Source: Clostridiales bacterium (GTDB lineage: Bacteria > Bacillota > Limnochordia > Darwinibacteriales > B1SED10-159). From it: 37,695 bases of DNA. Shown here one piece after another: positions 1-37,695 of the stretch. The DNA is taken from NCBI GenBank assembly GCA_003551965.1, contig PUOC01000245.1, forward strand, positions 1 through 37,695. Reading direction: 5' to 3'. Made by a program: the position numbers and the translations under genes. Numbering within the stretch: position 1 is the stretch's first letter; each line of letters begins with the position of its first letter. A model generated the notes under the pieces. It was not told the DNA's origin. It worked only from the letters and a program-made list of their open reading frames with translations, and searched no databases.

Positions 1-1
1 C

Positions 2-1465
2 TCATTGTTCCACCTCAATGTCCCGTTTACCCAGTCTATTCTGGATGGCCAACGCTTTGACCAGGCCGTTGAGGAGTTGGTTCCCCTTAAGCAGCTGGAG
101 GACTTCCCGATCTTCACGGCTTTGCTTAGCTTTGACTTGAACCAAGGCGTCAAATACATACATACCCGCGGACCTGTGTCCGAGGCCATTCAAGGCCCCT
201 ATGCACTGCCTGGGGTTTTCCCGGGCATTGCCATCGGCGATTACTTTCTGCTCGATGGGGGCATCCAAGAACTGGCTCCGTCTAAGGCGGCCAAGGAGCT
301 GGGGGCAGATGTGGTCATCACCACCACAGCCTTTGACCGCTTGCCCTATTATACCTATGACAGCCCGATTCGAGCGTGGGCACGTTTGATCAACATTATC
401 AAAGAAGACTACTCCCTGCCCATTGTGGATGCCTACTCCGATGCGGTGATTGCCATGGATGTGGGTTCCTACTCACTCATGGACTTCCACTTGGCCGAGA
501 CGTTCATTGAATTCGGCTATGAGCAGGCGCGAAACGAGATGGACCATATTATGGAGGTATTGGATCGAGCCGGTATTGAACGGCGGTACAGAGACGTACC
601 ACTGCGGGCCGATGTTGCACAGGCCACCGAGGATCTAAAGCGCGATCGCCTATTTTACTCACAGCCCGTAAACAGGCCTATTGCACACTTTGGGCGGGAC
701 CACAGCATCTTGGCACCGCAGCTGTTTGCCGCCCAGGAGCGCTGGTTTCAGTACGGCTGGGGCTTTGAGTCGGGGCCTGGAGCAGTGGATCTACTGGCCG
801 CGGACCGGCTCGACTGGGTGGAGGCGGCAGCCCGTTGGAAAAAGCTAACCCCAGAGCTGGACTTGGCAGGTGCCGCGGGTATGCGCAACGACCAGTTCTG
901 GGCTGGTACGGGCCTTCAATATACCGGTCGGGAGTCGTTTGCCCAAGCCGGGGTGGTCTGGCGTCAGGAAGAGGGCGCGGCGCCGTTTGCACGGGCTTGG
1001 TACGACGGGGATTACCTGCGGACCGAAGCTTTGGCTCTGACGCCGGGTCTCGAAGTCCAGGGCTATGGAGCCGCTTCCCTGAAGGTGCCGCTGCCGGCCG
1101 GGTTGGCTGTAGAAGGAACGGCCGTATACCGCCGCGGAGATGCCGCGCCGGCGCCGCACATTTACCGAGGCATATCCTCTCAAGAATACGAGCCGGCCTC
1201 TTGGCAGTGGAGCGGTGAATTCAGCTATGACTGGACATTCGATTACACGAAGGAGCTGCTGCAGCTGCTGCAGATGACCGGCTTTGAGCTCTATCAGTTC
1301 GCCGACGGCGAACTGGGTGATCATCATAGCCTGGCGGTGGGCGCCGGCGCCCGTTTTTCGCTGCGGCTTTTGGGCTTGAAGGAGTCATCGTTTGACGGCT
1401 ATGCCGCCTACGACTTCCAGCAAAAAAGGCCCACATTTCGGCTCTCTGTGGACCTGTCCTTCTGA
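2..1465 (+). CDS. Patatin-like phospholipase with C-terminal beta-barrel-like domain (5' truncated)
   Basis: The reading frame is open from the window edge, so the N-terminus and the GxSxG nucleophile are missing. Counting from the TTG at position 5, residues 30-105 match the second half of a patatin domain: FTALLSFDLNQG, ALPGVFP, then LLDGGIQELAP with the dyad Asp at D84, followed by KELGADVVITT. Residues ~230-486 are different: rich in Tyr, Trp and Gly, with short alternating polar/apolar strands. The protein ends RPTFRLSVDLSF, and a terminal Phe is the classic signature of outer-membrane barrels. Patatin-barrel fusions (surface-antigen type) are known in diderm bacteria; the barrel call here is inference from pattern. 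The likely role is a lipid acyl hydrolase anchored in or moved through an outer membrane. The patatin part is secure, the barrel part less so. Confidence 0.8.
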   Translation, partial: SLFHLNVPFTQSILDGQRFDQAVEELVPLKQLEDFPIFTALLSFDLNQGVKYIHTRGPVSEAIQGPYALPGVFPGIAIGDYFLLDGGIQELAPSKAAKELGADVVITTTAFDRLPYYTYDSPIRAWARLINIIKEDYSLPIVDAYSDAVIAMDVGSYSLMDFHLAETFIEFGYEQARNEMDHIMEVLDRAGIERRYRDVPLRADVAQATEDLKRDRLFYSQPVNRPIAHFGRDHSILAPQLFAAQERWFQYGWGFESGPGAVDLLAADRLDWVEAAARWKKLTPELDLAGAAGMRNDQFWAGTGLQYTGRESFAQAGVVWRQEEGAAPFARAWYDGDYLRTEALALTPGLEVQGYGAASLKVPLPAGLAVEGTAVYRRGDAAPAPHIYRGISSQEYEPASWQWSGEFSYDWTFDYTKELLQLLQMTGFELYQFADGELGDHHSLAVGAGARFSLRLLGLKESSFDGYAAYDFQQKRPTFRLSVDLSF

Positions 1466-1605
1466 AGGTCATGCAATACCTGAGGCTAGGTGTTTGTTGA
1501 CGCGGGACTTGGAAATATCTTCATGCCGAACTGACGACCGTTCTCTTCCAAGCCGGAGAATACTATCTGCAGCTGGTTTATCCCAGCTCGCCGTCCGTTT
1601 CCCGG

Positions 1606-2163
1606 TCAATTTCGAGAAAAATCAACGGTTACGGCTTCTCTCTCCAGCGGTGTGCTGTCAAGAGTAAAGAAACTCCTGTGCTGAAAGCCCAACATGCCGG
1701 CAATAAGGACCGCAGGAAAGACCTGGATCCGGATATTGAACTTCTGCACGGTATCATTATAGAACTGACGGGCATAGGCAATCCGGCTTTCTGTGTCGGA
1801 AAGCTCATCCTGCAGCTGCCGGAAATTGCTGTCGGCTTTCAGTTCCGGGTAGTTCTCTGCCACGGCAAACAACGTGCGAAGAGTTCCGCTCAAGGCAGAC
1901 TCGGCGTCGCTGGCTTCGTCGGGGCCGGAGGCGGCCATGGCTTGGCTGCGGGCTTGGGTGATCTGCTCAAACGTTTCCCGTTCATGGGATGCATAGCCCT
2001 TTACCGTGTTGACGAGGTTGGGTATCAGATCATAGCGGCGTTTCAACTGGACATCCACCTGGGACCAGGCATTGCGTACTCGCTGTTGAAGAACGACCAG
2101 GCCATTGTACGTAAATACAACATAGATTAACACAACAGCCGCGGCGATCAGCACATACATCAT
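1606..2163 (-). CDS. lemA: LemA family protein
   Basis: A single N-terminal membrane helix is followed by the LemA signature: NGLVVLQQRVRNAWSQVDVQ, then RRYDLIPNLVNTVKGYASHE. The helical remainder includes FAVAENYPELKADSNFRQLQ and ends in a short tail. Length (~185 aa) is normal. LemA proteins have a short outer segment, one helix and a cytoplasmic helical bundle; their biochemical role is unsettled. The start is decided by the ribosome site: AGGAGG at 2175-2180 lies only 2 nt from the first ATG (2172) but 11 nt from the ATG at 2163, so the latter is preferred. A TPM-domain partner gene, often next to lemA, is absent. The gene converges on the patatin gene and diverges from the GNAT gene. Confidence 0.9.
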   Translation of the reverse strand: MMYVLIAAAVVLIYVVFTYNGLVVLQQRVRNAWSQVDVQLKRRYDLIPNLVNTVKGYASHERETFEQITQARSQAMAASGPDEASDAESALSGTLRTLFAVAENYPELKADSNFRQLQDELSDTESRIAYARQFYNDTVQKFNIRIQVFPAVLIAGMLGFQHRSFFTLDSTPLEREAVTVDFSRN

Positions 2164-2383
2164 GGCTATCATCTCCTCCTGTTTGTCATCACTGCGGCGC
2201 TGCCACGCCGAGACAGCTCCCCTATTTGTTCCACGCCCGTTCGTAAAAATCCTTGGCCGTCAGTGGCCAGAGGCGAAAAAACTGTGGCGGGCGGTGGCTG
2301 CAGGGGGATAACCGACGTGGGCCGCGTGGGCCCTGCGAAATCTTTCATTGAGCACCACAGGAAGCGATAGGGGGAGAACGGCA

Positions 2384-2893
2384 ATGAAGAATGCTACCGT
2401 GCGCACGGTTCGCGAAGAAGATGCTGATGCCTTTTTGGACATGTGTCTGCAGTTGGATGAAGAGTCGGACTTCCTGATGCTAGAGCCCGGTGAACGACCC
2501 GCCGATGTCGAGTATACCTTGGACCGGATTCGCCAAGTGCTTGTCCGGAGCAATCAGACCATATTGGTAGCGGAGCATCCTGAGGATGGTTTGGTTGGGT
2601 ATGTAGCTGCCTATGGCGGAGATCACCGCCGCTCCCAGCACTGTGCCCGTTTGGTCACTGCCGTTAAGCAGGCATATACCGGGCGGGGGCTGGGAACCAT
2701 ACTGTTTATGGAGTTGGAACGGTGGGCGAGAAAAAACGGGATCCATCGCTTGGAGCTCACTGTCATGCTTCACAACCGCCGGGCGGTGGAACTGTATAAA
2801 AAGACGGGCTTCAAGGTGGAAGGCATACGGGAGCACTCCATGTTTCTCCATGATGAGTATGTCAATGAATATTACATGGCAAAATTGCTTTGA
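2384..2893 (+). CDS. GNAT family N-acetyltransferase
   Basis: This 169-residue protein is a single GNAT domain. The acetyl-CoA loop is visible as VKQAYTGRGLGTILFMELE, followed by the C-terminal HNRRAVELYKKTGFKVEG motif and a final strand YVNEYYMAKLL. The arrangement resembles small-molecule or peptide N-acetyltransferases of the YhhY/RimI-like group; the substrate cannot be read. Start chosen at ATG 2384, with GGGGAG at 2371-2376 placed 7 nt upstream; an earlier TTG at 2348 lacks a site. It stands alone, divergent from lemA, with a strong hairpin about 110 nt downstream. Confidence 0.88.
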   Translation: MKNATVRTVREEDADAFLDMCLQLDEESDFLMLEPGERPADVEYTLDRIRQVLVRSNQTILVAEHPEDGLVGYVAAYGGDHRRSQHCARLVTAVKQAYTGRGLGTILFMELERWARKNGIHRLELTVMLHNRRAVELYKKTGFKVEGIREHSMFLHDEYVNEYYMAKLL

Positions 2894-3000
2894 GAAAACG
2901 GTTTGGTTCTGTGTAGGACAGGCAAGCGTCGCTGTCTATCATGAACCATTAGCCGATGGACGATAGCGCGTCGTCTACTCCATGCAGTAGTTACACGACG

Positions 3001-3041
3001 ATCCAAAGAAGCGGCCCTCCAAGGGGGCCGCTTCTTTGGAT
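3001..3041. terminator. Perfect 17-bp inverted repeat, possible terminator
   Basis: The arms ATCCAAAGAAGCGGCCC (3001-3017) and its exact complement (3025-3041) enclose a 7-nt loop. The right arm contains CTTCTTTGG, so the 3' side is moderately U-rich, but no clean T-run follows. It lies between the GNAT gene and a decayed region and could end transcription in either direction. It may also be a relic of a mobile element edge. Confidence 0.5.
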
Positions 3042-3042
3042 T

Positions 3043-3249
3043 CTATGAAGCTATTGGGCGCTGGTTTCGCCGAGATTCCAACTTGTCCAGGCGCATGGGG
3101 CACGAAGTGGCCGCCTCCCGGGCGAGGATCGGCGGAAAATTCGCGGTTCGATGCTGCTCTGCCTTGGTGAAACTGCATCTTTCGTAGAGGCGAATGGCTT
3201 GCATACCTTTCTCTAGCATGTCGCGGTACCCGTTTTCGATGCACCGCAT
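3043..3249 (-). pseudogene. Remnant of a GNAT acetyltransferase C-terminus
   Basis: On the minus strand, one frame reads YRDMLEKGMQAIRLYERCSF, then TKAEQHRTANFPP and later PMRLDKL. This closely resembles the C-terminal helix-strand of GNAT enzymes (…AIRLYERCGF… followed by a final FMRLDL-type strand). No acetyl-CoA loop or start region precedes it; the same stretch runs into IS3-like coding remnants. I read it as a broken copy left beside an insertion relic. It is not the intact GNAT gene at 2384, which lies on the other strand. Confidence 0.4.
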
Positions 3250-3299
3250 AGGGAATGCTATCCATCGCCTTGATGCCATTTACAATCCACCTCGAGCCT

Positions 3300-3510
3300 T
3301 TCAATGGAGGGGCCGTATGCAGCTTGTCGGAAACATACTTGATTTCGACTTTCCGCTGGTCTGCCTGTTTTTCTGTGTTTTCCAGAAGTCTGTTGCGCCA
3401 GCGGTGGATTTGCGTTGGGTGTACGCCGTTCTCGCTGGCCATGCCGCCACGCATCCGTTCTCCTTGGGCATCCGACGACCCTGCTTCGTCGTTTTTTAGG
3501 GCTAACGGTG
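3300..3510 (-). pseudogene. Degraded IS3-family transposase OrfA fragment
   Basis: One minus-strand frame gives GERMRGGMASENGVHPTQIH followed by RWRNRLLENTEKQ, which matches the helix-turn-helix of IS3-family OrfA (…ELASEYGVHPTQIHQWKNQLLE…). A neighbouring frame carries SPKKRRSR, like the basic OrfA N-terminus, so a frameshift separates them. No OrfB (DDE) sequence and no clear terminal repeats are visible. This is a relic, not a functional element. Confidence 0.5.
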
Positions 3511-3598
3511 TAGCTAAGGTCTGGATTACGTGTTCCATTGCGTGGGTCCAGCATAACCATGTTCGGCTCCACGGCCTCGGCTTCCCTTATGCCATGGG

Positions 3599-4369
3599 CT
3601 AGTCGATGAGAAAGACCACCGAGTAGCGAGCCAGGTAATCATGGTGGTCGAGGCTTTCTAGAATTTTCTCGGCATCATCGTCGGATATGACGACGCTGTT
3701 CTTAGTTTCCCCGGTCACTTCCTCGGCTTGAACGACCAATGGCTGCGGCTCGGTGTCCTGCCCTTTGCTTTGTAAACGTTCTACAAGCCGCGGCGACAGT
3801 TCGTAGCCGTACGATGCAATGCCCTTTTCCTGGATATAATCGGCCTGCGCAACAACACCGGCGTAGATTAACTGGCCCGATTCGGAGAAGATGCGCGGGC
3901 TCATGCCTCGCCTAAGATCAAGACCTTTGGCATCAATGATCAGGCCTGTGTACACTTTGTCCGGCTCCAGGTCGGTCTCAATTGCCTCGGACATCTCGAT
4001 CCGGCGGATGTGAAAATCGTCCCACTCCATGGGAACGTTGTCTTCCGTACTGATTTTCACTGTGGCCCGCTGGGCGTCATCGACAGCACTAACGACTACC
4101 GATATCTCATGCCAGCCGTTTTCGCGATTGGGAACACCCCGGGAAAGCCGTGTCGAACGCAGGTACTCCCCATGGTCCGTGTGCATGTAGACAGACGCCA
4201 AAGCGGGTTTGTCTTCCAGGTCAGTCTTAACATACACGGTGACTTCATAGCTGGCGTTGGCTTCCAGCAAAAACGTCTTCTCGAAGTAGCCAGCATTGGT
4301 CGGGCCGGCCAAGGCTGTCAGGACTACGATGCTAAGTACAAACGCAAACAACCGCCAGTTGCTCTTCAA
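3599..4369 (-). CDS. Exported protein with N-terminal beta-sandwich and FlgT/LPP20-like C-terminal domain
   Basis: The protein starts with a signal peptide (KSNWRLFAFVLSIVVLTALA then GPTNA) with no lipobox Cys. Residues ~28-135 look like a carbohydrate-binding-type beta-sandwich: paired strands ending in EWDDFHIRRIE. The second half (~140-255) has YTGLIIDAKGLDLRRGMSPR, IFSESGQLIY, PLVVQAEEV, NSVVISDDDAEKILES and YSVVFLID. From memory this matches the C-terminal module of FlgT/LPP20-associated exported proteins, whose function is unclear. Start: GGGAGG (4379-4384) abuts ATG 4378, but lies 9 nt from TTG 4369, which I prefer. It is divergent from the EamA gene. Confidence 0.75.
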   Translation of the reverse strand: MKSNWRLFAFVLSIVVLTALAGPTNAGYFEKTFLLEANASYEVTVYVKTDLEDKPALASVYMHTDHGEYLRSTRLSRGVPNRENGWHEISVVVSAVDDAQRATVKISTEDNVPMEWDDFHIRRIEMSEAIETDLEPDKVYTGLIIDAKGLDLRRGMSPRIFSESGQLIYAGVVAQADYIQEKGIASYGYELSPRLVERLQSKGQDTEPQPLVVQAEEVTGETKNSVVISDDDAEKILESLDHHDYLARYSVVFLID

Positions 4370-4490
4370 TGTAATCATCCTCCCATACAGTCTGCTCGCT
4401 ACACCATTCGCTCGGCGAGCAGGGGAAAAGTCCGTGGCTGGGAAGGGTTTTTGCTGCAGGAAGCGAACCTTTGGGAAGGAGGACAGTGCC

Positions 4491-5423
4491 ATGAGCTACC
4501 CTATTTTTGCTGCCCTGGGTTTTACATTGATCTTTGGATTTTCGTTCCCCTTCGCCCGCATGGCTCTGGATCATATCGGGCCCATACATCTGCTTGCCTT
4601 TCGGTTTCTATTGGCCATGGCGGTTATGCGATCGCTGCGAGCATTGGGCGTTATCCGTGTGCGGCTGACCCCAGCCCAGTGGAAGTCCCTTTTACTGCTG
4701 GGTTTCTTTCAACCCTTCATGTATTTCGCCTGCGAAACAATTGGCATTTCCATGACATCCGCCTCGGAAGGCGGCATGATGGTTGCTGTCATTCCCATCT
4801 TCACCATCTTGTTTGCACGTTTGTTTCTCAAAGAGCAGCCCAGTGTGCCGCAGATCGGTGCTGTCGTTCTGTCTGTGGCGGGCGTTCTTTTGATAGGGTT
4901 TATGCAGGCCACAGAAGAGTTCGGGAGTAATTTCCTGGGCCTAGTCATCTTGCTGGGCGCTCCGTTTGCGGGGGCAGCATTTTCGGTGCTGTCTCGGCAT
5001 TTGTCCCAGCGTTTTCGGCCCTTAGAGATGACGTTTGTCATGATGCACATTGGAGCGGCGGTGTTCTTCCCCGCTAGCCTGATTCAGCACGCGGCCGACG
5101 GTTCCTTGGGAGCGTTTTTGGCGCCTTTGGGCGTGCCCCAGGTGATGGCCGGCATCGCATACCTTGCCGTTTTATCTTCAGTGACTGCGTTTTTTCTGTT
5201 GAACTACGCCCTGTCTCGGTTGGCGGCCAGTCAGGTGAGTGCTTTTCCAAGCCTGACAACGCTAGTGGCGGTGGGGGCTAGTGTGATGCTCCTCGGTGAA
5301 GTGCTGCATTGGTACCATTGGCTCGGGGGCCTGTTTATTGTAACAGGCGTCTGGGGAGCGAATTACTTCGGTGCCAAAGCGTCCAAGAAGGAGCAGGCCG
5401 CTTTGGCTGTCTCGCGCAGTTGA
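4491..5423 (+). CDS. EamA/DMT superfamily transporter
   Basis: A 310-residue membrane protein with about ten hydrophobic helices arranged as two EamA repeats. The first has FGFSFPFARMALDHIGPIHL, and the first repeat ends in LFARLFLKEQPSVPQIGAVV; the second ends in GEVLHWYHWLGGLFIVTGVW. Those 'KEQP…G' and 'GE…W…G…I..G' signatures are typical of drug/metabolite exporters such as RhaT/YdcZ/EamA. It sits in the cytoplasmic membrane and probably exports a metabolite or amino acid; the substrate is not readable. Start is ATG 4491 with AAGGAGG at 4477-4483, spacing 7. The upstream in-frame extension overlaps the divergent gene and is not used. Confidence 0.92.
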   Translation: MSYPIFAALGFTLIFGFSFPFARMALDHIGPIHLLAFRFLLAMAVMRSLRALGVIRVRLTPAQWKSLLLLGFFQPFMYFACETIGISMTSASEGGMMVAVIPIFTILFARLFLKEQPSVPQIGAVVLSVAGVLLIGFMQATEEFGSNFLGLVILLGAPFAGAAFSVLSRHLSQRFRPLEMTFVMMHIGAAVFFPASLIQHAADGSLGAFLAPLGVPQVMAGIAYLAVLSSVTAFFLLNYALSRLAASQVSAFPSLTTLVAVGASVMLLGEVLHWYHWLGGLFIVTGVWGANYFGAKASKKEQAALAVSRS

Positions 5424-5477
5424 ATGCTTTGTGGCTGGTGTTCTTCTGCCAATGCACAATGGAAGTGAGGTTTTGCT

Positions 5478-6629
5478 ATGAACGTTGTAGTGGCACCGGA
5501 TTCCTTTAAGGGTTCGCTGTCTAGTGTAGAGGCGGCGCGCGCGGCCGTAGAGGGTTTGCTGCAGGGGGATCCTGGGCTGGTCTGTCATCAACTTCCCCTG
5601 GCCGATGGGGGTGAAGGGACAGTGGATGCGGTTTTGCATGCTCGCCCTGGAGAAGAGGTGACAGTGGATGTGCGCGATCCCTTGGGCCGATGGGTCACTG
5701 CCCGCTATGCTTGGTATCCTTGGGAAAAGCTGGCAGTGATGGAAATGGCCCAGGCTTCGGGCCTCCCACTCCTAGACCCCGCCGAGTACAACCCTTCCCA
5801 GGCGTCCAGTTATGGAACAGGCCAATTGTTGGCACATGCACTCTCGCGAGGGGCCTGTCATATTCTACTGGGCCTTGGCGGCAGCGCCACGGTTGACGGA
5901 GGCGTCGGCTGTCTGCAGGCTCTAGGAGCCACGTTATACAGCCGGGAAGGCCCCGTTGACGATGGAGCCGCGCTGCTCAACGATATTGCGGAGGTCGATC
6001 TGGCCGGTCTCCATCCTCAGCTGGCGTCGGCCCAGCTTGTGTTGGCGTCGGATGTGACCAATCCTCTCTTAGGGGCGCGGGGGGCGGCGGCGGTCTTTGG
6101 CCCCCAGAAGGGAGTCAGGCTGGAAGAGGTAGACAGATTCGATCAAGCCTTGGCCCGGTGGGCTTCGGTGCTGGATGCAGCCAGCGGGACTGCATGTGCC
6201 CATGGGGCCGGAACAGGAGCCGCCGGCGGATTGGGGTATGCGTTGCATGCGGCGGCCAACGCCGATATTCGCAGTGGGTTTGAGGTTGTCGCTGATATCG
6301 TGGGACTGGATCAAGCCTTGGAAAAAGCCGATGTGCTTGTGACCGGGGAAGGCCGCATGGACAGCCAATCGTTTTATGGGAAAGTCCCTGTGGCCGCTGC
6401 CGAGCGGGCGGCGGCGTATGGCGTTCCTACGGTTGCCATGGCAGCCCAGATCTGCGGCAGCTGGGATTTGTTTGCCGAAAAAGGGATTGCGGTAACGATA
6501 CCCATCATTGATCAGCTCATGGAACTGGAAGATGCCCTCGACTACGGCTATGAACTGGTGCGAAGGGCCGGTCGGCGCTTGGCCCTGACCTGGAAATTGG
6601 GACGGGAATTGGGAGGGATCGGGAGATGA
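5478..6629 (+). CDS. glxK: Glycerate 2-kinase (GlxK/GarK family)
   Basis: Phosphorylates D-glycerate with ATP, giving 2-phosphoglycerate for lower glycolysis. The 383-residue length is standard. Hallmarks: VVVAPDSFKGSLSS at the N-terminus, LPLADGGEGTVDA, LGLGGSATVDGGVGCLQALG, LASDVTNPLLG, GAGTGAAGGLGYAL and VLVTGEGRMDSQSFYGKVP. All belong to the class I glycerate kinase fold, not the MOFRL/GckA type. Start ATG 5478 has GAAGTGAGG 8 nt upstream. Its stop overlaps the next start in ATGA, so translation is coupled to the downstream phosphorylase. That pairing suggests the glycerate comes from phosphorolysis of glucosylglycerate. Confidence 0.95.
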   Translation: MNVVVAPDSFKGSLSSVEAARAAVEGLLQGDPGLVCHQLPLADGGEGTVDAVLHARPGEEVTVDVRDPLGRWVTARYAWYPWEKLAVMEMAQASGLPLLDPAEYNPSQASSYGTGQLLAHALSRGACHILLGLGGSATVDGGVGCLQALGATLYSREGPVDDGAALLNDIAEVDLAGLHPQLASAQLVLASDVTNPLLGARGAAAVFGPQKGVRLEEVDRFDQALARWASVLDAASGTACAHGAGTGAAGGLGYALHAAANADIRSGFEVVADIVGLDQALEKADVLVTGEGRMDSQSFYGKVPVAAAERAAAYGVPTVAMAAQICGSWDLFAEKGIAVTIPIIDQLMELEDALDYGYELVRRAGRRLALTWKLGRELGGIGR

Positions 6630-8335
6630 CAGAGAAAACAAAACTGTACGAGGATCTGACATTTGTCTATGGCACCGAACAAGGCGAGCATGTATACGAT
6701 TGCGTCATGGAAAAACTCCAGAACATGCCTCGGTTGGATAGGGAAGCGGACTGGGTCAGTGAAAAGGACGTCATGCTTATAACCTATGGGGACCAAGTGC
6801 AGGACTCGGATTGCAAACCTCTGCAGTCACTGCATCAATTTGCTGAGCAGTTTCTCAAGCCCAGTCTGTCTGCTATCCATATTCTCCCATTCTATCCCTA
6901 TACTTCGGATGATGGGTTCAGTGTCGTGGATTATACGCAGGTGGACCCCGCGCTGGGGGAGTGGGAGGATGTGGAAAGATTATCCCAGTCCTTTGATCTC
7001 ATGTTTGATGCTGTGATTAACCATATCTCGAGGCACAGTCCATGGTTTCAAGGCTATTTGAACGGTGACCCGAAGTACGAGAATTTCTTCATCGAAGCAG
7101 ACCCCGATGCCGATTATTCTACGGTGACTCGGCCCCGGGCTCTGCCGCTTCTGACGGAGGTGGAAACGAGCCGCGGGCGGCGGCATGTCTGGACCACATT
7201 CAGCGACGATCAGATTGACTTGAATTACGCCAATCCGGAAGTGTTCCTGGCCGTTCTCGACGTACTCCTCTTCTATGTTTCCAAAGGAGCCAAATACATC
7301 CGCCTGGACGCGATCGGATATCTGTGGAAAGAATTGGGAACTTCCTGCATCCACTTGGAACAGACGCATCGCATTGTGCAGGCTTACCGGCAGGTGCTCG
7401 ACGAAGCGGCACCAGGCACAGTAATAATCACCGAGACCAATGTTCCGCACAAGGACAATGTCCGCTACTTCGGTGACGGTGCCGATGAAGCCCATATGGT
7501 ATATCAGTTTCCCCTGCCTCCATTGACACTATATTCCTTTTTGACCGGTGATGCCAGGCCATTAACCAGTTGGGCGAAGCAGCTAGAAGCTCCAAAACCG
7601 GGGACCAGCTTCTTCAATTTCCTGGCTTCCCACGACGGTATCGGCCTGATGCCCGCCAGAGGTATCCTTGGGGACAGCGAAATCGACTACATGGTCTCGG
7701 AAACCCATGACCGGGGCGGATATGTTGGGTATAAGGACAACGGTGATGGCACCAAGAGTCCCTATGAGTTGAATATCAATTATTTCAGTGCCCTTAAGGC
7801 ACCGGACGACAGCCAAAGTGCCGCTGTCAAGAAATTTCTGGGCGCCCAGACGATTCTGCTGTCGATGGCCGGTGTGCCTGGCATCTACTTCCACAGTTTA
7901 GTGGGTTCGGAAAACTATCGCGCCGGGGCCGAGGAATCGGGCATACCGCGACGCATCAACCGCCAAAAGCTTTCCCGCCAGCGGTTGGAACAGGAGCTTA
8001 GACAAACCGGGACTGTGCGGGAGGAAGTGTTTTCCGAATTTACCCTCCGTATTCAAATACGTCGGCGTCAACCGGCCTTTCATCCCGATGCCGAGCAGAG
8101 GATCATCGAGAATGACCCGCGGCTTTTTGTGATACTGCGGGGAACCGGCCAGCAGAGTATCCTGGCAGTGGTAAATAGCAGTGCCGATACGGTGGAAACA
8201 GAGCTAGGTCTGCCTGAAGGCCTAGAGGCGGACTGCTTCCAAGACTTAATCGGCGGTGCGCGATTCAGTGCGGCCGATGGTATTCTGAAGACGACTCTTG
8301 GAGCCCACGACTGCTTGTGGCTGCTTCCCCAATAA
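6626..8335 (+). CDS. GH13_18 sucrose-phosphorylase-like enzyme, probably glucosylglycerate phosphorylase
   Basis: A retaining alpha-glucoside phosphorylase of 569 residues. Catalytic residues are visible: nucleophile D228 in YIRLDAIGYLWKE, acid/base E270 in VIITETNVPHKDN, transition-state D337 in ASHDGIGLMP. The N-terminal half has IHILPFYPYTSDDGFSVVDY and DAVINHISRHSPWF, typical of the sucrose phosphorylase branch. It is longer than classical sucrose phosphorylases (~500 aa) and close in size to the YcjM-type glucosylglycerate phosphorylases. The start overlaps the glycerate kinase stop (ATGA). Genomic context favours glucosylglycerate + Pi -> glucose-1-phosphate + glycerate. Sucrose, sucrose-6'-phosphate or glucosylglycerol cannot be excluded from motifs alone. 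Confidence 0.85.
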   Translation: MTEKTKLYEDLTFVYGTEQGEHVYDCVMEKLQNMPRLDREADWVSEKDVMLITYGDQVQDSDCKPLQSLHQFAEQFLKPSLSAIHILPFYPYTSDDGFSVVDYTQVDPALGEWEDVERLSQSFDLMFDAVINHISRHSPWFQGYLNGDPKYENFFIEADPDADYSTVTRPRALPLLTEVETSRGRRHVWTTFSDDQIDLNYANPEVFLAVLDVLLFYVSKGAKYIRLDAIGYLWKELGTSCIHLEQTHRIVQAYRQVLDEAAPGTVIITETNVPHKDNVRYFGDGADEAHMVYQFPLPPLTLYSFLTGDARPLTSWAKQLEAPKPGTSFFNFLASHDGIGLMPARGILGDSEIDYMVSETHDRGGYVGYKDNGDGTKSPYELNINYFSALKAPDDSQSAAVKKFLGAQTILLSMAGVPGIYFHSLVGSENYRAGAEESGIPRRINRQKLSRQRLEQELRQTGTVREEVFSEFTLRIQIRRRQPAFHPDAEQRIIENDPRLFVILRGTGQQSILAVVNSSADTVETELGLPEGLEADCFQDLIGGARFSAADGILKTTLGAHDCLWLLPQ

Positions 8336-8355
8336 CATCCAGCAAGATGTTTCAC

Positions 8356-8391
8356 ACCGCCTCCCATGGAAGAGGGGCGGTCTGTTCTTTC
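8356..8391 (+). terminator. Probable terminator of the glycerate kinase/phosphorylase operon
   Basis: An 8-bp stem (ACCGCCTC with GAGGGGCGGT-side pairing, one T-G wobble) encloses about 10 nt, followed by the T-rich run CTGTTCTTTCC. It begins 21 nt after the phosphorylase stop. A second, T-run-less hairpin GCCAATCG/CGATTGGC lies at 8477-8497; its role is unknown. Confidence 0.5.
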
Positions 8392-8549
8392 CCCGGCAGG
8401 AAATGGATACGGGCGGACAGAATGTCTTAGGGAGTCACAAACGAACGCTGGGAGCACAATCGTAAGCAGATACTGTGCCAATCGGTTTTCGATTGGCTAT
8501 ACGGGACCAGGGATGATCTGTGGATGTGCGCACCGGGCAGCGACTTTCA

Positions 8550-8558
8550 TGCTATAAT
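8550..8558 (+). promoter_or_regulatory. Extended -10 promoter for the S41-like gene
   Basis: TGCTATAAT is a perfect extended -10 element (TGnTATAAT). The position 17 nt upstream has no good -35 hexamer, as is usual for extended -10 promoters. It is about 70 nt upstream of the GTG start at 8630. Confidence 0.6.
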
Positions 8559-8629
8559 GAAACCAGCCGGGTGGTTCCCGCCGGATGCGGCTGACCGATG
8601 AGCCGGCGAGGCGAAGGAGGTTGAATGCC

Positions 8630-9985
8630 GTGAAATCATGGATGGCGGCCTTGCTGTGCGCGATGCTGTTAATGGTATCTCTGCCGGTATATGGCGAAAC
8701 ATCCAGCCAAATAACTCCGGCGGACGTGCTAGAGGATCTGGACTTTCTGGAGACCACCATTCGCCAAGTTCACCCCGACCCCTTCCAATACGCCGGAGTA
8801 GACCGTTTTGTACGCCATTTCGTGGACGCGCGTCGTTCTGTGGAAGAGGCCATGAGCCGCGAAGAACTCTATTATCTGACCCAGGGGCTAGCCGGATTGG
8901 TGGAGGATCAACAGACCCGACTGTACTTGGATAGGGAAGATCGGGAACTGGCAGTACGGTTTTGGTGGGCAGAGGAAGGATTGGTCATGGCCGGGGCAGC
9001 TGCAAAAACGGATGTGAAGCCTGGCTGGCTTGTGGCATCCATCGGAGGTCAGTCGGTTGATCAGATTCTTGAACAGGCGAAGACGATGCTCATTGCCGAG
9101 AATGACTATGGACTGCAAACTACGATGGCCAAACACCTCCATTCCGGTGCTTTCCTTAACCGGCTGGGCGTGCTCGAGGGCACCAAGGTCACACTGGAAT
9201 TGCAGGACGAGCAGGAACAGACAGTTACTGTAGACATTGAACTGCGCGTTCCTCGAACCGTTGCGGGCTTGGTTCCGCAGCGTCCCCAATGGGGATGGTG
9301 GATCGCAGACGAGAGCAATACAGCAGTATTCTACATCGATTCCTTTATCATGGATGACGATCTGCAATGGGAGCTGCAGCGGTTTTTCCGAGCTGTATCC
9401 GAGGAAGCATTGGAAAAGGTGGTTTTCGATCTGCGCTTTAATACGGGAGGTAATTTCGATGTCGTCAAGGAGCTGCTCCGCTATCTGCCGGAACGGCGAA
9501 TCCAGGGCTACGCAGCAGAAATCCGCTATTCAAAGCAGGCAGCTGCCCAAAAGGACTACGATGAAACGGCCGGGGTCGAGCGGGTCAGCCATCTGACACG
9601 TTTGTTTGGCGGCTATCTCATGGAAATTCCTCCGTCGCCGGAGGATATTCCGCCCTTCGAGGGCTCCGTGTATGTCATGACGTCTTCCAAAACAGTAGGG
9701 GCAGCCCATTGGTTTGCCGTGATCGTGCAAGATAACCAGATCGGCTATATAGCAGGCGAACCCACCGGAAATAGGCCGACGGGATACAGCGGTCCACTGG
9801 AGTTTGAACTGCCGAACTCTCAGCTCAGGTTGGCCGTATCGCATAAACGCTGGATTCGGCCGGATCCGGACCGAGATCCCAGCGACAGCCTATATCCGGA
9901 TATTTCGATCCCCATTACTGCGGATGATGTAAGAGCGGATGAAGACGTGCATCTGCAGCGATTATTGGAGACCATCCGTCAGTGA
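8630..9985 (+). CDS. Exported S41 (C-terminal-processing) peptidase-like protein, probably inactive
   Basis: Start is GTG 8630, with AAGGAGG at 8614-8620 and 9-nt spacing. It gives a signal peptide (KSWMAALLCAMLLMVSLPVY then GE) without a lipobox. Residues ~25-110 form a helical N-domain, ~110-215 a PDZ-like region (AKTDVKPGWLVASIGGQSVD), and ~225-440 the S41 core. The core has KVVFDLRFNTGGNFDVVKEL, then VYVMTSSKTVGAAHWFAVIV and GYIAGEPTGNRPTG. In active S41 peptidases the second motif reads …RTFSAAE…; here the nucleophile position is G357 (KTVGAAH). The fold is clear but the catalytic Ser appears lost, so it may bind peptides or envelope material rather than cut it. The stop overlaps the next ATG. 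Confidence 0.82.
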   Translation: MKSWMAALLCAMLLMVSLPVYGETSSQITPADVLEDLDFLETTIRQVHPDPFQYAGVDRFVRHFVDARRSVEEAMSREELYYLTQGLAGLVEDQQTRLYLDREDRELAVRFWWAEEGLVMAGAAAKTDVKPGWLVASIGGQSVDQILEQAKTMLIAENDYGLQTTMAKHLHSGAFLNRLGVLEGTKVTLELQDEQEQTVTVDIELRVPRTVAGLVPQRPQWGWWIADESNTAVFYIDSFIMDDDLQWELQRFFRAVSEEALEKVVFDLRFNTGGNFDVVKELLRYLPERRIQGYAAEIRYSKQAAAQKDYDETAGVERVSHLTRLFGGYLMEIPPSPEDIPPFEGSVYVMTSSKTVGAAHWFAVIVQDNQIGYIAGEPTGNRPTGYSGPLEFELPNSQLRLAVSHKRWIRPDPDRDPSDSLYPDISIPITADDVRADEDVHLQRLLETIRQ

Positions 9986-10695
9986 TGGCATTCACCGACG
10001 GGCAAGGGAGCGATATTGTGCGGCGCAGGAAGGGAAACACAGCAGCCGAGGTTCTGCCAATGCCTCTGCAGCGCTACCTGATATATCAGGGGTTGCGGTC
10101 CGGTCCCGTTGCTCCATACCAGGTGAGCATCAATATAGCGGTATCCAGGCACTGGACAGTTCCGTTCCCCGTATTGTTCAAAACCCGGCTGGTTGTGTAT
10201 CCTAGGCATTTCGGATATCACTGGGGTGTATCGTTGGTTCCAGGAGTGATACACGAGGAATGGTTTTCCGATGGCCAAGGGCACAGGAACTGGAAATTGT
10301 TTGGTCAGAGACTGCATTCGTGGTTTTGGGGAACTGCAGCAGATATGGCGGGAGGTTGCTTTATGACGGCTCTACTGCCTCTGGTTCCTTCGCTCCTGTT
10401 CCATGACAACTTCCAGTGGCAGTCCATGGACAGCTGCTCCTGCATGGCTGCGCTGCAGTGGAATGGCCGCCGGGTCGAAAGTCTGCTTTTCTTTGAAGAG
10501 CATGGTCCACAGAGGTCCCTGCAAACGGAGGATTGGTGGTACCCTACCCGACATGGCCCCAGGCCCGGGCCACTGTGGGTTTCATACGATCACTGGGAGG
10601 CCATGGCCGGCAGACAGGTCCCGCGGACGCTGCAGTTTCGATCGGAAGGGCAGATGTTAATGCAGTGGCGAATCACACAAATTTTAGAGACCTAG
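9985..10695 (+). CDS. DUF6544-like conserved hypothetical protein
   Basis: A Trp-rich soluble protein of 236 residues. It has the order of motifs I recall for DUF6544: an N-terminal LPMPLQRYLIYQGL, a central YHWGVSLVPGVIHEEWFSDG, a middle ALLPLVPSLLFHDNFQWQSM and a C-terminal half with VESLLFFEEHG, TEDWWYP, LWVSYDHWEAMAGRQVPRTL and MLMQWRITQILE. Function of that family is unknown. The ATG overlaps the S41-like stop as TGATG, implying coupling; a later ATG at 10060 (MPLQRYL) is also possible. The family match is from memory and carries moderate certainty; coding status is supported by length and motif order. Confidence 0.62.
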   Translation: MAFTDGQGSDIVRRRKGNTAAEVLPMPLQRYLIYQGLRSGPVAPYQVSINIAVSRHWTVPFPVLFKTRLVVYPRHFGYHWGVSLVPGVIHEEWFSDGQGHRNWKLFGQRLHSWFWGTAADMAGGCFMTALLPLVPSLLFHDNFQWQSMDSCSCMAALQWNGRRVESLLFFEEHGPQRSLQTEDWWYPTRHGPRPGPLWVSYDHWEAMAGRQVPRTLQFRSEGQMLMQWRITQILET

Positions 10696-10749
10696 TTGAC
10701 TGCGGGGTCAGGAGTTCTCGGCAAGACATGGGAGAGGAGTGGTAGTAAA

Positions 10750-11805
10750 ATGATTCGAGTCGGCATTTTGGGTGCTTCGGGGTATATGGGTGGCGAGGCC
10801 TTGCGGGTGCTGCTGCGCCATCCCGAGGCCAAGGTTGAATGGGCCACCAGCCGGACGGAGCAGAAAGCGGAAATGATCCACCGCAATCTTTACGGGGCGG
10901 GCATTGAGTTCATCAAACAAGAAAAGACGACTCCCGTTGACGTGGTATTTGCAGCGCTTCCAGGCGGCCACATTATGAAGGAAGCGCCTGCGCTGCTGGA
11001 AAAAGGAACCCGTGTGATTGATCTAGGATCCGATTTTCGTCTGAAGAATGTCGAGAAGTGGGGCGAAGTCTATGGCAAGGAGCATGCTTCGCCATCGCTG
11101 GTGGCCGAAGCGGTCTACGGTATTCCGGAGCTGCATCGCCAAACGATGCGGGACACCCGTGTCGTAGCGAACCCCGGCTGTTTTTCTTCGGCAGCCATTC
11201 TCGGTCTTGCGCCGCTTTTGAAGAATCGCATGGTAGACCATCACAAACTGGTCGTAGACGGCCTGTCAGGTACGGCCGGCGCCGGCGCCGAGACCGATAC
11301 ATCCGTGCACCATCCCGAAATCGGCAACAATATCGTCTCATACAACGTAGTCGGTCATCGGCACACCCACGAAATGGAGCAGGAGCTAGGTTATGTGGCC
11401 GGCGAGAGCGTCAGCATTCACTTCACTAGCCATTATGTGCCTATTACCCGCGGCATTTTGGCCGTCTGCCATGGGTTTTTGAATAGCCCCGCGTCCCGGG
11501 AAGAATTATTGGACGTCTTCCGCGACTTTTACCGCGATGAATATTTTGTTCGGATCTACGATCTTCCCAAGGACCCGGATGCGGCTTGGCAGCACCGGCC
11601 ATACCCCTGGGTGAACGCCGTTTCGGGCACGAACTTCTGTCATATTGGTTTGGATGTGGATGAAGAGCGCGGGCGTGTGGTTGTGTTCAGTGTGCTTGAC
11701 AGTGTGGGTAAGGGCGGTGCCCTGGCCGGCATCCAGAATATGAATCTGCTGTTTGGTTTGGAAGAAAAAAGCGGTCTTGATTTCTTCGGGCTTCATCCCT
11801 ATTGA
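10750..11805 (+). CDS. argC: N-acetyl-gamma-glutamyl-phosphate reductase family (ArgC-like)
   Basis: NADPH-dependent reduction of an acyl phosphate to a semialdehyde; in arginine synthesis the substrate is N-acetylglutamyl phosphate. The 351 residues carry the nucleotide-binding GILGASGYMGGEALRVLLRH, an AALPGGH loop, the catalytic Cys in VVANPGCFSSAAILGLAPLL, and the active-site His stretch GHRHTHEMEQEL. The end VDSVGKGGALAGIQNMNLLF is typical. Start ATG 10750 has AGGAG at 10735-10739. It is followed within 20 nt by a glutamate-5-kinase-like kinase and then an SDR, not by argJ, argB or argD. The family is certain; that the substrate is the arginine intermediate is not. Confidence 0.9.
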   Translation: MIRVGILGASGYMGGEALRVLLRHPEAKVEWATSRTEQKAEMIHRNLYGAGIEFIKQEKTTPVDVVFAALPGGHIMKEAPALLEKGTRVIDLGSDFRLKNVEKWGEVYGKEHASPSLVAEAVYGIPELHRQTMRDTRVVANPGCFSSAAILGLAPLLKNRMVDHHKLVVDGLSGTAGAGAETDTSVHHPEIGNNIVSYNVVGHRHTHEMEQELGYVAGESVSIHFTSHYVPITRGILAVCHGFLNSPASREELLDVFRDFYRDEYFVRIYDLPKDPDAAWQHRPYPWVNAVSGTNFCHIGLDVDEERGRVVVFSVLDSVGKGGALAGIQNMNLLFGLEEKSGLDFFGLHPY

Positions 11806-11825
11806 CGCCGTACAGGAAGGTGAAT

Positions 11826-12659
11826 GTGTTGCAGTTTGATCACGAAATTGTCGGCAAAATCGGTTCGATGGCTCTTGTCCGCAGCGAGGACCACGATCTG
11901 GATTACAATGTCTTCAGCCGCCTAGGGGCCGATTTAACTCCCGATTTTATCTGGGTCAGTTCCGGAGCCGTTGAAATTGGGCGGCTGGATTACCGCAAAC
12001 ACAATGACGGCAGAGAATTGACCGGATACGAACCCGAGGAGGCAAAAGCGGATTACGCATCCCAGGGTCAGAGTATACTCATGGAAAACTATCGCAGGTT
12101 CATCGACCCCAACTATTCCGTGCGCCAGCTGCTGGTTGAGCACATGCACTTCAACGACCCGGAAAAGCGCGACCATATTCGCCGTTTTTTAATGCGGGCC
12201 CGGGCCCAAAAGGCCATTCCGATTGTCAATTACAACGATACAGTGAGTATTGAAGAAATTCGCAAGATGGAACTGATGAATTTGCGACAGAATACACACA
12301 AGGTCGTGGAATGTGTTGACAACGATGAGACTGCTGCCCAGATTGCTGTCCTGGTGCGAGCACGGATTCTGCTTCTGCTGACCTCTGCGCCTGGAATTCT
12401 CCGCGACACCGACGATCATGCATCGCTGATCCCGGAAGTCTCAGGCCGTAATGAAGATGAAGTCTTAGAACACCTGCAATACGTGGAACAATACTGCAGC
12501 GGGAGCAGCCGCAGCGGTGCCAACGGCATGAAGGCAAAACTGCAGTTTCTCCGGGAACCGATTCTGCAGGGCACCACCGTTATCATCGGCAGCTCCCAAC
12601 GCCGTGTATCCCATCTGCTGGATGGGCGAGCGGAGCGAACCATTATACGCGTACGTTAG
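11826..12659 (+). CDS. Amino acid kinase, glutamate 5-kinase-like (no PUA domain)
   Basis: A 277-residue amino-acid-kinase fold. Motifs: VGKIGS near the start, WVSSGAVEIGR, SQGQSILMENYRRF, RQLLVEHMHF, IPIVNYNDTVS, ECVDNDETAAQIAVLVRA, GANGMKAKLQFL, and a final LLDGRAERTIIRV. These follow ProB (glutamate 5-kinase) much more than ArgB, but the sequence is divergent and the C-terminal PUA domain is missing. It should phosphorylate a side-chain carboxylate and feed the ArgC-family reductase encoded just upstream. Start: AGGAAGG (11814-11820) precedes GTG 11826 by 5 nt and TTG 11829 by 8 nt; the TTG at 11802 overlapping the argC stop has no site. The true substrate is unknown. Confidence 0.75.
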   Translation: MLQFDHEIVGKIGSMALVRSEDHDLDYNVFSRLGADLTPDFIWVSSGAVEIGRLDYRKHNDGRELTGYEPEEAKADYASQGQSILMENYRRFIDPNYSVRQLLVEHMHFNDPEKRDHIRRFLMRARAQKAIPIVNYNDTVSIEEIRKMELMNLRQNTHKVVECVDNDETAAQIAVLVRARILLLLTSAPGILRDTDDHASLIPEVSGRNEDEVLEHLQYVEQYCSGSSRSGANGMKAKLQFLREPILQGTTVIIGSSQRRVSHLLDGRAERTIIRVR

Positions 12660-12669
12660 GAGGACGAAT

Positions 12670-13413
12670 ATGGAGAAGAAGATCATTTTGGTTACCGGTG
12701 GGTCTCGCGGCATCGGTGAGGAGTTTGTGCGGGGTTTCGCCGCCCAAGGGCACCGAGTAGTGCTGAATTACTCGCGCTCTCAACAGCAGGCAGAGGAGGT
12801 ATCGACTTCTGTTGAGAATTCGGGAGGAGCAGTCTTCTGCCAACAGGCTGATGTCTCCGCTCGCGACCAGGTTAGAGCCATGTTCGATGCCGTAGAGGAA
12901 CACTGGGGAATGGTCGACATTCTGATCAACAATGCGGGCATCAACCTGGATGGCCCTTTCCTGCCCATGGAAGGCGAGCAGTGGCAGCGGGTGGTGGACG
13001 TGGTTTTGACCGGAACCTTTTTGTGCTCCCAGGAGTACGCGCGCCGCTACCAAGGAACGGCTGGCCATATCATCAACATGGGTGCTGCGACCGCGCTGCA
13101 CGGGCGCAAAAACGGGACCAATTACTGCAGCGCCAAGGCTGGTGTTATGACGTTAACGAAATGCCTGGCCAGGGAGTTGGCGCCCGCCATTGCCGTGAAC
13201 TGCGTGGTGCCGGGCTTTATGGAAACAGAAGAGGTTATGGAGCGTTTTAACTTATATGATCCCGATCGGCGCCGGGACATGGAAAATCGTGTTCCGCAGG
13301 GCCGCCTGGGCACTACCGCGGATATCTTTCGCATGACCAGCTTCCTGGTCAATGAGGCTACGTATATCACAGGGCAGAATCATTTTGTTAATGGAGGAGA
13401 ATACATGGGCTGA
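12670..13413 (+). CDS. Short-chain dehydrogenase/reductase (FabG-like) with Ser-to-Ala at the active site
   Basis: A classical SDR of 247 residues: VTGGSRGIGEEFVRGFAAQG, ADVSARDQ, LINNAGINLDGPF, then NYCSAKAGVMTLTKCLAREL with catalytic Tyr and Lys, and the end GQNHFVNGGEYMG. An ungapped comparison with E. coli FabG (IITIGSVVG…NY) gives IINMGAATA…NY, so the catalytic Ser is Ala. Start ATG 12670 has TTAGGAGG 6 nt upstream; the gap from the kinase gene is 10 nt. It is the last gene of the ArgC/kinase operon and could reduce the aldehyde made by the first two enzymes. The FabG fatty-acid role is less likely without fab neighbours. Confidence 0.88.
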   Translation: MEKKIILVTGGSRGIGEEFVRGFAAQGHRVVLNYSRSQQQAEEVSTSVENSGGAVFCQQADVSARDQVRAMFDAVEEHWGMVDILINNAGINLDGPFLPMEGEQWQRVVDVVLTGTFLCSQEYARRYQGTAGHIINMGAATALHGRKNGTNYCSAKAGVMTLTKCLARELAPAIAVNCVVPGFMETEEVMERFNLYDPDRRRDMENRVPQGRLGTTADIFRMTSFLVNEATYITGQNHFVNGGEYMG

Positions 13414-13416
13414 AAA

Positions 13417-13451
13417 GCTCCCTGTGGCTGGGAAGCGTCACAGGGAGTTTC
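13417..13451. terminator. Bidirectional terminator between convergent SDR genes
   Basis: CTCCCTGTG (13418-13426) pairs with CACAGGGAG (13439-13447). It is flanked by AAAAG on the left and TTTCT on the right, so it works on both strands, ending the ArgC operon and the minus-strand SDR. Confidence 0.75.
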
Positions 13452-13473
13452 TGAAACCCTTACCGAAGCCTTG

Positions 13474-14226
13474 TCACTGCGGTGGCTGCTGCAGGCGTTG
13501 GTAAAGCCGCCGCAGGGGTTTGATCAGCAGAAACAGCGGCAGCGAGTAGTAAAAAGGGCGGAAAGGGATGATGGTTTCCTGATCCTGCTCGATACCCAAG
13601 ATGATTCGGTCGGCGACCACGTCCACCGGTTGTACCGGCCAGGGCTTGTTTTCGGCGCCTGCTTTCTGGAAAAAACCGGTTTCTGTGGCAATTGGATAGA
13701 CCACAGACAAAATTTGGCCGCGGCCGAGTTGAAAGCGCATGCTGTCGCAGATTTGATGAATGGCGGCTTTGGTACCGGCATAGAGGGCATAGCCTGGGAG
13801 CGCTATATGGCTCATGCCGCTGGCTGTGACTAGGAAGAAAAACGGATCATTTCCTTTGCGTTCCATCAGCTTGGTTAGGGCAAATACGGGTGAGAATACA
13901 TTGAGGGCAAAGATGTCTTCCATTCTGTTCCAATTGGAGCGGTTGCGGTTTTCGAAGTAGGCACGTCCGGCGTTGGCAAAGAAAAGGTCAATGGATCCCA
14001 TGGACTCATGGGCGAATTCCAACAAATGGTCCACTTCCTGAGGCTCCGAAAGATCACCGCTGTAGACGTGGAGCTGATCGTGATAGCCAGGATCAAACAT
14101 TTGCGCGGTGATACTGCGGGAGGCAGCTGTTACCTGGGCACCGGACCGCAGAAGGCGCTCTGCCACGGCAAAACCGATTCCGGATGAGGCACCGGTGACG
14201 ACACAGCGGGATCCCTGGAGCTCCAT
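13474..14226 (-). CDS. Short-chain dehydrogenase/reductase
   Basis: An SDR of 250 residues with CVVTGASSGIGFAVAERLLR, SGDLSEPQEVDHLL, FANAGRAYFENRN, the catalytic Ser in LVTASGMSHIALPG, and YALYAGTKAAIHQICDSMR for Tyr and Lys. The end is basic and hydrophobic (YYSLPLFLLIKPLRRLYQRL), which might contact the membrane. This resembles the 3-ketosphinganine-reductase/DltE-like group of SDRs that act on lipid or carbohydrate ketones; substrate unknown. Start: AAAGGA abuts the GTG at 14235 but lies 10 nt from ATG 14226, which I use. It is divergent from the glycerol-1-phosphate dehydrogenase gene. Confidence 0.85.
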   Translation of the reverse strand: MELQGSRCVVTGASSGIGFAVAERLLRSGAQVTAASRSITAQMFDPGYHDQLHVYSGDLSEPQEVDHLLEFAHESMGSIDLFFANAGRAYFENRNRSNWNRMEDIFALNVFSPVFALTKLMERKGNDPFFFLVTASGMSHIALPGYALYAGTKAAIHQICDSMRFQLGRGQILSVVYPIATETGFFQKAGAENKPWPVQPVDVVADRIILGIEQDQETIIPFRPFYYSLPLFLLIKPLRRLYQRLQQPPQ

Positions 14227-14295
14227 GTGGGTCACGTCCTTTCTGTTTTCAGCCTGAAAAAGGGCATTCGACGCACTGCAATCGCTTATTTATTC

Positions 14296-14304
14296 TGCTA
14301 TTAT
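14296..14304 (+). promoter_or_regulatory. Extended -10 promoter for the glycerol-1-phosphate dehydrogenase gene
   Basis: TGCTATTAT fits the extended -10 consensus TGnTATAAT with one mismatch, in the divergent intergenic space. No strong -35 is seen 17 nt upstream. It lies about 140 nt before the start. Confidence 0.4.
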
Positions 14305-14442
14305 GCAGGCTTTTCCTGCTTCTTCCTTCTTGCCCCTTGGAACAGAAGTGGGTCCGCTGTCTGCGGGCCATATTTCAGGAAGAAACAGTGACAAAGCCAA
14401 AAGCGTGCCCCGATGGCATGCCAGACGAAGGAGATGAACACC

Positions 14443-15630
14443 GTGTACGCTGTGGGTGATTACAAGGAATTCATCGATTGTTCCTGCGGCCAGAAACACA
14501 CTTTGCCGGTTTTTCAGGCATTGCTTGGCAGCGGGGCCATGGAGACCATTCCCGCTTTTATTCGGGCCAAAGGTTTGCAGAAGCCTTTGCTGCTGGCAGA
14601 TCCAAATACCTGGGAGGCTCTGGGTAAGGCTGTACAGCAGAGCATTTCTGACGCTGGCATCGAGTCGTCTGCCTTCGTCTATTCCGACGAAGAACCGGCA
14701 GCTGACGAGCATCGGTTAGGCGAGTTGCTGATTGCGTGCGCCCAGAAACCTGATTGTATGGTTAGTGCGGGCTCGGGCACACTGACGGACATAACCCGCT
14801 ATGTATGCTATCTCTTGAACATACCCCATGTCGCTGCGGCTTCTGCCCCTTCCATGGACGGATACGCTTCCTCTGTAGCTCCCCTGATACGGGGTGGAGC
14901 GAAGATAACGTTCGGCGCCAAAGCTCCCGACCTGATTGTGGGTGACCCCACGGTTCTAGCTGCAGCACCCGAGCCAATGGTGGCGGCAGGGTTCGGTGAT
15001 TTGATGGGGAAGCTCACGGCCAAAGCGGACTGGCTTCTGGGACACTATCTTCACGGAGAAGCATACTGTCCCAATATCCAGGCCCTCGTGGACCAAGCAG
15101 TGCATTCGATGGTCAATCTCTTAGAGGGCGGCATTGACGATCGCGGGGAGTATGTCACAAAGATCCTTGAAGGACTGGTTCATTCCGGAGCCGCGATTAC
15201 CTTGTTTGGTTTTTCGAGACCGGCATCGGGGGCTGAACACCATCTGTCTCACTATTGGGAAATGGCAGCTCTCCGGGAAGGGAGGGTGCCTGCTCTGCAT
15301 GGTTTGAAGGTTGGATATGGAACCTGGCTGATATTGCAGGTCTACGAGGGCGTCCGCCGCCGCAGTAAGCGAGGCCTGCTTCCGAAAGACGAAAGCAAGG
15401 CTCTGGAACGGGCCATGGACCACCTGCCTTCGGCCGCCTCTTACGCCGTCATGGCAAGAAAAGCCCAAGTACCGTTGGAGCCGGAACTCCTCCACCTGAG
15501 CGAAACGTCTGTGCGTACGGCAGTGAAGGAAGCCATGGCCATTCGTGACCGCTACACGATACTGCCGTTAGCTGCTAGCCATGGCTGGCTGCCGGAGATT
15601 GCGGCCGAAATCGCAGTGCGCTGGGAGTGA
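14443..15630 (+). CDS. egsA: sn-glycerol-1-phosphate dehydrogenase (AraM/EgsA family)
   Basis: Reduces dihydroxyacetone phosphate to sn-glycerol-1-phosphate with NAD(P)H. In archaea this makes the lipid backbone; in Bacillus, AraM supplies G1P for heptaprenylglyceryl lipids. The 395 residues show the dinucleotide site VSAGSGTLTDITRYV, ASAPSMDGYASSVAPL, and metal ligands D in GFGDLMGKLTAKADW, H in SGAEHHLSHYWE and H in ALHGLKVGYGT. AAGGAG at 14428-14433 abuts ATG 14434 and lies 9 nt from GTG 14443, so the GTG is preferred; ATG 14413 is possible but lacks a site. No PcrB-like prenyltransferase gene is adjacent. Confidence 0.88.
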   Translation: MYAVGDYKEFIDCSCGQKHTLPVFQALLGSGAMETIPAFIRAKGLQKPLLLADPNTWEALGKAVQQSISDAGIESSAFVYSDEEPAADEHRLGELLIACAQKPDCMVSAGSGTLTDITRYVCYLLNIPHVAAASAPSMDGYASSVAPLIRGGAKITFGAKAPDLIVGDPTVLAAAPEPMVAAGFGDLMGKLTAKADWLLGHYLHGEAYCPNIQALVDQAVHSMVNLLEGGIDDRGEYVTKILEGLVHSGAAITLFGFSRPASGAEHHLSHYWEMAALREGRVPALHGLKVGYGTWLILQVYEGVRRRSKRGLLPKDESKALERAMDHLPSAASYAVMARKAQVPLEPELLHLSETSVRTAVKEAMAIRDRYTILPLAASHGWLPEIAAEIAVRWE

Positions 15631-15674
15631 AGGCTGAAGCCAAATCGATATACTGGCGGAACTGGGCAGACGAA

Positions 15675-15714
15675 AGGAGCAACCGCTGTGAGCGGCTGCT
15701 CCTTGTTCCGTTCT
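15675..15714. terminator. Bidirectional terminator
   Basis: AGGAGCAACCGCT (15675-15687) pairs with AGCGGCTGCTCCT (15691-15703) with one mismatch and a 3-nt loop. T-rich tails follow on both strands (TGTTCCGTTCT on plus, TTTCGTCT on minus). It serves the convergent dehydrogenase and peptide-binding genes. Confidence 0.75.
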
Positions 15715-15731
15715 ATGGGGCTTAGTCTTCC

Positions 15732-17255
15732 TTAATCTTCGATATAGGCTTCATGGATATTGAGGAAATTCTGCGCTACATACGGATGCATCTCCCAACC
15801 CTTGACATGCTCTTGGGCAGCGGCGTTGTCGTATTCGTAGAAGAGAAATGCATAGGGAGCATCCTCCAATACTATCTCCTGTACCTCACGGTAGGCCGCG
15901 AGGGACTCCTCGGAGTCTGCCGGCAGGGTGCGGGCGTATTCAAGCAGTTCATCCAGCTCCGGATTGGAGTAATAGGTGAAGTTGCTTCCGCCCTCTGTGT
16001 GGAACTGGCGGTAGCTGGCTCGGTCAGGGTCTAGCTGTCCGGCCCAGCCGAGAATGAACATGTCATAGTCGTCGGAATCGAGAATACGGTCCAGAAACGC
16101 ACCCCATTCCTCGAAGACAATGTCCAACTGAATCCCTTCCTGCCCGAGGAGATAACTCATGATCTCGGCTACCTGCATCCGCACTTCGATGCCTTCCCGC
16201 GTGTAGAGGCTCATTTCGAGCGTTTCTCCGTCGGGGCCATATCCGGCTTCGGTCAACAGTTCGCGGGCCTTTTCCGGGTTATAGTCATAGCCTTCCAGCT
16301 CGTCGTGGAACCAAGGCAGCGTCGGCGGAATATTGGCTACGCCGGGTTCACCTAAGCCTTCCAGGAGCTGGTCCACAATGGCTTCACGGTCTACAAGATA
16401 GGATACGGCTTGGCGGACGCGTTTGTCGGCCAATGGCCCTACCTTGGTATTGAAGCCGATGTAGTCATAGCCCGGTGCCGGCAGGGCAAAGGCTTGAATC
16501 GAAGGATCGTCTTCGAAACTCCAATAGTCCATGGCTGATACCCGTGTTACGATATCCACTTCGCCGCCCTCGAGGGCCAGGGCTCGGGTGGACGATTCGG
16601 GGATCGGGCGGAATATGATCTCATCCAATTTCGGCTCGCCGCCCCAATAATCAGCAAAGGCAGTGAACACCATTTCATCATCCCGACGCCAAGAACTGAA
16701 TTCAAACGGCCCGGTGCCTATGGGGCTGATGTTAAACATATCCGGGTCTTCTTCGACCACGTCGTGGGGGATGATTGGCATCCTGGCCATGTTGTTGACT
16801 AGAAATGGATTGGCGCTGGATAGATGGAATGTGATGGTGTAGTCATCGACTACTTCAATCTCCTCAATGTCCTGATAAAGGGCGCGGTCCTGGGCTCCTA
16901 CCTCGGGATCCAGCACCGTAGCGATGGTGTATTCCACGTCGACAGCCGTGAACTCGCGGCCATGGTGCCAGGGAACGCCTTCCCGCAGCCAGAACGTCAA
17001 GGTCAGCTCGTCCGGGTCATAGTGCCAGTCGGTGGCCAGTCGGGCTTCCAATTCGAGATCAAGGTCATAGACAACCAGCGGTTCGAGAATGGTCAGATAC
17101 CGCGATACAGAGTCAACGTCTACCTCTGTGCGCGGATCGAATCCCGTGGCTTCGCCCGGCATACCAATGGTAATCGACGAAGCAGCAGCCGTTCCAGACA
17201 GGGCCAAGAGCCCAACCAAAACTGCTGCCAACAACATGGATCGATGAATCCTCAT
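15732..17255 (-). CDS. ABC transporter substrate-binding protein, peptide/nickel family (SBP_bac_5)
   Basis: A 507-residue extracytoplasmic solute-binding protein of the OppA/DppA family. Family landmarks are FDPRTEVDVDS near the mature N-terminus, LEARLATDWHYDPDELTLTF, FWLREGVPWHHGREFTAVDV, ISPIGTGPFEFSSWRRDDEM, RALALEGGEVDI, VRQAVSYLVDREAIV, and a C-terminal LGWAGQLDPD region. The signal peptide MRIHRSMLLAAVLVGLLALS then GTAAA|SS has no Cys at the cleavage site, so this is not a lipoprotein. Monoderm Bacillota normally anchor such proteins by a lipid; a soluble form fits a periplasm. Start ATG 17255 has GGGAGG 10 nt upstream. Permease and ATPase genes are not adjacent. Ligand probably oligopeptide. 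Confidence 0.93.
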   Translation of the reverse strand: MRIHRSMLLAAVLVGLLALSGTAAASSITIGMPGEATGFDPRTEVDVDSVSRYLTILEPLVVYDLDLELEARLATDWHYDPDELTLTFWLREGVPWHHGREFTAVDVEYTIATVLDPEVGAQDRALYQDIEEIEVVDDYTITFHLSSANPFLVNNMARMPIIPHDVVEEDPDMFNISPIGTGPFEFSSWRRDDEMVFTAFADYWGGEPKLDEIIFRPIPESSTRALALEGGEVDIVTRVSAMDYWSFEDDPSIQAFALPAPGYDYIGFNTKVGPLADKRVRQAVSYLVDREAIVDQLLEGLGEPGVANIPPTLPWFHDELEGYDYNPEKARELLTEAGYGPDGETLEMSLYTREGIEVRMQVAEIMSYLLGQEGIQLDIVFEEWGAFLDRILDSDDYDMFILGWAGQLDPDRASYRQFHTEGGSNFTYYSNPELDELLEYARTLPADSEESLAAYREVQEIVLEDAPYAFLFYEYDNAAAQEHVKGWEMHPYVAQNFLNIHEAYIED

Positions 17256-17296
17256 ACCTTATTACCTCCCAGTGATTGATATGTGTGCTGTAAACC

Positions 17297-17325
17297 AGTA
17301 TACATTTTACGAAAGAGAACGTCAA
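17297..17325 (-). promoter_or_regulatory. SigA-type promoter of the peptide-binding protein gene
   Basis: Read on the minus strand: TTGACG (-35, plus 17320-17325), a 17-nt spacer, then TATACT (-10, plus 17297-17302). It is about 40 nt upstream of the ATG, with ideal spacing and near-consensus hexamers. The rest of the 17256-17582 gap shows nothing else I can support. Confidence 0.8.
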
Positions 17326-17582
17326 CATGGGTTTTCATTGAAAATCTTGGTCAATAGAGACTTTGCGGTTCCTTTTTTCGTAAACCGTCCATTTGCCCCC
17401 AATATTGACTGCCAGTGCTGACTGCACTTGTTTATCCCGCTCAAAGTCTCATTGCCTACGATATGCTGTCCATAGCTCTTCCGTCGCCCGCCGCGAATTG
17501 GTGAGATGGTTTTGCGGGAGGTAAATCCTGGCCTGCAGCGAAGAGTAGGTAGGGATTAGATTCGAGGAATGGAGGCTGACCG

Positions 17583-18788
17583 ATGGCGGGAAGCAACCGT
17601 ATTGCCCAGGAGAAAGTGAAGCAGGCCGTGGACATTCTGCGGGAAAAGGACCTGGATTGCTGGATTACATTCACTAGAGAAAGCGACTTGACGGGCGAGC
17701 CGTGTTTGGATTTAATCTTGGACTCCAATGTTACTTGGCTGTCGGCCTTTATCGTGTTTCGGACCGGCCGAACGGCAGCCGTGGTGGGCCAGGGTGATGT
17801 GCAGGCTGTGGAGTCCATTGGTTCTTTCGACGAAGTGATCGGTTACACGCAGGACTTCAACGCTCCGTTTTTGAACCTCCTTCACGAGATGGACCCCGAG
17901 TCTATTGCAGTGAATTTCTCTAAGGATCACGAAGCTGCCGACGGTCTAAGCCACGGCATGTTTTTGATGCTAGAAGACATCTTGAGGGACACCCCTTTCC
18001 GAGAGCGCATTTGTTCTTCAGAGCCCCTGGTGTTGCCGCTCCGGGGACGAAAAACAGATGCTGAAACGGCTGCCATCCGACGAGCCGTTGCGGCCACGGA
18101 GGCCATTCTTGACGAGGTTCCCGGCCATATCCGTCCGGGGATGACTGAGATGCAGATCTACCATTGGGTTCAAGAACAAATGGCGGCCAAAGGAGCTGAA
18201 CCCGCATGGGACAATGCCTACAACCCCGGCGTATATTGTGGTCCCGACAGTCCATTAGGCCATTGCTTTCCTTCGGAAACGGTGACCTTAAAACCGGGCC
18301 AAACACTGGTTTTAGACTTCGGTCTGCAGGTTGACGGTTACTGTGCCGATATTCAGCGGACGTGGTATGCACTGAAGACCGAGGAGGCCGAGCCGCCGGT
18401 GCCCGTAAAGCAGACATTCCGTGATATGCTCGATATTTTGGAGGCGGGAGAGCGGGTGCTTATGCCCGGTAATACCGGTTGCGATGTGGACGGCGCCATG
18501 CGGCCTTTGATAACGGCAAAAGGTTACCCCGAATGGGGATTCGCCATGGGCCATGAGCTGGGACGTTCGGCCCACGATGGTGCCGTTTGTCTGGGGCCGG
18601 CGTGGCCGCGTTACGGGGAAAGTGTGCATATTCCGTTGGAGGAAGGCAATGTCTTTGCGGTCGAATGCGGCATTCGGCACAAGGAGTACGGTTACTTCCA
18701 TTTTGAGCAGGATGTGCGGATCACCCCGTCAGGCATGGAATACCTGTCAGCGAAGCAGAAGCAGATCTACTCCATTCCCACCAGCTAG
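17583..18788 (+). CDS. M24 family metallopeptidase (Xaa-Pro aminopeptidase/dipeptidase-like)
   Basis: A 401-residue pita-bread peptidase: an N-terminal creatinase-like domain (~1-160) then the M24 catalytic domain. Metal ligands are visible: the two Asp in LVLDFGLQVDGYCADIQRTW, His in AMGHELGRSAHDG, Glu in VFAVECGIRHKEYG, and the last Glu in YFHFEQDVRITPSG. It is expected to release residues next to proline from small peptides in the cytoplasm. Start ATG 17583 has GGAGG at 17571-17575, spacing 7. It is 27 nt upstream of an M29-like peptidase gene, a plausible peptide-degradation operon, and lies next to the divergent peptide-binding protein. Confidence 0.9.
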   Translation: MAGSNRIAQEKVKQAVDILREKDLDCWITFTRESDLTGEPCLDLILDSNVTWLSAFIVFRTGRTAAVVGQGDVQAVESIGSFDEVIGYTQDFNAPFLNLLHEMDPESIAVNFSKDHEAADGLSHGMFLMLEDILRDTPFRERICSSEPLVLPLRGRKTDAETAAIRRAVAATEAILDEVPGHIRPGMTEMQIYHWVQEQMAAKGAEPAWDNAYNPGVYCGPDSPLGHCFPSETVTLKPGQTLVLDFGLQVDGYCADIQRTWYALKTEEAEPPVPVKQTFRDMLDILEAGERVLMPGNTGCDVDGAMRPLITAKGYPEWGFAMGHELGRSAHDGAVCLGPAWPRYGESVHIPLEEGNVFAVECGIRHKEYGYFHFEQDVRITPSGMEYLSAKQKQIYSIPTS

Positions 18789-18815
18789 ACAGACCACAAG
18801 AAAGGGTGAAGCGAG

Positions 18816-19775
18816 ATGAATGATTGGAAACAGGCTTGTGAAGAGATGCTGCTGCAGTGTCTTAACTGGCAGAAGGGTGAATCCTTTTGCCTTCTGTATG
18901 ATCAGCCCATGGGCGAGCTCGCGGCAGCGATTGCGTCACAGGCGGCGCGATTAGACGTGGGTGAGGTGGTGCAGGTGCAGCTTACTCCCAGAAGCCGAGA
19001 TGGTGAAGAGCCGCCCTCACCAGCGGCCGCCGCTCTTAAGGCGTCGGAGGTGGCAGTGATGCTGACCTCGTGTTCGCTGTCCCATACGGCAGCGCGGCGC
19101 GCAGCCAGCGAGAAAGGGTGCCGTATCGCTTCCATTCCCAAGGCCAATCAAGAAATGCTGGTACGGGGCCTCGCCGTTGATCACAAAGCCATGGCAGAGA
19201 GGTGCCGCAGAGTGCGGGATCAGCTGGCACCAGGAGGAGTGCTTCATATCACCTCAGATAAGGGAACGGATCTGAGCATGGATATTTCCGGGCAGCCATT
19301 GTTCATGGATGCTGGCCAGCTTGGCGGAGCAGGAGCCTTCGGCAACTTGCCGGCAGGGGAAACGGCACTCACGCCGAGGGACGGTTCCACCGAGGGAGTC
19401 TTGGTGGTTGATGGCTCCATGTCTGGCGTAGGGCTTCTGGAGGAACCGCTCCGGATTCACATTGAAAACGGCGAAGCCGTTTCCATCGAAGGAGGCCCCC
19501 AGGCCCAGGTCCTGCGCGATCTGTTGGAGGCAGCGGGACCTCGCTCCGGTAACATTGCTGAACTTGGTATTGGAACGAACGACAAGGCGGAGATCTCCGG
19601 TATGGTTCTTGAGGATGAAAAGGTTATGGGCACTATCCATATTGCCCTCGGTAACGACTGTTCCATGGGAGGTACCGTGGACGTACCGATTCATCTCGAT
19701 GGAATTGTCCAGTGTCCCAGTGTTCAGCTTGCATCGGGTGAATTTCTGCTCCGGGATGGACGCCTTCTTGTTTGA
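18816..19775 (+). CDS. M29-like aminopeptidase (aminopeptidase T/leucyl aminopeptidase related)
   Basis: A 319-residue protein with the metal-site motifs of the M29/NicX-related group: AFGNLPAGETALTPRDGSTE, NIAELGIGTNDKAEISG, GTIHIALGNDCSMGG and PIHLDGIVQCPSV. These supply Glu, Glu, His, His and Asp ligands. It is shorter than classical aminopeptidase T (~400 aa), as are many members of this family; some relatives are dioxygenase-like, so the peptidase role is inferred from the M24 neighbour. Start ATG 18816, 27 nt after the M24 stop, with AAAGGGTGAAG upstream. No signal peptide, so cytoplasmic. Confidence 0.85.
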   Translation: MNDWKQACEEMLLQCLNWQKGESFCLLYDQPMGELAAAIASQAARLDVGEVVQVQLTPRSRDGEEPPSPAAAALKASEVAVMLTSCSLSHTAARRAASEKGCRIASIPKANQEMLVRGLAVDHKAMAERCRRVRDQLAPGGVLHITSDKGTDLSMDISGQPLFMDAGQLGGAGAFGNLPAGETALTPRDGSTEGVLVVDGSMSGVGLLEEPLRIHIENGEAVSIEGGPQAQVLRDLLEAAGPRSGNIAELGIGTNDKAEISGMVLEDEKVMGTIHIALGNDCSMGGTVDVPIHLDGIVQCPSVQLASGEFLLRDGRLLV

Positions 19776-19900
19776 ACATGGGTTCTTTGGCGTGCAGCCG
19801 GTGGCCATGAAGCTAAAACGCGGGAAGTACCTATCTAGGTTAGGCTAGGTTAGACGGTAGCGGTATTTTTCGCAAACGGGTTTCCTTTTCTGCTGTCATG

Positions 19901-19909
19901 TGGTATAGT
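19901..19909 (+). promoter_or_regulatory. Extended -10 promoter upstream of the DEAD-box gene
   Basis: TGGTATAGT matches TGnTATAAT with one mismatch, with an overlapping TATAAG just downstream. No good -35. It lies about 35 nt upstream of an intrinsic terminator and 128 nt upstream of the helicase ATG. Upstream, at 19834-19853, the short repeat TAGGTTAG occurs twice. Confidence 0.45.
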
Positions 19910-19943
19910 ATATAAGGACCATGAATTCAGACTAGGGAAGTGA

Positions 19944-19970
19944 CGGCATCCCGATGGGGTGCCGCTTTTT
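19944..19970 (+). terminator. Intrinsic terminator in the DEAD-box gene leader (possible attenuator)
   Basis: CGGCATCCC (19944-19952) pairs with GGGGTGCCG (19956-19964), nine pairs with one T-G, around a GAT loop, followed by CTTTTT. It sits after a likely promoter and before the helicase, so it may regulate rather than simply end the upstream operon. Confidence 0.75.
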
Positions 19971-20036
19971 GTGTGTTGAGGGCCTAATTTGGGTTCTGGG
20001 CAATACATGTGTTATAGACACGAAAGGACTGTATGG

Positions 20037-21479
20037 ATGACAAAGAAGTTCGATGAATTAGGGCTAAGTCCAGTACTAATGGAATCCGTGAAGCAGATGG
20101 GATTTGAGGAGACGACACCCATTCAGGAGCAGACGATACCTCCGGCTTTGGCCGGACGTGATGTGATGGGACAAGCACCCACAGGGACCGGCAAAACCGC
20201 CGCTTTTGGTCTTCCGATGCTCCAACGTATGGAACCTAGCGGAGGGGTGCAGAGCTTAGTTGTAACGCCCACCCGTGAGCTGGCTGTGCAGGTGGCTCAA
20301 GAACTGAACCGCCTAGGCCAGCCCAAGGGCATTCAGGCACTGCCAGTCTATGGAGGCCAAGATATCGGCCGCCAGATTCGGAGGCTTAAGGATGGCCCGG
20401 CGGTCGTGGTCGGCACACCCGGACGTCTTCTGGATCATATCCGGCGGCGAACCCTTCGCTTGCAAGGGGTGCGGGTAGCCGTACTGGACGAAGCGGACGA
20501 GATGCTCAACATGGGCTTTTTGGAAGATATCCAAGATATTCTCTCGCACGTGCCGGCGGAGCGCCAGACACTGCTGTTTTCCGCCACGATACCACCTGCT
20601 ATTCAAACGCTGTCAGGGCAGTTCATGCGCGATCCCGTACGGATCAAGGTGACCCCGCGGGTCATGACGGCGCCTAATACCGAGCAGGTCTATGTGGAGA
20701 CGAAGGAAACCAGCAAGTTTGATGTGTTCTGCAATCTATTGGACCTGCATGGGCCGGACGCAGCCATTGTGTTCAGCCGGACAAAGAAGCGCGTTGATGA
20801 ACTAACCGATGCCTTGCGGATTCGAGGCTATTCGGCCGATGGGATTCACGGCGACCTGAACCAGGCAAAGCGGGATGCGGTCATGGGGCGCTTTAAAGCC
20901 GGCGGCGTTGACGTGTTGGTGGCTACCGATGTGGCTGCCCGCGGTCTTGACATTGATCACGTCAGCCATGTTTACAATTTCGATATCCCCCAGGAGCCGG
21001 AAGGATACGTTCACAGAATCGGGCGTACTGGAAGGGCAGGCCGGTCGGGTATTGCCGTCACGTTGGTTACTCACAGTGAGATCCGCCAGCTTCGTTTCAT
21101 TGAGACGGTAACGAAGACATCGATTCGGCGGATTCCGGCTCCGACGCTGGTAGAAACGAAAGAGGGTCTGCAGAAAAAGGCCGTGACAGAGCTTCTGGAG
21201 TCCTGTGACCATCCGGACACGGAGAAGCTGCGCCGTATGGCGGAAGACCTGCTGCAGCAGACTGACGCTGTTACTGTGGCTGCAGCGGCTCTAAGGCTGC
21301 TGTCTCGTGAGCCGAACACAACGCCGGTGCAGATCAGTCGGCAGGCACCTGCAGTTTCCAAGAAATCCTTCTCCAAAGACAGGAATACCCAGCCGCGGGG
21401 CGGAAAGTCCGGGTATGGGCGCGGCAGGGGCCGGAACCAGAAAGGCGATGGGCGAAGGAAACGGTCCTATGCAGGATAG
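20037..21479 (+). CDS. DEAD-box ATP-dependent RNA helicase (CshA-like)
   Basis: Unwinds RNA in ribosome assembly and mRNA decay. In the 480 residues: Q motif GFEETTPIQ (22-30), motif I APTGTGKT (47-54), PTREL, TPGR, DEAD at 151-154, SAT at 182-184, IVFSRTKKRVDEL, ATDVAARGLDI and HRIGRTGR at 326-333. A helical C-terminal domain (~350-430) is followed by a basic Gly/Arg-rich tail (RGGKSGYGRGRGRNQKGDGR). That layout resembles Bacillota CshA. Start ATG 20037 has AAAGGA 8 nt upstream. The leader carries a promoter and terminator-like hairpin, and many cold-shock helicases are controlled through their leaders. Confidence 0.95.
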   Translation: MTKKFDELGLSPVLMESVKQMGFEETTPIQEQTIPPALAGRDVMGQAPTGTGKTAAFGLPMLQRMEPSGGVQSLVVTPTRELAVQVAQELNRLGQPKGIQALPVYGGQDIGRQIRRLKDGPAVVVGTPGRLLDHIRRRTLRLQGVRVAVLDEADEMLNMGFLEDIQDILSHVPAERQTLLFSATIPPAIQTLSGQFMRDPVRIKVTPRVMTAPNTEQVYVETKETSKFDVFCNLLDLHGPDAAIVFSRTKKRVDELTDALRIRGYSADGIHGDLNQAKRDAVMGRFKAGGVDVLVATDVAARGLDIDHVSHVYNFDIPQEPEGYVHRIGRTGRAGRSGIAVTLVTHSEIRQLRFIETVTKTSIRRIPAPTLVETKEGLQKKAVTELLESCDHPDTEKLRRMAEDLLQQTDAVTVAAAALRLLSREPNTTPVQISRQAPAVSKKSFSKDRNTQPRGGKSGYGRGRGRNQKGDGRRKRSYAG

Positions 21480-21503
21480 GGCTGGCAGTTAGGCCATGGG
21501 TAC

Positions 21504-21542
21504 GGATCACAGTCATTCCGATTGTGATCCCTTGTTGTTTTC
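21504..21542 (+). terminator. Intrinsic terminator after the DEAD-box gene
   Basis: GGATCACA (21504-21511) pairs with TGTGATCC (21523-21530) around an 11-nt loop, followed by CTTGTTGTTTTC. It begins 24 nt after the stop codon. Confidence 0.7.
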
Positions 21543-21641
21543 GGACCGAGACGGAGTGGCGGTATCGCCGGAATTCTTCGGTATCAAATCGAGAAGCAAA
21601 GAACAAACAACAAAAGGCCTTGTCGGGAGTGTTGAAGACCG

Positions 21642-23615
21642 ATGCATTTGGATGAAACACAGCAAGCCGCAGCCGCAGCCGGGCAGGGCCCGGCATTGAT
21701 TGCGGCCGGTCCCGGCTCCGGAAAGACGAGAGTCATGATTGGCCGTGCCGCGAACTTGGTGAGCGAACACCGTGTCTCTCCCGAACGAATTCTTATCATG
21801 ACCTTCACCCGCGCCGCAGCGGCGGAGATGAGCGACAGATTGGAGCGGCTGCTTGGAGGCCAGGCTCGGTTAATGCACATAAGGACCATTCATGGTTTTG
21901 CATACCAGTTGCTGCGGCATATCGACGGGCCGTTCCGTCTTCTGGATGAATCCGGACAGCGCCAAAGCATGGGTGCCATCATCCGTCGGCTTGGCATGAG
22001 CGAGGAAATGCTCGAACCGATGCTCCGTGAGCTGAGCAATGCTGTTAACCGCGGTGCTGCAATTGATGCCTATGAACCAGAAGGCCTGCAAAAGGCCGAC
22101 TTCGCTGCTGCCGCTGCTGGCTACAGCGAAGAGAAGCGCCGTGCGGACAAAATGGATTTCGACGATCTGCTGGTACGTGCTGTGCAGATTTTGGAGTCTC
22201 GGCCGGTGAGGCCAGGACGCTATGTGATGGTCGACGAATTTCAGGATACCAGTCTGCTGCAGTATCGTATGATCCGCCGATTGTCGGCTTACGAAGAAAA
22301 CCTCTGCGTTGTCGGCGACGACGATCAGTCCATATACGGCTGGCGCGGTGCAGACAGCATGATGCAGCGCTTTCTTGAGGATCACAAACAAGCTGCGGTG
22401 TGGAAATTGGCAACGAACTACCGCTCCACAGAACAAATCGTCGCGGTATCCCAGGCGATGATTCGATACAATCATGACCGGTTGGACAAGGAGTTGTCAT
22501 CCTGGCAGACCAGCCATCGCGGCCCGGGGCCGACGTTCGTCCGTCCTGAGGACGAAAAGGACGAGGCACGCTGGATACGACGACGGCTGGAGCAGGAAAG
22601 AAAACAGGGCACCCCGTGGCAGCGCATGGCTGTCATTTACCGGACCAACCGCCAGGCGGTTCTGCTGCAGCAGCAGTTGGATGCAGCCGACATTTCCTAC
22701 CGCACACTAGGCGGTGACTCCAAGCTGCTTCAGCACTGGGTATGTGGAGACCTGCAATCCTATCTGCGGGCTGCAGTCGATCCAGGGGACGGGGCGGCGT
22801 TTTTCCGCATACTCAATAGACCCGGTCGGTATTTTTCCCAGGGCATCGTGGAGCAGGCCCGGCGGGATATGACCGAACGCGGCCTGACCCCACCGGAAGC
22901 CCTGCGCTTCCGGCAGCTGCCGCCTCACTTGAATAGGGAACTCGCCAAGCTTTTGACCCAGCTGCGGCGCCTGCAGAGGCTTCCTGCCGGCCGGGCAGTG
23001 GAACACGTGCGGTATGAGATGGGATACGATCGATTTCTCCGTGAGACGTGTGAGCATCTAGGTCTGGATGCCAATGCAGCCATTGATGCCGCCCATGTCA
23101 TGACGCAGCTCGCCGGTGCTGCGGAGCCGATACCTGAGTTTCTCGATCGTCTAGACGCACCGAAACCAGGCGCCGGCCAAGGTAACCACAGTGCTGGCGT
23201 TACCCTTACGACCTGTCATTCGGCAAAGGGTTTGGAGTTTCGGGTTGTAATTGTTGCCGGCGTTGTGGAAGACCTGCTGCCGCACGAAAAAGCGCTCAAG
23301 GGGAGCGTATGGAGCAACATCGAAGAGGAGCGGCGGTTAATGTACGTGGCCATCACCCGCTGTGAAGAGAAGCTTTACATAAGCAGTCCCAAAACGTTAC
23401 GGGGCGGTGCTGCCGATACATCCCGCTTTGTCGGCGAAATGCGTAGAGGTGTCATTGTCCCCGACTTAGAACCTGGAACGGCAGTGATGCATCCGGCGTG
23501 GGGCTGCTGTCGCTTGGTAGATACCGATGGTGAATTGGTTTATCTGGAAACACCGGATGGTTCGCGAAAGCGGGTTCTTCGTTCATGGTTAGTAGAAAGG
23601 GCAGCCATCGGCTGA
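21642..23615 (+). CDS. UvrD/PcrA-family superfamily 1 DNA helicase
   Basis: A 3'-5' DNA translocase of 657 residues. Motifs: Walker A GPGSGKT (23-29), MTFTRAAAAEM, TIHGFAY, DEFQDTS (from 198), GDDDQSIYGWRGA, NYRSTEQIV, TCHSAKGLEF and EEERRLMYVAITR. The C-terminal ~50 residues (EPGTAVMHPAWGCCRLVD…YLETPDGSRKRVL) resemble the Tudor-like tail by which PcrA binds RNA polymerase. It is slightly shorter than PcrA (~720 aa), so it may be the main PcrA or a shorter paralogue. An in-frame stop at 21633 fixes the start at ATG 21642; the ribosome site (CGGGAG) is weak and far. Nothing suggests RecB or AddA. Confidence 0.93.
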   Translation: MHLDETQQAAAAAGQGPALIAAGPGSGKTRVMIGRAANLVSEHRVSPERILIMTFTRAAAAEMSDRLERLLGGQARLMHIRTIHGFAYQLLRHIDGPFRLLDESGQRQSMGAIIRRLGMSEEMLEPMLRELSNAVNRGAAIDAYEPEGLQKADFAAAAAGYSEEKRRADKMDFDDLLVRAVQILESRPVRPGRYVMVDEFQDTSLLQYRMIRRLSAYEENLCVVGDDDQSIYGWRGADSMMQRFLEDHKQAAVWKLATNYRSTEQIVAVSQAMIRYNHDRLDKELSSWQTSHRGPGPTFVRPEDEKDEARWIRRRLEQERKQGTPWQRMAVIYRTNRQAVLLQQQLDAADISYRTLGGDSKLLQHWVCGDLQSYLRAAVDPGDGAAFFRILNRPGRYFSQGIVEQARRDMTERGLTPPEALRFRQLPPHLNRELAKLLTQLRRLQRLPAGRAVEHVRYEMGYDRFLRETCEHLGLDANAAIDAAHVMTQLAGAAEPIPEFLDRLDAPKPGAGQGNHSAGVTLTTCHSAKGLEFRVVIVAGVVEDLLPHEKALKGSVWSNIEEERRLMYVAITRCEEKLYISSPKTLRGGAADTSRFVGEMRRGVIVPDLEPGTAVMHPAWGCCRLVDTDGELVYLETPDGSRKRVLRSWLVERAAIG

Positions 23616-23664
23616 CGGTTCATGAGCTGCTGGCTCTGCTGAGTTCGTCAAAAGGAGTGTTTCC

Positions 23665-24033
23665 ATGGAAACCATTGTCATTGCCCTGGAACCAGAGGAG
23701 GATATGCTGCAGGCTATTCTGGAGGCACTAGCACGCGAATCGGTAGCCAATGCCGTCGTCCTGTCGGGGGTGGGCACCCTATCGAGGGTGATGGTGTCTA
23801 AGGTTGGCCATTGCAGACCCCAGAAGCATGACGGCATTGTTGATCTGCTGTCGCTCCAAGGCATCATTGCCGATGGAGAAGCGAGTGTATACCTTTCTGC
23901 GGCGAATGTTCAAGGTACCTTTGGAGGGCGCCTGCTGACGGGAACCATGGTGGATACTGCCGCGGAAGTGGTACTGGGATGTCTCGAACAGTCTTTGGAA
24001 CGGCGTTCTGGAGAGTTACATCCAAAGGAATAG
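23665..24033 (+). CDS. PPC (DUF296) domain protein lacking the usual histidines
   Basis: A one-domain protein of 122 residues: ANAVVLSGVGTLSRVMVSKV, DLLSLQGIIADGEASVYLSA, FGGRLLTGTMVDTAAEVVLG. This is the plant-and-prokaryote-conserved fold, often trimeric. Family members usually have HxH in the …HLH… strand and a His in GGHL, which can bind metal; here these are S, Y and R (EASVYLS, GGRLL). So metal binding is unlikely. Some family members bind DNA, most have no proven role. Start ATG 23665 has AAAAGGAG upstream, spacing 7-8. Confidence 0.82.
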   Translation: METIVIALEPEEDMLQAILEALARESVANAVVLSGVGTLSRVMVSKVGHCRPQKHDGIVDLLSLQGIIADGEASVYLSAANVQGTFGGRLLTGTMVDTAAEVVLGCLEQSLERRSGELHPKE

Positions 24034-24461
24034 GTCTTCGGACGCCGGGCATAGCGCTTAGACTACTTCTGCACCGTCCTTTCACTGAAAAGGAATGCTG
24101 GCACCGGTTCGGAGTCTCGGAGCATGAAGACCAGATATCTGTCGCACCACTATGTGGGAATCGAAAGACCCGGTCCCCGTTGTGACTCGGCTCAGAGACC
24201 GGCGTTGTCCTGCCTGCCCGGCGATCTCCCATCGGGACCGCGGTTCCATGGACCGTTGTCCGGGCTGTTTCGTTGACAGTGAGCCTGACAGCGAAGCTCT
24301 AAGCGGGGCCTGGCCTGCATCGGTGTTCCATGCCATTGGCGGCGAACCCATGTACGTTTGCGGTTAAGTCGTCTCTGCTTCACGTTCGGACCATGGTTGG
24401 TCCCATTGGGCTTGGATCTGCGCCAGAGCGTGGAAGGTCCAACGGCAGTCCAGGCCGGATC

Positions 24462-24500
24462 TTGACATACTCCCCATGGCTAAAGGGGCTTCACGCTGGC
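24462..24500. mobile_element. Relic of an IS200/IS605-type element end
   Basis: TTGACATACTCCCC followed by ATGGC, TAAAGGGG and CTTCACGC matches the terminal hairpin typical of IS200/IS605 (IS1341-like tnpB) elements, whose right end commonly reads …GGGGAGTATGTCAA on the other strand. The hairpin is imperfect here. No TnpA or TnpB frame is recognisable nearby, so this is a solo or decayed end. Confidence 0.45.
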
Positions 24501-24588
24501 CCTAGAAAATGCGGGGCTCCCGTGCCAAGCTTTTGCGGCACTGCAGGATAGAGGCTGGCTGCCTTCATGGAAACCCTGTTTGTGCCCA

Positions 24589-24617
24589 TTGCGGCAGCAA
24601 AAATATCAGAATATAGT
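24589..24617 (+). promoter_or_regulatory. Promoter-like site in an AT-rich patch
   Basis: TTGCGG (24589-24594), a 17-nt spacer, then TATAGT (24612-24617), inside a 40-nt AT-rich island. No gene with a ribosome site follows until the MarR gene about 700 nt away. Confidence 0.4.
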
Positions 24618-25321
24618 ATAAAATTTATCGCAGACAAATATGAAACGTCAGCGGACTCTGCATGAATACGGTATTGCTGTTCGGGAGCGCTCTGGGACCG
24701 GTGCCGTCGCATTTCTTCACGACTTGTCACCGTGGAGAATGTCGGCTCCTGGAACGGCACTGCAGTCTGTCGGCAGCCCGCCGGTCTGCTTCGCAGCGGC
24801 CTCTGCCGGGGCGCACCCAGATCTGTTCGGACATACTCTGCATAGAGGCAGATGGGTGATTCTGCGCCGGGTGTACCCGCATGCATCGACGGCCGGAAAC
24901 CGGTCATGGCCAGGCGCAGACTGCGGCGTCGGCATCGCTGGCGCGAAAGTTCGATGGCCCGCGGTGTCCTCAGGCTGTCTCAATACCCTCCCCAGCAGAC
25001 ACGAGGAGCACGCTGCGGGGTAAACAGGCAGTCCAGTGAGGCTTGGAATCCGCCGCGTTCACAGCGTCTGTGTTCCAATGCCAGAGTCCATCATCCCTGA
25101 ACACGTGCCGATGGATATCCTCTGCAGCTCCGTCTTGAGTCGGAGACAGAAACCATGCTTTTGGCGGTGGCGGGAAGCACAGGGAGTGCATACAATGGAA
25201 CAGGACGGTGCCAGTGCGGGAACGGAATTGGGCCGATAAACACGCTGTTTCCCGGGCACGGTCTTTACTAAGAGAGTTTCAAGCCGAAGCCGTTGGGCCA
25301 AACCAGGAAGGAGTCGACGCA

Positions 25322-25831
25322 ATGCAAAGTCTGAACCAGTTGATGAAGGCGCACCGCCGTGTCCAACGTGTTATCACTCGCTGTTGTGACCAGGTGCTGC
25401 CTCCGTATGCCCTGTCTGTTGAGCAGTATCATATGCTGGTGGAGGTCGAGGAACTGCGCCATGAACTGGGAGTGGATCCAAGCATGGGCTGTATCGCGGT
25501 ACAACTGGCCAAACCGGCCAATACGATGTCGCGATTGGTGCAGGAACTAGAGGCTCAGGGTTTTGTCAGGCGGTATCGCGATGCGATTGACCGGCGGATG
25601 TATCGGGTCTGCTTGACAAACCATGCCTGCAGTTGTCTTCAGGGGGTACAGCAAGAACTTGAGAGTACTTGGACACAGGCCCGGAACGACGACATGACTG
25701 CGGAAAGGTACAGTGAAGCGGCGTACGCTCTCCGTCTTGGCACTCAGACCTTTGATGTCCCAGACGGTGACAGAGCCGGAGGGGCAGTGTCCCATGGTTC
25801 TGACCAAAGGGCGAAGTTTCCCCGATGCTAG
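25322..25831 (+). CDS. MarR-family transcriptional regulator
   Basis: A 169-residue winged-helix protein. LPPYALSVEQYHMLVEVEEL is the first helices of the MarR fold. GCIAVQLAKPANTMSRLVQE is the recognition helix region, and GFVRRYRDAIDRRMYRVCLT is the wing with its usual Asp-Arg-Arg. Flanking helices for dimerisation are present, and the C-terminal ~35 residues are polar and probably disordered. Start ATG 25322 has AAGGAG about 10 nt upstream. No obvious target gene or palindromic operator is adjacent; the nearest gene downstream is the DRG-like GTPase after 270 nt. Ligand unknown. Confidence 0.8.
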   Translation: MQSLNQLMKAHRRVQRVITRCCDQVLPPYALSVEQYHMLVEVEELRHELGVDPSMGCIAVQLAKPANTMSRLVQELEAQGFVRRYRDAIDRRMYRVCLTNHACSCLQGVQQELESTWTQARNDDMTAERYSEAAYALRLGTQTFDVPDGDRAGGAVSHGSDQRAKFPRC

Positions 25832-26105
25832 TACTGCTGATGAAGAACGGGACTTAAACCTGGCCTATGAGAGTCTGGAGACCGGCTATTGGCGGCATGG
25901 CGATAGATAGTCACGGAGCGGAGCCCATGTTTCCCTAATACAGCACGCTTCACCCGTCAGTTTGTCTGCACAATGAACTACAGGTACATGCCGGTGATAG
26001 GCGGGGAGGATTCGAGACCTGGGATCACGAACCTATCTCTGTCCGTGAAACCGAGTGCTTCCCCGTCGCGGGTTCAAAACGGCAATGACAGGTGAGGTGA
26101 TGGCG

Positions 26106-27083
26106 GTGCCGGCGAATCTGTCCCCTGAGTACAAAGAAGCGGAACAGGCTTTCAAGAAAGCCAAGACCAAAGAAGAAAAGATCGCGGCTTTGGAGGAAAT
26201 GCTTGCTGTGATCCCCAAGCACAAGGGAACCGATCGACTGCAGGGTGAACTAAAAAAGAGGCTGTCAAAATTGCGCAGTGCCGACGAGCCGAAGGCCGCA
26301 GCGGGACCGCAGTCGAATCCGTTTTTGGTTGAGCCGCAGGGAGCCGGGCAAATTGTTGTCCTGGGTTTTCCTAATGTGGGAAAATCGTCACTGTTGAAAG
26401 CACTGACCAATGCCAAGGCAGAGGTGGCGGAGTACCCATTTACGACGGCAGTACCGCAGCCCGGTATGGTCCCCTATCTTGATGTTCTCATCCAGCTTGT
26501 GGATACGCCCCCTGTGACTGAAGACGGCATTCCCGGTTCCATGATGACTACGCTGCAGAATGCCGATGCGCTGATGATCATGGCGGATATGGCTTCTGAT
26601 CAGCTCTTGGATCAGCTCACCGAAACCCGGGACTTCCTGCTGGACCGGCGGCTGCTGCGGGACGAGGTTCCCCACGGTGTGAACGCGTTTACCTGGGATC
26701 GCGTCCTCTGGGTGTCGAACAAATGGGATCTGCCCGCAGCCGCAGAGCATCAAGAACTGCTGGCGGAACTGTGGGATGGTCCTCAACTGCTGCCGATTTC
26801 CGTAAAGAACGGCAGGGGTTTGGAGGAACTAAAACGGCACTGTTTCCAGGTCTTGGACGTGATCCGGGTCTATACCAAGGCGCCGGGCCGAGAGCCGGAT
26901 ATGGAGACCCCCTTTGTCCTGCCTCGGGGCAGTACCGTCATCGATTTGGCCGAGAATATTCACAAGGAAGTAGCTGAACAACTTAAGGGTGCCAGGGTGT
27001 GGGGGTCGGCCAAATTCGACGGCCAGAACGTGGCACAGGACTATGCTCTGCAGGACGAAGATATTGTGGAACTGAAGACCTAA
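26106..27083 (+). CDS. DRG-like GTPase with TGS domain
   Basis: An Obg/DRG-family GTPase of 325 residues. The N-terminal helical part (PANLSPEYKEAEQAFKKAKT…) precedes the G domain: G1 GFPNVGKSSL, G2 AEYPFTTAVPQPG, G3 LVDTPPV (instead of DTPG), G4 SNKWD, G5-like PISVKNGRGLEEL. A C-terminal TGS domain (~245-325) has FVLPRGSTVIDLAENIHKEV and ends DEDIVELKT. Such bacterial proteins are thought to act near ribosomes; the function is unproven. GGTGAGG (26091-26097) is 2 nt from ATG 26100 and 8 nt from GTG 26106. The GTG gives the family's usual MPANL start, so I chose it. Confidence 0.88.
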   Translation: MPANLSPEYKEAEQAFKKAKTKEEKIAALEEMLAVIPKHKGTDRLQGELKKRLSKLRSADEPKAAAGPQSNPFLVEPQGAGQIVVLGFPNVGKSSLLKALTNAKAEVAEYPFTTAVPQPGMVPYLDVLIQLVDTPPVTEDGIPGSMMTTLQNADALMIMADMASDQLLDQLTETRDFLLDRRLLRDEVPHGVNAFTWDRVLWVSNKWDLPAAAEHQELLAELWDGPQLLPISVKNGRGLEELKRHCFQVLDVIRVYTKAPGREPDMETPFVLPRGSTVIDLAENIHKEVAEQLKGARVWGSAKFDGQNVAQDYALQDEDIVELKT

Positions 27084-27100
27084 CAGGAGCCGTGCTGTGC

Positions 27101-27126
27101 CCAGGGGATTTTCTCCTGGTTTTTTC
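27101..27126 (+). terminator. Intrinsic terminator after the DRG-like GTPase gene
   Basis: CCAGGGG (27101-27107) pairs with CTCCTGG (27113-27119), one G-T pair, followed by seven Ts. It lies 17 nt after the stop. Confidence 0.85.
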
Positions 27127-27153
27127 GTCTGCACAGATGTAAGAAAATACGGT

Positions 27154-27257
27154 ATGGCCGAGACAGATATCTATGGGCAGTCTAGCAGTGCGTCGGTGTT
27201 TTCGGGCGCTCGAAAGGGTTTCGCGCCCAAGCCTGCCCATGACAGATAGACGGCCGT
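27154..27257. ncRNA. Long imperfect palindrome, candidate structured RNA upstream of the AviRa-like gene
   Basis: Nested pairings can be drawn. ATGGCCG (27154-27160) pairs with CGGCCGT (27251-27257). TATCT (27168-27172) pairs with AGATA (27244-27248), and ATGGGCAG (27173-27180) with CTGCCCAT (27233-27240). Inside, GGGCG-CT-CGAAA (27204-27215) pairs with TTTCG-CGCCC (27219-27228). That gives about 30 pairs with one-sided loops. A further 10-bp stem TTTGACAGGC / GCC-T-TGTCAAA lies at 27304-27344. It matches no riboswitch I know. It could be a regulatory leader, an independent sRNA, or a MITE-like palindrome. Confidence 0.45.
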
Positions 27258-27381
27258 TGCAGTGCAAATACCAGGGAAGAGGTCGCTCGAGAAACCCTGT
27301 GCTTTTGACAGGCGCTCGTCGTGTGTCGTTGGGGCCTTGTCAAAGGCATTCAGTGGCCTGCATGGGAAAGGAAGTGTAAGG

Positions 27382-27543
27382 ATGGGTGGTTTTGCTTCAG
27401 TCACTGGCTTACTGGCCGAGCGCTGTCATCAGGGTGCCTTACGTCGAGCCGAATCTGGAGTCTATTGCACGGCAGCGGGAAGCTGTGGGAAGAACTCTGG
27501 TTTTGGGGGTCGGCCAGCGGTGGTGACAGACCATGGCATATAG
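27382..27543 (+). CDS. Possible 53-residue leader ORF overlapping the AviRa-like start
   Basis: ATG 27382 follows an AAAGGAAG ribosome site with suitable spacing. The frame runs 53 codons (GGFASVTGLLAERCHQGALR…) and stops at 27543, 11 nt into the next gene. The AviRa-like gene itself has only a weak ribosome site, so translation through this ORF could be coupled to it. The peptide has no recognisable domain. Its existence is uncertain. Confidence 0.3.
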   Translation: MGGFASVTGLLAERCHQGALRRAESGVYCTAAGSCGKNSGFGGRPAVVTDHGI

Positions 27544-28258
27544 GCACGCAGCCAGCGTTCCCGGGGAAGACTTGGCTGCCGGCCGGGTTCTTTACAACTG
27601 CCCAGGTGCCGCTGCCTTTCCGGCTCGGCTGGCCAGCGAAATATACCAACGCTGTCGGGTTCAGTTACACGGCCGCGGCCAGTCCGGCCGGTTTCAAATC
27701 TGGGATCCGTGCTGCGGGGGCGGTCATCTTCTGACCGTTATCGGATTCCTCCACGGACATGAACTGCGGCGAGTCGTCGGTTCCGATCGTTCTCCACAAG
27801 CTTGTGAGTTTGCGGAGAAGAATCTAGCGCTTCTGCGGCCGGAAGGCTTAATGGAACGTCTCAGGCACATTGAAGATCTTTGGGAACGATATCAGAAACA
27901 AGCGCATAAAGAGGCACTGCAAAGTGCCCAACGGCTGCTACAGTATCCGGTTATGCAGAACCAGGCCCTTGATGCGGCATGTTTTTGCGCAGATGCTATG
28001 GATCAGGTATGGCCGGCAAAGTGGCCACCGCCGGACATGATCATAACGGATCTTCCCTACGGGAATCTGGTGGATTGGCAGGGGTTTCCCTCGGATATGA
28101 CCGACCATCTGCCCGATGCACTGGCTCGGTCTCTCTCACCTGAAGGGGTGATCGCTGTTGTTTCGAAAAAGCAAGCACGCCCGCGATCACAGCTGCTAGA
28201 GAGGCTGGTGCATTTTACCATCGGCCGACGGCGCGTTAGTCTGTTCGTCCACAGTTAG
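27533..28258 (+). CDS. AviRa-type 23S rRNA methyltransferase
   Basis: An S-adenosylmethionine-dependent RNA methyltransferase of 241 residues. Characteristic features are MAYRHAASVPGEDLAAGRVL, CPGAAAFPARLASEIYQRC, the SAM-site IWDPCCGGGHLLTVIGFLHG, VGSDRSPQACEFAEKNLALL, the catalytic-type MIITDLPYGNLVDWQGF, and the end RRRVSLFVHS. This order matches AviRa, which methylates a guanine in helix 91 of 23S rRNA and gives avilamycin resistance in Streptomyces. In other bacteria such homologues may simply be housekeeping or intrinsic-resistance methylases. The gene follows a structured RNA and a possible leader ORF, and ends at a strong terminator. Confidence 0.85.
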   Translation: MAYRHAASVPGEDLAAGRVLYNCPGAAAFPARLASEIYQRCRVQLHGRGQSGRFQIWDPCCGGGHLLTVIGFLHGHELRRVVGSDRSPQACEFAEKNLALLRPEGLMERLRHIEDLWERYQKQAHKEALQSAQRLLQYPVMQNQALDAACFCADAMDQVWPAKWPPPDMIITDLPYGNLVDWQGFPSDMTDHLPDALARSLSPEGVIAVVSKKQARPRSQLLERLVHFTIGRRRVSLFVHS

Positions 28259-28266
28259 AAGACGAA

Positions 28267-28295
28267 AGCCCAACCCTAGCAGGGTTGGGCTTTTT
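28267..28295. terminator. Strong intrinsic terminator
   Basis: AGCCCAACCCT pairs perfectly over 11 bp with AGGGTTGGGCT around AGC, followed by TTTT and preceded by an A-run. It ends the AviRa-like gene and, on the other strand, the small exported protein gene. Confidence 0.92.
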
Positions 28296-28297
28296 CA

Positions 28298-28549
28298 TTA
28301 CTGTTGAAAGGCCTGCCTTTGGGTGCGGAGCATGCGGCCTTGATGGCCCCTCCCTAGCTCTCTTTCCACCTGCTGGCGGATTCTGGCCGGTTCTGCCGGA
28401 CATTCACCGTTTTGATCATCTGTCCGTGTCTGCGTCTGCGTGGCTACTGGCGCATTTTGTTCACCCTGGTGACCAGCCCATGCCGTGCCTACAGCCAACG
28501 CTGCCAACAATACCCCTAGTACGACACTGCCAACCAAGAGTTTCTTCAC
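28298..28549 (-). CDS. Small exported protein of unknown function
   Basis: An 83-residue protein: signal peptide KKLLVGSVVLGVLLAALAVG then TAWA, followed by a polar, Gln- and Arg-rich mature part (QTQTRTDDQNGECPAEPARI then RQQVERELGRGHQG). One Cys lies in the mature part, not at a lipobox. AGGAGG (28558-28563) is 2 nt from ATG 28555 and 8 nt from GTG 28549, so the GTG is used. No family recognised. It is convergent with the AviRa-like gene. Confidence 0.65.
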   Translation of the reverse strand: MKKLLVGSVVLGVLLAALAVGTAWAGHQGEQNAPVATQTQTRTDDQNGECPAEPARIRQQVERELGRGHQGRMLRTQRQAFQQ

Positions 28550-29021
28550 ATGCATTCCCTCCTCTTTTTTGCGGAATCGGCGGCTCGGGAGAGCATTAAT
28601 TCCCCATGAGGAATGTGATGATACAGCGGCTTTGCGTAAGACTGTCGAGATGCGAGCGATCCCCGCAGCAGGAATCAGTTCGACCATGGCGGCGTCATTT
28701 AGGAGCTGCAATTGGACAGATCAACACTTTCCCAAAGACCTGTTGGCCATGTCGGCGTCCGTGTTCGGTCGCAGAGTGCAAAGCGACATCCAATGAGCGT
28801 GTCGCGCATCCGGTGGATCAGCTCCCTTCTTTGGATCACGTCCATGCAACAGGTCTGCCCCGCCTGTATCCGCTTATGTTAAGCATAACAGTCCCGTTTG
28901 AAGTAAATTTGTGGATGAGCTAAAGATTGCTCGAAGACGCGAAAATGACAACCCCGGGCCGAGGGGTGTGTCTTCTGGCGCATTGTCAGCAGTGGTCTAA
29001 GGGCAGCCTGTGCAAAAGAAA
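28550..29021. other. Intergenic stretch, nothing recognised
   Basis: No frame here has both a ribosome site and motifs. A short inverted repeat TTATG-TTAAG-CATAA near 28875 is the only structure noted. The 3' boundary is the hyd operon terminator. Confidence 0.5.
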
Positions 29022-29052
29022 ACCTCCGTTGAAAAGGCTTTTCAACGGAGGT
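29022..29052 (-). terminator. Terminator of the hydCBA operon
   Basis: ACCTCCGTTGAAAA pairs perfectly over 14 bp with its complement at 29039-29052, 3-nt loop. On the minus strand it is followed by TTTTCTTTT. It lies 43 nt after the hydA stop. Confidence 0.92.
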
Positions 29053-29094
29053 GCAGCCGCTAGTTCTTCCATGGCTGCAGTAGTGATGGCGGCG

Positions 29095-31110
29095 TCAAGA
29101 TACGGGAAGTTCCAATTGCTCCCGAATTCGCTGCAGGAGATCGGGGACATGGCCCGGTGTCACTCCACTCACCACGTCATCACCCACGATCACCATGGGT
29201 CCGCTGGCGCACTGCTGGCAGCAGAAGGCGCCGCGCAGTTTGACGTTTTCAGTTAAATCTGCAGCCTCCACTTGGTCTGTTAGGGTTCTGAGCAATTTCA
29301 AGGAGCCCTTCAGATAACACGAAGTTCCCACGCACACCTGTACTTCAACGGCGGCCGGTTTCTTACTGGAAGCGATATCCATGGATTCACCTTGAATGCG
29401 GCGGCGAGAACCATAGTGGGTATGCAGCAGGGCATGGGACTTGGCACTGCCCGGTTCGCCCAGCCAGCGCTGGTAAACATCCCTCACCATGGGATTTTGT
29501 TTCGACTGATGCAGCTGCAGGGTTTTGTCCTCTCGATAGAGCCCATTGCTGCGGCGTTCTTGGGTCTGCTGCCTGTTGTTGGCTATGGGCTGCCCTGCTC
29601 CGCCAATACATCCCCCTGGACAGGCCATGACCTCTAGAACATCGATGGATTCCTCACCAGACTTGATCCGTTCCAGGAGTTCCGTGGCCTGTGCCAAGCC
29701 GTTGACAACCGCTAGACGAAGTGTCTGCTCTCCAATTTTCAGATCAACCCGTCGTGTACCGTCGTTTCCCCGGACCGCTTCGAAGGCCTTTGGCTGCGGC
29801 TGCCGTCCCGTGATTTCTTCATGGGCATGGCGCAGCACGGCTTCGCTGACGCCGCCGGTAACGCCGAATATCACGCCTGCACCTGTGGCAAAACCAAAGG
29901 GCATGTCCATAGACGTAGGCTCTAGGTGTTCGAAGGCCAGTCCTTCCTCGCGGATCATCCGGGCCAGTTCCTGTGTGGTCAATACCAGGTCCACGTCTGC
30001 CCGGCTGCTCTGCTGAAACTCATCCCGTTGGGCTTCGAACTTCTTGGCAGTACAGGGCATGACGCTGATCACATACATATTATCGGCCGAAATACCCAAG
30101 TCCTGGCTGTAACGATGCTTGGCCAGCGATCCGAACATCTGCTGCGGCGAGCGGCATGTGGAAAGATTGTCCAGAAACTCCGGATAGTACTGTTCCACAA
30201 ACTTCACCCAGGCGGGGCAGCAGGAAGTGAAGTGGGGGAGCGGCTCCTGGTTTTGCAACCGGCCCAGCAGTTCATGGGTTTCTTCCAAGACAGTGAGGTC
30301 AGCCGTGAAGCTCGTGTCGAAGACGTAGTCGACCCCCATGATCCTGAGGGCCGCAGCAATCTGTCCCGTGACAGATTGGCCGGAGGCGAGATTGAACTCT
30401 TCACCGATGCTGACTCGGACAGCGGGGGCGATTTGTACAACGACCGTGGTATCGGGATCATGAATGGCACGCCAGGCACGTTCTGTTTGGGATTTGACGG
30501 TCAAGGCCCCGGTGGGGCAGATGGCAGCGCACTGACCGCAGTTGACACATTCCACATCGCCCAAATCCTTGCCAAAGGCGGGGCTGACCGTGATTTGGGA
30601 GCCGCGATGGGCAAAATCCAGTACACCGATTCCCTGTACTTCTTCGCACATGCGAACACAGTCGCCGCAGAGAATGCATTTGTTGGGATCACGCACCAAG
30701 GATGGGCTGGATGCATCGATAGGCGACTTGCGGTCACGCTGGCCGAAGCGAATGTGCTCAATACCGAATCGCTGGGCCAAATCCTGCAGTTTGCAGCTGC
30801 CACTGCGGCTGCAGGTGGTGCATTCGCGTTCGTGGTTGGCCAGCAGCAGTTCCAATGAAACTTTCCGAACGTGGCGAAGCTCCGCTGAATTGGTGCGAAT
30901 CACCAGTCCGTCTTCGGGAGGTGTATGGCAGGCGGCCACCGTCCCCCAGCCTTCGACTTCAACCATACACATGCGGCAAGCCCCATAAACGCTGAGTTCG
31001 GAATGGTAGCAGAACGTCGGCAGGTCGATTCCCGCGTTGCGGATGACTTCCAAAACGTTGTTCTCGTCGGAAAACGTGGTTCTTTGACCATTTATCGTCA
31101 TAATACCCAT
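29095..31110 (-). CDS. hydA: [FeFe] hydrogenase catalytic subunit with C-terminal thioredoxin-like [2Fe-2S] domain
   Basis: Catalyses H+ reduction to H2 at the H-cluster. In the 671 residues: an N-terminal [2Fe-2S] domain (C34, C45, C48, C61), a Cys3His [4Fe-4S] site (H93, C97, C100, C106), two ferredoxin clusters (C145-C155 and C188-C198), and then the H-cluster motifs. These are L1 TSCCPAW (295-301), L2 MPCTAKKFE (351-359) and L3 ACPGGCIGGAGQP (496-508). A thioredoxin-like [2Fe-2S] domain follows (C593, C598, C631, C634). With hydB and hydC upstream it fits the trimeric electron-bifurcating or NAD-linked enzyme. The start ATG is 2 nt after the hydB stop, with GAGGAGG inside the end of hydB. 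Confidence 0.96.
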   Translation of the reverse strand: MGIMTINGQRTTFSDENNVLEVIRNAGIDLPTFCYHSELSVYGACRMCMVEVEGWGTVAACHTPPEDGLVIRTNSAELRHVRKVSLELLLANHERECTTCSRSGSCKLQDLAQRFGIEHIRFGQRDRKSPIDASSPSLVRDPNKCILCGDCVRMCEEVQGIGVLDFAHRGSQITVSPAFGKDLGDVECVNCGQCAAICPTGALTVKSQTERAWRAIHDPDTTVVVQIAPAVRVSIGEEFNLASGQSVTGQIAAALRIMGVDYVFDTSFTADLTVLEETHELLGRLQNQEPLPHFTSCCPAWVKFVEQYYPEFLDNLSTCRSPQQMFGSLAKHRYSQDLGISADNMYVISVMPCTAKKFEAQRDEFQQSSRADVDLVLTTQELARMIREEGLAFEHLEPTSMDMPFGFATGAGVIFGVTGGVSEAVLRHAHEEITGRQPQPKAFEAVRGNDGTRRVDLKIGEQTLRLAVVNGLAQATELLERIKSGEESIDVLEVMACPGGCIGGAGQPIANNRQQTQERRSNGLYREDKTLQLHQSKQNPMVRDVYQRWLGEPGSAKSHALLHTHYGSRRRIQGESMDIASSKKPAAVEVQVCVGTSCYLKGSLKLLRTLTDQVEAADLTENVKLRGAFCCQQCASGPMVIVGDDVVSGVTPGHVPDLLQRIREQLELPVS

Positions 31111-31112
31111 GC

Positions 31113-32993
31113 TTAGGCCACCTCCTCTACGGCATCGAAGTTACAGACGTCTTTGCAGGCGCCGCATTTGATGCATTTGTCTTGATCTATGAGATAGGGT
31201 TCCCGGATTGTTCCGGAAATGGCATCGACCGGGCATGCTTTGGCACAGCGGCTGCAGCCTTTACACAACGGTTCATTGATGACGAAGCGCCGCAGTCCCT
31301 TGCAGACCCCCGACGGGCAGCGCCGATCTACCACATGGGAAAGATATTCGTCGCGGAAGTATTGCAGTGTACTCAAGACAGGATTTGGCGCGGTCTTCCC
31401 AAGACCGCACAGCGAACCAATACGGACGGCACTGCCGATCTCCTCGAGATGATCCAAGTCCTCGGTGGTTCCGCGTCCTTCCACGATTTTCTGCAGGATT
31501 TCCAGCATGCGCCGGGTGCCTTCACGGCAGGGAACGCATTTGCCGCAGGATTCCAATTGGGTAAAGTTCATGAAAAACCGAGCCACTTCGACAATGCATG
31601 TCGCCTCATCCATGACGACCAAGCCCCCGGAGCCGATCATCGCCCCGGCTGACTGCAGGGAGTCGAAGTCCAATGGCAGGTCCAAATGTTCTGCCGTGAG
31701 ACATCCGCCTGAGGGCCCGCCGATCTGCACAGCTTTGAAATCGGCGTTGCTGCGCACTCCCCCGCCAATGGCATATACCAGCTCTCGCAGCGTCGTTCCC
31801 ATGGGAATTTCCACGAGCCCGGTGTTTTCCACGTCCCCAGACAGGGCGAAGGTTTTCGTTCCGGGGCTCGCCGATGAACCCAATGAACGGAACCACGCAC
31901 TGCCGTGCTGAAGGATGTCGGGGATATTTGCCAAGGTTTCAACGTTATTAATGACGGTCGGCATGTTAAACAGCCCGGAAACAGCGGGAAACGGCGGCTT
32001 TGGTTTGGGCATGCCCCGGCGTCCTTCAATGGAAGCAATCAGAGCGCTTTCTTCGCCGCAGACGAACGCACCTGCCCCTTCTTTGATGCGCAGGGAAAAG
32101 GAAAATCCAGAGCCAAGTATATCAGTGCCTAGGAGGCCTAAGGATTCTGCCTCTTCAATGGCGTGGCGCAGTCTGTCGACAGCCAGAGGGTATTCGGCCC
32201 GCACATAAATGTATCCCACGGTGGCGCCGATTCCATATCCCGCAATCAGCATTCCTTCAAGCAGACGGTGGGGATCGCCTTCCATGAGGCTTCGATCCAT
32301 GAATGCGCCCGGGTCGCCCTCGTCGGCATTGCAGATCAGGTATTTCTGTTCCGCGTCGGTGCCTGCTGCTATGCTCCATTTCTTCCCAGCGGGAAAACCG
32401 CCTCCGCCGCGGCCGCGCAAATTAGAGTCAAGAACTTCCTGCACAACACGATCCGGCGTCCGCTCCAGTGCATTGGCCCATCCCTGATAGCCGCCCTTAG
32501 CCAGGTATTCCCGGATGTCATCGGGTGCAATAGAACCGCAATTGCGAAGTGTAATCCGGCTTTGCAGCTTATAGAAGGGAATAGAGGCTTCCTTCTCGTA
32601 ACTTCTCTTTTCGGTTGGGTCGAGATAGAGAAGCCGGGAAACGGGCGTGCCCGACAGGAGGCTGTCCACAATGGCCTCTGCATCATCGGTGGACACTTCT
32701 GTGTAGAGGGTCCCGGATGGCTCAAGCCGCACCAAAGGCCCCTTTTCGCAAAACCCCTGACAGCCGGTGCCGAGCGGTGTAATACCTGAGCACGCATCTT
32801 CAGAAAAGGTCTGATCGACGGTGTTGAGAAGATCCCGCCGTTCGAGCTCTGCCCGAATCGATTCATAGACCTGCTGTGCTCCGCTGGCCGAACAGCCACC
32901 GCCGGCACATACCGCAATCCGGGACTGGTGGCGGTTACGATGTAGTTCACAGCGTTTGCTCAACTGCTGCAAGTCCTCTAAGGTATTAAGCAT
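31113..32993 (-). CDS. hydB: Hydrogenase NADH-binding flavoprotein subunit (NuoF-like HydB)
   Basis: Carries FMN and NAD(H) and links them to HydA. The 626 residues match HydB of Thermotoga-type enzymes in length and layout: an N-terminal thioredoxin-like [2Fe-2S] domain (CAGGGCSASG … GCQGFCEKGPL), the FMN/NAD region RGRGGGGFPAGKKWS and CNADEGDPGAFMDRSLMEGD, an SLBB region, the NuoF cluster SCGKCVPCREGTRRM, and a C-terminal 2x[4Fe-4S] ferredoxin (CKGCSRCAKACPV, CIKCGACKDVCNF). Start ATG 32993 overlaps the hydC stop by 8 nt and has GGGGGG upstream. A longer frame from 33035 lacks a site. Confidence 0.95.
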   Translation of the reverse strand: MLNTLEDLQQLSKRCELHRNRHQSRIAVCAGGGCSASGAQQVYESIRAELERRDLLNTVDQTFSEDACSGITPLGTGCQGFCEKGPLVRLEPSGTLYTEVSTDDAEAIVDSLLSGTPVSRLLYLDPTEKRSYEKEASIPFYKLQSRITLRNCGSIAPDDIREYLAKGGYQGWANALERTPDRVVQEVLDSNLRGRGGGGFPAGKKWSIAAGTDAEQKYLICNADEGDPGAFMDRSLMEGDPHRLLEGMLIAGYGIGATVGYIYVRAEYPLAVDRLRHAIEEAESLGLLGTDILGSGFSFSLRIKEGAGAFVCGEESALIASIEGRRGMPKPKPPFPAVSGLFNMPTVINNVETLANIPDILQHGSAWFRSLGSSASPGTKTFALSGDVENTGLVEIPMGTTLRELVYAIGGGVRSNADFKAVQIGGPSGGCLTAEHLDLPLDFDSLQSAGAMIGSGGLVVMDEATCIVEVARFFMNFTQLESCGKCVPCREGTRRMLEILQKIVEGRGTTEDLDHLEEIGSAVRIGSLCGLGKTAPNPVLSTLQYFRDEYLSHVVDRRCPSGVCKGLRRFVINEPLCKGCSRCAKACPVDAISGTIREPYLIDQDKCIKCGACKDVCNFDAVEEVA

Positions 32994-33495
32994 CTGCTGT
33001 ATCCCCCCTGGATTCGAGCGTATCAAGGATAACATGAATGGCGTCAGGTGTCACTTTTCCGTACACTTCGCCGTTGATCGTCACCACCGGTGCGGCCGCA
33101 CAAGCGCCGACACAAGACACTGTCTCAACGGTGAACATACCGTCTTCCGTCGTGGCTTTTCCATCCACTAGCCGAACCTTCTTGCAGATGGCCTCATAGA
33201 CAGGCATGGAACCGCGGACATGGCAGGCGGTACCGTCGCACACTTGGATAACATACTTCCCCTTTGGTTCCAAGGAAAACTGGGCATAAAAGGTCGCCAC
33301 TCCGTACACGGTGGCGGGAGACAGATCGAGGGCGGTCGCCACATGGGTCAGCAGGTCTTCAGGAAGATAGCGATATGCGTTTTGGATTTCTTGCAGCATG
33401 GGGATTAAAGTAGAAGAATGCTTTCCATAGCGCTGCACAAGGTTGTCCAGGCGCTGAAGAATATCCAACTGTCGATTCGCGGTCGTCTGAAGCAT
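32986..33495 (-). CDS. hydC: Hydrogenase NuoE-like [2Fe-2S] subunit
   Basis: A 169-residue NuoE-type protein: an N-terminal helical bundle (LIPMLQEIQNAYRYLPEDLL, LSPATVYGVATFYAQFSLEP) then a thioredoxin-like [2Fe-2S] domain with CDGTACHVRGS and SCVGACAAAPVVTING, giving the four Cys. First gene of the hydCBA operon. Start: AAAGG (near 33505) touches ATG 33504 but lies 9 nt from ATG 33495, which is preferred. The open frame continues upstream to 33780 but that part has no ribosome site and covers the promoter, so it is not coding. Confidence 0.93.
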   Translation of the reverse strand: MLQTTANRQLDILQRLDNLVQRYGKHSSTLIPMLQEIQNAYRYLPEDLLTHVATALDLSPATVYGVATFYAQFSLEPKGKYVIQVCDGTACHVRGSMPVYEAICKKVRLVDGKATTEDGMFTVETVSCVGACAAAPVVTINGEVYGKVTPDAIHVILDTLESRGDTADA

Positions 33496-33563
33496 GGACG
33501 TCATCCTTTCCAATGCAAGGGTGTATCCTGCGTTCGTGACATATTTAACGATAGCAGGCGGAG

Positions 33564-33585
33564 AAAAAGCGGCCGCGCGCAGCCA
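33564..33585 (-). terminator. Terminator-like hairpin inside the hyd operon leader
   Basis: On the minus strand GTGGCTG and CGGCCGC pair over 7 bp (two G-T pairs) with a CGCG loop, followed by TTTTT. It lies between the operon promoter and hydC, roughly 95 nt downstream of the expected transcription start, so it may be an attenuator. Confidence 0.4.
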
Positions 33586-33687
33586 CCGCACAGATAGCTT
33601 CCAGTTCAACAGCGGGTATGCAGTGCAGGAACCAATCTCAAGCACGCCTGCACTCTGTTCACTAATTAATTCACATACCCTATTGCC

Positions 33688-33716
33688 ATTATCGCCGATT
33701 TGGTCTTTTTTTTCAA
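33688..33716 (-). promoter_or_regulatory. SigA-type promoter of the hydCBA operon
   Basis: Read on the minus strand: TTGAAA (plus 33711-33716), 17-nt spacer, GATAAT (plus 33688-33693). An A-rich tract follows the -35. The transcript would have a leader of about 185 nt before hydC. I see no convincing Rex palindrome; TGTGAATTAATTAGTGAAC just downstream has Rex-like half-sites but as direct repeats. Confidence 0.75.
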
Positions 33717-33903
33717 CAGGAAATACGGAAAAATTCGTTAGAGATATGACAAAGCCTGTCGGCAGAGTTTCGTTTCTCACTCTGAGTGGTATCTATGGAG
33801 GCTATCTTTGGGTGAGGTCTGCGGGCCTTGCCGTGGCGGCACGAACGCAACATTTCCGCCAATTGGGTGTCTTTACTGCGGCACAGAACGGGCAGACAAA
33901 AAA

Positions 33904-33930
33904 GCATCCCAGGCTGACTGCCTGGGATGC
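33904..33930 (-). terminator. Terminator of the iron-dependent alcohol dehydrogenase gene
   Basis: GCATCCCAGGC pairs perfectly over 11 bp with GCCTGGGATGC around TGACT. On the minus strand it is followed by TTTTTTGTC. It is 15 nt after the stop. Confidence 0.93.
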
Positions 33931-33944
33931 TGCCATCCGATCCA

Positions 33945-35114
33945 TTACAGTGCCAACTGGTATATGGCGAGAATATCTTCTTGGCTCAAAGTGACAAACG
34001 AACCCTGGGTCCGGCGGCCATCATCAGTGCATTTGGCGGCCATTTCGTCAAGGCGGTTCGAGTCAATCCCCGCATCCGCTAGACTGACTGGGAGACCGAT
34101 GGAGGCAAAGAACTGCTCTAACCGTTCAATGCCCTCAAGAGCCGTCCTTTCAGGGTGATCAAAGTCGTATTCTACGCCCCAGACACGCACGGCAAAGCGG
34201 GCAAAACGAGCCGTATCATGGGTGTACACGTACTTCATCCAAGCGGGGAAGATAATAGACAACCCCGCTCCATGGGCGATGTCATAGATCCCACTGAGCT
34301 CATGTTCGATCTGATGGGATGCCCAGTCTCCCTGCCGTCCCGTACTGAGCAGGTCGTTGTGGGCAATTGTCGAAGCCCACATAATCTCTGCTCTGGACGC
34401 ATAGTCTTCTGGGTTTTCCAAGGCCAAGGGGACCTGCTTGATAATAGTACGCAGAAGTCCTTCACAGAGCCGATCGGTGAAGTCCACGTCTTTGGTATTG
34501 GTGAAATAGCGTTCCATGACATGGGCCATGATATCGGCGGCACCGCAGGCCGTCTGGTACGGAGGCAGGCTGTATGTCCATTCAGGATTCATGACAGCAA
34601 ATTTCGGGCGCATGAGATCATTGCCCACCGGGCGCTTGAGCCATCCTTCCTCCTTCGTAATCACGGAACTGTTGCTGGCTTCACTGCCCGCTGCGGGGAT
34701 GGTAAGAATAACTCCCAGGGGCAGGGTTTCGGTGACTTCAGCTTTTCCTTCGTAGAAATCCCAGACATCACCGTCATAAGGGGTCCCTATACCGATGGCT
34801 TTGGCAGAATCAATGACGCTGCCTCCACCCACCGCCAAGATGCAGTCGATATTCTCCCGTCGGCATAGTTCAATCCCCTCTTTCACAAGACTGAGGCGAG
34901 GGTTGGGTTTGACACCGCCTAGTTCCACAAAGTCCAGGCCTGCTTGCGCCAGCGACTGCTCCACCTTGCCCTTGAGGCCGCTGCGGACGACGCTGCCCCC
35001 GCCGTAGTGCAGAAGGACCCTGCTGCCCCAGCGGCGCATTTCCTCTCCGACTTCTCCTTCTGTGTCTTTTCCAAAGATAATTTTCGTTGGCATGGCAAAG
35101 CGGAAATTGTCCAT
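33945..35114 (-). CDS. Iron-containing alcohol dehydrogenase (YqhD/BdhA-like)
   Basis: Reduces aldehydes to alcohols with NAD(P)H in the cytoplasm. The 389 residues show the family start MDNFRFAMPTKIIFGKD, the nucleotide loop AVGGGSVIDSAKAIG, TIPAAGSEASNSSVIT, and metal ligands Asp and His in GAADIMAHVMERYF and the two His of HQIEHELSGIYDIAHGAGL. This pattern is closest to butanol dehydrogenase/YqhD (NADPH-preferring), not to glycerol dehydrogenase. Start ATG 35114 has GGAGGA 8 nt upstream. It is likely an electron sink alongside the hydrogenase. A possible TATACT -10 lies at plus 35157-35162, with a poor -35. Confidence 0.93.
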   Translation of the reverse strand: MDNFRFAMPTKIIFGKDTEGEVGEEMRRWGSRVLLHYGGGSVVRSGLKGKVEQSLAQAGLDFVELGGVKPNPRLSLVKEGIELCRRENIDCILAVGGGSVIDSAKAIGIGTPYDGDVWDFYEGKAEVTETLPLGVILTIPAAGSEASNSSVITKEEGWLKRPVGNDLMRPKFAVMNPEWTYSLPPYQTACGAADIMAHVMERYFTNTKDVDFTDRLCEGLLRTIIKQVPLALENPEDYASRAEIMWASTIAHNDLLSTGRQGDWASHQIEHELSGIYDIAHGAGLSIIFPAWMKYVYTHDTARFARFAVRVWGVEYDFDHPERTALEGIERLEQFFASIGLPVSLADAGIDSNRLDEMAAKCTDDGRRTQGSFVTLSQEDILAIYQLAL

Positions 35115-35571
35115 ACATGCATTCCTCCATCCAAGGTGTTTGTATGCTTTTCCACCAGTATACTACAAAAAAGGGCATCAGAGAAAAGGATTTCACCAAG
35201 AGGATTGGCCATGACGGAAACCCCGAAACTGTGACCTAGGCATAGCCGTGGTTTGGCTGCGGACAATCTGGCGTCATATCTTGAACCGGGCTATACCGAT
35301 GGGTCCATGGCTCCTCTGGACGTCACAGGCAGTGGCCACAGAAAGAAGCGGGCTTGTCCTGCGTTGCAGAATAACGGCCAGCGCTTCTAGGCTCTACCGT
35401 TACTGCAGTCACACCGCCGGCATTGAAAAGAAGATCGGCCGACATTGTTGTGCGGAGGGATTCTTGCCTAAATCCAGAACTATGTACCACAGCCGGCATA
35501 GAGCCCTCCCTTTGGAACTAGGTGTGAATCATGGGGCGTATGTCACGATATCATCGTGAGAGGACGATTGG
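35115..35571. other. Divergent intergenic stretch
   Basis: Besides the weak minus-strand -10 near 35157, the main structure is TCACGAT-ATC-ATCGTGA (35543-35559), a perfect 7-bp inverted repeat. It touches the ribosome site of the acetyltransferase gene and could be an operator or an RNA hairpin hiding that site. The open frame 35248-35559 has no ribosome site or motifs and is not called. Confidence 0.4.
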
Positions 35572-36135
35572 ATGTTCGTCTATGCAGTGGATCGCCATAC
35601 ACGCCTGAAGTTATTGGACACACGGGACGCAAAACCGTTGTTTGCTTTGGTTGAACGCAACCGCAACCACCTCAGCCCATGGCTGCCTTGGGTGGACAAG
35701 ACTGTCTCCGTCAAAGATATGGAGAAATTCATTGAAAGAACCCAGCAGCAATGGGTGAGAGACAATGGCTTTACCGCAGGCATTGTCTATCGCGGCGAGT
35801 TGGTGGGTGTTGTTGGCACGTACGGTATTCGCTGGGCCCACCGTAAGACAGAAATCGGCTACTGGCTGGACGAAAAACATATGGGAAAGGGAATTGTGAG
35901 CCGCTCTTGTGCAGCCGTTGTGGATGAGCTTTTGACGGGCTGGAAGCTTAACAGGATTACCATTCTCTGTGCAGTAGACAATACGGCCAGCAGGGCCATT
36001 CCCGAACGGCTTGGCTTTCAGCGGGAAGGAATTATGCGGCAGGCAGAAAAACTTAGAGACGGCTATGCGGACTATGTCGTCTATGCCATGCTGCGGCAGG
36101 ATTGGCAGCGGCCTGCGTGGATGGAGGGAAAATAA
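35572..36135 (+). CDS. GNAT acetyltransferase, RimJ/RimL type
   Basis: A 187-residue enzyme with the layout of ribosomal-protein serine acetyltransferases (YdaF/RimL group): RLLD-like N-terminus (LKLLDTRDAKPLFALVERNR), HLSPWLPWVDKTVSVKDMEK, AGIVYRGELVGVVGTYGI, KTEIGYWLDEKHMGKGIVSR for the acetyl-CoA loop, and NTASRAIPERLGFQREGIMR. Acetylates an amino-terminal Ser or a small amine; the target is unknown. Start ATG 35572 has AGAGGA upstream. The TAA stop shares one base with the start of the next gene, so the two are coupled. Confidence 0.9.
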   Translation: MFVYAVDRHTRLKLLDTRDAKPLFALVERNRNHLSPWLPWVDKTVSVKDMEKFIERTQQQWVRDNGFTAGIVYRGELVGVVGTYGIRWAHRKTEIGYWLDEKHMGKGIVSRSCAAVVDELLTGWKLNRITILCAVDNTASRAIPERLGFQREGIMRQAEKLRDGYADYVVYAMLRQDWQRPAWMEGK

Positions 36136-37695
36136 TGAAAGTCGTTAGAATGCTTGCCATGATGGGCCTGGCGTTTTGTCTTACTGTAGCTCTTGCCAGT
36201 CCGGCTGCAGCCGGAGAGGGGCCCAAGTTCCTGATAATTCATTTGGATGGAGTTTCAGCACAGGACTTTTTCGAAGCGGGTGCCCACGGTGACCTGCCCA
36301 ACCTTTGGACGCTGTTTGAAAAGGACCTTATGGTTCGCCACGGACTGACACTATTCCCGGGAGGCACCCAGATTATCTATCACCGTTTGAAAAAGGGCCT
36401 AGACAACTCCGAACACCGTTTGGTCGGTTGGGGCTACTTTGACCGACAGTCGGACACAGCATACTATGATCACCACGTACTGTTTGAGATGTACAGTCAT
36501 TTTCCGCGCCGCAGCCGCAGCCAGTATTTCCTGGGCTTTCCTTTTCTGCGCCACATCAACGGCATGTACCTCAAAAATGTTCCGTCTCTCTTTACCAAAT
36601 ACGATGTCTTGGAGTTCTTTTGGTTCAATACGGATGTGGCAGGCCACCTTTGGGGTGAAGAGGCCCACCGCCGCAGCATGGTGCTGTTCGACCACTATAT
36701 GGGATATCTTTTGGATTGGGAAGGACTTGATGAAGTCAACGTGGTGCTGTATACCGATCATGGAATGGCTTTCGGCGACATCCAGCCAGTGAACGTGCCG
36801 GAGATTCTAGATGAGCATATCGGAGACAACGTGCGTTTTTATTCCTATCCAAATATCTATCTCCACGATGACAGCCAAGCCCATGTCTATGCAGAAAATA
36901 TTGCAGAGCAGTCCTCGGTGGACTTTGCCTTTGTGCGCCTTGACGACCATCGAGTGAGGGGCTACCATAGTGCTGGATCCGTAGACATCCGGCAGAGGGA
37001 CGATCAGTTCTGTATCGACTTGGAGGGCAGTGATCCCTTGGGATATACTGGGCTTGCAGGCACAGACCGGTGTTTAGATGCGGATCAGTGGCTCAAGCGT
37101 ACGGGAGAAACCCTGTATCCAGCGGTGCCGCCCAACCTTTATCGCTATCTCGAAAACCCGTATACCGGAGATATCGTTGTGGTGTTGAATCCATCAAAGA
37201 TACCGCACTCGTCCATAGGCGATCAGGGCGGCCATGCAGGGTTCCATCACAGTGATTTGATGGTGCCTTTAGCCTTTTGCGGGCCTGATGTGCAGCACAT
37301 GCGCAACATAGACCACGTGTGGCTTCATGAACTGTTTGATCGCTGGCTGCCCATGGTGGACTTTGACTCTGTTCCAGACCGAGACTGGCAGTATGCCCAG
37401 GGGTACAGTGGTTTTGGCGGACAATTGTCTCGGCAAGGGGCACTGGTGCTGTCGCCCGCTTACCGGTGGCAGACGGCTTTGGAGATTCAGGATTCAGGAG
37501 TTGGCGGATGGTTAGCCTATGATGTAGTGAGTTCCTTCGCCGGTCGATTTTGGCTTGGCGTGGGGGCATACCGCGATGGGTTTTCTCTGTACCGAGGCGT
37601 GGAGTTATCAATGGGCGATTGGCACGGTGGTGCTCGGTGGCGCGGCGACAGTGACACCGAGTTTTTCATCCACTATGCGGTTGATTCGGATATCC
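36135..37695 (+). CDS. Exported alkaline-phosphatase-superfamily protein with beta-rich C-terminus (3' truncated)
   Basis: The frame is open to the window end (520 codons). Signal peptide: MKVVRMLAMMGLAFCLTVAL then ASPAAA, no lipobox. Phosphodiesterase/alkaline phosphatase metal-site motifs follow: HLDGV (D38), LFPGGTQ with probable nucleophile T78, FNTDVAGH (D167, H171), YTDHGMAFGD (D208, H209) and QGGHAGFHHSDLMVPLAFCG (H367). It should cleave a phosphate ester outside the cytoplasm, perhaps a phosphodiester or phosphonate. After ~430 the sequence becomes a series of alternating strands (GALVLSPAYRWQTALEI, RFWLGVGAYRDGFSLYRGVE), which may be a barrel or sandwich domain. GGAGGG lies upstream of ATG 36135. 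Confidence 0.82.
   Translation, partial: MKVVRMLAMMGLAFCLTVALASPAAAGEGPKFLIIHLDGVSAQDFFEAGAHGDLPNLWTLFEKDLMVRHGLTLFPGGTQIIYHRLKKGLDNSEHRLVGWGYFDRQSDTAYYDHHVLFEMYSHFPRRSRSQYFLGFPFLRHINGMYLKNVPSLFTKYDVLEFFWFNTDVAGHLWGEEAHRRSMVLFDHYMGYLLDWEGLDEVNVVLYTDHGMAFGDIQPVNVPEILDEHIGDNVRFYSYPNIYLHDDSQAHVYAENIAEQSSVDFAFVRLDDHRVRGYHSAGSVDIRQRDDQFCIDLEGSDPLGYTGLAGTDRCLDADQWLKRTGETLYPAVPPNLYRYLENPYTGDIVVVLNPSKIPHSSIGDQGGHAGFHHSDLMVPLAFCGPDVQHMRNIDHVWLHELFDRWLPMVDFDSVPDRDWQYAQGYSGFGGQLSRQGALVLSPAYRWQTALEIQDSGVGGWLAYDVVSSFAGRFWLGVGAYRDGFSLYRGVELSMGDWHGGARWRGDSDTEFFIHYAVDSDI

Follow-up and report, generated by a model that had tools for sequence, protein, structure and literature searches.

Bacteria are considered to make proline in an almost uniform way. 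The canonical enzymes are the glutamate 5-kinase (G5K) ProB, the acyl-phosphate reductase ProA and the pyrroline-5-carboxylate (P5C) reductase ProC. In a reconstruction of amino-acid pathways across 2856 gut genomes, ProA and ProB form the single signature for proline, and the new non-orthologous replacements concern serine, arginine, lysine and threonine only (PMC9026213). ProA is not a homolog of ArgC, the acyl-phosphate reductase of arginine synthesis; in Escherichia coli, a mutant form of ProA (ProA*) can do the work of ArgC (PMC6941894). Bacillus subtilis bypasses ProA through RocD and still uses a ProC-type reductase (PMC9245794).

Here we describe a three-gene operon that likely encodes a non-orthologous pathway from glutamate to proline. 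The chemistry proposed for it is that of the canonical enzymes, and the kinase shares the fold and active site of ProB; in contrast, the reductase is a homolog of ArgC, and the last enzyme is a short-chain dehydrogenase/reductase (SDR) and not a ProC. As with ProA*, an acyl-phosphate reductase of one pathway appears to have been recruited into the other. However, ProA* is a product of laboratory selection in which a mutant ProA serves for ArgC, whereas the operon holds a natural, fully diverged ArgC paralog that apparently serves for ProA. The RocD bypass likewise yields proline without ProA, but it runs via ornithine and needs a ProC-type reductase, of which none was found in the genomes carrying the operon. 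Our literature search, which is incomplete, found no paper on an ArgC-type ProA or on an SDR-type P5C reductase.

Gene layout and conservation of the operon

The window, that is the whole stretch of 37,695 nucleotides analysed, carries the following features:

10732..10749, + strand: Shine-Dalgarno-like GAGAGGAG, 5' of the reductase ATG (sequence reading)
10750..11805, + strand: ArgC-like acyl-phosphate reductase, proposed gamma-glutamyl-phosphate reductase (ProA replacement); TIGR01850, 358.6 bits
11813..11820, + strand: Shine-Dalgarno-like AGGAAGG in the gap between reductase stop and kinase start (sequence reading)
about 11826..12659, + strand: ProB-like glutamate 5-kinase without PUA domain; AA_kinase 2.7e-15, proB 1e-23
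12657..12669, + strand: AGGAGG 5' of the SDR ATG, overlapped by the kinase stop TAG (sequence reading)
12670..13413, + strand: FabG-like SDR, proposed P5C reductase (ProC replacement); adh_short_C2 3.8e-53

A first-pass annotation of the letters alone had proposed this gene set, and it is real: all three frames lie on the + strand and are assigned by Pfam and NCBIfam to an ArgC-like protein, a ProB-like kinase and a classical SDR. The genes are tightly packed, with intergenic gaps of about 10–20 nucleotides. The reductase and the SDR each start with ATG (10750 and 12670); the start of the kinase is uncertain, with GTG 11820, GTG 11826 and TTG 11829 as candidates and a long frame open from TTG 11802, and is probably GTG 11826, so that it lies at most about 20 nucleotides from the reductase stop. 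A scan for promoters and terminators gave no signal exceeding chance, and the window contains no Rfam match.

Only two other genomes of the family are available, G001 (the 'Clostridiales bacterium' MAG CSSed10_292, L027 in the species-genome scan described below) and G002; completeness is 98% for the genome of the window (G000), 95% for G001 and 79% for G002. The reductase-kinase-SDR order, whose conservation the first-pass annotation had proposed to check, is kept in both, with protein identities of 77–79% for the reductase, 83–84% for the kinase and 76–77% for the SDR, and the arrangement is therefore not due to chance. Among 121 relatives searched, the kinase is confined to the three genomes of the family, and the reductase ortholog occurs in three of 73 genomes of the class, all three again family members.

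Arginine genes elsewhere and missing proline genes

The genome of the window possesses an argC-argJ-argB-argD cluster on contig 14, apart from the operon, and its six AA_kinase proteins are three aspartokinases, ArgB, PyrH and the operon kinase. Because this separate and complete cluster is present, the operon does not serve plain arginine synthesis, in agreement with the earlier view of the locus. The accompanying question, whether the genome has separate arg and pro genes, is thus answered in two ways, with argCJBD present and proBA absent. Searches for ProA and ProC gave no match at all in G000 and G001; in G002 nothing reached the cut-off, the weak ProC hit there (25.7 bits) lying far under it. 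A further ProB was found in neither of the two family genomes tested, G000 and G001, the latter (G121) being without a match over the ProB cut-off. We also considered, and rejected, a route through ornithine cyclodeaminase: G000 and G002 have no member of that family, and the single member in G001 has alanine dehydrogenase or SbnB as its best match and stays far under every cut-off.

Within the order, the presence of ArgC combined with the absence of ProA and ProC is found only in the operon family. A ProA match is present in all other relatives whose ArgC match has E<=1e-60, and it is full-length in each of them but G021, where it is partial. Six ProA loci from relatives in the order were fetched; canonical proB adjoins proA in every one, and for this reason canonical proBA probably is ancestral and was lost in the operon family. 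Most genomes of another group of the order (f4) have none of ArgC, ProA and ProC and are probably auxotrophs. Proline auxotrophy, of which the order seems to hold cases, could be another explanation for the absence of proABC.

A divergent stand-alone kinase family

The kinase belongs to the Pfam family AA_kinase, and its best NCBIfam match is proB, although at 84 bits it misses the curated cut-off of 186. At about 280 amino acids it has no space for a PUA domain, so that its description in the first-pass annotation as glutamate 5-kinase-like and PUA-free is borne out. The E. coli G5K residues K10, S50-G51-A52, N134, N136, D137, D148-N149-D150 and K217 are kept, and the differences are a change of E135 to Y and of D170 to S. 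Unlike canonical ProB, the kinase family also has an insert of about 17 amino acids ahead of the DND motif and forms a separate, sister clade in the tree. The AlphaFold model (pLDDT 88) predicts an amino-acid-kinase fold nearest to G5K, and its top 28 PDB matches are all glutamate 5-kinases or P5CS kinase domains.

Scanning 84,980 species genomes, we found 112 relatives of the kinase and kept 80 with 54–84% identity. They are nearly all from Clostridia, with the addition of Breznakiella homolactica, and are mostly stand-alone genes. Canonical ProB above the cut-off is absent from 49 of 50 kinase-carrying genomes, while ProA is present in 41 of the 50 and ProC in 20 of the 27 tested. By comparison, canonical ProB is present in six of six relatives that have ProA and no such kinase (Fisher p = 2e-7, uncorrected for relatedness), and at one locus (L052) the kinase gene lies directly 3' of proA. 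We infer that this widespread kinase family substitutes for ProB in ProA-bearing genomes, where its members would phosphorylate L-glutamate. If so, recognition of this family would put right the calling of many Clostridia with ProA and no recognised ProB as proline auxotrophs.

In some hosts, for example Breznakiella, the kinase may have a role other than in proline synthesis, because four kinase-bearing genomes have no match to ProA, ProC or ArgC and Breznakiella possesses a full canonical proBAC in addition to the kinase. No ArgC-like partner was found in the kinase-bearing genomes without ProA, the single hit being a 39% ArgC, and a plasmid search returned nothing beyond distant ProB. In Breznakiella homolactica (L100:8001-9524), the kinase gene is followed by one for a B3/4-domain protein (PF03483). 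At about 48 Clostridia loci (L042 and about 47 others), the kinase gene is located just 3' of a gene whose sequence suggests a shikimate kinase, with chorismate-mutase-like and McsA/ClpC-like genes nearby.

An ArgC paralog with altered near-invariant residues

The reductase passes the NCBIfam argC model (TIGR01850) with 358.6 bits against a cut-off of 233.6. Its best families are ArgC and Asd, and it has no match to ProA, which is of the ALDH type; the first-pass annotation had likewise read it as resembling ArgC and not ProA. It shares the fold of ArgC and keeps the catalytic Cys144 and His203/205 (HRH motif). However, it is neither encoded with the arginine genes nor the sole ArgC of its genome, and it is only 31–45% identical to canonical ArgC. 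In a comparison with 28 ArgCs of its class, near-invariant positions are changed from YPT to FSS (after the Cys), SGxSGAG to SGTAGAG, PHLVP to SHYVP, PQTK to PWVN and DNL...Q to DSV...A, and there is an insert of about 10 amino acids. The ArgC-like clade sits on a long stem branch of 2.06 changes per site. These alterations and the long stem fit a change of substrate that was followed by strong conservation, and unacylated glutamyl phosphate is the new substrate that the context suggests.

An SDR without the catalytic Ser and Asn

The third protein is a classical SDR with 36% identity to E. coli FabG and falls under all FabG equivalog cut-offs. It has the fold, NAD(P)-binding motif and Tyr-x3-Lys of FabG-type SDRs, but in an alignment comprising E. 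coli FabG plus 28 further sequences it departs from the Asn-Ser-Tyr-Lys tetrad of carbonyl-reducing SDRs. Tyr152 and Lys156 are kept, whereas FabG Ser138 is replaced by Ala139 and Asn110 by Val112 in all three family members. Loss of these two residues argues against an ordinary ketoreductase. The catalytic Ser is likewise missing from dihydropteridine reductase, an SDR with a C=N system as the target of its reduction. In keto-reducing SDRs the Ser polarises the carbonyl, and in the imine-reducing SDRs considered in the same paper a Ser or Thr flanks the proton donor (PMC7540600); because of the latter, loss of the Ser is no signature of imine reduction, and the residue pattern of the operon SDR is only suggestive of it.

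Ala at the Ser position recurs in one other aligned SDR only (L146). This SDR of the same class (L177:6892-7749) adjoins a NitT/TauT-like ABC transporter, and with such a neighbour the locus was rejected as an equivalent operon.

A proposed route to proline and its alternatives

We hypothesize that the divergent stand-alone glutamate 5-kinase would convert glutamate and ATP to gamma-glutamyl phosphate, which the ArgC paralog, with its changed pocket, would reduce with NADPH to glutamate-5-semialdehyde in place of the unrelated ProA. The semialdehyde would cyclise spontaneously to P5C, and the SDR without catalytic Ser and Asn would replace ProC by reducing the C=N bond of P5C with NAD(P)H to give proline. 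P5C and proline are the expected products because ProA and ProC are missing, the kinase appears to stand in for ProB and the SDR is devoid of the Ser and Asn. All substrates of the pathway are ones that we infer, imine reduction by the SDR in particular, and the SDR step is the weakest part of the reading. On balance we favour a complete proline operon in which an ArgC paralog takes the place of ProA and an SDR that of ProC, next to the divergent stand-alone kinase; if this holds, we know of no earlier P5C reductase of the SDR type.

The first-pass annotation had noted that the pairing of ArgC-like and ProB-like proteins is unusual and had deduced that kinase and acyl-phosphate reductase together would make an aldehyde, and both points are supported. 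Its analogy with aspartokinase and the enzymes that follow it applies to steps one and two. In step three it saw a possible conversion of the aldehyde to an alcohol; reduction of an imine is more likely there, and an alcohol end product has become less likely with ProA and ProC absent in three genomes and Ser and Asn lost from the SDR.

An alcohol such as 5-hydroxynorvaline or a related compound, made by the SDR from the open-chain aldehyde as a small secondary product after the same first two steps, is nonetheless an alternative, given that C=O is the usual target of SDRs. The operon lies beside sugar and peptide-uptake genes rather than amino-acid genes, and the host could take its proline from peptides, since proline auxotrophy seems to occur in the order; for an auxotroph, peptides would be the alternative source (compare the M24-family Xaa-Pro aminopeptidase-like protein encoded at window 17583-18788). 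However, glutamate semialdehyde cyclises rapidly to P5C, the SDR has neither the Ser nor the Asn of the tetrad for carbonyl reduction, and the family keeps arginine synthesis and has the operon exactly where proABC is absent, so that we regard the alcohol as unlikely. Instead of glutamate, and as in LysW-type or natural-product pathways, the enzymes might use a glutamate homolog or an amino acid that is N-acylated or bound to a carrier, for example 2-aminoadipate or N-acyl-glutamate. Although the ArgC family usually handles acylated substrates and the HHPE motif of the reductase is LysY-like in an alignment to 5eio, the kinase is of the ProB type and not of the ArgB/LysZ type, keeps the residues of the glutamate site and has its relatives in genomes with ProA and without ProB; such a substrate strikes us as quite improbable.

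The assignment of the SDR rests on its operon position, its residues and the missing ProC, and it is conceivable that the kinase and the ArgC-like reductase make P5C, that another, unrecognised reductase completes proline and that the SDR has a different job. We think this very unlikely, as each of the three genomes has the SDR within that tight cluster and is without ProC. It is hardly credible that the operon duplicates arginine synthesis in degenerate form: the reductase does pass the argC cut-off, but a complete argCJBD exists elsewhere, the kinase is not an ArgB, and the reductase, from which near-invariant ArgC residues are gone, is nonetheless 77–79% conserved between genera. If the proposed proline operon is confirmed, a textbook pathway has been re-invented in nature, and the natural use of an ArgC for ProA would be the mirror image of the laboratory model of enzyme evolution, ProA* for ArgC, and therefore a real endpoint for the question which that model addresses.

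Genomic neighbourhood

Next to the operon lie sugar and peptide-uptake genes and not amino-acid genes. Directly 5' of it, an S41 peptidase-like protein (window 8585-9985) is encoded, which is kept at that place in G001 and G002; the genes 3' of the operon vary among the three genomes. Further upstream (window 5478-8335), a glycerate kinase gene is followed by that of a sucrose-phosphorylase-like GH13 enzyme scoring under the sucrose phosphorylase cut-off, a pair that would fit glucosylglycerate breakdown, and a glycerate kinase is also found near the operon in G002. Shortly 3' of the operon, window 14413-15630 encodes a glycerol-1-phosphate-dehydrogenase-like protein (157.6 bits, cut-off 413), which is unusual in bacteria; its gene is missing from the corresponding place in G001 and G002. 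Finally, genes for NuoEFG-like and hydrogenase subunits in window 29095-33780 read as a putative electron-bifurcating [FeFe] hydrogenase gene set.
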